A stretch of DNA of 48,035 nt from Crocinitomicaceae bacterium (GTDB taxonomy: Bacteria > Bacteroidota > Bacteroidia > Flavobacteriales_D > Crocinitomicaceae). The notes under the pieces are model-generated. The model was given only the letters and a program-made list of their open reading frames with translations, was not told the DNA's origin and made no database searches. Position numbers and translations under genes: made by a program. Below, piece by piece: positions 1 through 48,035 of the stretch; position 1 is the stretch's first letter, and each line of letters opens with the position of its first letter. The stretch spans positions 1 through 48,035 of the forward strand of contig JAQWFQ010000028.1 of the NCBI GenBank assembly GCA_029238665.1, in the 5' to 3' direction.

Positions 1-5
1 TCCTT

Positions 6-776
6 TTATTGATCCTTTAAAAAAGGCAATTTTTCACGAACGTTCTTTAAAACAGCCCCTTTTAGGACGATTGTTTTTATTGTTTCCTTGCCGTTTGTTA
101 GCTTTAATTCTTCTCCAAGGGGGCTAATAAGTTGGGAGTCTCCGTTGTAATGGTGGTTTTTTTGATCTATACCCACCCGGTTTACCGCCAAAACATAGCA
201 TTGGTTTTCAATAGCCCTTGCGTTTAGCAGTGTGTTCCAATGACTTGATCGTTTACTCGGCCAGTTTGCTATGTAAAGAATAGCATCGTATGCTGTTTGT
301 TGGTTAGGCAATATTCGATTTCGGACAATTTCAGGAAACCTGAGGTCATAACAAATTTGAAGTTGAAATTTCCAACCGAGGTAGTCTACAATTGTTTCGG
401 ATGTTCCAGGGGTAAAAAATTGATCTTCTCCTGCCAAACAAAAAGCTTTTCGTTTGTCGTAAGTTTTAATTGTCCCATCCGGAAAAACAAACACCCCCCG
501 GTTGTATATGGCATCATCTTCTTCGATAATAAGCGAGGTGTATACAGCGGTCGTTTTACTTTTTGCTAAGCTTTGGAGCCATTGAATACTAGGGCTGTTT
601 TTGAAGGTTTCTTTTAGCGCTTCAGTATTCATACTAAACCCAGTTTGGAACATTTCTGGCAGTAGAATTAGGTCGGTAGTTACACCCTCAAGTAAACGGG
701 TGTAGTTCGATAAATTGGCCGTTTTGTTTTCCCAAGCCTGATTTGCTTGAACAAGTGTTACGTTTAAATCTTGCAT
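6..776 (-). CDS. Carbon-nitrogen hydrolase, omega-amidase type (YafV-like)
   Basis: A 256-aa nitrilase-superfamily hydrolase. The catalytic Glu-Lys-Cys triad is visible as E41 (LLPEMFQTGFSM), K108 (TYDKRKAF) and C142 (QICYDLRFPE). The YDKRKAF and CYDLRFPE contexts are those of the YafV/Nit2 omega-amidase branch, which hydrolyses 2-oxoglutaramate or 2-oxosuccinamate to the 2-oxoacid plus ammonia. The length matches the family. The start at 776 lies inside the 3' end of the upstream aminotransferase (13-nt overlap), so the two are surely cotranscribed. The pairing fits established knowledge: a glutamine-dependent transaminase produces 2-oxoglutaramate and the omega-amidase removes it, pulling the reaction forward. 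No signal peptide, so cytoplasmic. The exact substrate is inferred from family and neighbour. Confidence 0.88.
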   Translation of the reverse strand: MQDLNVTLVQANQAWENKTANLSNYTRLLEGVTTDLILLPEMFQTGFSMNTEALKETFKNSPSIQWLQSLAKSKTTAVYTSLIIEEDDAIYNRGVFVFPDGTIKTYDKRKAFCLAGEDQFFTPGTSETIVDYLGWKFQLQICYDLRFPEIVRNRILPNQQTAYDAILYIANWPSKRSSHWNTLLNARAIENQCYVLAVNRVGIDQKNHHYNGDSQLISPLGEELKLTNGKETIKTIVLKGAVLKNVREKLPFLKDQ

Positions 777-1891
777 AATAATTCGGTTGCCTTAATTAAT
801 GTTTCATCGTCCTTTGCAAAACAAAAACGAATTATTTTTTGATCTTTTTGAGAAGCGTTAAACACTGAAATAGGAATTGCTGCAACGCCGTGCTTTATTG
901 TAAGTTCTCTACAAAAGTCAACATCTTTTAAACGAGATATTTCGGAGTAATCTACCGTTTGAAAATACGTACCTTCACACGGCAGTAATTTAAAGCGCGA
1001 GGGGGCCATGAGTTTTTGAAAAAGGTCTCGTTTTTTTTGATAAAATGCCCCGAGTGTAGAAACATCAACATGGTCTAGGTAGGTGCTCAAAGATGCTTGG
1101 GCAACACTATTGACACTAAAGACATTGAACTGATGGACTTTGTTTATTTCGGTCATTAGGTGTTTTGGAGCAACTAAGTAACCCATTTTCCAGCCGGTAA
1201 TGTGAAACGTTTTACCAAATGATGAAATGATTATAGATCGATCAACAATAGCTGGCCGTGAATTTATAGAGGTGTGCTTTTGTTCAAATGTAATGTACTC
1301 ATAAACCTCATCGGAAAGTAGAAGCAAATGTGGATATTTTGCCATTAGCAACTCTAATTTTTCAAGATCTTCTACTGTCCAAACTCTTCCAGAAGGATTG
1401 TGCGGAGAGTTAATAATCAACATGCGTGTTGAATCATTTACGGAATCATAAATCAAGTCCCAATCGGGCAAAAAATCGGAAGATAATGAAATCCGTTTAG
1501 CCTTGCCACCCGCAAGTAGAATTGCAGGTTCATAACAATCGTAACTCGGATCTAAAACAACAACTTCTTGACCTTGATCAACCAATGCTAAAATTGTGGT
1601 GAAAATACCCTGTGTTGCGCCTGCTGTAATTAAGAGTTCGGTCTGTGTGTCAATGCTACGTCCGTAAGAAGATTCAATTAGAGCGCCAATTTTTGATAAT
1701 AAATCAGGAAAACCAGTCATTGGCATATACTGATGTACATTTTTGGAGGCGTTTTCACGTAAAATATTTACGAGGATTGGGTCAACTGGAAAATTTGGAA
1801 ACCCTTGAGATAAATTAATCGCTTGGGTATCGTTGGCCAACTTTGACATTATCGTAAAAATGGTTGTTCCTACATGTGGAAGCTTTGACAT
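764..1891 (-). CDS. PLP-dependent aminotransferase, methionine/glutamine transaminase type (YbdL-like)
   Basis: A 375-aa class I/II fold-type I aminotransferase. The N-terminal INLSQGFPNFP, the HNPSGR loop near residue 164, the DEVYEY segment near 194 and the PLP lysine K227 in SSFGKTFHITGWKMGY are all present. The SFGKT(F/Y)HxTGWK signature is that of YbdL and eukaryotic glutamine transaminase K/kynurenine aminotransferase, enzymes that act on methionine, glutamine and aromatic amino acids. Its end overlaps the omega-amidase start by 13 nt, supporting glutamine as amino donor. A role in methionine salvage (transamination of 4-methylthio-2-oxobutanoate) is the best-known job for such pairs. 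Because kynU and kmo lie 2 kb away, kynurenine as a substrate is possible but unproven. Confidence 0.87.
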   Translation of the reverse strand: MSKLPHVGTTIFTIMSKLANDTQAINLSQGFPNFPVDPILVNILRENASKNVHQYMPMTGFPDLLSKIGALIESSYGRSIDTQTELLITAGATQGIFTTILALVDQGQEVVVLDPSYDCYEPAILLAGGKAKRISLSSDFLPDWDLIYDSVNDSTRMLIINSPHNPSGRVWTVEDLEKLELLMAKYPHLLLLSDEVYEYITFEQKHTSINSRPAIVDRSIIISSFGKTFHITGWKMGYLVAPKHLMTEINKVHQFNVFSVNSVAQASLSTYLDHVDVSTLGAFYQKKRDLFQKLMAPSRFKLLPCEGTYFQTVDYSEISRLKDVDFCRELTIKHGVAAIPISVFNASQKDQKIIRFCFAKDDETLIKATELLCKI

Positions 1892-1975
1892 GGGTTTTTT
1901 TGTTTAAAAATAGCAAGATTGTCGATAGAATAGAGGGTAAAAGTTGCGGAAATTATGGTTTGACACTTACAACCG

Positions 1976-1983
1976 TAATTTTG
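1976..1983 (+). promoter_or_regulatory. Putative Bacteroidota -7 element (TAATTTTG)
   Basis: TAATTTTG fits the Bacteroidota consensus TAnnTTTG and lies about 60 nt before the ATG of the small lipoprotein gene. No TTG is seen at the expected 19-21 nt upstream, so this is a half-match only. Confidence 0.3.
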
Positions 1984-2043
1984 GAATATAGGAAACAATT
2001 AAGAAGGTTAGCTTGAACTAATCCAAAAGTGTACTTTCACTAC

Positions 2044-2295
2044 ATGAAAATAATAACGCTACTTACGTTGCTTTTGCTTGTTTCGTGTTCTGGGAAAGAC
2101 GAACAGTTTTGTCAATGCCTTTCGGCCGGAGAGCAGCTAAACGCATACACCCAGCAATTTCTTGACAAAACACCTTCTGCAGAAGAAACCAACACCGTGA
2201 ATGAATTAAAAAAGGCTAAAACGGAAGCCTGTAAAACGTATCAAATGATGCGTGGTGACATTATGCGGCAAAAGAAAGCTGCGTGTGAAGAATAG
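2044..2295 (+). CDS. Small hypothetical lipoprotein
   Basis: An 83-aa protein when started at the ATG at 2044. An in-frame GTG at 2029 would add five residues ahead of the signal peptide, and the ATG gives the better signal sequence. MKIITLLTLLLLVSC is a classical lipoprotein signal with lipobox LVSC, so the mature protein begins at Cys15 and is membrane anchored. The mature part is about 69 residues, largely helical and charged, with four further cysteines (FCQC, EACK and the CEE C-terminus). I do not recognise the family. It stands alone, convergent with hemL, with only 3 nt between the two stop codons. Confidence 0.7.
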   Translation: MKIITLLTLLLLVSCSGKDEQFCQCLSAGEQLNAYTQQFLDKTPSAEETNTVNELKKAKTEACKTYQMMRGDIMRQKKAACEE

Positions 2296-2298
2296 CGA

Positions 2299-3600
2299 TT
2301 AACTATAAACAACATCTAAGGCTTCACACAGTGCGGTTGCGGCTACAGTTAAGTGTTCTTTGGTGTGTGCTTGAGAAATAAAACCAACTTCATATCCACT
2401 TGGTCCAATGTATACGCCACGGCTAAGTAAAGCACTAAACAAATCTTTAAATTGACCCATGTCTGCATCAATTTGATCTGCACGTCTCACCCTTTTCTTC
2501 CCATCAAAAGACAGCCAGAATATTGATCCTATTGTAATCAGTTCAAAGTTATATCCGTTTGTTTTTGCATGGTTGTTAACTTTCTCTACAAAGAAAAGTG
2601 TTCGTTCTTCTTGGTCTTCATAAAAACCAGGTTTTGCACACTCAGTTAATTGCGCAATTCCGGCAGCCATGGCCACAGGGTTCCCAGAAAGTGTTCCAGC
2701 TTGATAAACAGGTCCATCAGGAGACACACATGCCATAATTTCATTGCTGGCACCGTAGGCACCAACAGGTAAGCCTCCACCAATAATTTTACCGTAAGTA
2801 ATAATATCTGGCTTTATGTTAAAGAGTTCTGCCGCGCCATTGAACCCAACTCTAAATCCAGAAATAACTTCATCAAACAAAAGAATGATGCCGTTTTCTG
2901 TACACAACTTTCTTAACTCGAGTAGGAATGTTTTTTCTTGGAGCAACAAACCATTATTTGCAGGAATAGGTTCAATAATTGCACAGGCTAACTCATCTTT
3001 ATATTCTTTAATGCAGGCCCTAAGTGCCTCAATGTCATTTAAAGGCAATACAAGCGTTTCGTTTGCATACTCTTCTGGAACCCCAGCGCTTGAGGATTCT
3101 CCAAAGGTAGCCAGTCCACTTCCTGCTTTAACGAGCATGGAATCCACATGGCCATGGTAACAGCCTTCAAATTTCAGTACTTTCTTTTTTCCTGTATATC
3201 CACGAGCTAGTCGCAAAGCAGACATTACAGCCTCTGTACCAGAACTTACAAATCGTATTTTTTCAATAAATGGATTTCGAGAAAGAATAAGTTCAGCTAA
3301 TTCGTTTTCCAACACGGTAGGAGCACCAAAACTTGCTCCATTTTTAAGTGCATCAACAATACCATTATAAACGTGTTGGTTGTTGTGACCTAAAATTAAT
3401 GGCCCCCAACTACAGCAAAAATCAAGGAACTGATTTCCATCTTCGTCCCAAATAGTACACCCGTCACCTTTCTTAATAAATAAAGGGCCTCCATCGACCG
3501 ATTTAAACGCACGAACAGGGGAGTTTACCCCACCAGGAAAGTATGTTTTTGCGGTATTAAATAAGGATTCGGATTTAGATCTGTTTATTTTTGATTGCAT
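2299..3600 (-). CDS. hemL: Glutamate-1-semialdehyde 2,1-aminomutase
   Basis: A 433-aa PLP enzyme that converts glutamate-1-semialdehyde into 5-aminolevulinate, the second step of the C5 route to tetrapyrroles. Visible hallmarks are the N-terminal FPGGVNSPVRAFKSV, the SSGTEAVMSALRLARG phosphate-binding segment, LFDEVISGFRVG near residue 241, and the PLP lysine K271 in TYGKIIGGGLPVGAYG. The length is normal. The gene stands alone on the minus strand. Its upstream region (3601-3799) is shared with the divergent kynU and holds a 13-nt palindrome, CCGATTTAATCGG at 3622-3634. Confidence 0.96.
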   Translation of the reverse strand: MQSKINRSKSESLFNTAKTYFPGGVNSPVRAFKSVDGGPLFIKKGDGCTIWDEDGNQFLDFCCSWGPLILGHNNQHVYNGIVDALKNGASFGAPTVLENELAELILSRNPFIEKIRFVSSGTEAVMSALRLARGYTGKKKVLKFEGCYHGHVDSMLVKAGSGLATFGESSSAGVPEEYANETLVLPLNDIEALRACIKEYKDELACAIIEPIPANNGLLLQEKTFLLELRKLCTENGIILLFDEVISGFRVGFNGAAELFNIKPDIITYGKIIGGGLPVGAYGASNEIMACVSPDGPVYQAGTLSGNPVAMAAGIAQLTECAKPGFYEDQEERTLFFVEKVNNHAKTNGYNFELITIGSIFWLSFDGKKRVRRADQIDADMGQFKDLFSALLSRGVYIGPSGYEVGFISQAHTKEHLTVAATALCEALDVVYS

Positions 3601-3666
3601 GTCTGTTTTCTATAATGTTAGCCGATTTAATCGGAGCGTAAATATATGAATAATTCAGGGGTCTTG

Positions 3667-3689
3667 TTATTACTTTATGTATGTAATAA
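3667..3689. promoter_or_regulatory. Inverted repeat, candidate operator in the hemL/kynU intergenic region
   Basis: TTATTAC-N9-GTAATAA is a perfect 7-bp inverted repeat with half-sites spaced about one and a half helical turns apart, centred near 3678. It lies about 60 nt upstream of the kynU -33 element. The size and symmetry suit a dimeric regulator. Tryptophan- or kynurenine-responsive control is a guess from position only. Confidence 0.3.
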
Positions 3690-3747
3690 GAGGGTTTATT
3701 TACACAATTAATTTGTTTTTTTGTGAATATATATGTTTCATATTATC

Positions 3748-3777
3748 TTGAGTATATATAAAGTTATACTAACTTTG
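3748..3777 (+). promoter_or_regulatory. Bacteroidota-type promoter of kynU
   Basis: TTG (3748-3750), a 19-nt spacer and TAACTTTG (3770-3777) match the Bacteroidota primary sigma consensus TTG-N19-TAnnTTTG fully. Transcription would begin about 15 nt before the kynU ATG at 3800. This is probably the promoter of the whole kynurenine operon. Confidence 0.7.
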
Positions 3778-3799
3778 AGAAGATCTATTTTTAAAGAAT

Positions 3800-5077
3800 A
3801 TGACATATCAAAACACATTAGAGTTTGCACGAGAAGTGGATCAGAAAGATCCATTAAAAGCCTTTAGAGATAAGTTTCATTTTCCAGATTTCATGGATAC
3901 AGAAATGGTTTATTTTACAGGAAATTCATTGGGGCTACAACCAAAGTCGACAGGAAGTTATATCCAGGAGGAATTAAATGCATGGGCAAAATTTGGTGTT
4001 GAAGGGCATTTTTTAGCTGAAAAACCGTGGTTTGCTTACCACGAATTTTTAACTGAAAAAGCAGCAAAAATTGTTGGTGCACTTCCAGAAGAAGTTGTTG
4101 TGACACATTCGTTAACAACAAACTTACACCTGCTAATGGTTTCCTTTTTTAAGCCTGAAGGAAAAAGAACAAAAATTATTTGTGAGGCAAAAGCATTTCC
4201 AAGTGATCAATATGCATTGGAGTCACAAGTTAAATTTCACGGCCTAAATCTAGAGCGTGATTTGATAGAAATAGCACCTCGAGCAGGGGAACACTTAATT
4301 CGTGAAGAAGACATTTTAGCTAAAATTGCGGATGTTGGAGAAGAATTAGCAATGGTGATGATTGGGGGGGTTAATTACTATACAGGACAGTTGTTTGATA
4401 TGGAGGCTATTACCAAAGCAGGACATGCCGTAGGGGCAAAGGTTGGTTTTGATTTAGCGCATGCTGCTGGAAATATTAACTTAAAATTACACGACTGGGG
4501 GGTAGATTTTGCTGCTTGGTGTGGGTATAAATACTTGAACTCTTCACCAGGAGGAGTTTCTGGAATTTTTGTTCATGAAAGGCATGCATACAATCCAGAC
4601 CTCCCTCGATTTGCCGGATGGTGGGGATACGATAAAGAAACACGCTTTCAAATGGAGCCTGGGTTTAACCCAATGCGCGGAGCAGAAGGCTGGCAATTAA
4701 GTAACGCTCCGGTATTAGGAATGGCAGCGCACTTAGCGTCCTTGGATATTTTTGATGAGGCAGGAATGGACCGAATAGGAGCAAAAAGAGATGTAATGAC
4801 AGCGTACTTGGCGTTCATTATTGAAGATGTTTCTAAGCGAAACTCTGACCGTTGTACCTTTGAAATCATTACCCCAAAAGACAAGTCAAAACGTGGAGCT
4901 CAACTGTCAATTTTAGCGCACGGACAGGGAAAGGCGTTGTTTGATGCGTTAACTAAGAAAGGCGTTATTTCAGACTGGAGAGAGCCCAATGTAATTCGTA
5001 TTGCTCCAGCGCCGTTGTACAATTCGTTTGAAGATTGCTATAATTTCGGGGTGTATTTAGAAGGAGCCATTCAATAA
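3800..5077 (+). CDS. kynU: Kynureninase
   Basis: A 425-aa PLP enzyme cleaving kynurenine or 3-hydroxykynurenine to (3-hydroxy)anthranilate and alanine. It begins with the family region DFMDTEMVYFTGNSLGLQP. It shows the cofactor aspartate segment GFDLAHAAGN (D218) and the PLP lysine K244 in WCGYKYLNSSPGG, with FAGWWGYDKETRF and the PMRGAEGWQLSNAPVL stretch after it. The length equals known bacterial kynureninases. It is the first gene of a rightward operon ending in kmo, so the physiological substrate is probably 3-hydroxykynurenine made by that monooxygenase. Tryptophan 2,3-dioxygenase, formamidase and 3-hydroxyanthranilate dioxygenase are not in this window. Confidence 0.96.
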   Translation: MTYQNTLEFAREVDQKDPLKAFRDKFHFPDFMDTEMVYFTGNSLGLQPKSTGSYIQEELNAWAKFGVEGHFLAEKPWFAYHEFLTEKAAKIVGALPEEVVVTHSLTTNLHLLMVSFFKPEGKRTKIICEAKAFPSDQYALESQVKFHGLNLERDLIEIAPRAGEHLIREEDILAKIADVGEELAMVMIGGVNYYTGQLFDMEAITKAGHAVGAKVGFDLAHAAGNINLKLHDWGVDFAAWCGYKYLNSSPGGVSGIFVHERHAYNPDLPRFAGWWGYDKETRFQMEPGFNPMRGAEGWQLSNAPVLGMAAHLASLDIFDEAGMDRIGAKRDVMTAYLAFIIEDVSKRNSDRCTFEIITPKDKSKRGAQLSILAHGQGKALFDALTKKGVISDWREPNVIRIAPAPLYNSFEDCYNFGVYLEGAIQ

Positions 5078-5086
5078 CACGGCATT

Positions 5087-5308
5087 ATGGATGAACTAAT
5101 ACTACAAACCTTGATTAAGGCAAATTATGCTGGAAGTTTAACAGAAACATCGGTTTATGTTAGTTTGGTCATTCAGGCAACAGCTGTTATTATCGGTGGT
5201 ATTATTCTTTGGAGGGGGAGTGTTGCTTTGCAAAAGAAGAAAATGGCACAACGCTCTCGAAATACTTATTTTGAAACGCCTTATGCTAAAGGTTGGAAAC
5301 GAAAATAA
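5087..5308 (+). CDS. Small single-pass membrane protein between kynU and kmo
   Basis: A 73-aa protein with one clear transmembrane helix at about residues 24-42 (VSLVIQATAVIIGGIILW). A short N-terminal helix precedes it, and a very basic tail follows that ends YFETPYAKGWKRK. By the positive-inside rule the tail would be cytoplasmic. It starts 9 nt after kynU and its stop is followed after one nucleotide by the kmo ATG, so it is translated with both enzymes. I do not recognise a named family. It might tether or assist the flavin monooxygenase, which in eukaryotes is membrane-bound through its own C-terminal helix; this is inference only. Confidence 0.75.
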   Translation: MDELILQTLIKANYAGSLTETSVYVSLVIQATAVIIGGIILWRGSVALQKKKMAQRSRNTYFETPYAKGWKRK

Positions 5309-5309
5309 T

Positions 5310-6659
5310 ATGGAAAAAAATAAAAGTGCAATAATTGTAGGTGCCGGATTAGCCGGATCTTTATGGGCGGTTTATCTAGCTAAGGCAGGGTATAAAGTTA
5401 CGATCTATGAAAGGCGTCCAGACATTCGATTGGCTGAAATTTCTGCAGGGAAATCAATTAACCTTGCACTTTCAACACGCGGCTGGAAAGCATTAGACAC
5501 TGTTGGGGTAGGAGATCAAATTCGAGAGATAGCTATTCCTATGTATGGCAGAACAATGCATGATCTTGAAGGAAACTTAACGTACCAACCTTATGGAAAA
5601 GAAGGGGAGGCGATTTATTCCGTTTCTAGAGGGGGTGTAAACGCTAAAATGATGGATATTGCTGAGCATGATGGCGGAGCTACAATTCACTACAACCATG
5701 AATGTCTTGGAGCAGACACAAAAAAAGGGGTCGTATACCTGAAAAATAAAGAAACAGGAGAGGAGCTTAGTGACCAAGCTGATGTTGTTTTTGCTGCGGA
5801 TGGAGCTTTTTCAGCAGTGCGTTATAGTGCATTTCAAAAATTAGACCGGTTTAATTTCAGCCAACATTTTATTGAAGATGGTTACCGTGAAATTTTACTT
5901 CCAGCAGGAGAGGGAGGAGAATACCAACTCGAAAAAAATGCATTACACATTTGGCCAAGAGGTCGGTTTATGCTAATTGCACTCGCCAACGAAGATGGGT
6001 CGTTTACATGTACATTGTTTATGCCTCACGAGGGAGACGCCGGAGCATTTGATAAATTAAACTCAAAGGAGCGTGTTAACACATTTTTTAAAACAACATT
6101 TCCCGATTTTTATGAAATGATGCCAAATATTGCTGATGTGTGGGAAGATCACCCGTTATCATCGTTGGGAATCATGCGATCATATCCATGGCACGATGGT
6201 AAAACAGCATTAATTGGAGATGCTGCTCATGCTACGGTTCCATTTTATGGGCAGGGGATGAACGGTGCGTTCGAAGACTGTACGGTTCTTCACGAATTAA
6301 TGCAAAAACACAATGAAAACTGGGAAAGCATATTCCCTGAATACAGCCTTGTGCGTAAGCCCGATGGAGATGCACTTCAAGAGTTATCATTAGACAATTA
6401 CTATGTGATGCGAGATTTTGTAGGAGATTCAGCGTTTTTATTGCAGAAAAAAATTGAAGCAAAGTTTTCGGCATTACATCCAGACAAATGGATGCCCTTG
6501 TATTCACAAGTGACATTCAGTGAGATACGCTATAGCGATGCACATAAAAATGGATTGCGTCAAGATAAAATTATGAAGGAAGTGATGGCTTCAATGGAAA
6601 ATATAGAAACGAACTGGGATTCAGAGGAGGTAATGAACAGGATTCTTGAAAAGATATAG
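5310..6659 (+). CDS. kmo: Kynurenine 3-monooxygenase
   Basis: A 449-aa FAD-dependent aromatic hydroxylase that converts kynurenine to 3-hydroxykynurenine with NAD(P)H and O2. The start at 5310 is fixed by the Rossmann motif directly after it (AIIVGAGLAGSLWAVYLA); the longer open frame from 5157 only reads through the preceding small gene out of frame. Other hallmarks are ERRPDIR after the second strand, the DVVFAADGAFSAVR segment, and the C-terminal FAD motif LIGDAAHATVPFYGQGMNG. The GQGMNGAFEDC context is specific to kynurenine monooxygenases. It follows the 73-aa membrane protein gene by 1 nt and precedes a secreted-protein gene by 1 nt. Confidence 0.95.
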   Translation: MEKNKSAIIVGAGLAGSLWAVYLAKAGYKVTIYERRPDIRLAEISAGKSINLALSTRGWKALDTVGVGDQIREIAIPMYGRTMHDLEGNLTYQPYGKEGEAIYSVSRGGVNAKMMDIAEHDGGATIHYNHECLGADTKKGVVYLKNKETGEELSDQADVVFAADGAFSAVRYSAFQKLDRFNFSQHFIEDGYREILLPAGEGGEYQLEKNALHIWPRGRFMLIALANEDGSFTCTLFMPHEGDAGAFDKLNSKERVNTFFKTTFPDFYEMMPNIADVWEDHPLSSLGIMRSYPWHDGKTALIGDAAHATVPFYGQGMNGAFEDCTVLHELMQKHNENWESIFPEYSLVRKPDGDALQELSLDNYYVMRDFVGDSAFLLQKKIEAKFSALHPDKWMPLYSQVTFSEIRYSDAHKNGLRQDKIMKEVMASMENIETNWDSEEVMNRILEKI

Positions 6660-6660
6660 T

Positions 6661-7539
6661 ATGAAGTTAATCATTGGATTTATTGTGGTATTTATTTCAA
6701 CGTTGGCATTTGCACAACCACGAGATTTAACCCCAAGTAAGCGAAGTAAAGCTTTTGGAAAACGGGATTTTAGAGCCCTTAGTGGAGTCGGGTTGCAGAT
6801 GCAATTAGGCGCTACTTATTTAATGACCAATCGTAAAAATGAATTGATTGAAGCAACGCATGCAAATAATGATTTTGTTGGAAACTATATGCATGACCAA
6901 TTTGGAAAACCAGGAGTTTACGGAGAAATTGGGCTAATGCACTTTCCGAAAAACCGATCTAAATTATCGCTCAGGCTTAAAACTGTTTTAGTAAGTTATT
7001 ACGACTGGGGTATTGGATTTAAATATTTCCGAGGCGGAGAGAATGTCAGTATAAATAATACAGGAACAAACAACAGCTCTATTAATGAATTTCGTTTAGA
7101 TCATGGGAATGTTTATGCGCGTTTTTCGTTGCACAAAAACATTCATTTCAAAAAAAATAGAGGGCGAGATAAAACCAACTTTTTCTTAGACAATAGCTTG
7201 GGGATAAATGTTGATTATCGTCTTTTAGACCAACCAGCCCCCACATCGAGTGTTAATTATAGCCCTTTGCATGTGCAATTGCATTACGGGTTAGGTGTTG
7301 GGTTTAAGTTAAAGCGAGGAGCTTATTTAATTCCTGGAGTACGACTGCCTTTGTTGGGGTATCAATCAACTAACACTTTGGGAACGGTTATTGGAAAGCC
7401 ATCATTGCACTGGTTTTCTTCACGGTATTGGCCAATTATGTTTCATGTGAAGTATATGTTTGTTTTTGAAAAAAAATCAAAAGGATGTGCTACAGGAATT
7501 ACGAATGAACAAGATAAGAACACACAGCGCAACCGTTAA
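6661..7539 (+). CDS. Secreted or outer-membrane hypothetical protein
   Basis: A 292-aa protein from the ATG at 6661, one nucleotide after the kmo stop; the longer frame from 6646 would overlap kmo and spoil the signal peptide. The N-terminus MKLIIGFIVVFISTLAFAQ is a Sec signal peptide ending in AFA-Q, typical of Bacteroidota exported proteins. The mature part has many alternating hydrophobic strands (GLQMQLGATYLM, LSLRLKTVLVSYYDWGIGF, PLHVQLHYGLGVGF, IMFHVKYMFVFEKK), which suggests a small beta-barrel. A basic linker follows the signal peptide. I recognise no family. The tight spacing in the kynurenine operon may only reflect genome compactness. Confidence 0.72.
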   Translation: MKLIIGFIVVFISTLAFAQPRDLTPSKRSKAFGKRDFRALSGVGLQMQLGATYLMTNRKNELIEATHANNDFVGNYMHDQFGKPGVYGEIGLMHFPKNRSKLSLRLKTVLVSYYDWGIGFKYFRGGENVSINNTGTNNSSINEFRLDHGNVYARFSLHKNIHFKKNRGRDKTNFFLDNSLGINVDYRLLDQPAPTSSVNYSPLHVQLHYGLGVGFKLKRGAYLIPGVRLPLLGYQSTNTLGTVIGKPSLHWFSSRYWPIMFHVKYMFVFEKKSKGCATGITNEQDKNTQRNR

Positions 7540-7541
7540 TT

Positions 7542-7901
7542 ATGAAGAAGATTTTATATTTAAAAAGTTGTAGTACAAATCAGCGAATTCTAAAAGAAAT
7601 TAATCCGGGAAAGGATGTCATTTTACAAAACATCAAAGAGCAAAACATTGATGAAGAAACGCTTGATTTTTTGAAAGAAAAAGTGGGTTCTTATGAGGCA
7701 TTGTTTTCTAAGAAAGCAATGAAATATCGTGGGTTGGGTTTAAACGAAATGAATCTTTCAGAGGCTGATTATAAGAAGTATATTTTAGAAGAGTACACGT
7801 TTATTAAACGCCCGTATTTCATTCATGAAGATGAGGTGTTTATTGGCAATTCAAAACGTGTTGTGGCTGATGCGGTAGCATCGTTTAATAAGGCATTGTG
7901 A
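7542..7901 (+). CDS. ArsC/Spx-family (arsenate reductase-like) protein
   Basis: A 119-aa thioredoxin-fold protein of the ArsC/Spx/YffB family. The N-terminal strand and loop ILYLKSCSTNQRILKE place a single cysteine (C10) where ArsC has its catalytic cysteine; there is no CXXC, unlike Spx. The middle (LFSKKAMKYRGLGLNEMNLS) and the TFIKRPYFIHEDEVFIGNS segment, with the RP before the cis-proline-like turn, match the family. The length is normal. No other arsenic genes are nearby, so a general glutathione- or thiol-dependent reductase role is as likely as arsenate reduction. Its stop overlaps the GTG start of the transporter gene by 4 nt. Confidence 0.8.
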   Translation: MKKILYLKSCSTNQRILKEINPGKDVILQNIKEQNIDEETLDFLKEKVGSYEALFSKKAMKYRGLGLNEMNLSEADYKKYILEEYTFIKRPYFIHEDEVFIGNSKRVVADAVASFNKAL

Positions 7902-8830
7902 AGTCAAGTTTGGTGCGTGCTCACTTAGCACTCTTTTTAGTCAACGCACTCTATGGCGCAAGTCATATAATTGCAAAAGGAGTCATGCCTAATTATTTGA
8001 CCCCAACAGTATTTATTCTTTTGAGAGCTGTTGGAGCTACGTTGCTTTTTTGGCTTGTTAAACAGTTTATGCCAAAAGAACGTGTAGAACGAAAAGACCT
8101 ACTTCTGTTAGCTGTTTGCGGAGTTTTTGGCGTTGCTGCAAATCAATTGTTTTTCTTTCATGGGCTTAATTTATCCTCTTCCATTAATTCCGGGATAATC
8201 ATGACAGTTAACCCTATTTTAGTTGTGATACTTTCCTTTTTTCTGTTAAAAGAAGCAATTACCTGGCGAAAATCTGTAGGTATTGTACTTGGTGCTACAG
8301 GGGCAATATTGCTTACTTTAACTGCTGGTACAGGTAGTGGAGACTCAATGCTTGGTGATTTATTCTTGTTTATAAATGCGGTAAGCTATGCGATTTACTT
8401 GGTGATAGCAAAACCACTTATGAAGAAGTATAAACCTTTAACAGTCATTACCTATGTTTTTACATTTGGCACATTGTTCATTCTATTATATCCTCCAACG
8501 TTAAGTGAACTAAGCCAAACGGACTTTACTGCTATTACAACAAATGTTGCAATCAAAATTGCTTATGTAGTTATTGGCGTCACATTTTTCACCTACCTGC
8601 TGACTATGTATGGGCTAAAACACTTAAGCCCATCCGTATCGAGTGCATACATTTATTTACAACCTGTATTGGTCCTATTCTTTGCGTTTACATTAAGCTC
8701 AATGGGTATTGCAGATGATTATACAGACACTATAACGTGGGAAAAAATGACGTATATGGTTGTTATTTTTGCGGGAGTTTACATTACATCGTCCAGTTCT
8801 TTTCGACTAAAAGGAGCCAAGAAGAATTAG
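7898..8830 (+). CDS. EamA-family (drug/metabolite) transporter
   Basis: A 310-aa inner-membrane protein with about ten hydrophobic helices in two EamA repeats (about residues 5-137 and 150-290). Typical features include the ALYGASHIIAKG N-terminus, the helix-3 region LRAVGATLLFWLV, the end of repeat one at GATGAILLTLTAG and the PVLVLFFAFTL segment in repeat two. Members export amino acids and other metabolites; the substrate cannot be read from sequence. The GTG start at 7898 overlaps the preceding stop as GTGA, implying translational coupling. Export of a tryptophan-pathway intermediate would fit the operon but is speculation. Confidence 0.88.
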   Translation: MKSSLVRAHLALFLVNALYGASHIIAKGVMPNYLTPTVFILLRAVGATLLFWLVKQFMPKERVERKDLLLLAVCGVFGVAANQLFFFHGLNLSSSINSGIIMTVNPILVVILSFFLLKEAITWRKSVGIVLGATGAILLTLTAGTGSGDSMLGDLFLFINAVSYAIYLVIAKPLMKKYKPLTVITYVFTFGTLFILLYPPTLSELSQTDFTAITTNVAIKIAYVVIGVTFFTYLLTMYGLKHLSPSVSSAYIYLQPVLVLFFAFTLSSMGIADDYTDTITWEKMTYMVVIFAGVYITSSSSFRLKGAKKN

Positions 8831-8835
8831 TGTTG

Positions 8836-8867
8836 TTGGGATATAAGCGGGAATTCTTCTAATTTTA
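8836..8867 (+). promoter_or_regulatory. Possible promoter of the yicC-gmk-nadD operon
   Basis: TTG (8836-8838), a 21-nt spacer and TAATTTTA (8860-8867) approximate TTG-N19-21-TAnnTTTG, with the final G replaced by A. It lies in the 51-nt gap before the YicC-family gene. Confidence 0.3.
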
Positions 8868-8881
8868 CAAAAAATGCAATT

Positions 8882-9748
8882 ATGCTAAAATCAATGACCG
8901 GCTTTGGAAAAGCATCTGAAAACTTCCAATCGAAAAAAATAACGGTAGAAATTCGTTCTTTAAACAGTAAGTCGATGGATTTGAATACACGAATCCCTTC
9001 TCAGTATAAAGAAATTGATGGAGAAATCCGTAAGAAAATTTCTAAAGGGCTTGGTAGAGGTAAGGTTGATCTTTCAATTAACATTGAAGCCATAGGTGAC
9101 TCAAAAGCAATTTCTATCAATACGGAATTAGCCAAAAAATACTACACAGAATTAAAGTCATTGAATGACGCGTTTGGAGAGTCTACACAAGACTATATGT
9201 CATTGATATTAAAAATGCCTGAAGTATATAGCCACTCAAAAGAAGACTTAACTGACCAAGAAAAAACTGCTGTTGTTCAAGTTGTACAAGAGGCCATTGT
9301 AAACATCAATGATTTTCGTAGAAAAGAGGGTGAAGACTTGGAGCGTGAATTTACAGAGCGCATAGAAGAGATTAGAGCCTTGCTACTAGAAGTTCCTAAG
9401 TATGAAAACGAACGCATAGAGATTATTCGTGAACGCATGCAAAAAGGCTTGGAGGATATTAAATCAGGAACATACGACGATAATCGTTTAGAGCAAGAAA
9501 TGATTTTTTATATTGAAAAGTTAGATGTTGCTGAAGAAAAAATGAGGCTTTCAAATCACTTAGACTATTTCCTGGACACGATGAACACCGACCAGGCAGG
9601 TAAAAAGCTTGGCTTTATTGGTCAAGAGATAGGCCGAGAAATTAATACATTAGGAAGTAAGAGTAACCATGCAGAGATGCAAAAGTTGGTTATTGGAATG
9701 AAGGATAATCTTGAAAAGATAAAAGAACAGGTCTTAAATACACTTTAA
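8882..9748 (+). CDS. YicC/YloC-family endoribonuclease
   Basis: A 288-aa protein of the YicC/YloC family, reported to act as an endoribonuclease in RNA turnover. It opens with the family signature MLKSMTGFGKAS and VEIRSLNSKSMDLNTRIP. It closes with the DUF1732 region, including KKLGFIGQEIGREINTLGSK and HAEMQKLVIGMKDNLEKIKEQVLN, and the central part is strongly helical and charged. The length is typical. It precedes gmk by 4 nt, the same yicC-gmk arrangement seen in many bacteria. Confidence 0.93.
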   Translation: MLKSMTGFGKASENFQSKKITVEIRSLNSKSMDLNTRIPSQYKEIDGEIRKKISKGLGRGKVDLSINIEAIGDSKAISINTELAKKYYTELKSLNDAFGESTQDYMSLILKMPEVYSHSKEDLTDQEKTAVVQVVQEAIVNINDFRRKEGEDLEREFTERIEEIRALLLEVPKYENERIEIIRERMQKGLEDIKSGTYDDNRLEQEMIFYIEKLDVAEEKMRLSNHLDYFLDTMNTDQAGKKLGFIGQEIGREINTLGSKSNHAEMQKLVIGMKDNLEKIKEQVLNTL

Positions 9749-9752
9749 TAAG

Positions 9753-10328
9753 ATGAAAGAAGTAAAAGGGAAATGTGTTATTTTTTCTGCCCCATCAGGA
9801 GCGGGGAAAACAACAATTGTCAATCATTTATTGAAGCAAAATCTAGGCTTAGAATTTTCAATTTCGGCATGCAGTAGAGACCCTCGTGGAAACGAGCAAG
9901 ATGGTAAAAATTATTACTTTTTAGGATTAGAAGAGTTTAATTCAAAAATTGAAAAAGACGAATTTGTTGAGTGGGAAGAAGTTTATACCAATAACTTTTA
10001 CGGGACGCTAAAATCAGAAATGGAACGCATTTGGAAGGCTGGAAACGTCGTTATTTTTGATGTAGATGTGATAGGCGGACTTAACCTAAAGAAAAAATTT
10101 CAAGAGGATGCGCTCGCCGTTTTTGTAAAGCCACCAAGTTATGACGAGTTGGAAAAACGCCTTCGTGGAAGAAGCACAGAAACAGAAGATAAAATTAAAC
10201 AACGTATGGCAAAAGCAAAGGAAGAGCTTTCTTTTGCTTCAAAATTTGATTCGATTTTGGTCAATGATGACTTAACAGAATCGTGTGCTAATGCAATTGA
10301 TCTAATTAAGGACTTTTTAATAAAGTAA
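9753..10328 (+). CDS. gmk: Guanylate kinase
   Basis: A 191-aa nucleoside monophosphate kinase that phosphorylates GMP to GDP with ATP. The P-loop is IFSAPSGAGKTTIVNHLL near residue 10. The GMP-binding segment includes SISACSRDPRGNEQDGKNYYF and EFVEWEEVYTNNFYGT, and VIFDVDVIGG and the lid EKRLRGRSTETEDKIKQRM follow. The more usual T-R-x-P-R is SRDPRGNE here. The length is normal. Its stop codon shares one nucleotide with the nadD start (TAATG), so the two are translationally coupled. Confidence 0.96.
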   Translation: MKEVKGKCVIFSAPSGAGKTTIVNHLLKQNLGLEFSISACSRDPRGNEQDGKNYYFLGLEEFNSKIEKDEFVEWEEVYTNNFYGTLKSEMERIWKAGNVVIFDVDVIGGLNLKKKFQEDALAVFVKPPSYDELEKRLRGRSTETEDKIKQRMAKAKEELSFASKFDSILVNDDLTESCANAIDLIKDFLIK

Positions 10329-10936
10329 TGAATATCGGCCTGTATTTCGGAACGTTTAACCCAATTCATATTGGACATCTGAAGGTTGCAAACTATATGG
10401 CTGAACATACCGATTTGGAAGAGATTTGGTTTGTTGTTTCGCCGCATAGTCCACAGAAAGAAAAGAAGGCTTTGTTGGAAGATCATCATCGGTTAGAAAT
10501 GGTTCGAATTGCAATTGAAGACAACCGAACATTAAAAGTAAGTGACGTTGAATTTGAACTCCCACAGCCAAACTATACAGCAACAACATTAAGCTGTTTA
10601 CAAGAAAAATACCCAAAGCATAGTTTTTCCTTATTAATGGGAGAAGATAACTTACGGGGGTTTCATACGTGGTTTAATTATGAGCGTATATTAGCCAATC
10701 ATAAAATCTATGTTTATCCACGTACGGTTACATGCCAAGAACCGGTAAAACAAGTGGGAGAAAAGCCTTTTTCAGAACTTTATAATCATCAGAATGTGAT
10801 CCTTTGTAAGGGCGTACCAAAGCTGAAAATATCATCAAGTTTTATTCGGGAATCAATTGAAAAAAAGAAGGATGTAAGGAGCCTTTTACCTGAAAAAGTG
10901 TACACCTACATAATCAACATGAATTTCTATAAATAA
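10328..10936 (+). CDS. nadD: Nicotinate-nucleotide adenylyltransferase
   Basis: A 202-aa nucleotidyltransferase joining nicotinate mononucleotide and ATP to make deamido-NAD, needed by both de novo and salvage NAD routes. The nucleotide-binding motif GLYFGTFNPIHIGHLKVANYM holds the GTFNPxHxGH signature, and the C-terminal KISSSFIRESIEKKK carries the ISSSxIR signature. The VVSPHSPQKEKK and LLMGEDNLRGF segments are also characteristic. The start overlaps the gmk stop by 1 nt. Its stop codon lies inside the left arm of a strong terminator hairpin. Confidence 0.95.
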   Translation: MNIGLYFGTFNPIHIGHLKVANYMAEHTDLEEIWFVVSPHSPQKEKKALLEDHHRLEMVRIAIEDNRTLKVSDVEFELPQPNYTATTLSCLQEKYPKHSFSLLMGEDNLRGFHTWFNYERILANHKIYVYPRTVTCQEPVKQVGEKPFSELYNHQNVILCKGVPKLKISSSFIRESIEKKKDVRSLLPEKVYTYIINMNFYK

Positions 10937-10972
10937 GAAAAGCCCCATTCACAATGGGGCTTTTCTTATTTA
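10930..10972. terminator. Bidirectional intrinsic terminator between nadD and the convergent gene
   Basis: A perfect inverted repeat of about 20 bp (arms 10930-10949 and 10953-10972) with a 3-nt CAC loop. The core AAAAGCCCCATT pairs with AATGGGGCTTTT, so a U-rich tract follows the GC stem in either direction. It serves nadD on the plus strand and the gene at 10989-11342 on the minus strand. The left arm includes the nadD stop codon. Confidence 0.9.
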
Positions 10973-10988
10973 AAAGTGTTGGCCTAGG

Positions 10989-11342
10989 CTAGTTCTTTAT
11001 TTTTCGCATTAAGAAATGATAAACATTTGAATTACCTACTGTAATTGTATATGCTTGTTGAAACGTATAGCCATTAGTACCGAAAAAATTTAATGCATCA
11101 ACCATAGAATTGAATACCGTTAGCTTTCCATCGGCATCTCTAATTTGAGTGTCTTTCATGTTAAAGACTTTGTTGTGCTGTCCAAAATCGATTTCTACAG
11201 AGAGTTTTGTGCTAAATAACTTTCCTCTTCCTACAATTTCAATGTATTCTACATTGATGTCTTTAACAGGTGTGCCGTTAACCGTTTGTGAAAACGAAAA
11301 AAGTGTTGTTGATAGCGATAGAATTAAAAGTAGTGATTTCAT
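10989..11342 (-). CDS. Small secreted hypothetical protein
   Basis: A 117-aa protein with a signal peptide (MKSLLLILSLSTTLFSFSQ, probable cleavage after SFS). The mature part of about 98 residues has short strands such as VEYIEIVGRGKLFSTKLSVEIDFG and ends NVYHFLMRKIKN. VDALNFFGTNGYTFQQAYTI resembles a small repeat seen in Bacteroidota periplasmic proteins annotated only as hypothetical. It lies 45 nt downstream of scoB on the same strand and may be cotranscribed or separately expressed. I assign no function. Confidence 0.65.
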   Translation of the reverse strand: MKSLLLILSLSTTLFSFSQTVNGTPVKDINVEYIEIVGRGKLFSTKLSVEIDFGQHNKVFNMKDTQIRDADGKLTVFNSMVDALNFFGTNGYTFQQAYTITVGNSNVYHFLMRKIKN

Positions 11343-11387
11343 AGGAAATAATTTAGGGGTTAGTATTTATATAAAAGTAATAAATTA

Positions 11388-12044
11388 TTAAATTTTCATT
11401 TCAGGGACATGGTTGGGAACAACAAGGTCTCCTGCTGTGGCAGTAACAATTTCTTCAACAGAAACACCAGGTGCACGCTCTACTAAATGAAACTTTCCAT
11501 CTTTAATGTCTAACACTGCTAAATTAGTTACAACCTTTTTAACACACCCAACACCCGTTAGTGGCAATGAGCATTCTTTTAACATTTTAGAAACACCTGC
11601 TTTGTTGGAGTGCATCATGGCAACAATAATATTGTCTGCAGAAGCGACTAAGTCCATCGCTCCCCCCATTCCTTTCACCATTTTTCCTGGAATTTTCCAG
11701 TTGGCAATGTTTCCATCCTGTGAAACTTCCATGGCTCCTAAAACTGTTAACTGAACGTGTTGTCCGCGAATCATAGCAAATGAGGTTGCTGAGTCAAAAT
11801 AGACAGCGCCATCCATGGCTGTAATTGTTTGCTTTCCAGCATTGATTAAATCCGCATCTTCCTCCCCGTCAAAAGGGAAAGGACCCATTCCAAGAATTCC
11901 ATTTTCTGATTGGAATTCAACTTCTATTCCTTCAGGGATATAATTAGCAACCAACGTGGGAATACCTATGCCAAGGTTTACATACCAGCCATTGCGTAAT
12001 TCTTGTGCAATTCGTTTTGCTATACCTGTTTTATCTAGACTCAT
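11388..12044 (-). CDS. scoB: 3-oxoacid CoA-transferase, subunit B
   Basis: A 218-aa family I CoA-transferase beta subunit. Together with the A subunit it moves CoA from succinyl-CoA to acetoacetate (or a related 3-oxoacid), feeding ketone-body or branched-chain catabolism into acetyl-CoA. The catalytic glutamate lies in VEFQSENGILGMGPFP. Other marks are NLGIGIPTLVANYIP near residue 22, the DSATSFAMIRGQHVQLTVLG stretch, MVKGMGGAMDLV and the glycine-rich PLTGVGCVKKVVTNLAVLD. The length is standard. It follows scoA by 19 nt. Confidence 0.93.
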   Translation of the reverse strand: MSLDKTGIAKRIAQELRNGWYVNLGIGIPTLVANYIPEGIEVEFQSENGILGMGPFPFDGEEDADLINAGKQTITAMDGAVYFDSATSFAMIRGQHVQLTVLGAMEVSQDGNIANWKIPGKMVKGMGGAMDLVASADNIIVAMMHSNKAGVSKMLKECSLPLTGVGCVKKVVTNLAVLDIKDGKFHLVERAPGVSVEEIVTATAGDLVVPNHVPEMKI

Positions 12045-12063
12045 TTTTGGTGTTTTTGGTCAG

Positions 12064-12762
12064 TTAATGTTTTTGTCTGGTTGTACGTTGTTCAATACGC
12101 TTTTCAAATTTTTCACCTTGAAAAATACGCTGTACAAAAATACCAGGGGTATGAATTTCATTTGGGTTAAGCTCTCCTGCTGGAACTAATTCTTCAACTT
12201 CGGCAATGGTGATTTTTCCCGCCATAGCCATCATGGGGTTAAAATTTCTAGCAGTTGCTTTATAAACCAAGTTTCCTGCAGTGTCACCCTTCCAGGCCTT
12301 TACAATTGCAAAGTCTGCAGTTAACGCCGTTTCTAAGATGTGAGGCTTGCCGTTGTATTCACGTACTTCTTTGCCCTCAGCGACCTCCGTACCATATCCA
12401 GCTGGAGTGAAAAACGCAGGAATTCCCGCTCCTCCAGCACGACATCTTTCAGCCAGTGAACCTTGAGGAATTAAATCAACTTCTAATTCACCAGATAACA
12501 TTTGGCGTTCAAATTCATCATTCTCTCCAACATACGAAGAGATCATTTTTTTTATTTGTTTTCCTTGAAGTAAGAGCCCTAGACCAAAATCATCAACACC
12601 TGCATTATTCGAAATACATGTTAAGCCAGTTACCCCCATTTCTACTAAACGAGAAATTGAATTTTCAGGAATTCCACATAAGCCAAAACCACCAAGCATG
12701 ATGGTCATGTTACTTTCAATTCCAGCCAATCCTTCTACTTTATCTTTTACTACTTTATTCAT
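12064..12762 (-). CDS. scoA: 3-oxoacid CoA-transferase, subunit A
   Basis: A 232-aa family I CoA-transferase alpha subunit. The CoA-binding loop [15 protein letters not shown] near residue 22 is diagnostic. It is followed by [40 protein letters not shown] and the C-terminal [20 protein letters not shown] and [10 protein letters not shown] segments. The length is normal. It begins 8 nt after the PBP1A stop, so it may be read from the cell-wall operon as well as from its own promoter. No other ketone-body genes are present here. Confidence 0.93.
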
Positions 12763-12770
12763 TACACGAT

Positions 12771-15260
12771 TTAAAAAGTTATTGGAGTATGATTTAAACT
12801 ATTATTAGAATTGTCACTAGCACAGGTATAAACATCTGGATTGTATTCTAGTGTTGGTTCAAAATCTTCGGTAGAAATATGCAGTTTAGGGTCTTTATAC
12901 ACTTGTTGCATATAATAGCCATAAATAGGAAGTGCCATTCTAGCTCCTTGTCCCCAAGTCATAGACTTAAATCGAACAGCTCTATCTTCGGCACCTACCC
13001 AAACACCTGTTACGAGGTCAGGTGTAAGCCCCATAAACCATCCGTCAGAATTGTTTTGTGTTGTTCCAGTTTTACCAGCAGTAGGATGAGGAATACCTCC
13101 CCATTTTCTTCCCCCACGTAAGCTAGCACCTGTACCATGCTGAACAACTCCCTTCATCATGTTTAGTGTAACAAATGCATCTCCAGCATTTAACACTTCT
13201 TTCGAATAGGAGTCTGCGCTATAAATGACATTTCCATTTCTGTCTTCAATTCTTAAAATTGTTGAGGGACGAACATAAATACCCTGATTAACAAACATGG
13301 ATTGTGCTCCTACCATTTGAAAAAGTGAAAGATCCATTACTCCCAAGCACATTGAAGGAACCTCATCTTCGGCCCTTAGATTAATGTCTAAACCCTTCAG
13401 TAATTTGGAGATGTTTTTAGGGCCTGCTTGTCCACCCATTTTAGACATTACCAATACGGTTCCAGGGTTGTTTGAATTTGCCAAACACCATGTTACAGAT
13501 GGGTCTTTTTTAGATTTAGGGGTTAATTCTCCTTTTGGGCACCATTGTTTGGTAACTTTCTCATTATCAAAAACGTCAATACAAGCAGAGGAGCCATACG
13601 GAAATGTAGTACAGGGCTTGACGACTCCCATTGTAATAGCAGTAGCGTATACAAAGGGCTTAATTGTAGAACCAACTTGACGGGTTCCCTGCTTAACGTG
13701 GTCATAAGCAAAGTGGTTGAAGTTTATTCCACCAACCCATGCTTTTACAAAGCCTGTACTTGGCTCTATCGAGATCAATCCCGCTCTTAAAATACCTTTA
13801 TAGTAACGAATAGAGTCGTTAGGAGTCATTATAGTATCGACGTCACCTTTCCATGAAAACACGCTCATGGGAACTGCTAATTTGAAATTGTCTTCAATGG
13901 CTTTTTGGGATAAGCCTTGGCGCTTTAACGATCGATAACGTCTGGAGTTTTTTCTTCCAGAGTTCATTAATTGCCCGGCTGTTTTATTCGAAATTTGATT
14001 TGTAAATGGAAAGTTTCTAAGGTGTCTATTGTTCTTGTCAAACTCAGGCTGTAAGTCTTCTTTTAAATGCCGCTTCAAGGCGTTTTCAGCGTGTTCCTGC
14101 ATTCGAACATTAATGGTTGTATAAATTTTAAGCCCATCTTTATATAGGTTATAAGCCACCCCATCTTCATTTGTGTAAACCAAGTTTCCGTTACCATCTT
14201 TTGATTTGAAAAGCGTTGAAAGTTCAGCCCTTAGAGATTCTCTGAAGTAAGGGGCTAAGCCTGCTTTGTGATCAACTACTTGGTAATTTGTTGGAATAGG
14301 CAAGGTGGTTAAGGAATCGTATTCAGCTTGACTAAGCCCGTTTTTTAAGGCTTTGTTTGCACTTAGCGTATTCTTTTTCCATTGAAACAAAACTTGATTT
14401 CTTCGCTGAATGGCGCGTGAGCTATCTATTGTCCGTAACGCTTGCATTTGGGCACTTGTTACTTGTGCTAAAGGAACCGCATTTTTCCGGGCAGCTCTAG
14501 AGCGGTAATCTTTAATTTGATACGTATAAGGGTTGTATAGACTTGGGTTTTTACACATTCCCACTAACATTGCCGCCTCGTTCTTTGTGAGTTCAATAGG
14601 TTTTTTGTTGAAGTAAACCTTTGCTGCATTAGCAATTCCAACGGCATTGTATAAAAAATCAAATTGATTCAAATACATGGTAATTATTTCTTCTTTTGTA
14701 TAGCGTGCCTCAAGGCGAACAGCAATAATGTTTTCCTTAATTTTTTCGTCTAATCGTTTTTGAATTCTCGCCATCTTTCCAGATGCGATAGGTTTACCGT
14801 TATCTTTTAATGCCTTTTTACGAGATCTTTCTTGAAGCGTAAAAAGTAATTTTGCTAATTGTTGTGAAATTGTTGATGCGCCTCCAGCGCTCCCGGCATT
14901 TGCCGCGGCCCTAGCAACAGCCCTTAAATCGACACCTGCATGCTCAAGGTAGCGTTCATCTTCCGTTGAAATTAGGGCGTCAAAAACGTAAGGAGAAATA
15001 TCGTTATACTCAATGGTTGTTCTGTTGACACTCCAATAACGCCCCAACTCGGTTTTACTGTCATCAGCTAATACAACAGAGGCCAGTAGTTCAGGAGGGT
15101 TTTCAAGCATTTCAACAGAAGGCAATTCATCTTCAGGCTGCTTAAGAAAAAGGAAAACTAGAAGAAAGGCAGGAATCAATGCTCCAATCCATATGAGTAG
15201 CGTAAGCGCCCGCGTCGTTTTCTGATTAAACTTCTGTTTGCCTGACTGTTTTTTTTTCAT
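12771..15260 (-). CDS. Class A penicillin-binding protein 1A (transglycosylase/transpeptidase)
   Basis: About 829 aa from the ATG at 15260; a further in-frame start at 15326 would add 22 residues before the basic stretch [14 protein letters not shown], which looks like the true cytoplasmic start. One membrane helix follows ([20 protein letters not shown]). The GT51 transglycosylase domain shows [20 protein letters not shown] and [15 protein letters not shown]. The transpeptidase domain shows the serine motif [18 protein letters not shown] for SxN and [10 protein letters not shown] for KTG. The protein polymerises and cross-links peptidoglycan in the periplasm. It sits about 90 nt after rodA, extending the rod-shape operon. 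Confidence 0.92.
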
Positions 15261-15350
15261 CCGAGTGGTGTGTTCATGTAAAAATAATAAAAAGCCCGTG
15301 CTTAGCGGCATAGTTTCTAATTTCAAGCAGCTTAGTCAAGTTAATAATTC

Positions 15351-16754
15351 TTAATTCAGGACGTCTCCACGCTGACTGTCAAGTTTTAAGAGAACAAACA
15401 TCATAATAGAAAATGACATCATCGATGACCCTCCATAACTAAAAAAGGGTAACGGGATTCCAATAACCGGAGCAAATTCAATACTCATACCAATGTTAAT
15501 GGTGAAGTGATAAAAGAGGATCATGGCAACGGCATAAGCATAAATTCGATTAAAGGAAGACTTCTGTCGCTCCGCAATGAAGACGATCCTTAAAATCATA
15601 AAAAGGTATAGGCCAACAAGTACAAAGGTTCCCATAAACCCCCATTCTTCGGCATAAGGACAAAAAATAAAATCGGTTTCACTTTCAGGGACGTGATTGG
15701 TTTTAAGGCTAGATACAATTGCATTCTGGTACCCTTTTCCAAACATTCCCCCCGAACCAACTGCTGCCATTGCTCGGTTACGATTATAATCATCCCCATC
15801 CGGATCATGGCGCAAGCCAAGCACCAGTTCAATGCGTTCTTTTTGGTGACCTGCTAGTTTTTGGAAGCTGTAATTAACAATAGAGGTGAGTACCGCGGCT
15901 AAAAAGAAACCGATAATTGCAATAAAAAGCGCCCTTTTTCGATCGCGTTTTGAGAACACAAAACGCATACAGAAATAAGCTGCTAAACAAAACAGTGCAA
16001 GAAAGAAAAGCATGCCCCAATAGCCAGGAATTTCTTCTCCAGGAAACATACGGAGTGTAATTGTTTCGTTACTAATAAGTAGTGTTGTGATACTTAAAAA
16101 GATGACAACAAATAAAATTGGAATAAAGTGACTTCCAATCCATGTCTGCTTAAAATGGAGTGCCCGAATAGGAATTAACCTTAATAGAGGGCGAATGATT
16201 GGGTCGTATGAAAGCCCTTCTCGGTATAGCACAAACAAGAAGGATGTAAATACAACAAATGTTCCGGCATCAGGTTGTAGTAGGATGAGTGCCATTGGCA
16301 GTAAAATAATTGCATTGGCAATTACTACGGTTTTTACACTTTGCTGGTTTAAATTCATCGAACTTAACGACCTGGCAAGAATAATTGCAGTTCCAATTTT
16401 TGCAAACTCGGCGGGCTGTATCCCCATAGATCCAATCCCTAACCAAGCCCTTGCTCCATTTACAGGGGGCATAAACAATACGACGACCAACAGCGCAATA
16501 ACAGAAAGGTATATGGGCAGCGCAAACTTGCGATAGATGTCAGAATTAATCAGAAAAACACAGCAGCCTAAAAATAAGGACACGCCGATCCACATCATTT
16601 GTTTTCCGTATTTCTGTGAAAAATCAAAAATACTCGGATGTTCTGGGGTATATGCTACGGAGTACACCGTAGACACTCCCATCGTTAATAGGAGCACATA
16701 GACTAACACCAATGGCCAATCGATACTTCCAGTAAGGGATTGATTTTGTCTCAT
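15351..16754 (-). CDS. rodA: Rod shape-determining glycosyltransferase RodA
   Basis: A 467-aa SEDS-family polytopic membrane protein with about ten helices. It polymerises peptidoglycan glycan strands from lipid II together with PBP2 during cell elongation. Family signatures visible are LGIGSMGIQPAEFAKIG, LLQPDAGTFVVF and the C-terminal IGIPLPFFSYGGSSMMSFSI. It is longer than E. coli RodA (370 aa) because of an extended central segment, usual for Bacteroidota. Its start overlaps the mrdA stop by 4 nt. The LRHDPDGDDYNRNRAMAAVG periplasmic loop, with the conserved glycine-rich stretch after it, also fits RodA. Confidence 0.95.
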   Translation of the reverse strand: MRQNQSLTGSIDWPLVLVYVLLLTMGVSTVYSVAYTPEHPSIFDFSQKYGKQMMWIGVSLFLGCCVFLINSDIYRKFALPIYLSVIALLVVVLFMPPVNGARAWLGIGSMGIQPAEFAKIGTAIILARSLSSMNLNQQSVKTVVIANAIILLPMALILLQPDAGTFVVFTSFLFVLYREGLSYDPIIRPLLRLIPIRALHFKQTWIGSHFIPILFVVIFLSITTLLISNETITLRMFPGEEIPGYWGMLFFLALFCLAAYFCMRFVFSKRDRKRALFIAIIGFFLAAVLTSIVNYSFQKLAGHQKERIELVLGLRHDPDGDDYNRNRAMAAVGSGGMFGKGYQNAIVSSLKTNHVPESETDFIFCPYAEEWGFMGTFVLVGLYLFMILRIVFIAERQKSSFNRIYAYAVAMILFYHFTINIGMSIEFAPVIGIPLPFFSYGGSSMMSFSIMMFVLLKLDSQRGDVLN

Positions 16755-18625
16755 TTAGAAATGGGTAATCGTGCGTCTAAAATTCGTTTTTCTTTTTCAA
16801 TGCTTTTTACTTCACCTGTTAGGTAGTGCTCAATCATTAAACTAGCAATTGGCGCAGCCCATGTTCCTCCACCTCCACCAGCATTTTCAATAAAGACTGA
16901 AATCGAAATTTTAGGATTATTCATAGGGGCAAAGGCAATAAATGCGGAATGATTAGGTTGTTTTATTTTGCCAATATAATTTTCAACGGTCCCTGTTTTA
17001 CCACAAACGGTAATCCCGTCAATGTAGGCTTTTCTAGCAGTACCACCCTGATCATGTACAACACTTTTCATCCCTTCTATAACAGAGGTAAAGTGAACAG
17101 GATCTACCATTGTTTTGTGTTTTACTGTAAACCGTTCTAGTGGGCCCTGATCTCCAATAGACTTTACAAAATGAGGAGTGTAATACCACCCACGATTAGC
17201 TATAATGGCGGCAACATTTGCCAGTTGCAGAGGAGTTAACTGAACTTCTCCTTGACCAATTGATATGGATCGTATTGTGGAGAACTTCCATTTATTGTGC
17301 CCGTACCATTTGTCGTAGTATTTTGAATCTGGAATAAGCCCTGAACGAATCCCTGTAATGTCTGCGTTTAAGCGTTTCCCAAGGCCGAAACTACGCATGT
17401 ATTTTGCCCAAACATTTAATCCAATTTCAGCATCTTTAAAACTACTAGATTTTTTTCCTTGTTCAATGATTCGTCTTACAACAGCATAGTAGTATGGGTT
17501 GCAGGACATCTTTACCGCTTCCGCAACATTTCTTGCTGAAGGGTGGTCGTGACAACCAACCATGCTTTTGTTACACGGAAACCCTGAGTTTTTGGTAATG
17601 ACACCCTCTTGCATTCCAATCAACGATTGGATTAATTTAAAGGTTGACCCAGGCATATATTCGGATGCTAGCGGCCTTGGAAATAAGGGCTTGTCTTTGT
17701 TTTTTAGTAACCCGGGGTAATTCTTGCGTATTTTACGATTACCAACCAATAGATTAGGGTCGTAATTTGGCGATGAAACCATCGCAAGAATTTCACCACT
17801 ATTAGGTTCAATAGCCACGATACACCCTTTCTTATTTTTTAGTAGTTTTTCACCGTACGATTGAAGCAACACATCGAGCCCCAGTTGAATGGGTGGAGAT
17901 TGTTTGGCAATTGTGTCGTACTTACCATCTTCAAACGACCCGATTGTATTGTTCATTGCAGAAGTTACAATGTATTTCACACCCTTTTCACCCCTGAATT
18001 GGGATTCATAGTAACGTTCAATGCCTGAGCGACCTATACGACCTCCAGGCTTGTAAAACTTATCATTGTCAATCTCTGGCTGGGTAACTTCTGAGAGGTA
18101 GCCTAAGATATTTGCTCCATTTGCATATGGGTAGTGGCGCATGCTAGACACTTCTTCATAGAAACCTTTAAAATTTTCTAAATGTGGAGCAATACGCGAA
18201 ATTTCTTCGGCACTTAACTCTTTTATGAAAGGGTAAGCCCTTCTTTTTTGATAATTCGAGGTTGTTTTGCCCGAGTGTCTGTTGTAGTATGTACCCTCTC
18301 CTTTAACAATTGCAATAAATCGATCTTTAACCTCTTGAACAGTCCATCCAATTAATTTTGAAAAAGCAAGCGTGTCTAAATGGTCGATATTTTTTTCGAC
18401 CATCATTAAGTTGTAGTATGTTTTGTTAGAAACAACTTTCTTTCCGTCACGATCAAATACAATTGCACGTGGTGGAGTTATCTCTCTTCTTTTTTCTGCA
18501 ATTTTTTGTGCGCGTAATTTCCAGGTATCATCGATTACCTGCATGTAAAATAATTTGAAAGCGTAAAGAATTCCTATAAGGATGAAAATGGATAGAATTA
18601 CGTATTTACGACCTTCAAATTTCAT
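16751..18625 (-). CDS. mrdA: Penicillin-binding protein 2 (elongation transpeptidase)
   Basis: A 624-aa class B PBP. One N-terminal membrane helix (YVILSIFILIGILYAFKLF) is followed by the pedestal domain with PPRAIVFDRDGKKVV and GRIGRSGIERYYE. The transpeptidase domain has catalytic S327 and K330 in PGSTFKLIQ, MSCNPYYY for SxN and VCGKTGTVENY for KTG. It partners with RodA to build the lateral wall. It sits in the classical mreBCD-mrdA-rodA order, with 4-nt overlaps to mreD and rodA. Confidence 0.96.
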   Translation of the reverse strand: MKFEGRKYVILSIFILIGILYAFKLFYMQVIDDTWKLRAQKIAEKRREITPPRAIVFDRDGKKVVSNKTYYNLMMVEKNIDHLDTLAFSKLIGWTVQEVKDRFIAIVKGEGTYYNRHSGKTTSNYQKRRAYPFIKELSAEEISRIAPHLENFKGFYEEVSSMRHYPYANGANILGYLSEVTQPEIDNDKFYKPGGRIGRSGIERYYESQFRGEKGVKYIVTSAMNNTIGSFEDGKYDTIAKQSPPIQLGLDVLLQSYGEKLLKNKKGCIVAIEPNSGEILAMVSSPNYDPNLLVGNRKIRKNYPGLLKNKDKPLFPRPLASEYMPGSTFKLIQSLIGMQEGVITKNSGFPCNKSMVGCHDHPSARNVAEAVKMSCNPYYYAVVRRIIEQGKKSSSFKDAEIGLNVWAKYMRSFGLGKRLNADITGIRSGLIPDSKYYDKWYGHNKWKFSTIRSISIGQGEVQLTPLQLANVAAIIANRGWYYTPHFVKSIGDQGPLERFTVKHKTMVDPVHFTSVIEGMKSVVHDQGGTARKAYIDGITVCGKTGTVENYIGKIKQPNHSAFIAFAPMNNPKISISVFIENAGGGGGTWAAPIASLMIEHYLTGEVKSIEKEKRILDARLPISK

Positions 18626-19137
18626 TTGTCACTTGATTTAGTAACAAAAAGATATTGTAATAAAATACAAACTAAGAATGATGCCGGAATGCTGATGGCT
18701 ACCTTTTGTAGCACAAATAATAACTCATTTAATTTGAACATCTCCAATAAGAAAAACCAAAAATGATGAATTACAAGCAGTAGGCCAAAGGTTTTGAAGA
18801 ACCACTTCCTGCCCATTTCGAAAATATTAGGCCTCAACAGTGTATCGTAACCATCTCTGGGTGCAAAAAGCTTAAAAATAAAAGGCCTTGCGTAGGCAAA
18901 TGTCAACAAAGCAGAGGTATGTAATCCGTAAGTGTTAGACATGGAATCGATAGAAATCCCTAAAAGAAATGACAATGCAAGCAAAGGAAAAATGCTAAGT
19001 TCAACAGGGAGTAAAAAAATAAATAGTGGGTAAACCATTAGCTGCACCCCAAAGCCAAGTTCAACTTGATTGAGGACAAACACCTGTATAAGTATAAAGA
19101 ACAAAAACCGTACTATATGTTTAATTAACATACTCAT
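18622..19137 (-). CDS. mreD: Rod shape-determining protein MreD
   Basis: A 171-aa integral membrane protein with about five helices and little else, the usual form of MreD. The core LLGISIDSMSNTYGLHTSALL resembles the G(x)xxDxxxxxxxGxxAL motif of the family. It bridges MreC and the elongation enzymes in the inner membrane. Identification rests strongly on position between mreC and mrdA with ATGA-type overlaps on both sides, since MreD sequences diverge quickly. Confidence 0.88.
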   Translation of the reverse strand: MSMLIKHIVRFLFFILIQVFVLNQVELGFGVQLMVYPLFIFLLPVELSIFPLLALSFLLGISIDSMSNTYGLHTSALLTFAYARPFIFKLFAPRDGYDTLLRPNIFEMGRKWFFKTFGLLLVIHHFWFFLLEMFKLNELLFVLQKVAISIPASFLVCILLQYLFVTKSSDK

Positions 19138-19973
19138 AATCCATGCTCATTTAGGGTTAATGACTCTAACTTTTTTTGTTCTTCGAGGAGTATATTTTTA
19201 ACAACGTAAACACGTTGTAGAGATGTGTAGTTTTCTGAAAACTTCAGGGTGATGTCCCAAAGTGGCTTCCCTTCAATTTCTGTAGCTTTTTCAATTTTTC
19301 CAACAGGAATCCCTCGTGGAAATATGCCGCCACCACCACGCGTAACGACAGCGGCCCATTTTTTTAATTCAACGTCATTAGACACGCCCCACATTGTTCC
19401 GCGACGTGCATCTTTTCCATTCCACTTCAGTAATCCAAACTGGCCGGTCTTCTCAATCATAACATCAACATTGATACTTTCTGTAAGGCAAGATTTGACT
19501 ACAGAGTAATGATCGCTAGAATTGTGAATGACACCGACAACTCCTTTCCCTGAAAACACCCCCATGCCGCGAACAACCCCTTGTTTAGACCCAATGTTTA
19601 AAGTAAAGTAGTTGTTGCGTTTATCGTGCGTAGAATTAATTAATGTTGCTGGAATGTATTCATATTGTTGCTGATATGTTGTATCCTCAATTTTTACAAG
19701 CCCATTATTCACTTGAACAAAACTAAAAGGAAGCCTATCCATTAAAGCTATGTTCTCTTTTTGCAGGTTGGTGTTGTTTTCACTTAGGTTGAAATGTTTT
19801 GTTAAATCATTTCTAACTTCAAGAATAGAGCCTGATACAATAGAGGCTGTCGTCAAGTATTGAGCCCTTGGGAAATGAACAAAAGTGAAGTAAATAGACA
19901 GGGCGAATCCTTGCAGTAATGCAAAAAATAAAAGAACGCGAAAACGTCTAATAAATGTAAGGAAGTTACGCAT
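19134..19973 (-). CDS. mreC: Rod shape-determining protein MreC
   Basis: A 279-aa bitopic protein: a short cytoplasmic part, one membrane helix (VLLFFALLQGFALSIYFTF), a coiled-coil linker at about residues 50-75 (LTKHFNLSENNTNLQKENIA) and a periplasmic beta-domain. Signature segments are NIGSKQGVVRGMGVFSGKGV and GVIHNSSDHYSVVKSCLTES. TRGGGGIFPRGIPVGKIEKA follows. It activates PBP2-RodA. It lies 43 nt after mreB and overlaps mreD by 4 nt. Confidence 0.94.
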   Translation of the reverse strand: MRNFLTFIRRFRVLLFFALLQGFALSIYFTFVHFPRAQYLTTASIVSGSILEVRNDLTKHFNLSENNTNLQKENIALMDRLPFSFVQVNNGLVKIEDTTYQQQYEYIPATLINSTHDKRNNYFTLNIGSKQGVVRGMGVFSGKGVVGVIHNSSDHYSVVKSCLTESINVDVMIEKTGQFGLLKWNGKDARRGTMWGVSNDVELKKWAAVVTRGGGGIFPRGIPVGKIEKATEIEGKPLWDITLKFSENYTSLQRVYVVKNILLEEQKKLESLTLNEHGL

Positions 19974-20016
19974 GTTCTAAGTTTGTGTTTCCTTAAATTA
20001 ACAAGGAGTATTGCTG

Positions 20017-21042
20017 TTAGTCACTGATTAAGAATTGAAATTTACCAATGTTTTTCAATGCGATACTTGTTCCTCTTGCAACGGCTCTTAACGGATCCTC
20101 TGCAATGTGAACGGGCAGTTTTGTTTTCATTGAAACTCGGTGGTCAAGGCCTCTCAGCATAGACCCCCCTCCTGCTAGATAGATTCCTGTTTTATAGATA
20201 TCGGCAGAAAGCTCTGGTGGGGTCATCTCAAGGGCACTCAAAATGGCCTCTTCAATTTTTGAAATCGTTTTATCTAGTGCATGAGCAATTTCTACAAAAG
20301 AAATGACAATTTCTTTTGGAATACCTGTCATTAAATCTCGTCCTTGAACAGCATAATCTTCTGGTGGATTGTCTAACTCAGGTAAAGCAGCACCTACATT
20401 TATTTTAATTTCTTCGGCAGTACGCTCACCAACAAGAATATTGTGTTGACGACGCATATATTCCTCAATATCTTTGGTGAAATCATCTCCGGCAACACGA
20501 ATTGACTTGTCACAAACAATACCCCCTAATGCGATTACAGCAATTTCAGAAGTACCTCCTCCGATATCAATAATCATATTCCCCATTGGCTCTTCAACAT
20601 CGATACCGATACCGATAGCCGCCGCCATAGGCTCATGAATTAAATAGACTTCTTTAGCGCCAGCGTGCTCAGCAGAATCACGAACGGCACGTTTTTCAAC
20701 CTCTGTAATTCCAGAAGGAATACAAATAACCATTCTTAGTGAAGGATTAAATAAGCTCTTTCCTGTTCCGATCATTTTGATCATCCCGCGAATCATTTGC
20801 TCAGCGGCTTGAAAATCTGCAATTACACCATCCCTTAAAGGCCTAACAGTTTCAATTAGTTTGTGTGTTTTACCATGCATTTGTTGCGCACGTTTACCAA
20901 TTGCTACTATTTTACCTGTTTGAATGTCTTTTGCTACAATTGAAGGTTCATCAACTACAACTTTGTCATTCATAATTATCAGCGTATTCGCTGTGCCTAA
21001 ATCAATTGCAATTTCTTGCGTTAAAAAGCTAAATAATCCCAT
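20017..21042 (-). CDS. mreB: Actin-like rod shape protein MreB
   Basis: A 341-aa bacterial actin that forms membrane-associated filaments guiding lateral wall synthesis. The ATPase motifs are clear: EIAIDLGTANTLI (phosphate 1), NMIIDIGGGTSEIAVIALGG (phosphate 2) and IYLAGGGSMLRGLD (adenosine). The connecting segment VICIPSGITEVEKRAVRDSA and LIHEPMAAAIGIGIDV are typical of MreB. The N-terminus MGLFSFLTQ could serve as the amphipathic membrane anchor. It heads the rod-shape operon, which continues through rodA and probably PBP1A. Confidence 0.97.
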   Translation of the reverse strand: MGLFSFLTQEIAIDLGTANTLIIMNDKVVVDEPSIVAKDIQTGKIVAIGKRAQQMHGKTHKLIETVRPLRDGVIADFQAAEQMIRGMIKMIGTGKSLFNPSLRMVICIPSGITEVEKRAVRDSAEHAGAKEVYLIHEPMAAAIGIGIDVEEPMGNMIIDIGGGTSEIAVIALGGIVCDKSIRVAGDDFTKDIEEYMRRQHNILVGERTAEEIKINVGAALPELDNPPEDYAVQGRDLMTGIPKEIVISFVEIAHALDKTISKIEEAILSALEMTPPELSADIYKTGIYLAGGGSMLRGLDHRVSMKTKLPVHIAEDPLRAVARGTSIALKNIGKFQFLISD

Positions 21043-21141
21043 TTTTTTCTTGCGCTGCTAAATGATTTATAATGATTGCGTTGTTTCCAGTTGAAAAGTA
21101 GTGTTTTTTGAGCTATTTTTTATCAAAAACAACACGTTTTT

Positions 21142-22671
21142 TTAATGCTTAAAGTGACGATTTCCTGTGAATACCATTGCAATATCATTGTCGTTACAGT
21201 AATCAATAGATAATTGATCTTTAATTGATCCTCCTGGCTGAATAACAACCTTTATCCCTTCGTTTCCTGCAATTTCAACACAGTCTGGGAATGGGAAAAA
21301 TGCATCAGAAGCCATTACAGCCCCGTTTAAGTCGAAATTAAATGACTTTGCTTTATGGATTGATTGAACCAGTGCATCAACACGTGATGTTTGACCAGTA
21401 CCACCTGCTAAAAGTTGCTTGTTTTTAGCAAGAATAATAGTGTTTGACTTGGTGTGCTTAACTAGTTTGTTTGCAAAAAGTAAATCTTCAATTTCGCTTT
21501 CCGTTGGTTTCACGTTGGTTCTGCTCTCTAGATCTGATTTAATTTCAGAAATTAGATCTTTATCTTGCTCTAAGACGCCATTTAAAATAGTTCTGAATTG
21601 ACGCTTTGGCAGCTCAACCTCTTTTTGAATTAGTAAGACACGATTTTTTTTGCTTTTTAACAGTTCGAGCGCTTCGGCATCATATCCGGGCGCAATAACA
21701 ACCTCACAAAAAAGAACATTAATCTCATTCGCAGTTGCTAAATCGATTGTTCTGTTACTAATTAAGATTCCGCCAAATGCGCTTACTGGGTCTCCCGCTA
21801 AAGCGTCTAAATAAGCTTGGTGTAAAGTGTCTCTTGTGGCTAAACCACACGCATTGTTGTGTTTTAATATTGCAAAAGTTGGGCCGTCATTTTTAAATTC
21901 TCCCATTAAATTAACGGCAGCGTCAACATCTAAGAGGTTGTTGTATGACAACGCTTTACCATGCAATTTCTCAAAAATCTCATCCATGTCACCATGGAAA
22001 ATTCCTTTTTGATGAGGGTTTTCACCATAGCGCAGTGTTTGCGCCTCTGTTATGCTATGTTTGAACACTTCTTTTTCTCCAGCATTGAAGTAGTTAAAGA
22101 TGTGTGTATCGTAGTGAGATGAAACTTCAAATGCATCTCTTGAAAATGATTTACGTTCGTCCTCAGTTGTCTCCCCTTTTCTAGCGGAGATGATTTCTAA
22201 AAATGGAGCGTATTGATTTTTGGAAGGAATAATAACAACATCTTTGTAGTTCTTTGCGGCAGCTCGTATTAAAGAAATACCACCGATATCAATTTTCTCA
22301 ATAATTGCACTATGATCTGCACCTGAAGCGACAGTATCTTCGAATGGATATAGGTCAACAATAACCAGGTCCAATTCAGGAATATCAAACTCGTTTATTT
22401 GCTCTTGGTCAGAAGCTAAATCTCTTCGTGTTAAAATTCCGCCGAAGATTTTCGGGTGTAAGGTTTTTACACGCCCACCTAAAATTGAAGGATAAGAAGT
22501 TAAGTCCTCAACACGAACAACAGGAATGTTGTGTTTTTCAATAAATGCTTGAGTTCCTCCTGTAGAATATAGTGTTACACCATTCTTGTGTAATTCCTTA
22601 ATAATAGGCTCAAGTCCAGTCTTATCAAATACTGAAATTAGTGCTGATTTAATCTTTTTTGTACCGCTCAT
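21142..22671 (-). CDS. purH: Bifunctional AICAR transformylase / IMP cyclohydrolase
   Basis: A 509-aa protein from the ATG at 22671; the open frame extends upstream to 22746, but MSGTKKIKSALISVFDKTG is the expected start. The N-terminal IMP cyclohydrolase domain shows SVFDKTG, TLYSTGGTQAFIE, GGRVKTLHPKIFGGIL and VDLYPFEDTV. The C-terminal transformylase domain shows LRYGENPHQKG, LKHNNACGLA, DPVSAFGGILISN and the final MASDAFFPFPDCVEIA and VIQPGGSIKDQ. It performs the last two steps of IMP synthesis. The gene stands alone, divergent from the response regulator. Confidence 0.97.
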   Translation of the reverse strand: MSGTKKIKSALISVFDKTGLEPIIKELHKNGVTLYSTGGTQAFIEKHNIPVVRVEDLTSYPSILGGRVKTLHPKIFGGILTRRDLASDQEQINEFDIPELDLVIVDLYPFEDTVASGADHSAIIEKIDIGGISLIRAAAKNYKDVVIIPSKNQYAPFLEIISARKGETTEDERKSFSRDAFEVSSHYDTHIFNYFNAGEKEVFKHSITEAQTLRYGENPHQKGIFHGDMDEIFEKLHGKALSYNNLLDVDAAVNLMGEFKNDGPTFAILKHNNACGLATRDTLHQAYLDALAGDPVSAFGGILISNRTIDLATANEINVLFCEVVIAPGYDAEALELLKSKKNRVLLIQKEVELPKRQFRTILNGVLEQDKDLISEIKSDLESRTNVKPTESEIEDLLFANKLVKHTKSNTIILAKNKQLLAGGTGQTSRVDALVQSIHKAKSFNFDLNGAVMASDAFFPFPDCVEIAGNEGIKVVIQPGGSIKDQLSIDYCNDNDIAMVFTGNRHFKH

Positions 22672-22846
22672 CTCGGTTGAAATTTTGAAGTTATATTGAA
22701 AAGGTAAAAGTACTTCATTTTTTAAAAAAAAGCATCCCATTTTCACCCAAAAATCAATTTAGTTTTCAACGAAGTTTTTATTTTTTTTGTTCATTCGTTA
22801 AAAATGATTTTTGATTCCTTATTTTTAAACTCAAAGAGCAAAAATA

Positions 22847-23548
22847 ATGCGTGAAATTTGTGTTGTAGAAGATGAATCGAGCCTGTCAGAAATGATTCGA
22901 TTAAACCTTGAGTTTGAAGGGTATCACGTTACGGTCATTAATAGCGGGGCCGAAGCGCAAGTGTGTTTTGAAAATGCAATTTCATTTGACCTCATAATTT
23001 TAGACGTTATGCTTCCGGGTTGTAGTGGAATTGACTTGTGTAAACAAATCCGTCAAACATCAAGTGTTCCCGTTTTATTTTTATCGGCAAAAGGAACAAC
23101 TTCTGACCGAATAGAAGGACTGAAAGCTGGAGGGAATGACTATCTACCTAAGCCGTTTGACTTGGAGGAATTATTACTTCGCGTCGGGATTTTAATAGGT
23201 CCAGAATTGAAGGAAGTAGGACTTACGGAGGCTATTGTTGGAGATTTCTCTGTAAACTTCGAGACGTTTGAGGTGGTTAACCGATTGACAAATATGTCGC
23301 AGAACCTGTCAAAGAAAGAAGTTGCATTAATTCAACTTTTTGTAGAAAAAAAAGGCGCAGTTATATCTAGAACTGAAATTTTAGATAAAGTTTGGGGGAA
23401 GGATCAATTTCCAACAACACGAACAATTGACAACTATATTTTAAATTTTCGAAAAATCTTTGAAAAAGATCCAAGGCACCCAAAATACTTTCATTCAATT
23501 CGTGGGGTGGGATATAAATTCACAAATTCAGTTAAGAAGAAGTTATAA
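22847..23548 (+). CDS. OmpR/PhoB-family response regulator (orphan)
   Basis: A 233-aa two-component regulator. The receiver domain (residues 3-115) has the acidic pair E8/D9 in VVEDESSL, phospho-acceptor D53 in LIILDVMLPG, S80 and K102 in YLPKPFDLEE. The winged-helix DNA-binding domain (about 130-230) ends in the family pattern TRTIDNYILNFRKIFEKD and YFHSIRGVGYKF. No histidine kinase gene lies next to it, so its partner is elsewhere. It is divergent from purH and followed 69 nt later by the dCMP deaminase gene. Confidence 0.93.
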   Translation: MREICVVEDESSLSEMIRLNLEFEGYHVTVINSGAEAQVCFENAISFDLIILDVMLPGCSGIDLCKQIRQTSSVPVLFLSAKGTTSDRIEGLKAGGNDYLPKPFDLEELLLRVGILIGPELKEVGLTEAIVGDFSVNFETFEVVNRLTNMSQNLSKKEVALIQLFVEKKGAVISRTEILDKVWGKDQFPTTRTIDNYILNFRKIFEKDPRHPKYFHSIRGVGYKFTNSVKKKL

Positions 23549-23584
23549 GTCCTTCATTTAACTAAATAGCGTTGTGCTTTTTCG

Positions 23585-23592
23585 TATTTTTG
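23585..23592 (+). promoter_or_regulatory. Putative -7 element before the dCMP deaminase gene
   Basis: TATTTTTG matches TAnnTTTG and lies 26 nt before the start codon at 23618. No TTG stands at the proper upstream distance, so support is partial. Confidence 0.28.
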
Positions 23593-23617
23593 GACGCTAT
23601 CTTTTAGAATAAACACG

Positions 23618-24058
23618 ATGAATGCAATGTTGAAACAATTAAGGTACGATAAAGCGTATTTGAGAATGGCCAAAACATGGTCCGAACTTTCTCATTGCGG
23701 GCGAAAACAAGTTGGCGCGATAATCGTTAAGGATGGAATGATCATTTCCGACGGATACAATGGTACTCCAAGTGGCTTTGATAACTGTTGTGAAACCAGT
23801 GAGGGGGACACGTTGTGGTATGTTCTTCATGCCGAAGCGAACGCGATCTTAAAAGTTGCGAAATCTACGCACAACAGCCAAGATGCAACATTGTATTTAA
23901 CGCTTTCTCCATGCAAAGATTGCAGTAAACTTGTTGTTCAATCGGGTATAAAAAGAGTTGTTTTTATGGATTTATACAAAGATTCTAGCGGCATTAAATT
24001 TCTGAAAGAAGCGGGTGTTGAGGTGGAGCAAATAGAAACACCATTTGATGGAAAATAA
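23618..24058 (+). CDS. Deoxycytidylate (dCMP) deaminase
   Basis: A 146-aa zinc-dependent deaminase converting dCMP to dUMP for thymidylate synthesis. Zinc ligands and the catalytic glutamate are H71 and E73 in LHAEANAILKVA and C99/C102 in SPCKDCSK. The DGYNGTPSGFDNC segment near residue 45 is the substrate loop typical of dCMP rather than cytidine or tRNA deaminases. The length fits. The ComEB name used in Bacillus refers to the same family. Its 3' end overlaps the start of the protease gene by 11 nt. Confidence 0.93.
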   Translation: MNAMLKQLRYDKAYLRMAKTWSELSHCGRKQVGAIIVKDGMIISDGYNGTPSGFDNCCETSEGDTLWYVLHAEANAILKVAKSTHNSQDATLYLTLSPCKDCSKLVVQSGIKRVVFMDLYKDSSGIKFLKEAGVEVEQIETPFDGK

Positions 24059-25634
24059 TCAGCGAAGTACATTTTATTGGGTTCCAATTGTGATGGCTTT
24101 TTGCTTGGCAGGAGGATTGATCTTAGGGAACCTGTTAACCCCCAAAACAATGGTGGTTAATGAAACGATGAATGGGCACTCTCAAAAAATTCAAGATATA
24201 ATTTATCTATTGGATAAGAATTATGTAGACACTGTGAACTACAATGAATTGTTTGAAACAACGATTGGAGATATGCTTCACAAGCTTGACCCACACAGCA
24301 ACTACATTCCTGCCAAAGATCTAAAGGCAATGACGGAGTCTATCGAAGGTCGATTTGGAGGCGTAGGAATTCGTTTTTTTATTATTCGTGACACAGTCTG
24401 CATTACAAATGTACTACCAGGTTCTCCCGCAATGAAATCGGGCTTGAAGGCAGGGGATAAAATTCTTGCTGTAAATAATAAAGAGTTGGATAGCACAATT
24501 ACAAACAGTGCTGTTATGGGATTGTTGAAGGGGCTTGAAAACACAGACGTAAAGCTAACGGTTCTGAGAAATGGGGAACATTTTGATAAGAAAGTTACAC
24601 GTGGTTCAATTCCTGTTGAATCGGTTGTTGCGGCCTATATGATGACAGCACAGGTCGGTTATATTCGTATTGATCAATTTTCAATGTCAACTTCAATGGA
24701 ATTTTTGTTTGCAGCGAGAAATTTAAATCGGCAAGGCCTTAAAAGACTAATCATTGATGTCCGTGGAAATGGCGGTGGGTTATTAACAGGTGCTACAGAG
24801 ATTGCAGATGCATTTTTACCTGTAGGTACAGCAATTGTAGAAACAAAAGGAGCACATTCTTCATCATACGTCTACCGCGCTACACGAAATTCGGAATTGG
24901 AAGGGGTTGATGTTGCCGTATTGATTAACTCAAACAGTGCCTCTGCCTCTGAAATTTTAGCGGGTGCTCTTCAAGACAACGACCGTGGAACAATTATCGG
25001 AAGAAGGTCTTTTGGGAAGGGCTTGGTTCAAGAAGACAAGCGTTTGCGAGATGGAAGTAATTTACGATTAACAGTTGCACGTTATTACACGCCTACCGGG
25101 CGATGTATTCAAAAACCGTATTCTGAAGACTATAACTCGTACTATGAAGATCAGCTAGATCGGTATCAAAATGGAGAAATGTACAAGGTTGACTCGTCTA
25201 TGTTTGTTGACTCATTAAAGTTTACAACTCCTAAGGGAAAAGTAGTTTATGGGGGAGGAGGAATTATGCCCGATGTTTTTGTACCGTACGACACAACAGG
25301 TTCTAGTTGGTATTTTACTGAGTTGAGGTATTCAAGTGTATTTACAACGTTTGCCTTCGATTACATTCAAGACAAGCGCTATAAATGGCGTTCGCCAGAA
25401 GGCTTTAATAAGACGTTTAAGGTTACAGATGAGGTTCTAAATCGCTTTGTGAAGTTTGCAGAGTCTGAATATAATATCCAAAAAAACACGAAAGATTTGC
25501 AGTCCAGTCGTGTTTTGATTGCACAAAAAATCAAAGGAGAAATTGCACGGCAAATTTGGGTAGAACAAGGGTTCTTTCAGGTAAGCAATGCCGAAGATGT
25601 TGATGTTCAAAAAGCATTGGAGTTTTTACGGTAA
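24048..25634 (+). CDS. S41-family C-terminal processing peptidase (CtpA/Prc type)
   Basis: A 528-aa protease from the ATG at 24048; a TTG one codon earlier is less likely. An uncleaved signal or membrane helix lies at residues 10-30 (YWVPIVMAFCLAGGLILGNL). A PDZ domain (about 100-175) contains GRFGGVGIRFF and PGSPAMKSGLKAGDKILAVN. The S41 core has IDVRGNGGGLLTGA and the Ser-Lys dyad S299 (NSNSASASEILAG) and K324 (RRSFGKGLVQ). The C-terminal 120 residues are an added helical region common in Bacteroidota. It cuts periplasmic proteins near their C-termini. The overlap with the deaminase gene implies coupling but not shared function. Confidence 0.94.
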   Translation: MENNQRSTFYWVPIVMAFCLAGGLILGNLLTPKTMVVNETMNGHSQKIQDIIYLLDKNYVDTVNYNELFETTIGDMLHKLDPHSNYIPAKDLKAMTESIEGRFGGVGIRFFIIRDTVCITNVLPGSPAMKSGLKAGDKILAVNNKELDSTITNSAVMGLLKGLENTDVKLTVLRNGEHFDKKVTRGSIPVESVVAAYMMTAQVGYIRIDQFSMSTSMEFLFAARNLNRQGLKRLIIDVRGNGGGLLTGATEIADAFLPVGTAIVETKGAHSSSYVYRATRNSELEGVDVAVLINSNSASASEILAGALQDNDRGTIIGRRSFGKGLVQEDKRLRDGSNLRLTVARYYTPTGRCIQKPYSEDYNSYYEDQLDRYQNGEMYKVDSSMFVDSLKFTTPKGKVVYGGGGIMPDVFVPYDTTGSSWYFTELRYSSVFTTFAFDYIQDKRYKWRSPEGFNKTFKVTDEVLNRFVKFAESEYNIQKNTKDLQSSRVLIAQKIKGEIARQIWVEQGFFQVSNAEDVDVQKALEFLR

Positions 25635-25689
25635 GAATTCCTGATTGGCTAAAATCAGATTGTGTATCCTTTTTAAGTAATTTAGCAGC

Positions 25690-26001
25690 ATGATTTTATA
25701 TAACGTAACAGTTAGTATCGATGCGCGCATTCATGAGGAGTGGCTTGACTGGATGAAAACAAAACATATTCCCGATGTAATGGCAACAGGTTGCTTCATT
25801 GAAAGTAGACTTTCTCGTATACATGGAGAGGAAGGAGAGTTATCTTTTGCAATATCATACTTGTGTAAAACGCAAGAAGAATACGATACATATATACGAG
25901 AATACGCTGTAGAATTGCAACAAGAGCACGCTCAAAAATTTACGGATAAATTTGCTGCATTTAGAACAATGCTGACCGTTTTAGAAGAATTCAGCGCATG
26001 A
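25690..26001 (+). CDS. DUF4286-family protein
   Basis: A 103-aa cytoplasmic protein with the ferredoxin-like alpha/beta pattern of DUF4286. It opens [20 protein letters not shown], continues [21 protein letters not shown] and ends [14 protein letters not shown]. No function is established for the family. Its stop overlaps the rsmA start as ATGA (4 nt), an arrangement I believe is common in Bacteroidota. Confidence 0.85.
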
Positions 26002-26780
26002 GTGTAAAGCCAAAGAAACACCTCGGACAACACTTTTTAAAAGACATGACTGTCTGTAAGCGCATTGCGGATACGTACGGGTCACATAGGGCGTGTAAAA
26101 AAGTATTGGAGGTAGGTCCTGGAATGGGAGCATTAACAGACTTTTTACTGGAAGAAGAAATGGGGCTGGATGTTTGGGTAATGGATGTAGATACAGAAAG
26201 TATTGAATACTTAAAGGAAAACAAACCAGCACTTCAGGGTAAAATTATTGAAGCAGACTTTCTAAAAACAGACTTAAATAACGTAATGGAAGGAAAACCT
26301 TTCGCGGTCGTTGGGAACTTTCCATACAACATTTCTACACAAATTATGTTTAAGTGTTTAGAAATGAGAAATCAGGTTCCTGAAATAATGGGAATGTTTC
26401 AACGTGAAGTAGCGTGGAGAATTGCCGAACCTCCGGGAACAAAACAACGTGGTATTTTATCTGTATTAATGCAAGCGTATTATGACATTGAGTATTGTTT
26501 TACGGTTGATGAGCATGTGTTTGAGCCACCGCCAAAGGTAAAGTCAGGTGTTATTCGTTTAACCCGAAATGACCGTGATTCGCTTCCGTGCGACGAAAAG
26601 TTATTTAAACAACTTGTGAAGTTGAGCTTTAACCAACGAAGAAAAACAATTCGAAATTCGATTAAACAGTTTATAAAAGGAAAGGGTGTGGAACATGAAT
26701 TGTTAGCGCTACGACCAGAAGCATTATCTGTAGATCAGTTCATTGAATTAACCTTGTTGGTTGAGAAACATATTGATTAA
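25998..26780 (+). CDS. rsmA: 16S rRNA (adenine(1518)-N6/adenine(1519)-N6)-dimethyltransferase
   Basis: A 260-aa Rossmann methyltransferase (KsgA/Dim1 family) that dimethylates two adenines in helix 45 of 16S rRNA during 30S maturation. It has [11 protein letters not shown] at the N-terminus, the SAM motif [15 protein letters not shown], the catalytic motif [11 protein letters not shown] (NFPY in place of the common NLPY) and the substrate segment [24 protein letters not shown] and [14 protein letters not shown] complete the C-terminal domain. The length is normal. It overlaps the DUF4286 gene by 4 nt. Confidence 0.96.
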
Positions 26781-26867
26781 AATGAATTCAAATAATCAAG
26801 AAATACGATTGATGCAGTGAAATGTGTAAAAAATTGAGTTAATTTGTAATCTATAAAAATTGAAACT

Positions 26868-27062
26868 ATGACATTATCAGGATTTTTCTTCGGACTAGCA
26901 GACATTATGCAGATACCTTTAAGCTTTTTACAGGCTGACATGATTGGAAATATCTTTAATTATTCATGTATTGTTTTAGGGTTTGTGGGGTTATTTTATT
27001 GGTTAAACCTGCAAAAGAAGTTCAATAGTGCTGCTGAGAATAATCCAGATCAATTGAAGTAA
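26868..27062 (+). CDS. Small membrane protein, DUF6341-like
   Basis: A 64-aa protein with two hydrophobic stretches: an N-terminal MTLSGFFFGLADIMQIPLSF that looks amphipathic, and a clear transmembrane helix at about residues 28-46 (NIFNYSCIVLGFVGLFYW). A polar tail follows, ending NLQKKFNSAAENNPDQLK. The pattern of tryptophan/aromatic helix then LxLKKF(D/N)xAxEE resembles small Flavobacteriia proteins filed as DUF6341, which are sometimes misannotated as uracil phosphoribosyltransferase. The gene has its own strong terminator, suggesting monocistronic expression. Function unknown. Confidence 0.72.
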   Translation: MTLSGFFFGLADIMQIPLSFLQADMIGNIFNYSCIVLGFVGLFYWLNLQKKFNSAAENNPDQLK

Positions 27063-27083
27063 TCATTGATACTCATACTATAT

Positions 27084-27110
27084 AAGGTTGTCGAAAGGCA
27101 GCCTTTTTTT
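27084..27110 (+). terminator. Intrinsic terminator after the 64-aa membrane protein gene
   Basis: A 9-bp stem, AAGGTTGTC / GGCAGCCTT with two G-U pairs, closes a GAAA tetraloop (27093-27096) and is followed by a run of Ts to 27110. Confidence 0.88.
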
Positions 27111-27147
27111 GTTTAGAAACTCAAAAACTTTCTCTTAACTTAGTCTT

Positions 27148-27810
27148 ATGGGACTTTACACGGTAATCATTACAGCGGGGGGCATTGGAAAACGAATGAA
27201 TTCGGATTTACCGAAGCAATTTATTGAAATCAATGAAAAACCAATCTTGATGCATACGCTGGAGCAGATGTATCATTTTAACCCAAGGTTTCAAATTGTC
27301 CTTACGTTGCCTGAAGCTTGGAGGCTGTATTGGGAAGAGTTAATAATAACACATGATTTTAGAATACCACATCGAATTGTTGATGGCGGAAAGGAAAGAT
27401 ATCACTCCATTAAAAATGCGCTAGAGCATTGTTCTGGCGATTATGTAATTGTACACGACGGGGTTCGTCCCCTTGTAGGACATGAAACCTTAAATCGTTG
27501 CTTAGAAGCGCTAAAATTAAACGATGCTGTAATTCCGGTGGTTGAATTGAAAGAATCACTTCGTGTAAAATCAGGTACAGGAACAACATCGGTAGACCGC
27601 TCAATGTATCAAATTGTACAAACTCCTCAGTGTTTTAGAAAAGAAGTGCTTATAAGTGCATATAGTTTACCCTTTCATGATGGAATAACCGATGATGCTA
27701 GCTTAGTAGAGGCCGCAGGGTTTAAAGTGAAAACGGTTGAAGGGAATGAAAAAAACATCAAAATAACACGCAATATTGATTTAAAATTTGCCGAGTTGTT
27801 TCTTAAATAA
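27148..27810 (+). CDS. ispD: 2-C-methyl-D-erythritol 4-phosphate cytidylyltransferase
   Basis: A 220-aa nucleotidyltransferase of the MEP isoprenoid pathway, forming CDP-methylerythritol from MEP and CTP. The CTP-binding start ITAGGIGKRMNSDLPKQFIE is a close variant of the usual AAGxGxRMGxxxPKQ. VHDGVRPLVGHE, VPVVELKESLRV, MYQIVQTPQCFRKEVL and ITDDASLVEAAGFKVKTVEG follow in family order. The length is normal. It is transcribed separately from the upstream gene, which ends in a terminator, and is followed by a secreted protein gene 59 nt later. Confidence 0.95.
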   Translation: MGLYTVIITAGGIGKRMNSDLPKQFIEINEKPILMHTLEQMYHFNPRFQIVLTLPEAWRLYWEELIITHDFRIPHRIVDGGKERYHSIKNALEHCSGDYVIVHDGVRPLVGHETLNRCLEALKLNDAVIPVVELKESLRVKSGTGTTSVDRSMYQIVQTPQCFRKEVLISAYSLPFHDGITDDASLVEAAGFKVKTVEGNEKNIKITRNIDLKFAELFLK

Positions 27811-27869
27811 TGTTAGAAATACCTGTGAGACATTCAATAATGGTATCTTTGAATCTATTCGATTAAATT

Positions 27870-28424
27870 ATGAGAAAATTAATTTTACTAATCTTAGTAG
27901 TATCAACAACTACAGGAGTTTTTGCTCAAAGGCAAGAAAAAATAAATTTGAATTTGACAAATGCCCTGGTAATTGGACAGATGGATAAAACAGAAGATCG
28001 TTACTCATTGGAAATTAACACGACTGAATTAATGAACGCTTATGGAGTGAAAGCAATTCCTTCGTTGAACGTCATGAAGCTGGGGGGAGATGCCTTGGTT
28101 TTAGCGTCTGATTCTATCTCAAAATTAATGCAGGCCAAAAACATTGATACCTATGTATTGGTCAGCGTTAGAGGCTTTGATCGGAAATTTAAAGTCTCAG
28201 GCCTTAAAGACAATTTGGAAACAGCCTTGGGCTTAAGCAGTTTATTTGGACTGTACCGCGCGGATATTGTTTCCATTAGTTTTGAATTTAAGTTTTTTAG
28301 AGGTGGTAAATTGATTTACTCTGACATGGTTAAATGTGGAAACATTGGTGACAGGGATACCGTAATAAAGCGTTTCCGTAAGAAAGTGGAGAAACGAATC
28401 GTGAAGAAGTGGAAGAAACAATAG
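27870..28424 (+). CDS. Secreted hypothetical protein
   Basis: A 184-aa protein with a Sec signal peptide, MRKLILLILVVSTTTGVFAQ, cut after VFA. The mature region is alpha/beta-like: KINLNLTNALVIGQMDKTED, a helical stretch (ISKLMQAKNIDTYVLVSVRG), ETALGLSSLFGLYRADIVSI and a very basic C-terminus RFRKKVEKRIVKKWKKQ. The opening (new strand, then GQMDKTEDRYSLEINTTELM) suggests a periplasmic domain like those that bind nucleotides or lipids, but I do not recognise the family. Its terminator lies 45 nt downstream. Confidence 0.68.
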   Translation: MRKLILLILVVSTTTGVFAQRQEKINLNLTNALVIGQMDKTEDRYSLEINTTELMNAYGVKAIPSLNVMKLGGDALVLASDSISKLMQAKNIDTYVLVSVRGFDRKFKVSGLKDNLETALGLSSLFGLYRADIVSISFEFKFFRGGKLIYSDMVKCGNIGDRDTVIKRFRKKVEKRIVKKWKKQ

Positions 28425-28468
28425 TTATCCTTTATGATGACACCTTAAACGCAGAACTTGTATCAAAC

Positions 28469-28502
28469 AAAAAAGAACCCTCAACTTGAGGGCTCTTTTT
28501 TT
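28469..28502 (+). terminator. Intrinsic terminator after the secreted protein gene
   Basis: CCCTCAA / TTGAGGG, extended by AAAAAAGA / TCTTTTTT with one internal A-C mismatch, forms a long hairpin with T-runs; it could act in both directions. The left inverted repeat begins 5 nt after it. Confidence 0.85.
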
Positions 28503-28506
28503 GTTT

Positions 28507-28563
28507 GTGTGTTACAATTCCAAAAGTATACCCTCCATTGCTCAAAGGTGATGTATCGTCTTA
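28507..28563 (+). repeat. Left copy of a ~57-bp inverted repeat flanking the DUF5916 segment
   Basis: Positions 28507-28563 match the reverse complement of 31669-31727, with four mismatches and one 2-nt gap. An identical core runs from ACAATTCC through AAAAGTATA, followed by CCTCCATTGCTCAAAG. Each copy abuts a terminator hairpin of the gene outside it. Directly after the left copy begins coding sequence of a broken paaD, so the repeat end coincides with a homology breakpoint. Confidence 0.85.
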
Positions 28564-28778
28564 TGAAATACATACCTCGATAGCACCAGCTTGGACCACG
28601 GACTGGATGTCTGAATCCGGTAAAAATAAGCTAAAGGATTGCGGAATTTCTCCTCCTCAAGATGAGGCAGATAAATCTGTTTTGTTTGGTGAGCCAATTT
28701 GGAAGCATTGCTTGCAAGGCTCACTACCAATGCAAAAAATGCAGAGAGCCTTTTGATTATTTCAAATGCCTGAGATAG
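28564..28778 (+). pseudogene. paaD: Remnant of paaD (phenylacetyl-CoA epoxidase subunit PaaD), 3' end only
   Basis: Translation gives EIHTSIAPAWTTDWMSESGK, then NKLKDCGISPP up to about 28670. After a +1 frame change near 28670-28690 it gives SQFGSIACKAHYQC and KKCREPFDYFKCLR before a stop at 28776-28778. These are the middle and C-terminal blocks of PaaD/PaaJ, the iron-sulfur/maturation subunit linked to the phenylacetyl-CoA 1,2-epoxidase. The N-terminal half is absent, and the region that normally carries CPxCxS between the two blocks (roughly 15-20 residues) is missing, so both a 5' truncation and an internal deletion occurred. No other paa gene lies in the window. The fragment points inward, convergent with the DUF5916 gene, whose stop (28762) lies within it. 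Confidence 0.8.
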
Positions 28779-31215
28779 GCTTTTTCTTAAGGGATTGGCT
28801 ATCGAACCAATAAATAACTTTTAATGACAAGGTGTTAATTGGGCCGTTTTGGAGCGTATTATTTAAGGTTTCCCAATAGCGTTGCTCAACACTGGAATTG
28901 GAGGTAAAAATAGAGTTTTTCCAAACGAAATTCAGTTCACTTCCAGGAAGGAAAACCCATCGAAGAAGCATATCAATTGTAAATGCATTATAGTTGATGT
29001 CATATGCAGACATTCCATTAATATCATTACCTGAATAATCTTCAAGTGGATTCAGTAATCCGTTGTCTAACAATTCGTAAAAGCTATTGTATTTTATTTT
29101 GGCATTGTAGTGTCTTAATCTAAATGTCATACCCAATCGATTCGTGATGGTATAATCAACACCAAGAGATTGTTCGTTGGTCAATCGATCTCGATTTCCA
29201 AATAAGATACCGTTAAATGAATCAACCGGGTCACCAAAATTTACCGCGTAACCCTCACTATTGAATTGGAATTTTTGTTTCCACTCATGAATTAAAAATA
29301 GCTGGTTACTTAATCTAAATCGAAATTCAAGGTTATAATTCCACTCCCACCAATCTCCTCTTTGCACATCAACATACCCTAGGCGTGCATCTACCGCAAT
29401 TCTCTTCTGGTAGTTTGACGAGAACCATGCACCCATGTTGGTCCAAATCGGCCTTACGTATTTGTATTCCCCTATATTCTGTCCTCTTGGTTCAAAAAAG
29501 TCATTGTTCTCCATTAAGGCGCCATTGAAGTTAACCCCCCATGCATTGAATGATTTGGAAACCATAACTGCTCTTGAGTTCCAGAAAGCTCCTCCAAATA
29601 GATTTGGCGCATACAGCCTTTCATAATTGATTGAAAAGTTACTTTGAAACTTATTTAAGTTCCAGAAGTTTGGTTTAAAGTTTCGATAACCGACATTTGC
29701 CTCTGCCACACGACTGTTATTAGCCCTTAAAAACCCGAGATCATTGGGATCATAGGTGTCAGATTCCTCGTAATATTCAGTCCAAAATGTAAAATCTCCT
29801 CTTTGTTTTCCTAATTCGATGCCCCATGTATGTCCTAAAGAGGTTTGCGTACTTTCTAGAATAGCTGATAAAACTCCCTGCCCAGAAATATAATAGTCAT
29901 TGTTTTTGGTGTTGAAGCTTGCCTTCAGTCCGGATACATTTGCATCGTAGAAGTCTCCAGAACGCCAAACATTCGTATTCGTAAAGGTCAAAAAGCTATT
30001 ATTTTTTAGGTTTTGGTCCAAAACTAATACATTATAATTGCTTAAAGGGCTAATTGTAATGTCTCGCTCTGTACTTGTTTCACTATCAATTGCCTTTCCT
30101 GTTTGTATAGCGGTAATTCCATTGAACACAGCTATTCCCAGCCCGTTATTAAGTCGTCCAGAAATTTTACTTGCATTTATTAAGGGCACCGAATTAGGAA
30201 TTTCTTCCAGGTATTCATTGCTGTTTAATTGACTTTCATAAACCCTTGAAGGCGTTTGAACTCCAATACGTCTGCTATAAAAAAGCTCTGATTTTGTAAA
30301 AAGTTCCGTCCCTTCTGTAAAAAATTGTCTGTTTTCGTTGAATTCTATTTCAAATGGGCTAATATTCAAAACTTGATTGTCAAAAACAACTTGCCCAAAA
30401 TCAGGAAGCAATGTGACATCAATCGTAAAAGCTTCATTGATTCCATATTTGATATCCATTCCCCCATTGAAAGACGATAGCGTTTCTGAGTCTTTTGAGA
30501 AGTTAACATAACTTGAAAGAAAGGGTATAAAAGCTAGTCTTAATGGAGGAGAGATATTCTTAACTCCTTTTACTTTTCCACTCTCTAATAAATAGTTTTC
30601 CAAGTCTGGATTCACTGTATTCCAAGTATTTTCCTCTCGAAGTCGGCTGATTTGTCGTCCAAAATTAATATTCCAATCCTGAACATTTGATTTTGGGAAA
30701 CGAAGTGCTGAGTACGGAATCTTAAGCTCAGCGAACCAACCTTCGGCATTTATTTCGGTTTTACTTCGCCAAACAAGGTTGAGAAGCTCGTTATAGTCAC
30801 CATCGAATATTTTTGAGTCGATCTGCACACCCCGGCTTGTGATTCCAAACGAAAATCCATTTTGACGATCATTGTACGTATCAATGAAAATGACGAACAT
30901 ATCTAGGTTTGGATTGAAGTCATCTCTCTCGGACAAGACGCGTGAAACTGAATCTGGGTTATCAAAACACTTAACTCCAACATATAAAGCCTCTTGATCG
31001 TATAATATTGCTACCTCTGTTGGTTTGGAGGGTTTGTTTCCCGGCACAGGTTTGAGCTGTGTGAAATTTGAAGACCAATTTGCATTACTCCAAGAATGCT
31101 CCTCGAAATTGGCATCTAAAACGATATTCTGCTTTATTCTTTTGGCTTCGATTGTTTTTTGCCCGAAACAATTCTGTACAGCTGTCAAAGAGATTATTAG
31201 TAGGAGCCAATTCAT
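28762..31215 (-). CDS. DUF5916 protein with N-terminal CBM9-like domain (secreted, membrane-barrel type)
   Basis: An 817-aa exported protein. The start at 31215 (MNWLLLIISLTAVQNCFGQ, signal peptide cut after CFG) is chosen because a full promoter lies at 31234-31263, inside the longer open frame. Residues about 20-200 form a family 9 carbohydrate-binding-like domain (AKRIKQNIVLDANFEEHSW, ALYVGVKCFDNPD). The rest is the DUF5916 region, with LPDFGQVVFDNQVLNISPFE, EFNENRQFFTEGTELF and FYSRRIG, and many aromatic-rich alternating strands as in an outer-membrane barrel. Function unknown; some relatives sit near peptidases or glycan genes. It lies within a pair of inverted repeats and ends antisense inside a paaD remnant, so it looks like imported or moved DNA. 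Confidence 0.9.
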   Translation of the reverse strand: MNWLLLIISLTAVQNCFGQKTIEAKRIKQNIVLDANFEEHSWSNANWSSNFTQLKPVPGNKPSKPTEVAILYDQEALYVGVKCFDNPDSVSRVLSERDDFNPNLDMFVIFIDTYNDRQNGFSFGITSRGVQIDSKIFDGDYNELLNLVWRSKTEINAEGWFAELKIPYSALRFPKSNVQDWNINFGRQISRLREENTWNTVNPDLENYLLESGKVKGVKNISPPLRLAFIPFLSSYVNFSKDSETLSSFNGGMDIKYGINEAFTIDVTLLPDFGQVVFDNQVLNISPFEIEFNENRQFFTEGTELFTKSELFYSRRIGVQTPSRVYESQLNSNEYLEEIPNSVPLINASKISGRLNNGLGIAVFNGITAIQTGKAIDSETSTERDITISPLSNYNVLVLDQNLKNNSFLTFTNTNVWRSGDFYDANVSGLKASFNTKNNDYYISGQGVLSAILESTQTSLGHTWGIELGKQRGDFTFWTEYYEESDTYDPNDLGFLRANNSRVAEANVGYRNFKPNFWNLNKFQSNFSINYERLYAPNLFGGAFWNSRAVMVSKSFNAWGVNFNGALMENNDFFEPRGQNIGEYKYVRPIWTNMGAWFSSNYQKRIAVDARLGYVDVQRGDWWEWNYNLEFRFRLSNQLFLIHEWKQKFQFNSEGYAVNFGDPVDSFNGILFGNRDRLTNEQSLGVDYTITNRLGMTFRLRHYNAKIKYNSFYELLDNGLLNPLEDYSGNDINGMSAYDINYNAFTIDMLLRWVFLPGSELNFVWKNSIFTSNSSVEQRYWETLNNTLQNGPINTLSLKVIYWFDSQSLKKKPISGI

Positions 31216-31233
31216 GGTGCAAAAATAGCTTTT

Positions 31234-31263
31234 CAAATTTATTGTACCAAACGAAAACGACAA
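31234..31263 (-). promoter_or_regulatory. Bacteroidota-type promoter of the DUF5916 gene
   Basis: On the minus strand, TTG (31263-31261), a 19-nt spacer and TAAATTTG (31241-31234) fit TTG-N19-TAnnTTTG exactly. The expected start of transcription falls just before the ATG at 31215. Confidence 0.7.
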
Positions 31264-31668
31264 TGTTGCATCGGATACGCAAATTCAAATGAAAACTTCA
31301 TCAAGTGGTAAATTTATTTCAGGGAGTGCAAAACAGGTAGTACTATCAGTGGATGACGTTATTCATATTTATCATAAAGCTTCAATTATTGAGGGTATAA
31401 TATCATTATAAATAGACATTACTTTCTATTTCTCTACTTATTATTCTAATCATTATTTCGTACCGTCTTTTGATACGTCGATTGAGCAGGAATAGATTTC
31501 CAAGAGAGGATTTTTGTACACTCTACAGTTCGGAAACAGATGAATTCATTGTAGATGTTGAATTTTATTTCTAATGTCCTATTTTATCTAAGTACAGTTT
31601 TGTATTTGGTCTTGTGAAGATATTGTAGCAGAATTAGCTTCGAAGAAATTTAGTTAGGGAGGTCATTT

Positions 31669-31727
31669 TAAGATACGATACATAATCTTTGAGCAATGGA
31701 GGATATACTTTTGGAATTGTAGCACAC
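31669..31727 (-). repeat. Right copy of the ~57-bp inverted repeat
   Basis: Reverse-complement partner of 28507-28563 (53 of 57 aligned bases identical, one 2-nt gap). It abuts the terminator at 31729-31760. Whether the repeat occurs elsewhere in the genome cannot be seen here. Confidence 0.85.
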
Positions 31728-31728
31728 A

Positions 31729-31760
31729 AAAAAAAGACCTCTGAATTAGAGGTCTTTTTT
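31729..31760. terminator. Intrinsic terminator, probably for the 31.8-32.6 kb membrane protein gene
   Basis: A perfect 12-bp stem (AAAAAGACCTCT / AGAGGTCTTTTT) with a GAATT loop and T-runs on both strands. It lies 21 nt past the stop of the minus-strand gene at 31781, so it mainly serves that gene, and could block plus-strand reading too. Confidence 0.9.
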
Positions 31761-31780
31761 ATTTACATTATAATAATTTA

Positions 31781-32620
31781 TTATAGTGATTTAAAAGGCA
31801 AGTATGGACCTTTAACCCACTTAACCAAGGTAGAAGCTAATCCGTATAAGAATTGATATATAACTACATTAATATAAAGATTAATTAACGTTATCACGAC
31901 TGCTATAAATGATCCGAATACCCATAGAGCACCTGCAACTGTCCAAGCTTCACCAGCTGATAGATCTAAGTTAGGATTCATCCATTTCGCCATCATATTA
32001 CTAAATTCTCCTAGGCCTATATTCTCCATTATTTCAAATAAGGTAGCGGTTCCCATTTTTCCAATTTCAGAGAGTTTAGCAAAACTCATTCCTAAGCTAT
32101 TACCAATATCAAGTGTTGTAATAAAACTTAATAAAGCTGAAGCTGCAGCAAATAATCCTACCATTGCTAAAATATACCCGCTTAATTTAATTAGCGCGAC
32201 TGGCAGGTCTAAAAAGATAAGGTTTATGATGTTGCTTTTGGAAGCACTAAGACCTTCACTTGTGTGTCTAATAATCATTGCAATCGGAAATGCAGCGCAA
32301 GCCCAAAGTAAAATAGAAATGAGTCCTCCTACCATACCGGCGGTATCAGCATTCCCCCAAAAAGCACCGTCGTTTGCCCACAGTGGTTTAAGGGTAGACC
32401 ATAATAATGTTAAAAGAACAATAAACGCAGTAATGCGGAATATTTGTCCAAGCCATTCGGCAATTCTGTTTTCAGAGTTTTCAATACAAGCAGTCCAGTT
32501 ATTCCAAGGAAGTTTTTCACTGATCATCTTTGGAGAGTCAAGTAATTGATTTGTCAATTCGTTAACTTTGTCCATCTTGTCCATCTTGTCCGTTGTGTCC
32601 ATTTTGTCCGTTGTTTCCAT
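31781..32620 (-). CDS. Hypothetical polytopic membrane protein with repeated N-terminus
   Basis: A 279-aa protein with about five transmembrane helices (FRITAFIVLLTLLWSTL, GLISILLWACAAFPIAMII, LSGYILAMVGLFAAASALLS, GALWVFGSFIAVVITLINLY and part of the next stretch). The N-terminus is a short tandem repeat: METTDK-MDTTDK-MDK-MDK, with four in-frame ATGs (32620, 32602, 32584, 32575) any of which could be used. The start is therefore uncertain by up to 15 residues. I recognise no family. It lies in the accessory region between the inverted-repeat segment and a methyltransferase. Confidence 0.7.
   Translation of the reverse strand: METTDKMDTTDKMDKMDKVNELTNQLLDSPKMISEKLPWNNWTACIENSENRIAEWLGQIFRITAFIVLLTLLWSTLKPLWANDGAFWGNADTAGMVGGLISILLWACAAFPIAMIIRHTSEGLSASKSNIINLIFLDLPVALIKLSGYILAMVGLFAAASALLSFITTLDIGNSLGMSFAKLSEIGKMGTATLFEIMENIGLGEFSNMMAKWMNPNLDLSAGEAWTVAGALWVFGSFIAVVITLINLYINVVIYQFLYGLASTLVKWVKGPYLPFKSL
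32566..32620 (-). repeat. Tandem repeat across the start codon (18-nt and 9-nt units)
   Basis: Two 18-nt units (ATGGAAACAACGGACAAA, then the same with two changes) are followed by two 9-nt units, ATGGACAAG and ATGGACAAA. All are multiples of three, so slippage would change N-terminal length without breaking the frame. Confidence 0.8.
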
Positions 32621-32788
32621 CTTGTTTGTTTTTAATAATTAAATATTAGGTTCTATAAAGTTAGGTCAAATTAAGAGGTGTTTTTGACCGGTCTTAGTTT
32701 ACTTCAAACAACAAATTGTTAATAATCAGGTGCTTATGTGTTGTGTTTCTTGGTTTTACTGACAAGATGAGGCGAAAGGAAATGTTGT

Positions 32789-32808
32789 TTTTAGATCATT
32801 TTAGATCA
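32789..32808 (+). repeat. Perfect 10-bp tandem direct repeat upstream of the methyltransferase gene
   Basis: TTTTAGATCA occurs twice head to tail, spaced exactly one helical turn, about 95 nt before the probable start at 32903. It could be a regulator site; no regulator gene is adjacent. Confidence 0.4.
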
Positions 32809-32902
32809 AAAATTCATACTTTAATGAATGTGTTTCGAATGAAAAATAATGAATATTACATATCATTTTAAGTGCAAAAATTTGAAAATAGAAGCTTGTT
32901 TT

Positions 32903-33568
32903 ATGACCAATTTATCTAAACCGAAAAAAAAACCTTGGCCAACTAAAAAGGCTATGGAACAAATTTATACCATGAAACTATGGGGAGATGATGGCACTGC
33001 TTTCTACTCTGGAGACGGGTCTCATCATGCCAATTTAGTTGATCCATATATTGCTTGTTTAAGGACATTTTTAGATGCTTTTGAAGAGCCTATTGTGTTG
33101 TGCGATTTAGGCTGTGGTGATTTTAATATTGGTAAAAAATTGGTGGAGCACACAAAGGAGTACGTTGCTGTAGACATCGTTTCAGAGCTCATAGCATATA
33201 ATTCATCGGAGTTTAAATCAGAAAACTTAAGGTTTCGTTGTTTAGACATTGCTGTTGATGATTTACCTCCAGGAGATTGTGCAGTACTAAGGCAGGTTTT
33301 ACAGCACCTTTCCAATGCTGAAATTCAAAGGGTTATAAGTAAGTTAAGTCAATTTAAGTATGTGATTTTGACTGAACACATTCCGAATGGAGAATTTATA
33401 CCAAATAAAGACATTATCTCAGGGCAAGGAATCCGCTTAAAGAAACAGAGTGGATTGAGTTTATTACAGGCACCTTTTTTGTTTCAGGTAAAAAAAGAGC
33501 AAGAGCTACTGGCTGTTAATTTAGGGTCAGGAAAAGGGATTGTTGTAACGACGCTATACACCATTTAA
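32903..33568 (+). CDS. Class I SAM-dependent methyltransferase
   Basis: About 221 aa from the ATG at 32903 (MTNLSKPKKKPWPTKKAME); an upstream in-frame ATG at 32849 adds 18 residues without clear value. The SAM-binding motif I is VLCDLGCGDFNIGKKL, followed by YVAVDIVSELIAYN (motif II acidic residue D), FRCLDIAVDDLPPGD and the post-motif LRQVLQHLSNAEIQRVIS. The C-terminus keeps strands 6-7 (VILTEHIP, GIVVTTLY). Substrate unknown; small-molecule methylation is as likely as any. It is convergent with the TonB receptor remnant and stands alone. Confidence 0.82.
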   Translation: MTNLSKPKKKPWPTKKAMEQIYTMKLWGDDGTAFYSGDGSHHANLVDPYIACLRTFLDAFEEPIVLCDLGCGDFNIGKKLVEHTKEYVAVDIVSELIAYNSSEFKSENLRFRCLDIAVDDLPPGDCAVLRQVLQHLSNAEIQRVISKLSQFKYVILTEHIPNGEFIPNKDIISGQGIRLKKQSGLSLLQAPFLFQVKKEQELLAVNLGSGKGIVVTTLYTI

Positions 33569-33577
33569 TAACACAGG

Positions 33578-35886
33578 CTATATTCCGTACTGTAATTGAA
33601 CAAGAAATTGACGAGGAGGTTGAATATCCCCCGGACGACTCGAATATTCAGCATTTAAGAAATTATTCACAAGGATATTTATTCCGTATTTTTCTTTGAA
33701 GTGACAACCCATTCGTACATCCATAATTAAACTTCCACCTTTGTTTTTTGCTCGGTATTCCAAAAGTCCAGGTAAAATTTCTACCCCACCAATTTCAGCT
33801 TCAAAGACTTTATCAATGTTGTGCATGTAGCTATTATACCGCAGCGAGTAGCCCAGGTAAAAATTCTTGTATGTGCCTTGAACGTCTAGTTTAACAAGAT
33901 GCCTAAAACGATATTTTAGGAGCCCTGAAATGGTATCAGAAAACGTGTTTAAGTATTCAGCATCGGTGTTTAATGATACAGGGTTTAAATACGTATATCC
34001 AATTAAACTTTGTACATCAACTTGCTTGATCTTCCCTTGAGAGTTGAATGATAATTCAAGCCCTGTTATTCTTGTTTGTCCTGCGTTTTGTGCTTGAAAC
34101 CCAATGTAATTTTCAAAATAAGTTGGAGATTCTGGGTCTATTGAAATTACGGTTCCTTCTGGAACATAGGATCCAAATGTAAACTCAATCATGTTTTGAT
34201 ATTGATTCATGAAGCCTGAAATATCTAAGAATGACTTCCATTCTCCGACTTTAAATACTTGTTTTGCACCAACTTCAGCAGCCCATCCTTTCTCTGGGGT
34301 CAGCCCTGGATTTGAAAAAATTCGTACCCCTCCAGTTTGTGCAGAAACAAAACGTTCACCCACTGCTGGAAAACGGATGCCTTGCCCAAAAGAAGTTCTT
34401 AGATGTGTATTCGGTGCTAAGGCATAATGTAATGCCGTTCTAAAAACGGGATAGATAGGAATATCATTTTTTGTGCTCCATAGGTCAAATTGGGAATCTG
34501 GCTTTTGGGTGTCTTGCCTAAAGTATTCGAGTCGCATTCCTACAGTTGCATCAAAACGCTCTGTTTTTAGGTCGTATTGAGCATACCCTGCTACATTGAC
34601 CGAATTATGATTTCCATAGAGTCCAACACTGTTAATTCTATTTGCACTTGATGTAACCCCACTTATTATGCTGTGGCGTTTGTTCCATTTTTTTGAAAAC
34701 TGATAGTCACCATAATACATTTCTGCTTTAGATGCTGAGAAAACAGAGATAGCGCCGTCAAGAGAGATAGGACTGCCAATAGACACTAGGTAGTAGCGTC
34801 CTTTTAACTCATGTTTCGTATTGTCTTTCCCCAGGTATTTCAGGTATGGATCGACAGATAACCGAATTGAGTTTTCGATGGTGATTGATGAATTTGGGTT
34901 GGTTTGCGGACTTCCTCCTAAAGGTGTGTACCCTAAGGAATCACTCTCCCAAATGATAAATCGACCGACATCTTCAAATTGACTATTAAAAGCCACTCCC
35001 AATTTCAATTTTTTTGCCTTGTTGGGGTTATAAAAAAAACGTCCACTCAATCTTCCGCGGTTCTCTTTTTCACCATCCTTATACCCTTTTGTGAAATAGC
35101 CATTTCCTGCAATTGTAAAACCTACTTGATCGTACCGTTTACCGTAGTAAACATTCAACATGTTAATTGTTGGGTTTGACGACCACCACTTTAAAGAAGC
35201 TCGTCTAGGATTCCCATAAATTCCGGTTTGAAGTTTAACTTTTAATTGTCCGTCTCTGCCAGGCTCTTTAGGGTTTAATGAAATCATACCGTTTAAAGCC
35301 CCGCTGCCATATAAAACAGATGATGCTCCTTTGATAACTTCAACCTGTGAGGTTGATTCCAAGGGAATAGAATTCCATTGGTTAAAACTAACACACGACT
35401 TCCTACGCCATACGAATAACCACCGCCCCCGCGTATACTTACCTGCCCATCCATCACATAAACACCAGGGCTTTGATCTACAACCTGTTCTAAATTAACC
35501 AATCCTTTTTTATCGATAAAATCAGATTTAATGACCTCCATAGAAATGGCAACGTCTTCAATGTTTTGGGCCCTACGGCTTGCTGAAACAACCAATGTTT
35601 TGATTTCTTGAGCCATTGGAGAGAGGGTAACCTTAAGGTTGGTTTTATTGTGCTCTACTAGGATGGAGTCCGATTTGTAGTCTGCTAATGAAAAGTAAAC
35701 CCAAGTCGGAAAGGTGTTCACCTTTAGTTTAAACTGCCCATCAACATCTGTTCTTGTTGGGGCGCCTTTAGCGGTAAATACTTTTACTCCATAAAGTATA
35801 TTTTGTGTACCTTTTTCTTTAATTGTACCTTCAACTTGGGCAAATATAAGTGAAGGGAATAATAGGATAAGTATTAAGCCGCGCAT
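33578..35886 (-). pseudogene. TonB-dependent receptor disrupted by a small frameshifting deletion
   Basis: Two minus-strand frames together form one receptor. The N-terminal part (35293-35886) has a signal peptide (MRGLILILLFPSLIFAQ), a carboxypeptidase-regulatory-like domain (VEGTIKEKGTQNILYGVKVF) and the start of the plug (SMEVIKSDFIDKKGLVNLEQ, VDQSPGVYVMDGQVSIRGGG). The rest (33578 to about 35380) resumes with NSIPLESTSQVEVIKGASS, VLYGSGALNG and a full 22-strand-type barrel ending QFLVQLQYGI. At about 35371-35379 the frame changes and the usual 12-16 residues between RVLVLxNG and WNSIP are lost. Since conserved residues are missing, this is a real deletion more likely than a base-calling slip. 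The ligand is unknown. It lies about 100 nt downstream of ribE on the same strand. Confidence 0.8.
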
Positions 35887-35987
35887 TCTAGTGGTTAAAG
35901 GTTACTATACAGTGAATAAGAGTCTTCGCTAATTTCGCCGAAGGAAAAATGGTTGCCTCTTATGAGAGTTAAAGATACGAATAGATT

Positions 35988-36569
35988 TTAATTCTTCTCC
36001 ATTAATTTTGCCACGTATTTACCAATAATATCAAACTCTAAATTGATTTTATCACCAACTTTAAGCGTATGAAAATTTGTATGCTCGTAGGTAAAAGGAA
36101 TGATACAAACAGAAAAGGAGTCTTCTTCGGAGTCTACCACCGTTAAGCTTGTTCCGTTAATTGTTATTGAGCCTTTTTCTACGGTTACTTGGTTGGTTGT
36201 GTATTGAAAGGTGTATTTCCAGCTTCCATTTTGGCCTTCAATAGCAGTACAGCGTGCCGTTGTATCAACATGTCCCTGAACGATATGCCCATCTAACCGT
36301 CCATTCATAACTGTACAACGTTCTAAATTGACTTTTGTACCAACAGACCAATCACTTAAATTCGTTTTGTTTAACGTTTCTTGAATAGCCGTTACTACAT
36401 ATTCAGCATCATTAATTTCAACCACGGTTAAGCAGCATCCATTATGGGCCACACTCTGATCAATCTTAAGCTCATTTGTAAACGAAGACTTCACGGTAAA
36501 ATGAATGTTTTCTCCTTCGTGCTTTATGGCTGTAATGACTCCTAGTTGTTCAATGATTCCTGTAAACAT
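35988..36569 (-). CDS. ribE: Riboflavin synthase, alpha subunit
   Basis: A 193-aa enzyme with two tandem lumazine-binding domains, dismutating two 6,7-dimethyl-8-ribityllumazines to riboflavin. Domain one starts with the invariant MFTGIIEQLG and includes SVAHNGCCLTVVEI; domain two includes GRLDGHIVQGHVDTTA and ITINGTSLTVVDSEED, ending with NLEFDIIGKYVAKLME. The length is normal. No FMN riboswitch fits in the 20-nt gap to the upstream gene. It is transcribed with the 137-aa membrane protein and probably with the molybdopterin enzyme. Confidence 0.95.
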   Translation of the reverse strand: MFTGIIEQLGVITAIKHEGENIHFTVKSSFTNELKIDQSVAHNGCCLTVVEINDAEYVVTAIQETLNKTNLSDWSVGTKVNLERCTVMNGRLDGHIVQGHVDTTARCTAIEGQNGSWKYTFQYTTNQVTVEKGSITINGTSLTVVDSEEDSFSVCIIPFTYEHTNFHTLKVGDKINLEFDIIGKYVAKLMEKN

Positions 36570-36589
36570 GTTTTTGGATATTTTATGTG

Positions 36590-37003
36590 TTATTCTGAAT
36601 GATCGATAAACTCAATTTTTTTCAGGCGTAAAATAGTTATTGTGGCCACTCCTGAAACGGTAATTATATCCAAAACTCCAAACCAAAGAGGATGAGGAAG
36701 CATGAATAAATTAGCAACAGTTCCAAAAAATATAAAACCTACAATGATGAATATTGGATAGCGATTTTCTTTTTCAATTAAACGGGCAACAACTAATCCG
36801 AAAAGTAAACCTAGCCCATGTGCTATTGCTACACAAATATATGAACCTGTTGGAATAAGGTGCATGTTGGCTTTTAACTCGCTTAGGTTAGAGAGGTCAA
36901 CTTGAAAGGGAACGGGGAATAAAAAGTGCCCAATCGGTTCAAGTAGTGCAATTGAAAAGAAGGCGACAATGAGCCCGGTAAATGTTGCTAAGAATATTTT
37001 CAT
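36590..37003 (-). CDS. Four-helix hypothetical membrane protein
   Basis: A 137-aa protein with four predicted transmembrane segments: ATFTGLIVAFFSIALLEPIG, YICVAIAHGLGLLFGLVVA, FIIVGFIFFGTVANLFML and LDIITVSGVATITILRL. Between helices 1 and 2 is a short polar loop with two acidic residues. It begins 2 nt after the FdhF/YdeP stop and 20 nt before ribE, so it is in one unit with both. I recognise no family. A role as membrane partner of the oxidoreductase is possible because that enzyme type lacks an evident electron-transfer subunit here, but nothing in the sequence proves it. Confidence 0.72.
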   Translation of the reverse strand: MKIFLATFTGLIVAFFSIALLEPIGHFLFPVPFQVDLSNLSELKANMHLIPTGSYICVAIAHGLGLLFGLVVARLIEKENRYPIFIIVGFIFFGTVANLFMLPHPLWFGVLDIITVSGVATITILRLKKIEFIDHSE

Positions 37004-37005
37004 AA

Positions 37006-39261
37006 TTAGTTCAATTTGATTTTAACTTTGACTGATTTTGATGCTGGTGTATGACTAGAATGAGCATGCAGTCCAAGAGGAACTAATGGGTTTGCTTCTG
37101 GAAAATATGTTGCCAGACATCCTTTTGGAATATCATAAGGAACTACAGCAAAGTCTTTTACCATGCGCTCTATATTGTCGTAGTTGTTGTAAAGTGTAAT
37201 TAAATCACCTTGTTTCAGACCCTTTTCTTTAACATCTTCTTGGTTCATGAACACGACCATTCTTCCATTGTAAACCCCTCTATATCGATCGTCTAAGCCA
37301 TAAATTGTGGTGTTAAATTGATCGTGACTTCGCGTAGTCATCATTAAATACTCGTCTACTTGACAGTGGTTTTCAGAAAGCTTATTTATCGTAAAATTAG
37401 CCTTCTTGTTTGGGGTTGTAAAGTTTCCTGTTCTTGCACCGTTAGGAAGCTCAAACCCGAGGGGCTTTTTTAACCGTTCGTTGTAATTTTCGAAGCCTTC
37501 AATTGTGCTTTCTATAAGATCTCTAATATTGCTGTAATCCTCAATTAAGAAGTCCCAATCAACTTTATCTTGGGTCAATGTTGCCTTGGCAATGTTAGCG
37601 ACAATAACCGGCTCACTTTCCACAAACTCAGAGGGCGGGTGTAATAATCCTTGTGTTGTATGTACTACCCCCATTGAGTTTTCTACCGACACAAATTGAG
37701 ACTTTCCATTTTTCACATACTTGTCTGTTCGCCCCATAGAGGGTAAAATTAATGCTGTTTTCCCATGTGTTAGATGTGAACGATTCAATTTTGTAGAGAT
37801 GTGCGCCGTCAAATTACATTTGTTTAACGCCTCTGCTGTGTAGTGTGTGTCTGGTGATGCGGACAAGAAATTCCCCCCCATTCCAATAAAAACTTTGACC
37901 TTATCCTCGTGCATGGCCTTGATGACATCAACTACACTGTACCCGTCTTCTTGTGGTGGTGTAAACCCAAAATTTTCACTTATTTTATTCAACAAAGCTT
38001 TCGAAGGACGCTCTGCTATTCCCATTGTACGATCGCCTTGAACATTACTGTGACCCCTTACAGGGCAAGTCCCAGCACCTGACTTTCCAATGCTTCCTTT
38101 CATGAGTAATAGGTTCACCACCTCTTGGATGTTGTCCACTCCATTTACATGTTGTGTCAACCCCATTCCCCAGCATGCGATTGTATTTTTACGCGTTGCC
38201 AATAAGTCAACCAAGGCATCAATTTCCTGTTCTAAAAGTCCTGTTCGGGTTATTAGGTCTGTTAAGTTTTGTTGGTCTAAATCTGCTTTAAACGCGGTAT
38301 AACCAGCTGTTTTATTTGCGATAAAATCTTCGTCTAGAATGGACGAGTCTGTTTTAGCGCGTTCGTACAGCTTAATCATTACAGCCTTTAATAAGGCCAC
38401 GTCTTCGTTAATTCGAACTTGTAGATATAGATCTGAAATTGTTGTACCACCGCCAACAACACCTTTAATGTTTTGAGGGTTTTTGAATTTTACTAAACCA
38501 ATTTCTTTTAGTGGATTAATGGATACAACCTTTGCTCCGTTTGCTTTTGCTTTTTCTAATGACGAAAGCATTCTAGGGTGATTTGTTGCTGGGTTTTGAC
38601 CAAAGATTAAAATTAAATCAGACTTGTAGAGATCATCTAGGGTAACAGAACCTTTCCCAATTCCTACGGTTTTTGACAAGGCGACACCGCTCGATTCGTG
38701 ACACATATTTGAACAGTCGGGCAGGTTATTTGTCCCATACATTCGAACAAATAATTGATATAGAAATGCTGCTTCGTTACTTGTTCTACCTGATGTGTAG
38801 AAGGCAGCGTCATTTGGATTGTCTAACGCATTTAAATTTTCCCCAATAATCGCATTGGCTTCACCCCAAGAAATTTGTTCATAGTGAGTTCCACCTGGTC
38901 GAACTACCATAGGGTGTGTTAGACGGCCTTGTTGTCCTAGCCAATAGTCGCTTTTTTCTTGTAGTTCTGCTATTGAATGTTTGGCAAAAAAATCCGGTGT
39001 TGCACGTGCGTCCATCGCTTCTTCAGCAATGGCTTTTACTCCATTTTCACAATACTCACCCAGCTTAGACCGGTGGTCAGGGTCTGGCCATGCACAACCA
39101 GGACAGTCTAAACCTTCTTTTTTATTCAGCTTGTTCAGTACTTTGATACTTTTGCCCTTTGGCATTCGATCAAAAATATTTTTTAAGGCAATAACCACTG
39201 CTTTTACTCCTGCTGCGTAGTTGGGCTTTCGGGTTATACGTACTTTTTTAGCTTCATTCAT
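37006..39261 (-). CDS. FdhF/YdeP-family molybdopterin oxidoreductase
   Basis: A 751-aa protein of the formate dehydrogenase H-like YdeP family, with molybdopterin-guanine dinucleotide as cofactor. The N-terminal CPGCAWPDPDHRSKLGEYC supplies the cysteines of the YdeP-type iron-sulfur site. Cofactor-binding segments include SNMCHESSGVALSKTVG, LILIFGQNPATNHPRMLSS, GVGTTISD-like GVVGGGTTISDLYLQVR and CWGMGLTQHVNGVDNIQE. The C-terminal MopB-CT domain begins near FTINKLSENHCQ and contains YRGVYNGRMVVFMNQED. No signal peptide, so cytoplasmic. Substrate unknown for the family; YdeP is linked to acid resistance in E. coli. No FdhD or other accessory genes are adjacent. Confidence 0.9.
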   Translation of the reverse strand: MNEAKKVRITRKPNYAAGVKAVVIALKNIFDRMPKGKSIKVLNKLNKKEGLDCPGCAWPDPDHRSKLGEYCENGVKAIAEEAMDARATPDFFAKHSIAELQEKSDYWLGQQGRLTHPMVVRPGGTHYEQISWGEANAIIGENLNALDNPNDAAFYTSGRTSNEAAFLYQLFVRMYGTNNLPDCSNMCHESSGVALSKTVGIGKGSVTLDDLYKSDLILIFGQNPATNHPRMLSSLEKAKANGAKVVSINPLKEIGLVKFKNPQNIKGVVGGGTTISDLYLQVRINEDVALLKAVMIKLYERAKTDSSILDEDFIANKTAGYTAFKADLDQQNLTDLITRTGLLEQEIDALVDLLATRKNTIACWGMGLTQHVNGVDNIQEVVNLLLMKGSIGKSGAGTCPVRGHSNVQGDRTMGIAERPSKALLNKISENFGFTPPQEDGYSVVDVIKAMHEDKVKVFIGMGGNFLSASPDTHYTAEALNKCNLTAHISTKLNRSHLTHGKTALILPSMGRTDKYVKNGKSQFVSVENSMGVVHTTQGLLHPPSEFVESEPVIVANIAKATLTQDKVDWDFLIEDYSNIRDLIESTIEGFENYNERLKKPLGFELPNGARTGNFTTPNKKANFTINKLSENHCQVDEYLMMTTRSHDQFNTTIYGLDDRYRGVYNGRMVVFMNQEDVKEKGLKQGDLITLYNNYDNIERMVKDFAVVPYDIPKGCLATYFPEANPLVPLGLHAHSSHTPASKSVKVKIKLN

Positions 39262-39316
39262 ATTGAATGAATAAAGGTAAATAATTTATTGGCTCTAATG
39301 CTTTTAATGGATGAAT

Positions 39317-40042
39317 TTAAGAAGCCTCCTCTGTTTTACTTGAGTCGTCCACTAGCTTAAGTAGATCTTCGAGCTCTGAGGGGGTAAAATGCCGATATTT
39401 CCCTGGTTTCAGCCCGCCTAAGTCAATGTTCATAATACGAACACGTTTCAATGTACGCACTTCGTACCCCAGTTCTAAACACATCCTACGAATTTGACGG
39501 TTCAACCCTTGAGTCAAGATGATGTTAAAAGTACGTTCATCGATCTTTTTAATTTTACATGGAAGCGTTACTGTATCTAGAATTCGAACCCCATTGGCCA
39601 TTTCTTTTAAAAAAAAAGAACTGATATTTCGATTTACACGGACAATGTATTCTTTCTCGTGGTTGTTTTTTGAGCGTAAAATTTTATTGACAATATCGCC
39701 ATCGTTGGTCATAAATATAAGTCCATCACTGGGTTTGTCTAAACGTCCAATTGGAAATATACGCTCAGGGTATTTCATGTAAGAGATGATATTCCCTTTA
39801 ATTTCAGTATCTGTTGTACAGGTAATTCCAACTGGCTTATTGAAGGCTAAATAGATGTTTTTTACCCCTTTGGTAATAACTTTTCCATCAACCTCAATAA
39901 GGTCTTGGGCAGAAACTTTAACACCTAAACCGGCCGTTTCACCATTTACTTTTACAATACCTTCTTCGATGAATTTATCAGCACCTCTACGAGAACAAAA
40001 TCCCGTTTCTGATATCGCTTTATTGAGTCGTTTTAATTCCAT
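39317..40042 (-). CDS. rluF: 23S rRNA pseudouridine(2604) synthase
   Basis: A 241-aa RsuA/RluB/E/F-type pseudouridine synthase. The N-terminal S4 RNA-binding domain is seen in LNKAISETGFCSRRGADKFI and VKVNGETAGLG. The catalytic aspartate lies in IFPIGRLDKPSDGLIFMTND. NHEKEYIVRVNR and LTQGLNRQIRRMCLELGYEV follow. GDIVNKILRSKNNHEKEY is closest to RluF, which also modifies tRNA-Tyr, so RluF is preferred over RluB/E; the assignment within the group is by recall. It begins 27 nt downstream of the GH63-like gene and precedes the molybdopterin gene by 55 nt. Confidence 0.85.
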   Translation of the reverse strand: MELKRLNKAISETGFCSRRGADKFIEEGIVKVNGETAGLGVKVSAQDLIEVDGKVITKGVKNIYLAFNKPVGITCTTDTEIKGNIISYMKYPERIFPIGRLDKPSDGLIFMTNDGDIVNKILRSKNNHEKEYIVRVNRNISSFFLKEMANGVRILDTVTLPCKIKKIDERTFNIILTQGLNRQIRRMCLELGYEVRTLKRVRIMNIDLGGLKPGKYRHFTPSELEDLLKLVDDSSKTEEAS

Positions 40043-40069
40043 GGTAGGGGTAAAACTATACTTTATAAA

Positions 40070-42061
40070 TTACTTTTCCATTAGAAGTAGTAGGTAATGT
40101 GCTGCAGACCAACTGAAATTTTTAGCTTCGAGGCCCTGACCTGTTGTTGGATGGTAGTTTTCTCGAATAGATGGACCTTTGTCTAAAAGCCCTTCAGCAT
40201 TGTAAATTAGTTTCGTTGCAAGTTTGTGTGCTTCCGTTTTGAAGTTATAATTATAGAGTCCTTTAACGCCAAAATAAGATTGATCTAACCAGTTTGGCCC
40301 TCTCCAGTACCCACGGTTAGGCTTGAATTTTGGATGATCGGCACTTAAGGTTTGTAGAGGCATTAACACATTAAATTTTGATTTATCCATCATGTTTTCT
40401 TTTACCCGATTGGCTTGATATGGGCTAGCAACCTTTGCCCATAGTGGAATCCAACCTTCGCAACCCATGATCTTGATGAAGTTCTTTCCCTCTAAATCGG
40501 TATCGTAAAACCACCCTGTGATGTCATCAAAAAACTGATTTTGAATGGCAACTTTTAAGCGCCTAGCTTCTGCTCGATATTGTTTTTCATTAGCATTACG
40601 TCCGATAATTGACCCTAGCTTAGCGAGGTATTTTTTTTCAGCATACAAATAGGCATTCAAATCAACACTTTCTTGGTCAAGTGAAAATGCACCGGCCTTA
40701 TTTTTTAGAATAGTACTGTAGTCGAAACGTACGGCATTATCCATTCCGCTTTCCCATTTTGCTGCTGTAATTGTTCCATCGGTTGAACCGTATTCGCAGA
40801 TACTATCTTGATCATGGTCTCTATTTTTATACCACCAATGGTGTTGAGCTTGGAGGTGAGGGTACATTTCAAAAATAAAAGAAGTGTCCCGTGTTGTGGA
40901 GAAAACTTCGTAGACTGCCCATGCAGATAAGGGTGCTTTTGTATTCCTATAATTATGAGATTCGTTAATAGTGTCTCTGAAAATGCAGTCTGGAATAAAC
41001 CCATCTTTTGTGCGAAAATCATACATGGCTCTTAATTGATCTTTTGCCAATTCAGGATTTATATGCGCTAGGGCTGCGGAGTGTTTCCAGCTATCCCAAG
41101 CCCAAAACCCATGAAACCATTTGTAATGATAACTTGGAAATAAACCACTGTGTTTTAATTCTCCAGAAGGACTTCTCCAATTGTTTTGTAGCGTGAGGAT
41201 TGCTTTTGCCCCCAGAAGCTCTTGTACGCTGTCTGCCCAAAGCGGGTTGTATACGAGGTGTTTTTGTTGTTGTGTTTTTTGTTTAATTCGTCGGTTAAAA
41301 TAGAACGAAAATGATCGTGTAATTTCATTAAGATGCTCCATTTCTCCCGCATCTAATTTGTCGTTAAAACTATGTGTATTAATTAAGACAACTGCATTTT
41401 GTGCTTTAATCGTTTTCGGGGCAAGGGTACAGCTATATTGAGTTGAATCTACTGTTAAGTGCGCGTCTTCAAAAAATCGAATAATTCCGGACGTGTTGCT
41501 TTTTGTTGTGTTTAATTTAAGTGCGTTTTCTTCCCGTACAAAAGAAAGGCTTGTATCGAGTATCTGCCCTTTCCAAATAGGTTGTACTTTGATTTCTTTG
41601 CCTGTTTTATTGAAAATACGTGTGCGTGATATGGAGGTATTAGATGTAGCAAAAAACAGCTCTTGAATAATTTCTAGATCATCAGATTCAAGCCTGTTTT
41701 CGAGATGACTTAAGTACGACGTTGTTGTATGCTTAAAGCCGTCCATGTTAACTGTTGAATCACCAACGCGTAGAATGAGTTCCGATAAACACTTACTCGA
41801 CCACGTCCCATTTGACTGTGTCATTAAAAATGGGCCAGTGAAACCACATATCTTTTCTTCGGGCAAACCATAACTAAACCAGGCCCCCTGATCTGAAAAT
41901 GAAAGTGAGCCTCTGTCTGTAGTTGAATCAGGGGTACCAACATAATTCAAAACATTAGAAATAGGCATTGCTGTTTCAGGTTTGTTTCTAACCGTTGGGG
42001 TACACGCAAGAAGTGTTGAGATAGCTAGAAGGATGCTTAATGCATTTTGCTTTGTGTACAT
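40070..42061 (-). CDS. GH63-like glycoside hydrolase lipoprotein
   Basis: A 663-aa exported glycosidase. The lipoprotein signal is MYTKQNALSILLAISTLLAC (lipobox LLAC). The N-terminal ~250 residues are a beta-rich domain (SLSFSDQGAWFSYGLPEEK), and the rest an (alpha/alpha)6 barrel of the GH63/GH15-like clan. Active-site segments are GFWAWDSWKHSAALAHINPE, KWESGMDNAVRFDYS (general acid/substrate contact), NRGYWRGPNWLDQSYFGVKG and EAKNFSWSAAHYLLL. Related enzymes are alpha-glucosidases and mannosylglycerate hydrolases; the specific substrate is not readable. It has its own promoter (42080-42109) and is followed by rluF. Confidence 0.86.
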   Translation of the reverse strand: MYTKQNALSILLAISTLLACTPTVRNKPETAMPISNVLNYVGTPDSTTDRGSLSFSDQGAWFSYGLPEEKICGFTGPFLMTQSNGTWSSKCLSELILRVGDSTVNMDGFKHTTTSYLSHLENRLESDDLEIIQELFFATSNTSISRTRIFNKTGKEIKVQPIWKGQILDTSLSFVREENALKLNTTKSNTSGIIRFFEDAHLTVDSTQYSCTLAPKTIKAQNAVVLINTHSFNDKLDAGEMEHLNEITRSFSFYFNRRIKQKTQQQKHLVYNPLWADSVQELLGAKAILTLQNNWRSPSGELKHSGLFPSYHYKWFHGFWAWDSWKHSAALAHINPELAKDQLRAMYDFRTKDGFIPDCIFRDTINESHNYRNTKAPLSAWAVYEVFSTTRDTSFIFEMYPHLQAQHHWWYKNRDHDQDSICEYGSTDGTITAAKWESGMDNAVRFDYSTILKNKAGAFSLDQESVDLNAYLYAEKKYLAKLGSIIGRNANEKQYRAEARRLKVAIQNQFFDDITGWFYDTDLEGKNFIKIMGCEGWIPLWAKVASPYQANRVKENMMDKSKFNVLMPLQTLSADHPKFKPNRGYWRGPNWLDQSYFGVKGLYNYNFKTEAHKLATKLIYNAEGLLDKGPSIRENYHPTTGQGLEAKNFSWSAAHYLLLLMEK

Positions 42062-42359
42062 AGAATGAAATTAATAAATCAAAGATACTTTAATCGTTTG
42101 TGGAATAAAAGAACGCTGCTCAATAAGGATTTTCGGAATTAATAAGGTTTTTTTGAATTTAATTTCAATTATTAAAAATAATAGTAATGTGCTTATTTAC
42201 AGCATATAAAAAGGTAATAAGTAGTTGTAAACGAAAGACATTCGACAGTAAGCGACAAATTACCGGAAGTTGTTTTGATGTTGCTCCACCTTTGTTGTGT
42301 CGATGTCGGTAAAGTGCTGAGGTAGACGTTAAAATTAATAATGTTCAAAAACAAAACAC
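42062..42359. other. Divergent intergenic region before GH63-like and ssb genes
   Basis: 298 nt without a gene. It holds the minus-strand promoter at 42080-42109 and, nearer ssb, short complementary segments CGACAAA (42250-42256) and TTTGTTG (42291-42297), plus TTACCG and CGGTAA around 42259-42315 that could pair. The rest is AT-rich. I find no clear plus-strand promoter. Confidence 0.4.
42080..42109 (-). promoter_or_regulatory. Promoter of the GH63-like gene
   Basis: On the minus strand TTT (42109-42107) stands 19 nt ahead of a perfect TATCTTTG (42087-42080). The -33 element lacks the final G of TTG, but spacing and the -7 element fit. The ATG lies about 19 nt beyond. Confidence 0.5.
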
Positions 42360-42707
42360 ATGAACGGATTAAGAAACAAAGTTAGTTTAATTGGACGCTT
42401 AGGAGCAGCACCAGAAGTAGTAACATTCGAATCGGGAAGAACACTTGCCCGCTTTTCGATCGCAACCAACGAGAGTTATAAAAACAAAGAAGGCGAGTGG
42501 CAAGATAAAACGCAGTGGCACAACCTCACAATATGGGGCAAGCAAGCAGAAACTGCAGCAAAAATTTTGACAAAGGGTCAGGAGATCATCGCTGAGGGGA
42601 AACTTGTGAACAGCCAGTACGAAACAAAGGAGGGCGAGAAGAGATACGCTACATCTATTGAGGTGAATGAGTTCTTGATTTTATCGCCTAAACCAGAGCA
42701 TGCATAG
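42360..42707 (+). CDS. Single-stranded DNA-binding protein (first of three)
   Basis: A 115-aa OB-fold SSB. NKVSLIGRLGAAPEVVTFES and LARFSIATNESY open the fold; TQWHNLTIWGKQAETAAKIL and the last strand EVNEFLILSP complete it. The WHNLTIWGK aromatic pattern matches bacterial SSB. It ends SPKPEHA and lacks the acidic tip (DDxxPF) that canonical SSB uses to recruit partner enzymes, so it is probably not the cell's main replication SSB. A hairpin terminator lies 18 nt after its stop, before the second ssb gene. Confidence 0.93.
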   Translation: MNGLRNKVSLIGRLGAAPEVVTFESGRTLARFSIATNESYKNKEGEWQDKTQWHNLTIWGKQAETAAKILTKGQEIIAEGKLVNSQYETKEGEKRYATSIEVNEFLILSPKPEHA

Positions 42708-42725
42708 TGCCAACAAACTCGTCGA

Positions 42726-42755
42726 TGGAGCCGGACAGGCTGGCTCCATTTTTTT
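42726..42755 (+). terminator. Intrinsic terminator between the first and second ssb genes
   Basis: TGGAGCC / GGCTCCA (7-bp stem, 9-nt loop, 42726-42748) followed by a run of seven Ts. It overlaps the short leader of the second ssb gene, so it may attenuate rather than fully stop expression. Confidence 0.75.
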
Positions 42756-42774
42756 CACTATAAAACACATCAAA

Positions 42775-43086
42775 ATGAATCATGTTAATTTAATTGGAAA
42801 AGTAGTTTCAGCGCCACGCTTTTATGAATCGCCTATGGGGAGGAAAGTTGCCCAGTTTACAATTTCTACAAAAGAGACGTACTTAGATGAGGCGGGAAAT
42901 ACGAAGCAAAAAAATCATTGGCATAGAGTTTCAGCTTGGGGGCGTTGGGTTCAAGTGTTAGAGGAGCTTGTTAGTGTAGGCCTTGAAGTGGCCATAGAGG
43001 GCAAGCTTACTACGCGTTGTTTTCAACGCAACAATACAAAGCAATTTATTTCTGAAGTAGAAGTGAATGATTTAGTCATCTTATAA
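42775..43086 (+). CDS. Single-stranded DNA-binding protein (second of three)
   Basis: A 103-aa OB-fold SSB when started at the ATG at 42775 (MNHVNLIGKVVSAPRFYESP); an upstream start at 42700 would run through the terminator hairpin and overlap the first gene. GRKVAQFTISTKETYLDEAG and NHWHRVSAWGRWVQVLEELV carry the SSB aromatic positions, and EVEVNDLVIL the last strand. It ends right at the OB fold, with no flexible linker or acidic tip. It differs clearly from the first copy, so the duplication is old or the gene was acquired independently. Confidence 0.92.
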   Translation: MNHVNLIGKVVSAPRFYESPMGRKVAQFTISTKETYLDEAGNTKQKNHWHRVSAWGRWVQVLEELVSVGLEVAIEGKLTTRCFQRNNTKQFISEVEVNDLVIL

Positions 43087-43096
43087 AAATTACGAC

Positions 43097-43411
43097 ATGC
43101 GTTTATTAAAAAATCACATCACATTAATTGGAAACATGGGAGCTGACGCTCAAATCACCAATTTTGACAATGGAGGGAAGGTTGCACGGTTTACACTTGC
43201 AACTGACAAGTATTCGTATGATTCTAAAAAGAGACCAGAATGGCACCGTGTATTCGCCTGGGGTAACATTGCACAATTTATTGAAGAGTATGGAGAAAAA
43301 GGCCGTCAGCTTGCTATTCATGGACGACTTGTAAGCAGGACATATGTGAGTAGATCAGGAAAGGAACGAAAAGTGGTAGAGGTAGAAGTGAAGCACGTCA
43401 TTGGATTATAA
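43097..43411 (+). CDS. Single-stranded DNA-binding protein (third of three)
   Basis: A 104-aa OB-fold SSB. MRLLKNHITLIGNMGADAQI, GGKVARFTLATDKYSYDSK, EWHRVFAWGNIAQFIEEYGE and VEVEVKHVIGL follow the SSB fold strand by strand. Like the second copy it stops at the end of the fold and has no acidic tail. It lies 10 nt after the second ssb stop, so both are in one transcript, which ends at the hairpin 43447-43478. Three adjacent, distinct, tail-less SSBs are uncommon. Confidence 0.93.
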   Translation: MRLLKNHITLIGNMGADAQITNFDNGGKVARFTLATDKYSYDSKKRPEWHRVFAWGNIAQFIEEYGEKGRQLAIHGRLVSRTYVSRSGKERKVVEVEVKHVIGL

Positions 43412-43446
43412 ACCTTAACCTAAGCTAACCTGAATCCAATGGGTGT

Positions 43447-43478
43447 ATAGCGAGTCAAGGTATTGGCTCGCTATTTTT
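43447..43478 (+). terminator. Intrinsic terminator after the ssb cluster
   Basis: ATAGCGAGTC / GGCTCGCTAT (10-bp stem with one G-T pair, 8-nt loop) followed by TTTTAT. Confidence 0.85.
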
Positions 43479-43517
43479 ATAAGGAGTGTAGGAGCCCAGT
43501 GATTTAAATGACTACAA

Positions 43518-43553
43518 AACAAAAAAGCCACCCTAGAAGGTGGCTTTTTTGTT
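43518..43553 (-). terminator. Terminator of the T9SS cargo protein gene
   Basis: AACAAAAAAGCCACC / GGTGGCTTTTTTGTT (15 bp perfect, 6-nt loop CTAGAA) with T-runs on both strands; it lies 11 nt past the minus-strand stop at 43564 and could also stop readthrough from ssb. Confidence 0.9.
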
Positions 43554-43563
43554 GAATGTTAGG

Positions 43564-44289
43564 TTAGTGCCTAACGATAAGTTTTCTTGTAACCGTCTTG
43601 TGACCATCAGATTCAATACGTAAAAAATAGATGCCGTTTTTGTAATCGGCAACATTAATTGTTTTAGCGCCATTCATAGCTTCACGCATTACTGTATTTC
43701 CTAAAACGTCTACTAAGGTAACCGTTGAAGTATTTGTTCCATTTGTAGAAATAGACACGTAAGCGTTTGCAGGGTTAGGAACAACACTGATTGTTAGTGC
43801 AGGTTTTTCATCAATACTTAGTACTGAGTTAACTTGAACGTCAATCGAGTCTAAAAAGGTAACACCGTCTGTAGATACATAATACCTGTATGTTGCAGAT
43901 CCACCAGTAGGGGCGCTAACATAGGTTTGTAATTTTCCAGCACCATTTGCTACAATGTTTTCAACCCCAGAAGACCATTCTGTGTCAGTACTCACAGGGT
44001 AACACAAACCAATTCCTGGAGTTGCTCCCCAGCAGAGGTAATTAGACCACCCCGCAGTTTGATTTAAAATTACACGTGTAATTTTCCAGCCTTGGTCAGA
44101 TCCAGTTTCATTGTTTACAATAAAGTCCAACAAGTGATGGTTCATTACATCTCCTGTTATTTCAGGAGCAGTTTGAGTTGTGCCTGAAATGTCTGTCATT
44201 GAACCATCTAGATTGATATTCAACCCTTGAGAAAATGATGTTGAAATGACAGCTGTTATAGCAACTATTGAGAGTAGTATTTTTTTCAT
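43564..44289 (-). CDS. Secreted protein with T9SS type A C-terminal sorting domain
   Basis: A 241-aa protein. The signal peptide is MKKILLSIVAITAVISTSFS. The mature part carries about 130 residues of beta-rich unknown domain (NHHLLDFIVNNETGSDQGWK, YRYYVSTDGVTFLDSIDVQV). A C-terminal sorting domain of about 75 residues follows, with SVVPNPANAYVSISTNG, VTLVDVLGNTVMREAM and GIYFLRIESDGHKTVTRKLI, the hallmark of type IX secretion substrates. It is therefore exported through the T9SS and anchored or released at the surface. Its binding partner is unknown. A probable promoter half-site lies upstream (44319-44326). Confidence 0.9.
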   Translation of the reverse strand: MKKILLSIVAITAVISTSFSQGLNINLDGSMTDISGTTQTAPEITGDVMNHHLLDFIVNNETGSDQGWKITRVILNQTAGWSNYLCWGATPGIGLCYPVSTDTEWSSGVENIVANGAGKLQTYVSAPTGGSATYRYYVSTDGVTFLDSIDVQVNSVLSIDEKPALTISVVPNPANAYVSISTNGTNTSTVTLVDVLGNTVMREAMNGAKTINVADYKNGIYFLRIESDGHKTVTRKLIVRH

Positions 44290-44318
44290 AATTGTGCGAG
44301 TTTAGTTATAACGATTAT

Positions 44319-44326
44319 CAAATATA
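44319..44326 (-). promoter_or_regulatory. Putative -7 element before the T9SS cargo gene
   Basis: On the minus strand TATATTTG matches TAnnTTTG, 29 nt before the start codon; no TTG at the proper -33 distance. Confidence 0.35.
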
Positions 44327-44517
44327 TGAAATAAAGGGCGTTAATGTACTGTAAACAAGAATTAGTCCAAACAATTGAATGGATAAGAATAAAAGCCATG
44401 CGCGCGCTATGTTTCGTTGGTATGCCTAGGTTTTTACGTGTTTTACAGTTAACCTTTTAACATTAGGAATACAAGAATCAAATGCATAATTCTTAATACC
44501 AACTCATAAAATTGCGT

Positions 44518-44525
44518 TACATTTG
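44518..44525 (+). promoter_or_regulatory. Putative -7 element of the tlpA-like operon
   Basis: TACATTTG matches TAnnTTTG and lies 56 nt before the tlpA-like start; the -33 region is weak. Confidence 0.4.
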
Positions 44526-44581
44526 ACTGCGGCAGGGTTTTTGAAACACTGTCGACTAGAAAACATAAACAAAACTCAATT

Positions 44582-45094
44582 ATGAAAAACATTACAGTAT
44601 TATTTATTTGCTTCACATTTGTATTCAGTTCAATTGGTCAAGATGGACACGGAACAATTCTAGATAAAAAGGTAGCTTCTGTTCAGTTAAAAGATATGGA
44701 AGGTAACGCTTTTAATACGGCTAAATTAGGATTTGATGGTCCGGTAATCATTAGCTTTTGGGCAACGTGGTGTTCTCCGTGTAAGCGAGAATTAAACACA
44801 ATTCAAGATGTTTATCCAGATTGGCAAGACGAAACAGGAGTGGAATTAGTTGCGGTTTCAATTGACGATGAGAAAACAAAAAATATGGTTCCATTATACG
44901 CAAATGGAAAAGGATGGGATTATTTAGTTTTAATGGACCCAAATGGAGACTTTAAAAGAGCGATGGGTGTTAACAATGTTCCCCATACATTTTTGCTAGA
45001 TACTGAAGGAAATATTGTTTATTCTCATAACAATTATGCTCCAGGAGACGAAGACGAATTATATGAAGAGTTACTGAAGTTATTAGCTAAATAA
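44582..45094 (+). CDS. TlpA/ResA-like periplasmic thiol-disulfide oxidoreductase
   Basis: A 170-aa exported thioredoxin-fold protein. The signal peptide is MKNITVLFICFTFVFSSIGQ. The active site is C64 and C67 in SFWATWCSPCKRELNTIQDV, the CSPC variant typical of TlpA/ResA, which keeps periplasmic cysteines reduced. The cis-proline region VNNVPHTFLLDTEGNIVYSH is present. It begins a rightward unit with the DUF6029-like barrel and the Omp28-like lipoprotein; the shared thiol chemistry (the Omp28-like gene has a CTYC motif) suggests they act in one pathway. Confidence 0.92.
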   Translation: MKNITVLFICFTFVFSSIGQDGHGTILDKKVASVQLKDMEGNAFNTAKLGFDGPVIISFWATWCSPCKRELNTIQDVYPDWQDETGVELVAVSIDDEKTKNMVPLYANGKGWDYLVLMDPNGDFKRAMGVNNVPHTFLLDTEGNIVYSHNNYAPGDEDELYEELLKLLAK

Positions 45095-45121
45095 TTAGCA
45101 AACTCATATTACAATTATTGG

Positions 45122-46798
45122 ATGAAAAAATTAATAATAGGCTCATTTATGGCTGTAATTTCCTTGACTGGGTTTAGCCAAAATCAAGGAGCAAGTTTAA
45201 CTGGAAATGTTGAGAGTACGTTTCAGTATTTAAATCAAGACAGTTTAATTGATGCGCAACAACCAGATTCTAAAGGTTTGATTAACACATATATGAATGT
45301 GTTTTATACAAATAAAGGCTTTAAGGCGGGGATGCGTATAGAGTCATATTTACCTAGAATTCAAGGCTATCCAAATCGATTTGATGGTACGGGTATAGGG
45401 ATGCGTTATATTGGTTATTCGAATGATTTTGTAGATGTAACTCTGGGTTCTTTTTACGAGCAATTTGGCTCTGGAATGAGCTTGAGAACGTATGAGGATA
45501 GAGCATTAGGCTATGATAACATGCTGGATGGTGCACGGGTTATTTTGAGGCCGTACAAGGGCGTTACCTTGAAAGGTGTTTATGGGCTTCAGCGTTACTC
45601 CTTTGAATCGGGAAAAATTGTTCACAGTGCGGGTATTGTTCGTGGTTTAGATGGTGAAGTGAACTTAAATTCCGTGTTTAAAAAACTTGAGGGGAAGAAA
45701 CTAGACGTTACGCTAGGTGGATCTTTTGTGAGTAAGTATCAAGCCGATGATAACATCCAGTATATACTTCCTGAAAACACAGGGGTTTATGGCGGTCGTG
45801 CTAAATTGCGTTATGCTAAATTTACATTAGGTGGAGAATACGTAATCAAAGGGCAAGACCCTTCAACAGATAACGGGTATATCTACAATTATGGGCATGC
45901 CGCTTTAGTTAATTTTGGATACTCTCAAAAAGGGCTAGGGATTGTTTTATCGGCAAAATCGGTAGACAACATGAGCTATCGATCAGATCGTGAAAAAGAA
46001 TTGACAGACTTATTCATCAATTACTTGCCGGCCATGAACAAGACACATACCTACAACCTTGTGTCGTCAATTTACCCTTATGCAACACAACCTACGGGCG
46101 AAATTGCATACCAAGCAGAAATTCTATATACCCTAAAAAGAAAATCAAAATTAGGCGGAAAATATGGAACATCAATCAATGCAAATTTTTCTACAGCTTA
46201 TAGGCCATTACAACGAACAGGGAATATTGATCCAGCAGACTCAACAGGAGTAGCATACGAAGGGCGTATTTTTGATCAAAGTGACAGCTTACTTTGGAGG
46301 GATTTTAACATTAACATTTACAGAAAATTCACAAAACAATTTAATGCACGCTTAAGCTATTACAACATTAGCTTGAACAATGATGTCGCTAAAGTGACTC
46401 AAGATGCACATGGAATTATTCAATCACATATTGGTGTTGTTGAGTTGGGATATAAAATCAATAAAAAACATTCATTAAGGTTAGAGCTTCAAGGTCTATT
46501 CATAAAAGATGATGAACACGGTAACATTAATGATAAAGGGAATTGGGCAACCATCTTGTTAGAATACAATGTTTCACCGCATTGGTTCTTTAGCATTATG
46601 GATCAATACAATTACGGTAATCCAAGTGATGAATTGCAATTACACTATGCGTACGGTTCTTTTGGGTACATTAAAGATGCCACTCGAATAAGTATCGGTT
46701 ATGGTAGACAAAGAGAAGGGTTATTTTGCGTAGGAGGAGTTTGTCGCTATGTGCCTGCATCTAACGGATTAACATTATCATTTACACACAGTTTCTAA
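45122..46798 (+). CDS. Outer-membrane beta-barrel protein, DUF6029-like
   Basis: A 558-aa exported protein: signal peptide MKKLIIGSFMAVISLTGFSQ, then long arrays of alternating strands rich in Tyr, Gly and aromatic residues. Examples are NVFYTNKGFKAGMRIESYLP, SFYEQFGSGMSLRTYEDRAL, RVILRPYKGVTLKGVYGLQR and the C-terminal RYVPASNGLTLSFTHSF, which ends in a terminal Phe as outer-membrane barrels do. The DNMLDGARV stretch after LRTYEDRALGYDN, together with overall length, recalls the Bacteroidota DUF6029 family, whose role is unknown. It lies 27 nt after the tlpA-like gene. Confidence 0.8.
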   Translation: MKKLIIGSFMAVISLTGFSQNQGASLTGNVESTFQYLNQDSLIDAQQPDSKGLINTYMNVFYTNKGFKAGMRIESYLPRIQGYPNRFDGTGIGMRYIGYSNDFVDVTLGSFYEQFGSGMSLRTYEDRALGYDNMLDGARVILRPYKGVTLKGVYGLQRYSFESGKIVHSAGIVRGLDGEVNLNSVFKKLEGKKLDVTLGGSFVSKYQADDNIQYILPENTGVYGGRAKLRYAKFTLGGEYVIKGQDPSTDNGYIYNYGHAALVNFGYSQKGLGIVLSAKSVDNMSYRSDREKELTDLFINYLPAMNKTHTYNLVSSIYPYATQPTGEIAYQAEILYTLKRKSKLGGKYGTSINANFSTAYRPLQRTGNIDPADSTGVAYEGRIFDQSDSLLWRDFNINIYRKFTKQFNARLSYYNISLNNDVAKVTQDAHGIIQSHIGVVELGYKINKKHSLRLELQGLFIKDDEHGNINDKGNWATILLEYNVSPHWFFSIMDQYNYGNPSDELQLHYAYGSFGYIKDATRISIGYGRQREGLFCVGGVCRYVPASNGLTLSFTHSF

Positions 46799-46808
46799 GG
46801 AAATAATT

Positions 46809-47729
46809 ATGAAAAAGATTTTATTTATTGGATTGGTAGGGGTATTGTGTTTTACATCTTGCGATAAAGTTGAGAACCCATTTCCCCCAACAATTAGTAC
46901 AGAGTTAGACTATACACTTTATCCAGGTGGAGATTCAATAGCATATTCTGCTACAGAATGGCCGGTATTTACACCCAACACCAGTTTACTTCGCAATGTA
47001 ATGGTCGAAGACTTTACAGGGCACCAGTGCACGTATTGCCCTATTGCAGCAGATACAGCACATGCAATTCATGGAGATTATCCAACCAGAGCATTTATAT
47101 CTACAATTCATGCTGGACCAGATGGAGCAGGGTCGTTTCAATCAGTAACAGCCTCATTTCCTATTGACTGGACAAATCCTGCAGGGATTGCTATTGGTGA
47201 GTATTTCGGGACAATTCCAGGCTCAGACTTTCAAGGGAATCCTAGGGGAAGTGTGAATCGAATTTTACATGGAGGGCAACATACCTCAGGGGTTTATGAA
47301 TGGAGAGCACAGACCGAAACAGCGATGACTACAAGCCTTGAACTTAACGAACAGGCGGCTGTAAACTACTACCCATCTACACGCGGTGTTTTCATTCATT
47401 CTGAAATTGAAATTTTAAATCCTGCGTTAACAAACGATCTATACACTGTTATAACATTGATGGAAGATTCAGTTGTTGCAAAGCAAAAAATGCCAGACAA
47501 TACAATTGATGAAAACTATATTCATAGAGATATTATGCGTGGAACAGTTGGAAGCACTTGGCAGGGCCGAAAGCTTACCGAAAATGAATTGGATAATGGG
47601 AAGTATTATTTCAACTATAGCTTTTCTTTACCAGCGCAGTATGATGCAGATAATATTCATTTATTAATCTATGTCAGGGATGCTGAAACGGAAGAAGTAT
47701 ATCAGGTAATAAAGAAGAAGCTACAGTAG
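46809..47729 (+). CDS. Omp28-related outer-membrane lipoprotein
   Basis: A 306-aa lipoprotein; MKKILFIGLVGVLCFTSC has a lipobox at C18. The conserved Omp28 block RNVMVEDFTGHQCTYCPIAA (C74 and C77, CTYC) is thioredoxin-like, followed by AFISTIHAGPDG and FQGNPRGSVNRIL. The C-terminal half is beta-rich (GVFIHSEIEILNP, YFNYSFSLPAQYDADNIHLL, IYVRDAETEEVYQVIKKKL). Such proteins sit on the outer membrane of Bacteroidota, some near T9SS genes. It lies 10 nt after the DUF6029-like gene and ends at the terminator 47749-47783. Confidence 0.88.
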   Translation: MKKILFIGLVGVLCFTSCDKVENPFPPTISTELDYTLYPGGDSIAYSATEWPVFTPNTSLLRNVMVEDFTGHQCTYCPIAADTAHAIHGDYPTRAFISTIHAGPDGAGSFQSVTASFPIDWTNPAGIAIGEYFGTIPGSDFQGNPRGSVNRILHGGQHTSGVYEWRAQTETAMTTSLELNEQAAVNYYPSTRGVFIHSEIEILNPALTNDLYTVITLMEDSVVAKQKMPDNTIDENYIHRDIMRGTVGSTWQGRKLTENELDNGKYYFNYSFSLPAQYDADNIHLLIYVRDAETEEVYQVIKKKLQ

Positions 47730-47748
47730 TAGCATTTTCAGTGGAGTT

Positions 47749-47783
47749 AAAAACCCGGTACACACTAGTGTCTCGGGTTTTTC
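47749..47783. terminator. Intrinsic terminator after the Omp28-like gene
   Basis: AAAAACCCG (47749-47757) pairs with CGGGTTTTT (47774-47782); the loop contains the palindrome ACACTAGTGT. U-tracts on both strands suit convergent genes. Confidence 0.85.
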
Positions 47784-48035
47784 TTTTTAAAGGAAATTTT
47801 ATAGGCGTAACGAGCCCCTAAAATGAACTCATTTTTCAGGGTAATCAATTGTTTTTGATAGATTCCGAAAAGAGAAATTTTCTGACGTTTTTTCAAAGAC
47901 AAGGGGAGCAACAAACCAAGTAGGAGTGGTGCCATAATTAGCAGATGAATTATTTATTCCAAAAGATAAAAACGCTCGAGAGCTTAAATCGCTAGACGAT
48001 ACTGATTGATTGTGTGTTTGAATTGAAAGTACATT
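47765..48035 (-). CDS. Partial gene at the window edge, C-terminus of a probable beta-barrel protein
   Basis: Two overlapping minus-strand frames look coding. One runs in from the window edge and stops at 47829-47831, with SSSDLSSRAFLSFGINNSS and NYGTTPTWFVAPLVFEKTSE. The other ends at 47765 and reads LLLPLSLKKRQKISLFGIYQ then KNEFILGARYAYKISFKK, which resembles the last strands of a Bacteroidota outer-membrane protein. A frameshift between them near 47905-47960, real or a sequence error, would join them into one protein. I cannot say which frame is the true end, nor name the protein; the 5' part lies outside the window. Confidence 0.35.

Follow-up and report, generated by a model that had tools for sequence, protein, structure and literature searches.

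The window analysed here, a contig of 48,035 nucleotides from a Crocinitomicaceae bacterium, contains an inverted repeat that encloses a gene for a DUF5916 protein. The repeat had been predicted from the bare sequence, and a repeat search (seed 11) confirmed it as the sole inverted pair of at least 40 nt in the 48-kb window. The left arm occupies positions 28497..28565 (minus strand) and the right arm positions 31665..31735 (plus strand). When the region 28500-28590 was compared by BLAST with the genome of the organism itself (G000, a draft of 34 contigs with an estimated completeness of 98.45%), it matched itself and the right arm at 31675-31734 (92% identity over 60 nt, E = 1.4e-18); the remaining matches to the left arm were five stretches of 14-17 nt each. 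As had also been predicted, both arms adjoin hairpin terminators. The left terminator (28465..28506), which carries A- and T-tracts, forms the outer part of the left arm, and the right terminator lies at 31728..31764. With the terminators included, the arms extend over 28465-28577 and 31656-31764, and 94 of the 106 aligned bases are identical; the score of this alignment was 117, while those of 300 single-base shuffles did not exceed 24. The two terminators agree less well with each other than the inner arms do. Outside the repeat lie a gene for a 184-residue protein on the left (27870..28424, plus strand) and one for a 279-residue protein on the right (31781..32620, minus strand), neither of which belongs to a Pfam family.

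Between the arms, we found the tail of a paaD gene, the DUF5916 gene, a DUF493-like gene and a gene of 121 codons, in this order. The DUF5916 gene (28762..31215, minus strand), the one gene of the segment that has stayed intact, is an open frame of 817 codons whose product, of an outer-membrane type, consists of a weakly CBM9-like N-terminus and a DUF5916 domain (PF19313), consistent with the initial annotation. No paper on DUF5916 was found in the literature searched. The paaD fragment (28557..28778, plus strand) lacks its 5' part. It faces inward, is convergent with the DUF5916 gene and overlaps the stop codon of the latter by 17 nt, and its homology to paaD begins where the left repeat ends; apart from the length of the overlap, these features had been recognized previously, but an internal deletion of ~53 nt near position 28690, by which the frame is shifted, had been overlooked. 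Also unnoticed had been that positions 31229-31742 comprise two decayed genes. The first is a DUF493-like pseudogene (31229..31411, plus strand) that has lost its start together with about 20 codons and has suffered a further deletion of 21 nt. The second is a pseudogene of the 121-codon gene (31416..31742, plus strand), disrupted by stop codons and frameshifts, with the right arm of the repeat as its 3' end. We refer to the product of the 121-codon gene as a membrane protein on the basis of its hydrophobic start; no Pfam family was found for it.

The original prediction had provided the DUF5916 gene with a promoter of its own. This could not be established, as promoter-like sites numbered 27 in the actual sequence and 24.1 on average in shuffled sequences. 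About 0.1 kb of upstream sequence is absent relative to strain TMED16 (see below). At 31215-31260, the window has lost the greater part of the divergent promoter that precedes the DUF5916 gene in the donor-type loci, but the last ~30 nt before the start codon are conserved with these loci and carry a TATTTTTG box. We take this box to be an instance of the Bacteroidota -7 consensus TAnnTTTG. A new upstream half may derive from the DUF493-like remnant.

Judged from the sequence, both arms derive from the 121-codon membrane-protein gene: its 3' end, now decayed, makes up the right arm, and the left arm repeats in inverted orientation its final ~60 nt up to an A-tract. A search with the left arm in 200 genomes of the family gave weak matches, with 15 of the 200, the own genome included, reaching E <= 0.01. 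At three of the loci, all from the genus designated g22 (L009, L010 and L011), open reading frames indicated that the matching stretch was the 3' end of a 121-codon gene. The matches in the other eleven relatives were viewed by eye, with open reading frames listed for L018 only, and were set aside as chance. The arms enclose a gene in inverted orientation, and the site is empty in two relatives; they might be taken for the terminal inverted repeats of a mobile element, either a MITE or a transposon that lacks a transposase. However, the proposal of a MITE-like pair finds no support: the repeat stems from a passenger gene, of which it forms the coding 3' end, and occurs in two genomic copies. 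The 23-base core of the repeat had no exact match in the genome_contigs or viral_contigs collections, from which records close to our organism are possibly left out, and no phage match to the repeat was found. The statement that no transposase is present held for the 17 nearby window proteins covered by a Pfam scan (about 22.8-39.3 kb). We consider a mobile element extremely unlikely.

The origin of the segment became apparent from its closest relatives. The best match to the DUF5916 protein was that of Crocinitomicaceae bacterium TMED16 (locus L110, whose coordinates are those of genome G200), with 94% identity. On the DNA level, the window and TMED16 are 86% identical across a stretch of 2743 nt that extends from paaD into the sequence immediately preceding the DUF5916 gene, and 69% identical over 482 nt in the decayed part of the segment. 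The overlap between paaD and the DUF5916 gene is 17 nt in TMED16 as well. The donor-type gene order, in which a paaABCD operon converges on the DUF5916 gene and the latter is divergent to a DUF493-like gene followed by the 121-codon gene, was found in 8 of the 11 loci fetched (L110, L111-L115, L118 and L120); the match was confined to the DUF5916 gene in L116, L117 and L119. The 121-codon gene also follows the DUF493-like gene, divergent to a DUF5916 gene, in L009, L010 and L011. The suggestion that a piece of a locus in which a DUF5916 gene meets the tail of a paa operon had been brought in was thus borne out, and the locus resides in another genus of the Crocinitomicaceae. From the donor-type records, we infer that the organism is marine.

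A phylogenetic tree of DUF5916 with 51 rows was in agreement. Its input consisted of the best-scoring loci, namely the best 30 matches from the genus of our organism and the best 30 from a g22 search covering 77 genomes, less those whose longest ATG frame was below 780 residues (5 of 29 in the genus, G126 among them, and 4 of 30 in g22). The window sequence paired with G200 (99/94) and was enclosed by starred sets of 4, 5, 8 and 10 rows, in which every other member belongs to g22. Across a deep split from the window were 23 rows of its own genus, and G138 was the sole row of the genus grouping with the g22 side. Compared with TMED16, the DUF5916 gene displays a dN/dS of 0.058, and the branch leading to the window shows no excess: measured against the outgroup L118, dN is 0.048 for the window and thus not above the 0.051 of TMED16. 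Taking into account that dS to TMED16 is 0.62, the exact donor is not among the genomes sampled, and the original letters at the junctions and the lengths of the matches given below are therefore estimates. In GC content, the segment differs little from its flanks, and no signal was obtained from it.

On the other hand, the flanks of the segment are by their sequence DNA of the own genus. RsmA, IspD and the 184-residue protein are 90%, 81% and 81% identical, respectively, to their counterparts in G120, a member of the same genus. The gene for the 279-residue protein is present in 5 of the 34 genomes of the genus, the own one counted; its product is 61-63% identical in the four others, and matches in g22 did not exceed 38% (11 of 86 genomes). 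Comparison of gene order revealed an empty site: the genes for the 184- and 279-residue proteins adjoin in G120 and G165, and lie on different contigs in G150 and G083, so that adjacency was found in 2 of the 4 other carriers. The spacing between the matched stretches is about 95 bases in G120 and about 73 bases in G165, and a single hairpin terminator is visible in each. The bases that remain outside the insert in the window, terminators included, number 82 to its left and 45 to its right. Subtraction of one terminator of about 33 bases from these leaves a length close to the spacing in G120. As neither empty site harbours the repeat, the repeat arrived with the insert and was copied, and the proposal that the segment was brought in between two copies of a short repeat already present at the target is left without support. 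With respect to target duplication, the window has a terminator on each side of the insert, against one in the empty site. The two terminators differ, however, and are palindromic. A staggered cut may conceivably have duplicated the terminator. The right terminator and the bases toward the gene for the 279-residue protein bear the greatest resemblance to the single terminator of the empty site in G165. Dating by means of the two terminators was attempted and dropped, because hairpin stems can change together.

We then examined which DUF5916 gene is native to the genus. A DUF5916 protein at least 53% identical to that of G120 is present in 27 of the 34 genomes, G120 counted, with partial matches only in G171, G179 and G185. 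The protein from G120 is 39% identical to that encoded in the window. In G120 and G165, the native gene is situated between thrS and dnaN, both named from recognition of their sequences. In G000, the interval between dnaN and thrS (contig C25, locus L138, 8759-12014) is occupied by a gene for a Fib_succ_major protein and an open frame for a ComEC-type competence protein, and contained no convincing match to the DUF5916 protein of G120 (best E = 2.9). The sole match to the latter in the whole of G000 was the foreign copy, and the same copy was the only DUF5916 gene found there with two queries. In a genome estimated to be 98.45% complete, and with the slot itself covered by sequence, the native gene thus appears to be absent. 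Its loss is not unique to the capture described here, since four genomes of the genus (G000, G138, G126 and G156) have DUF5916 matches of at most 41% to that of G120. No match at E <= 1e-10 was detected in G181, G183 and G159, which are 76-82% complete. The copies in G138 (contig C80, L077) and G126 (contig C11, L078) are about 51-52% identical to that of the window and about 40% to the native type, and the copy in G126 has a stop within the match. As G138 groups with g22 in the tree, displacement of DUF5916 in this genus may have occurred more than once.

The other genes of the segment have native counterparts in G000. A native paaABCD operon is located on contig C19 with a stop-free paaD frame, and native DUF493-like and 121-codon genes are neighbours on contig C26, both without stops in their frames. 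In contrast to these, the foreign copies of all three are broken by stops, frameshifts or deletions. These results also bear on the possibility that the contig is an assembly chimaera of two organisms. The window is one contig of a draft in 34 pieces, and a foreign member of the family could have shared the sample. Nevertheless, two false joins would be needed at a single orthologous intergenic site, the passengers of the segment are decayed where those of the donor-type loci are not, and the genome has no native DUF5916 gene. We regard an artefact of this kind as very unlikely.

The results raise the strong probability that the locus reflects the capture of a segment, the displacement of a gene and an inverted scar that stems from the integration itself. 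An ancestor gained a piece of chromosome of ~3.1 kb of the type now found in another genus of the family, as identity, gene order and the tree show. The empty sites show that the piece entered where two convergent genes meet, in the region of their terminator, and to judge from the junctions, insertion apparently proceeded without flanking homology. The foreign DUF5916 would then have taken over from the native one, which presumes that the two do the same job. The passengers, namely the paaD tail, the DUF493-like gene and the 121-codon gene, have decayed, probably because native copies made them redundant. On joining, ~60 nt from the end of the 121-codon gene, perhaps together with the terminator next to it, would have been copied once more at the opposite junction and in the reverse direction. 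This copying may have entered at an A/T-tract and left at a short match in paaD.

The structure of the junctions is consistent with these steps. In both arms, the similarity to the 121-codon gene breaks off at one and the same A-tract, at a point where the donor-type genes continue for about ten codons, and beyond it both arms run into a terminator that itself begins with an A-tract. An A/T-tract is found at both outer junctions. At the inner left junction, about 4-9 nt are shared between the arm and the paaD sequence that follows it, an estimate given the unsampled donor. The left arm has neither the stop codon nor the 4-nt loss of the right arm; its frame is open and its A-rich end is longer. 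The copy therefore predates these lesions, and was most simply made at integration.

The main rival to an integration scar is a later copying event, in which the repeat would postdate the insertion. A replication template switch or a staggered-break inversion would then have placed a copy of the right junction at the left end of a segment already in residence. Inverted duplications at breakpoints have been proposed as a footprint of staggered breaks (PMC7584159), and the hairpin terminators on both sides offer inverted homology for a switch. However, the absence of the right-arm lesions from the left arm limits how late such an event could have been, and a staggered-break inversion would presumably require that a nick coincided precisely with the junction of the insert. 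We consider later copying rather unlikely, with a weight that none of the other rivals approaches. As to how the scar of integration arose, a rather unlikely and still tentative proposal is that the two sides of a break at the palindromic terminator, each ending in a T-tract, served as primers on one and the same A-tract of the incoming DNA. In that case, the end of a single donor gene would have been copied inward from either side, over ~3 kb in one direction and over ~60 nt in the other. If this were true, palindromic terminators would favour the capture of foreign DNA, and inverted repeats of this kind would provide a searchable signature of non-homologous acquisition.

We also considered the possibility that the arms recombine and flip the segment in order to control expression of the DUF5916 gene. 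Inversion by homologous recombination between the arms is possible in principle, as had been suggested, and with inverted arms of ~60 nt at 92% identity, recombination at a low rate is conceivable. However, the arms have diverged, and no recombinase was present among the 17 proteins scanned with Pfam, although one may act from elsewhere. The terminators lie outside both arms, and a flip would therefore change nothing obvious. Moreover, among the matches listed, DUF5916 and the 184-residue protein share a contig in none of the 33 other genomes of the genus. A programmed DNA switch is thus unsupported, and we assign it a very low probability. The locus also illustrates how integration may leave a gene flanked by inverted repeats, a scar that can be mistaken for a transposon or a switch.

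The locus resembles what is known as xenologous gene displacement in that the foreign gene nests within the donor clade (the pairing with G200 and the surrounding g22 rows), the native gene is missing and the redundant neighbours have decayed. It departs from it in that the foreign DUF5916 gene occupies a new site and not the place of the old gene, and in that the two DUF5916 types are only 39% identical, their equal function being presumed. With the donor-type locus, the empty site, the scar, the decaying passengers and the vacated slot all readable, it constitutes an unusually complete case of gene displacement between genera.

The locus also recalls illegitimate and homology-facilitated illegitimate integration (PMC3240628, PMC8116780), in which foreign DNA is joined to the chromosome at short matches, as may have been the case here. 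The genome contains, as noted above, an open frame for a ComEC-type competence protein, and the site is empty in the close relatives G120 and G165. The locus differs in its extra inverted copy and in that neither end displayed a homologous anchor.

Templated inverted insertions at DNA breaks in yeast (PMC11724301) join two pieces of one locus in opposite orientation at matches of 2-11 nt, with a median overlap of 50 bp between the inverted pieces in one mutant. They occurred mostly in repair mutants, and in the wild type with a transformed single strand of 69 nt. The locus in the window likewise combines two pieces of one locus in inverted orientation, but here the event would have taken place in a bacterium, with pieces of ~3 kb and ~60 nt. 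Among the titles and opening lines of abstracts searched, no templated inverted insertion in bacteria and no capture directed by a terminator was recognized, which does not prove that none has been reported.

Further along the window, a gene for a TonB-dependent receptor (33578-35886, minus strand) is divided into two overlapping frames, one for the plug part and one for the barrel part. The apparent cause of the split is either a frameshift or an error in sequencing.
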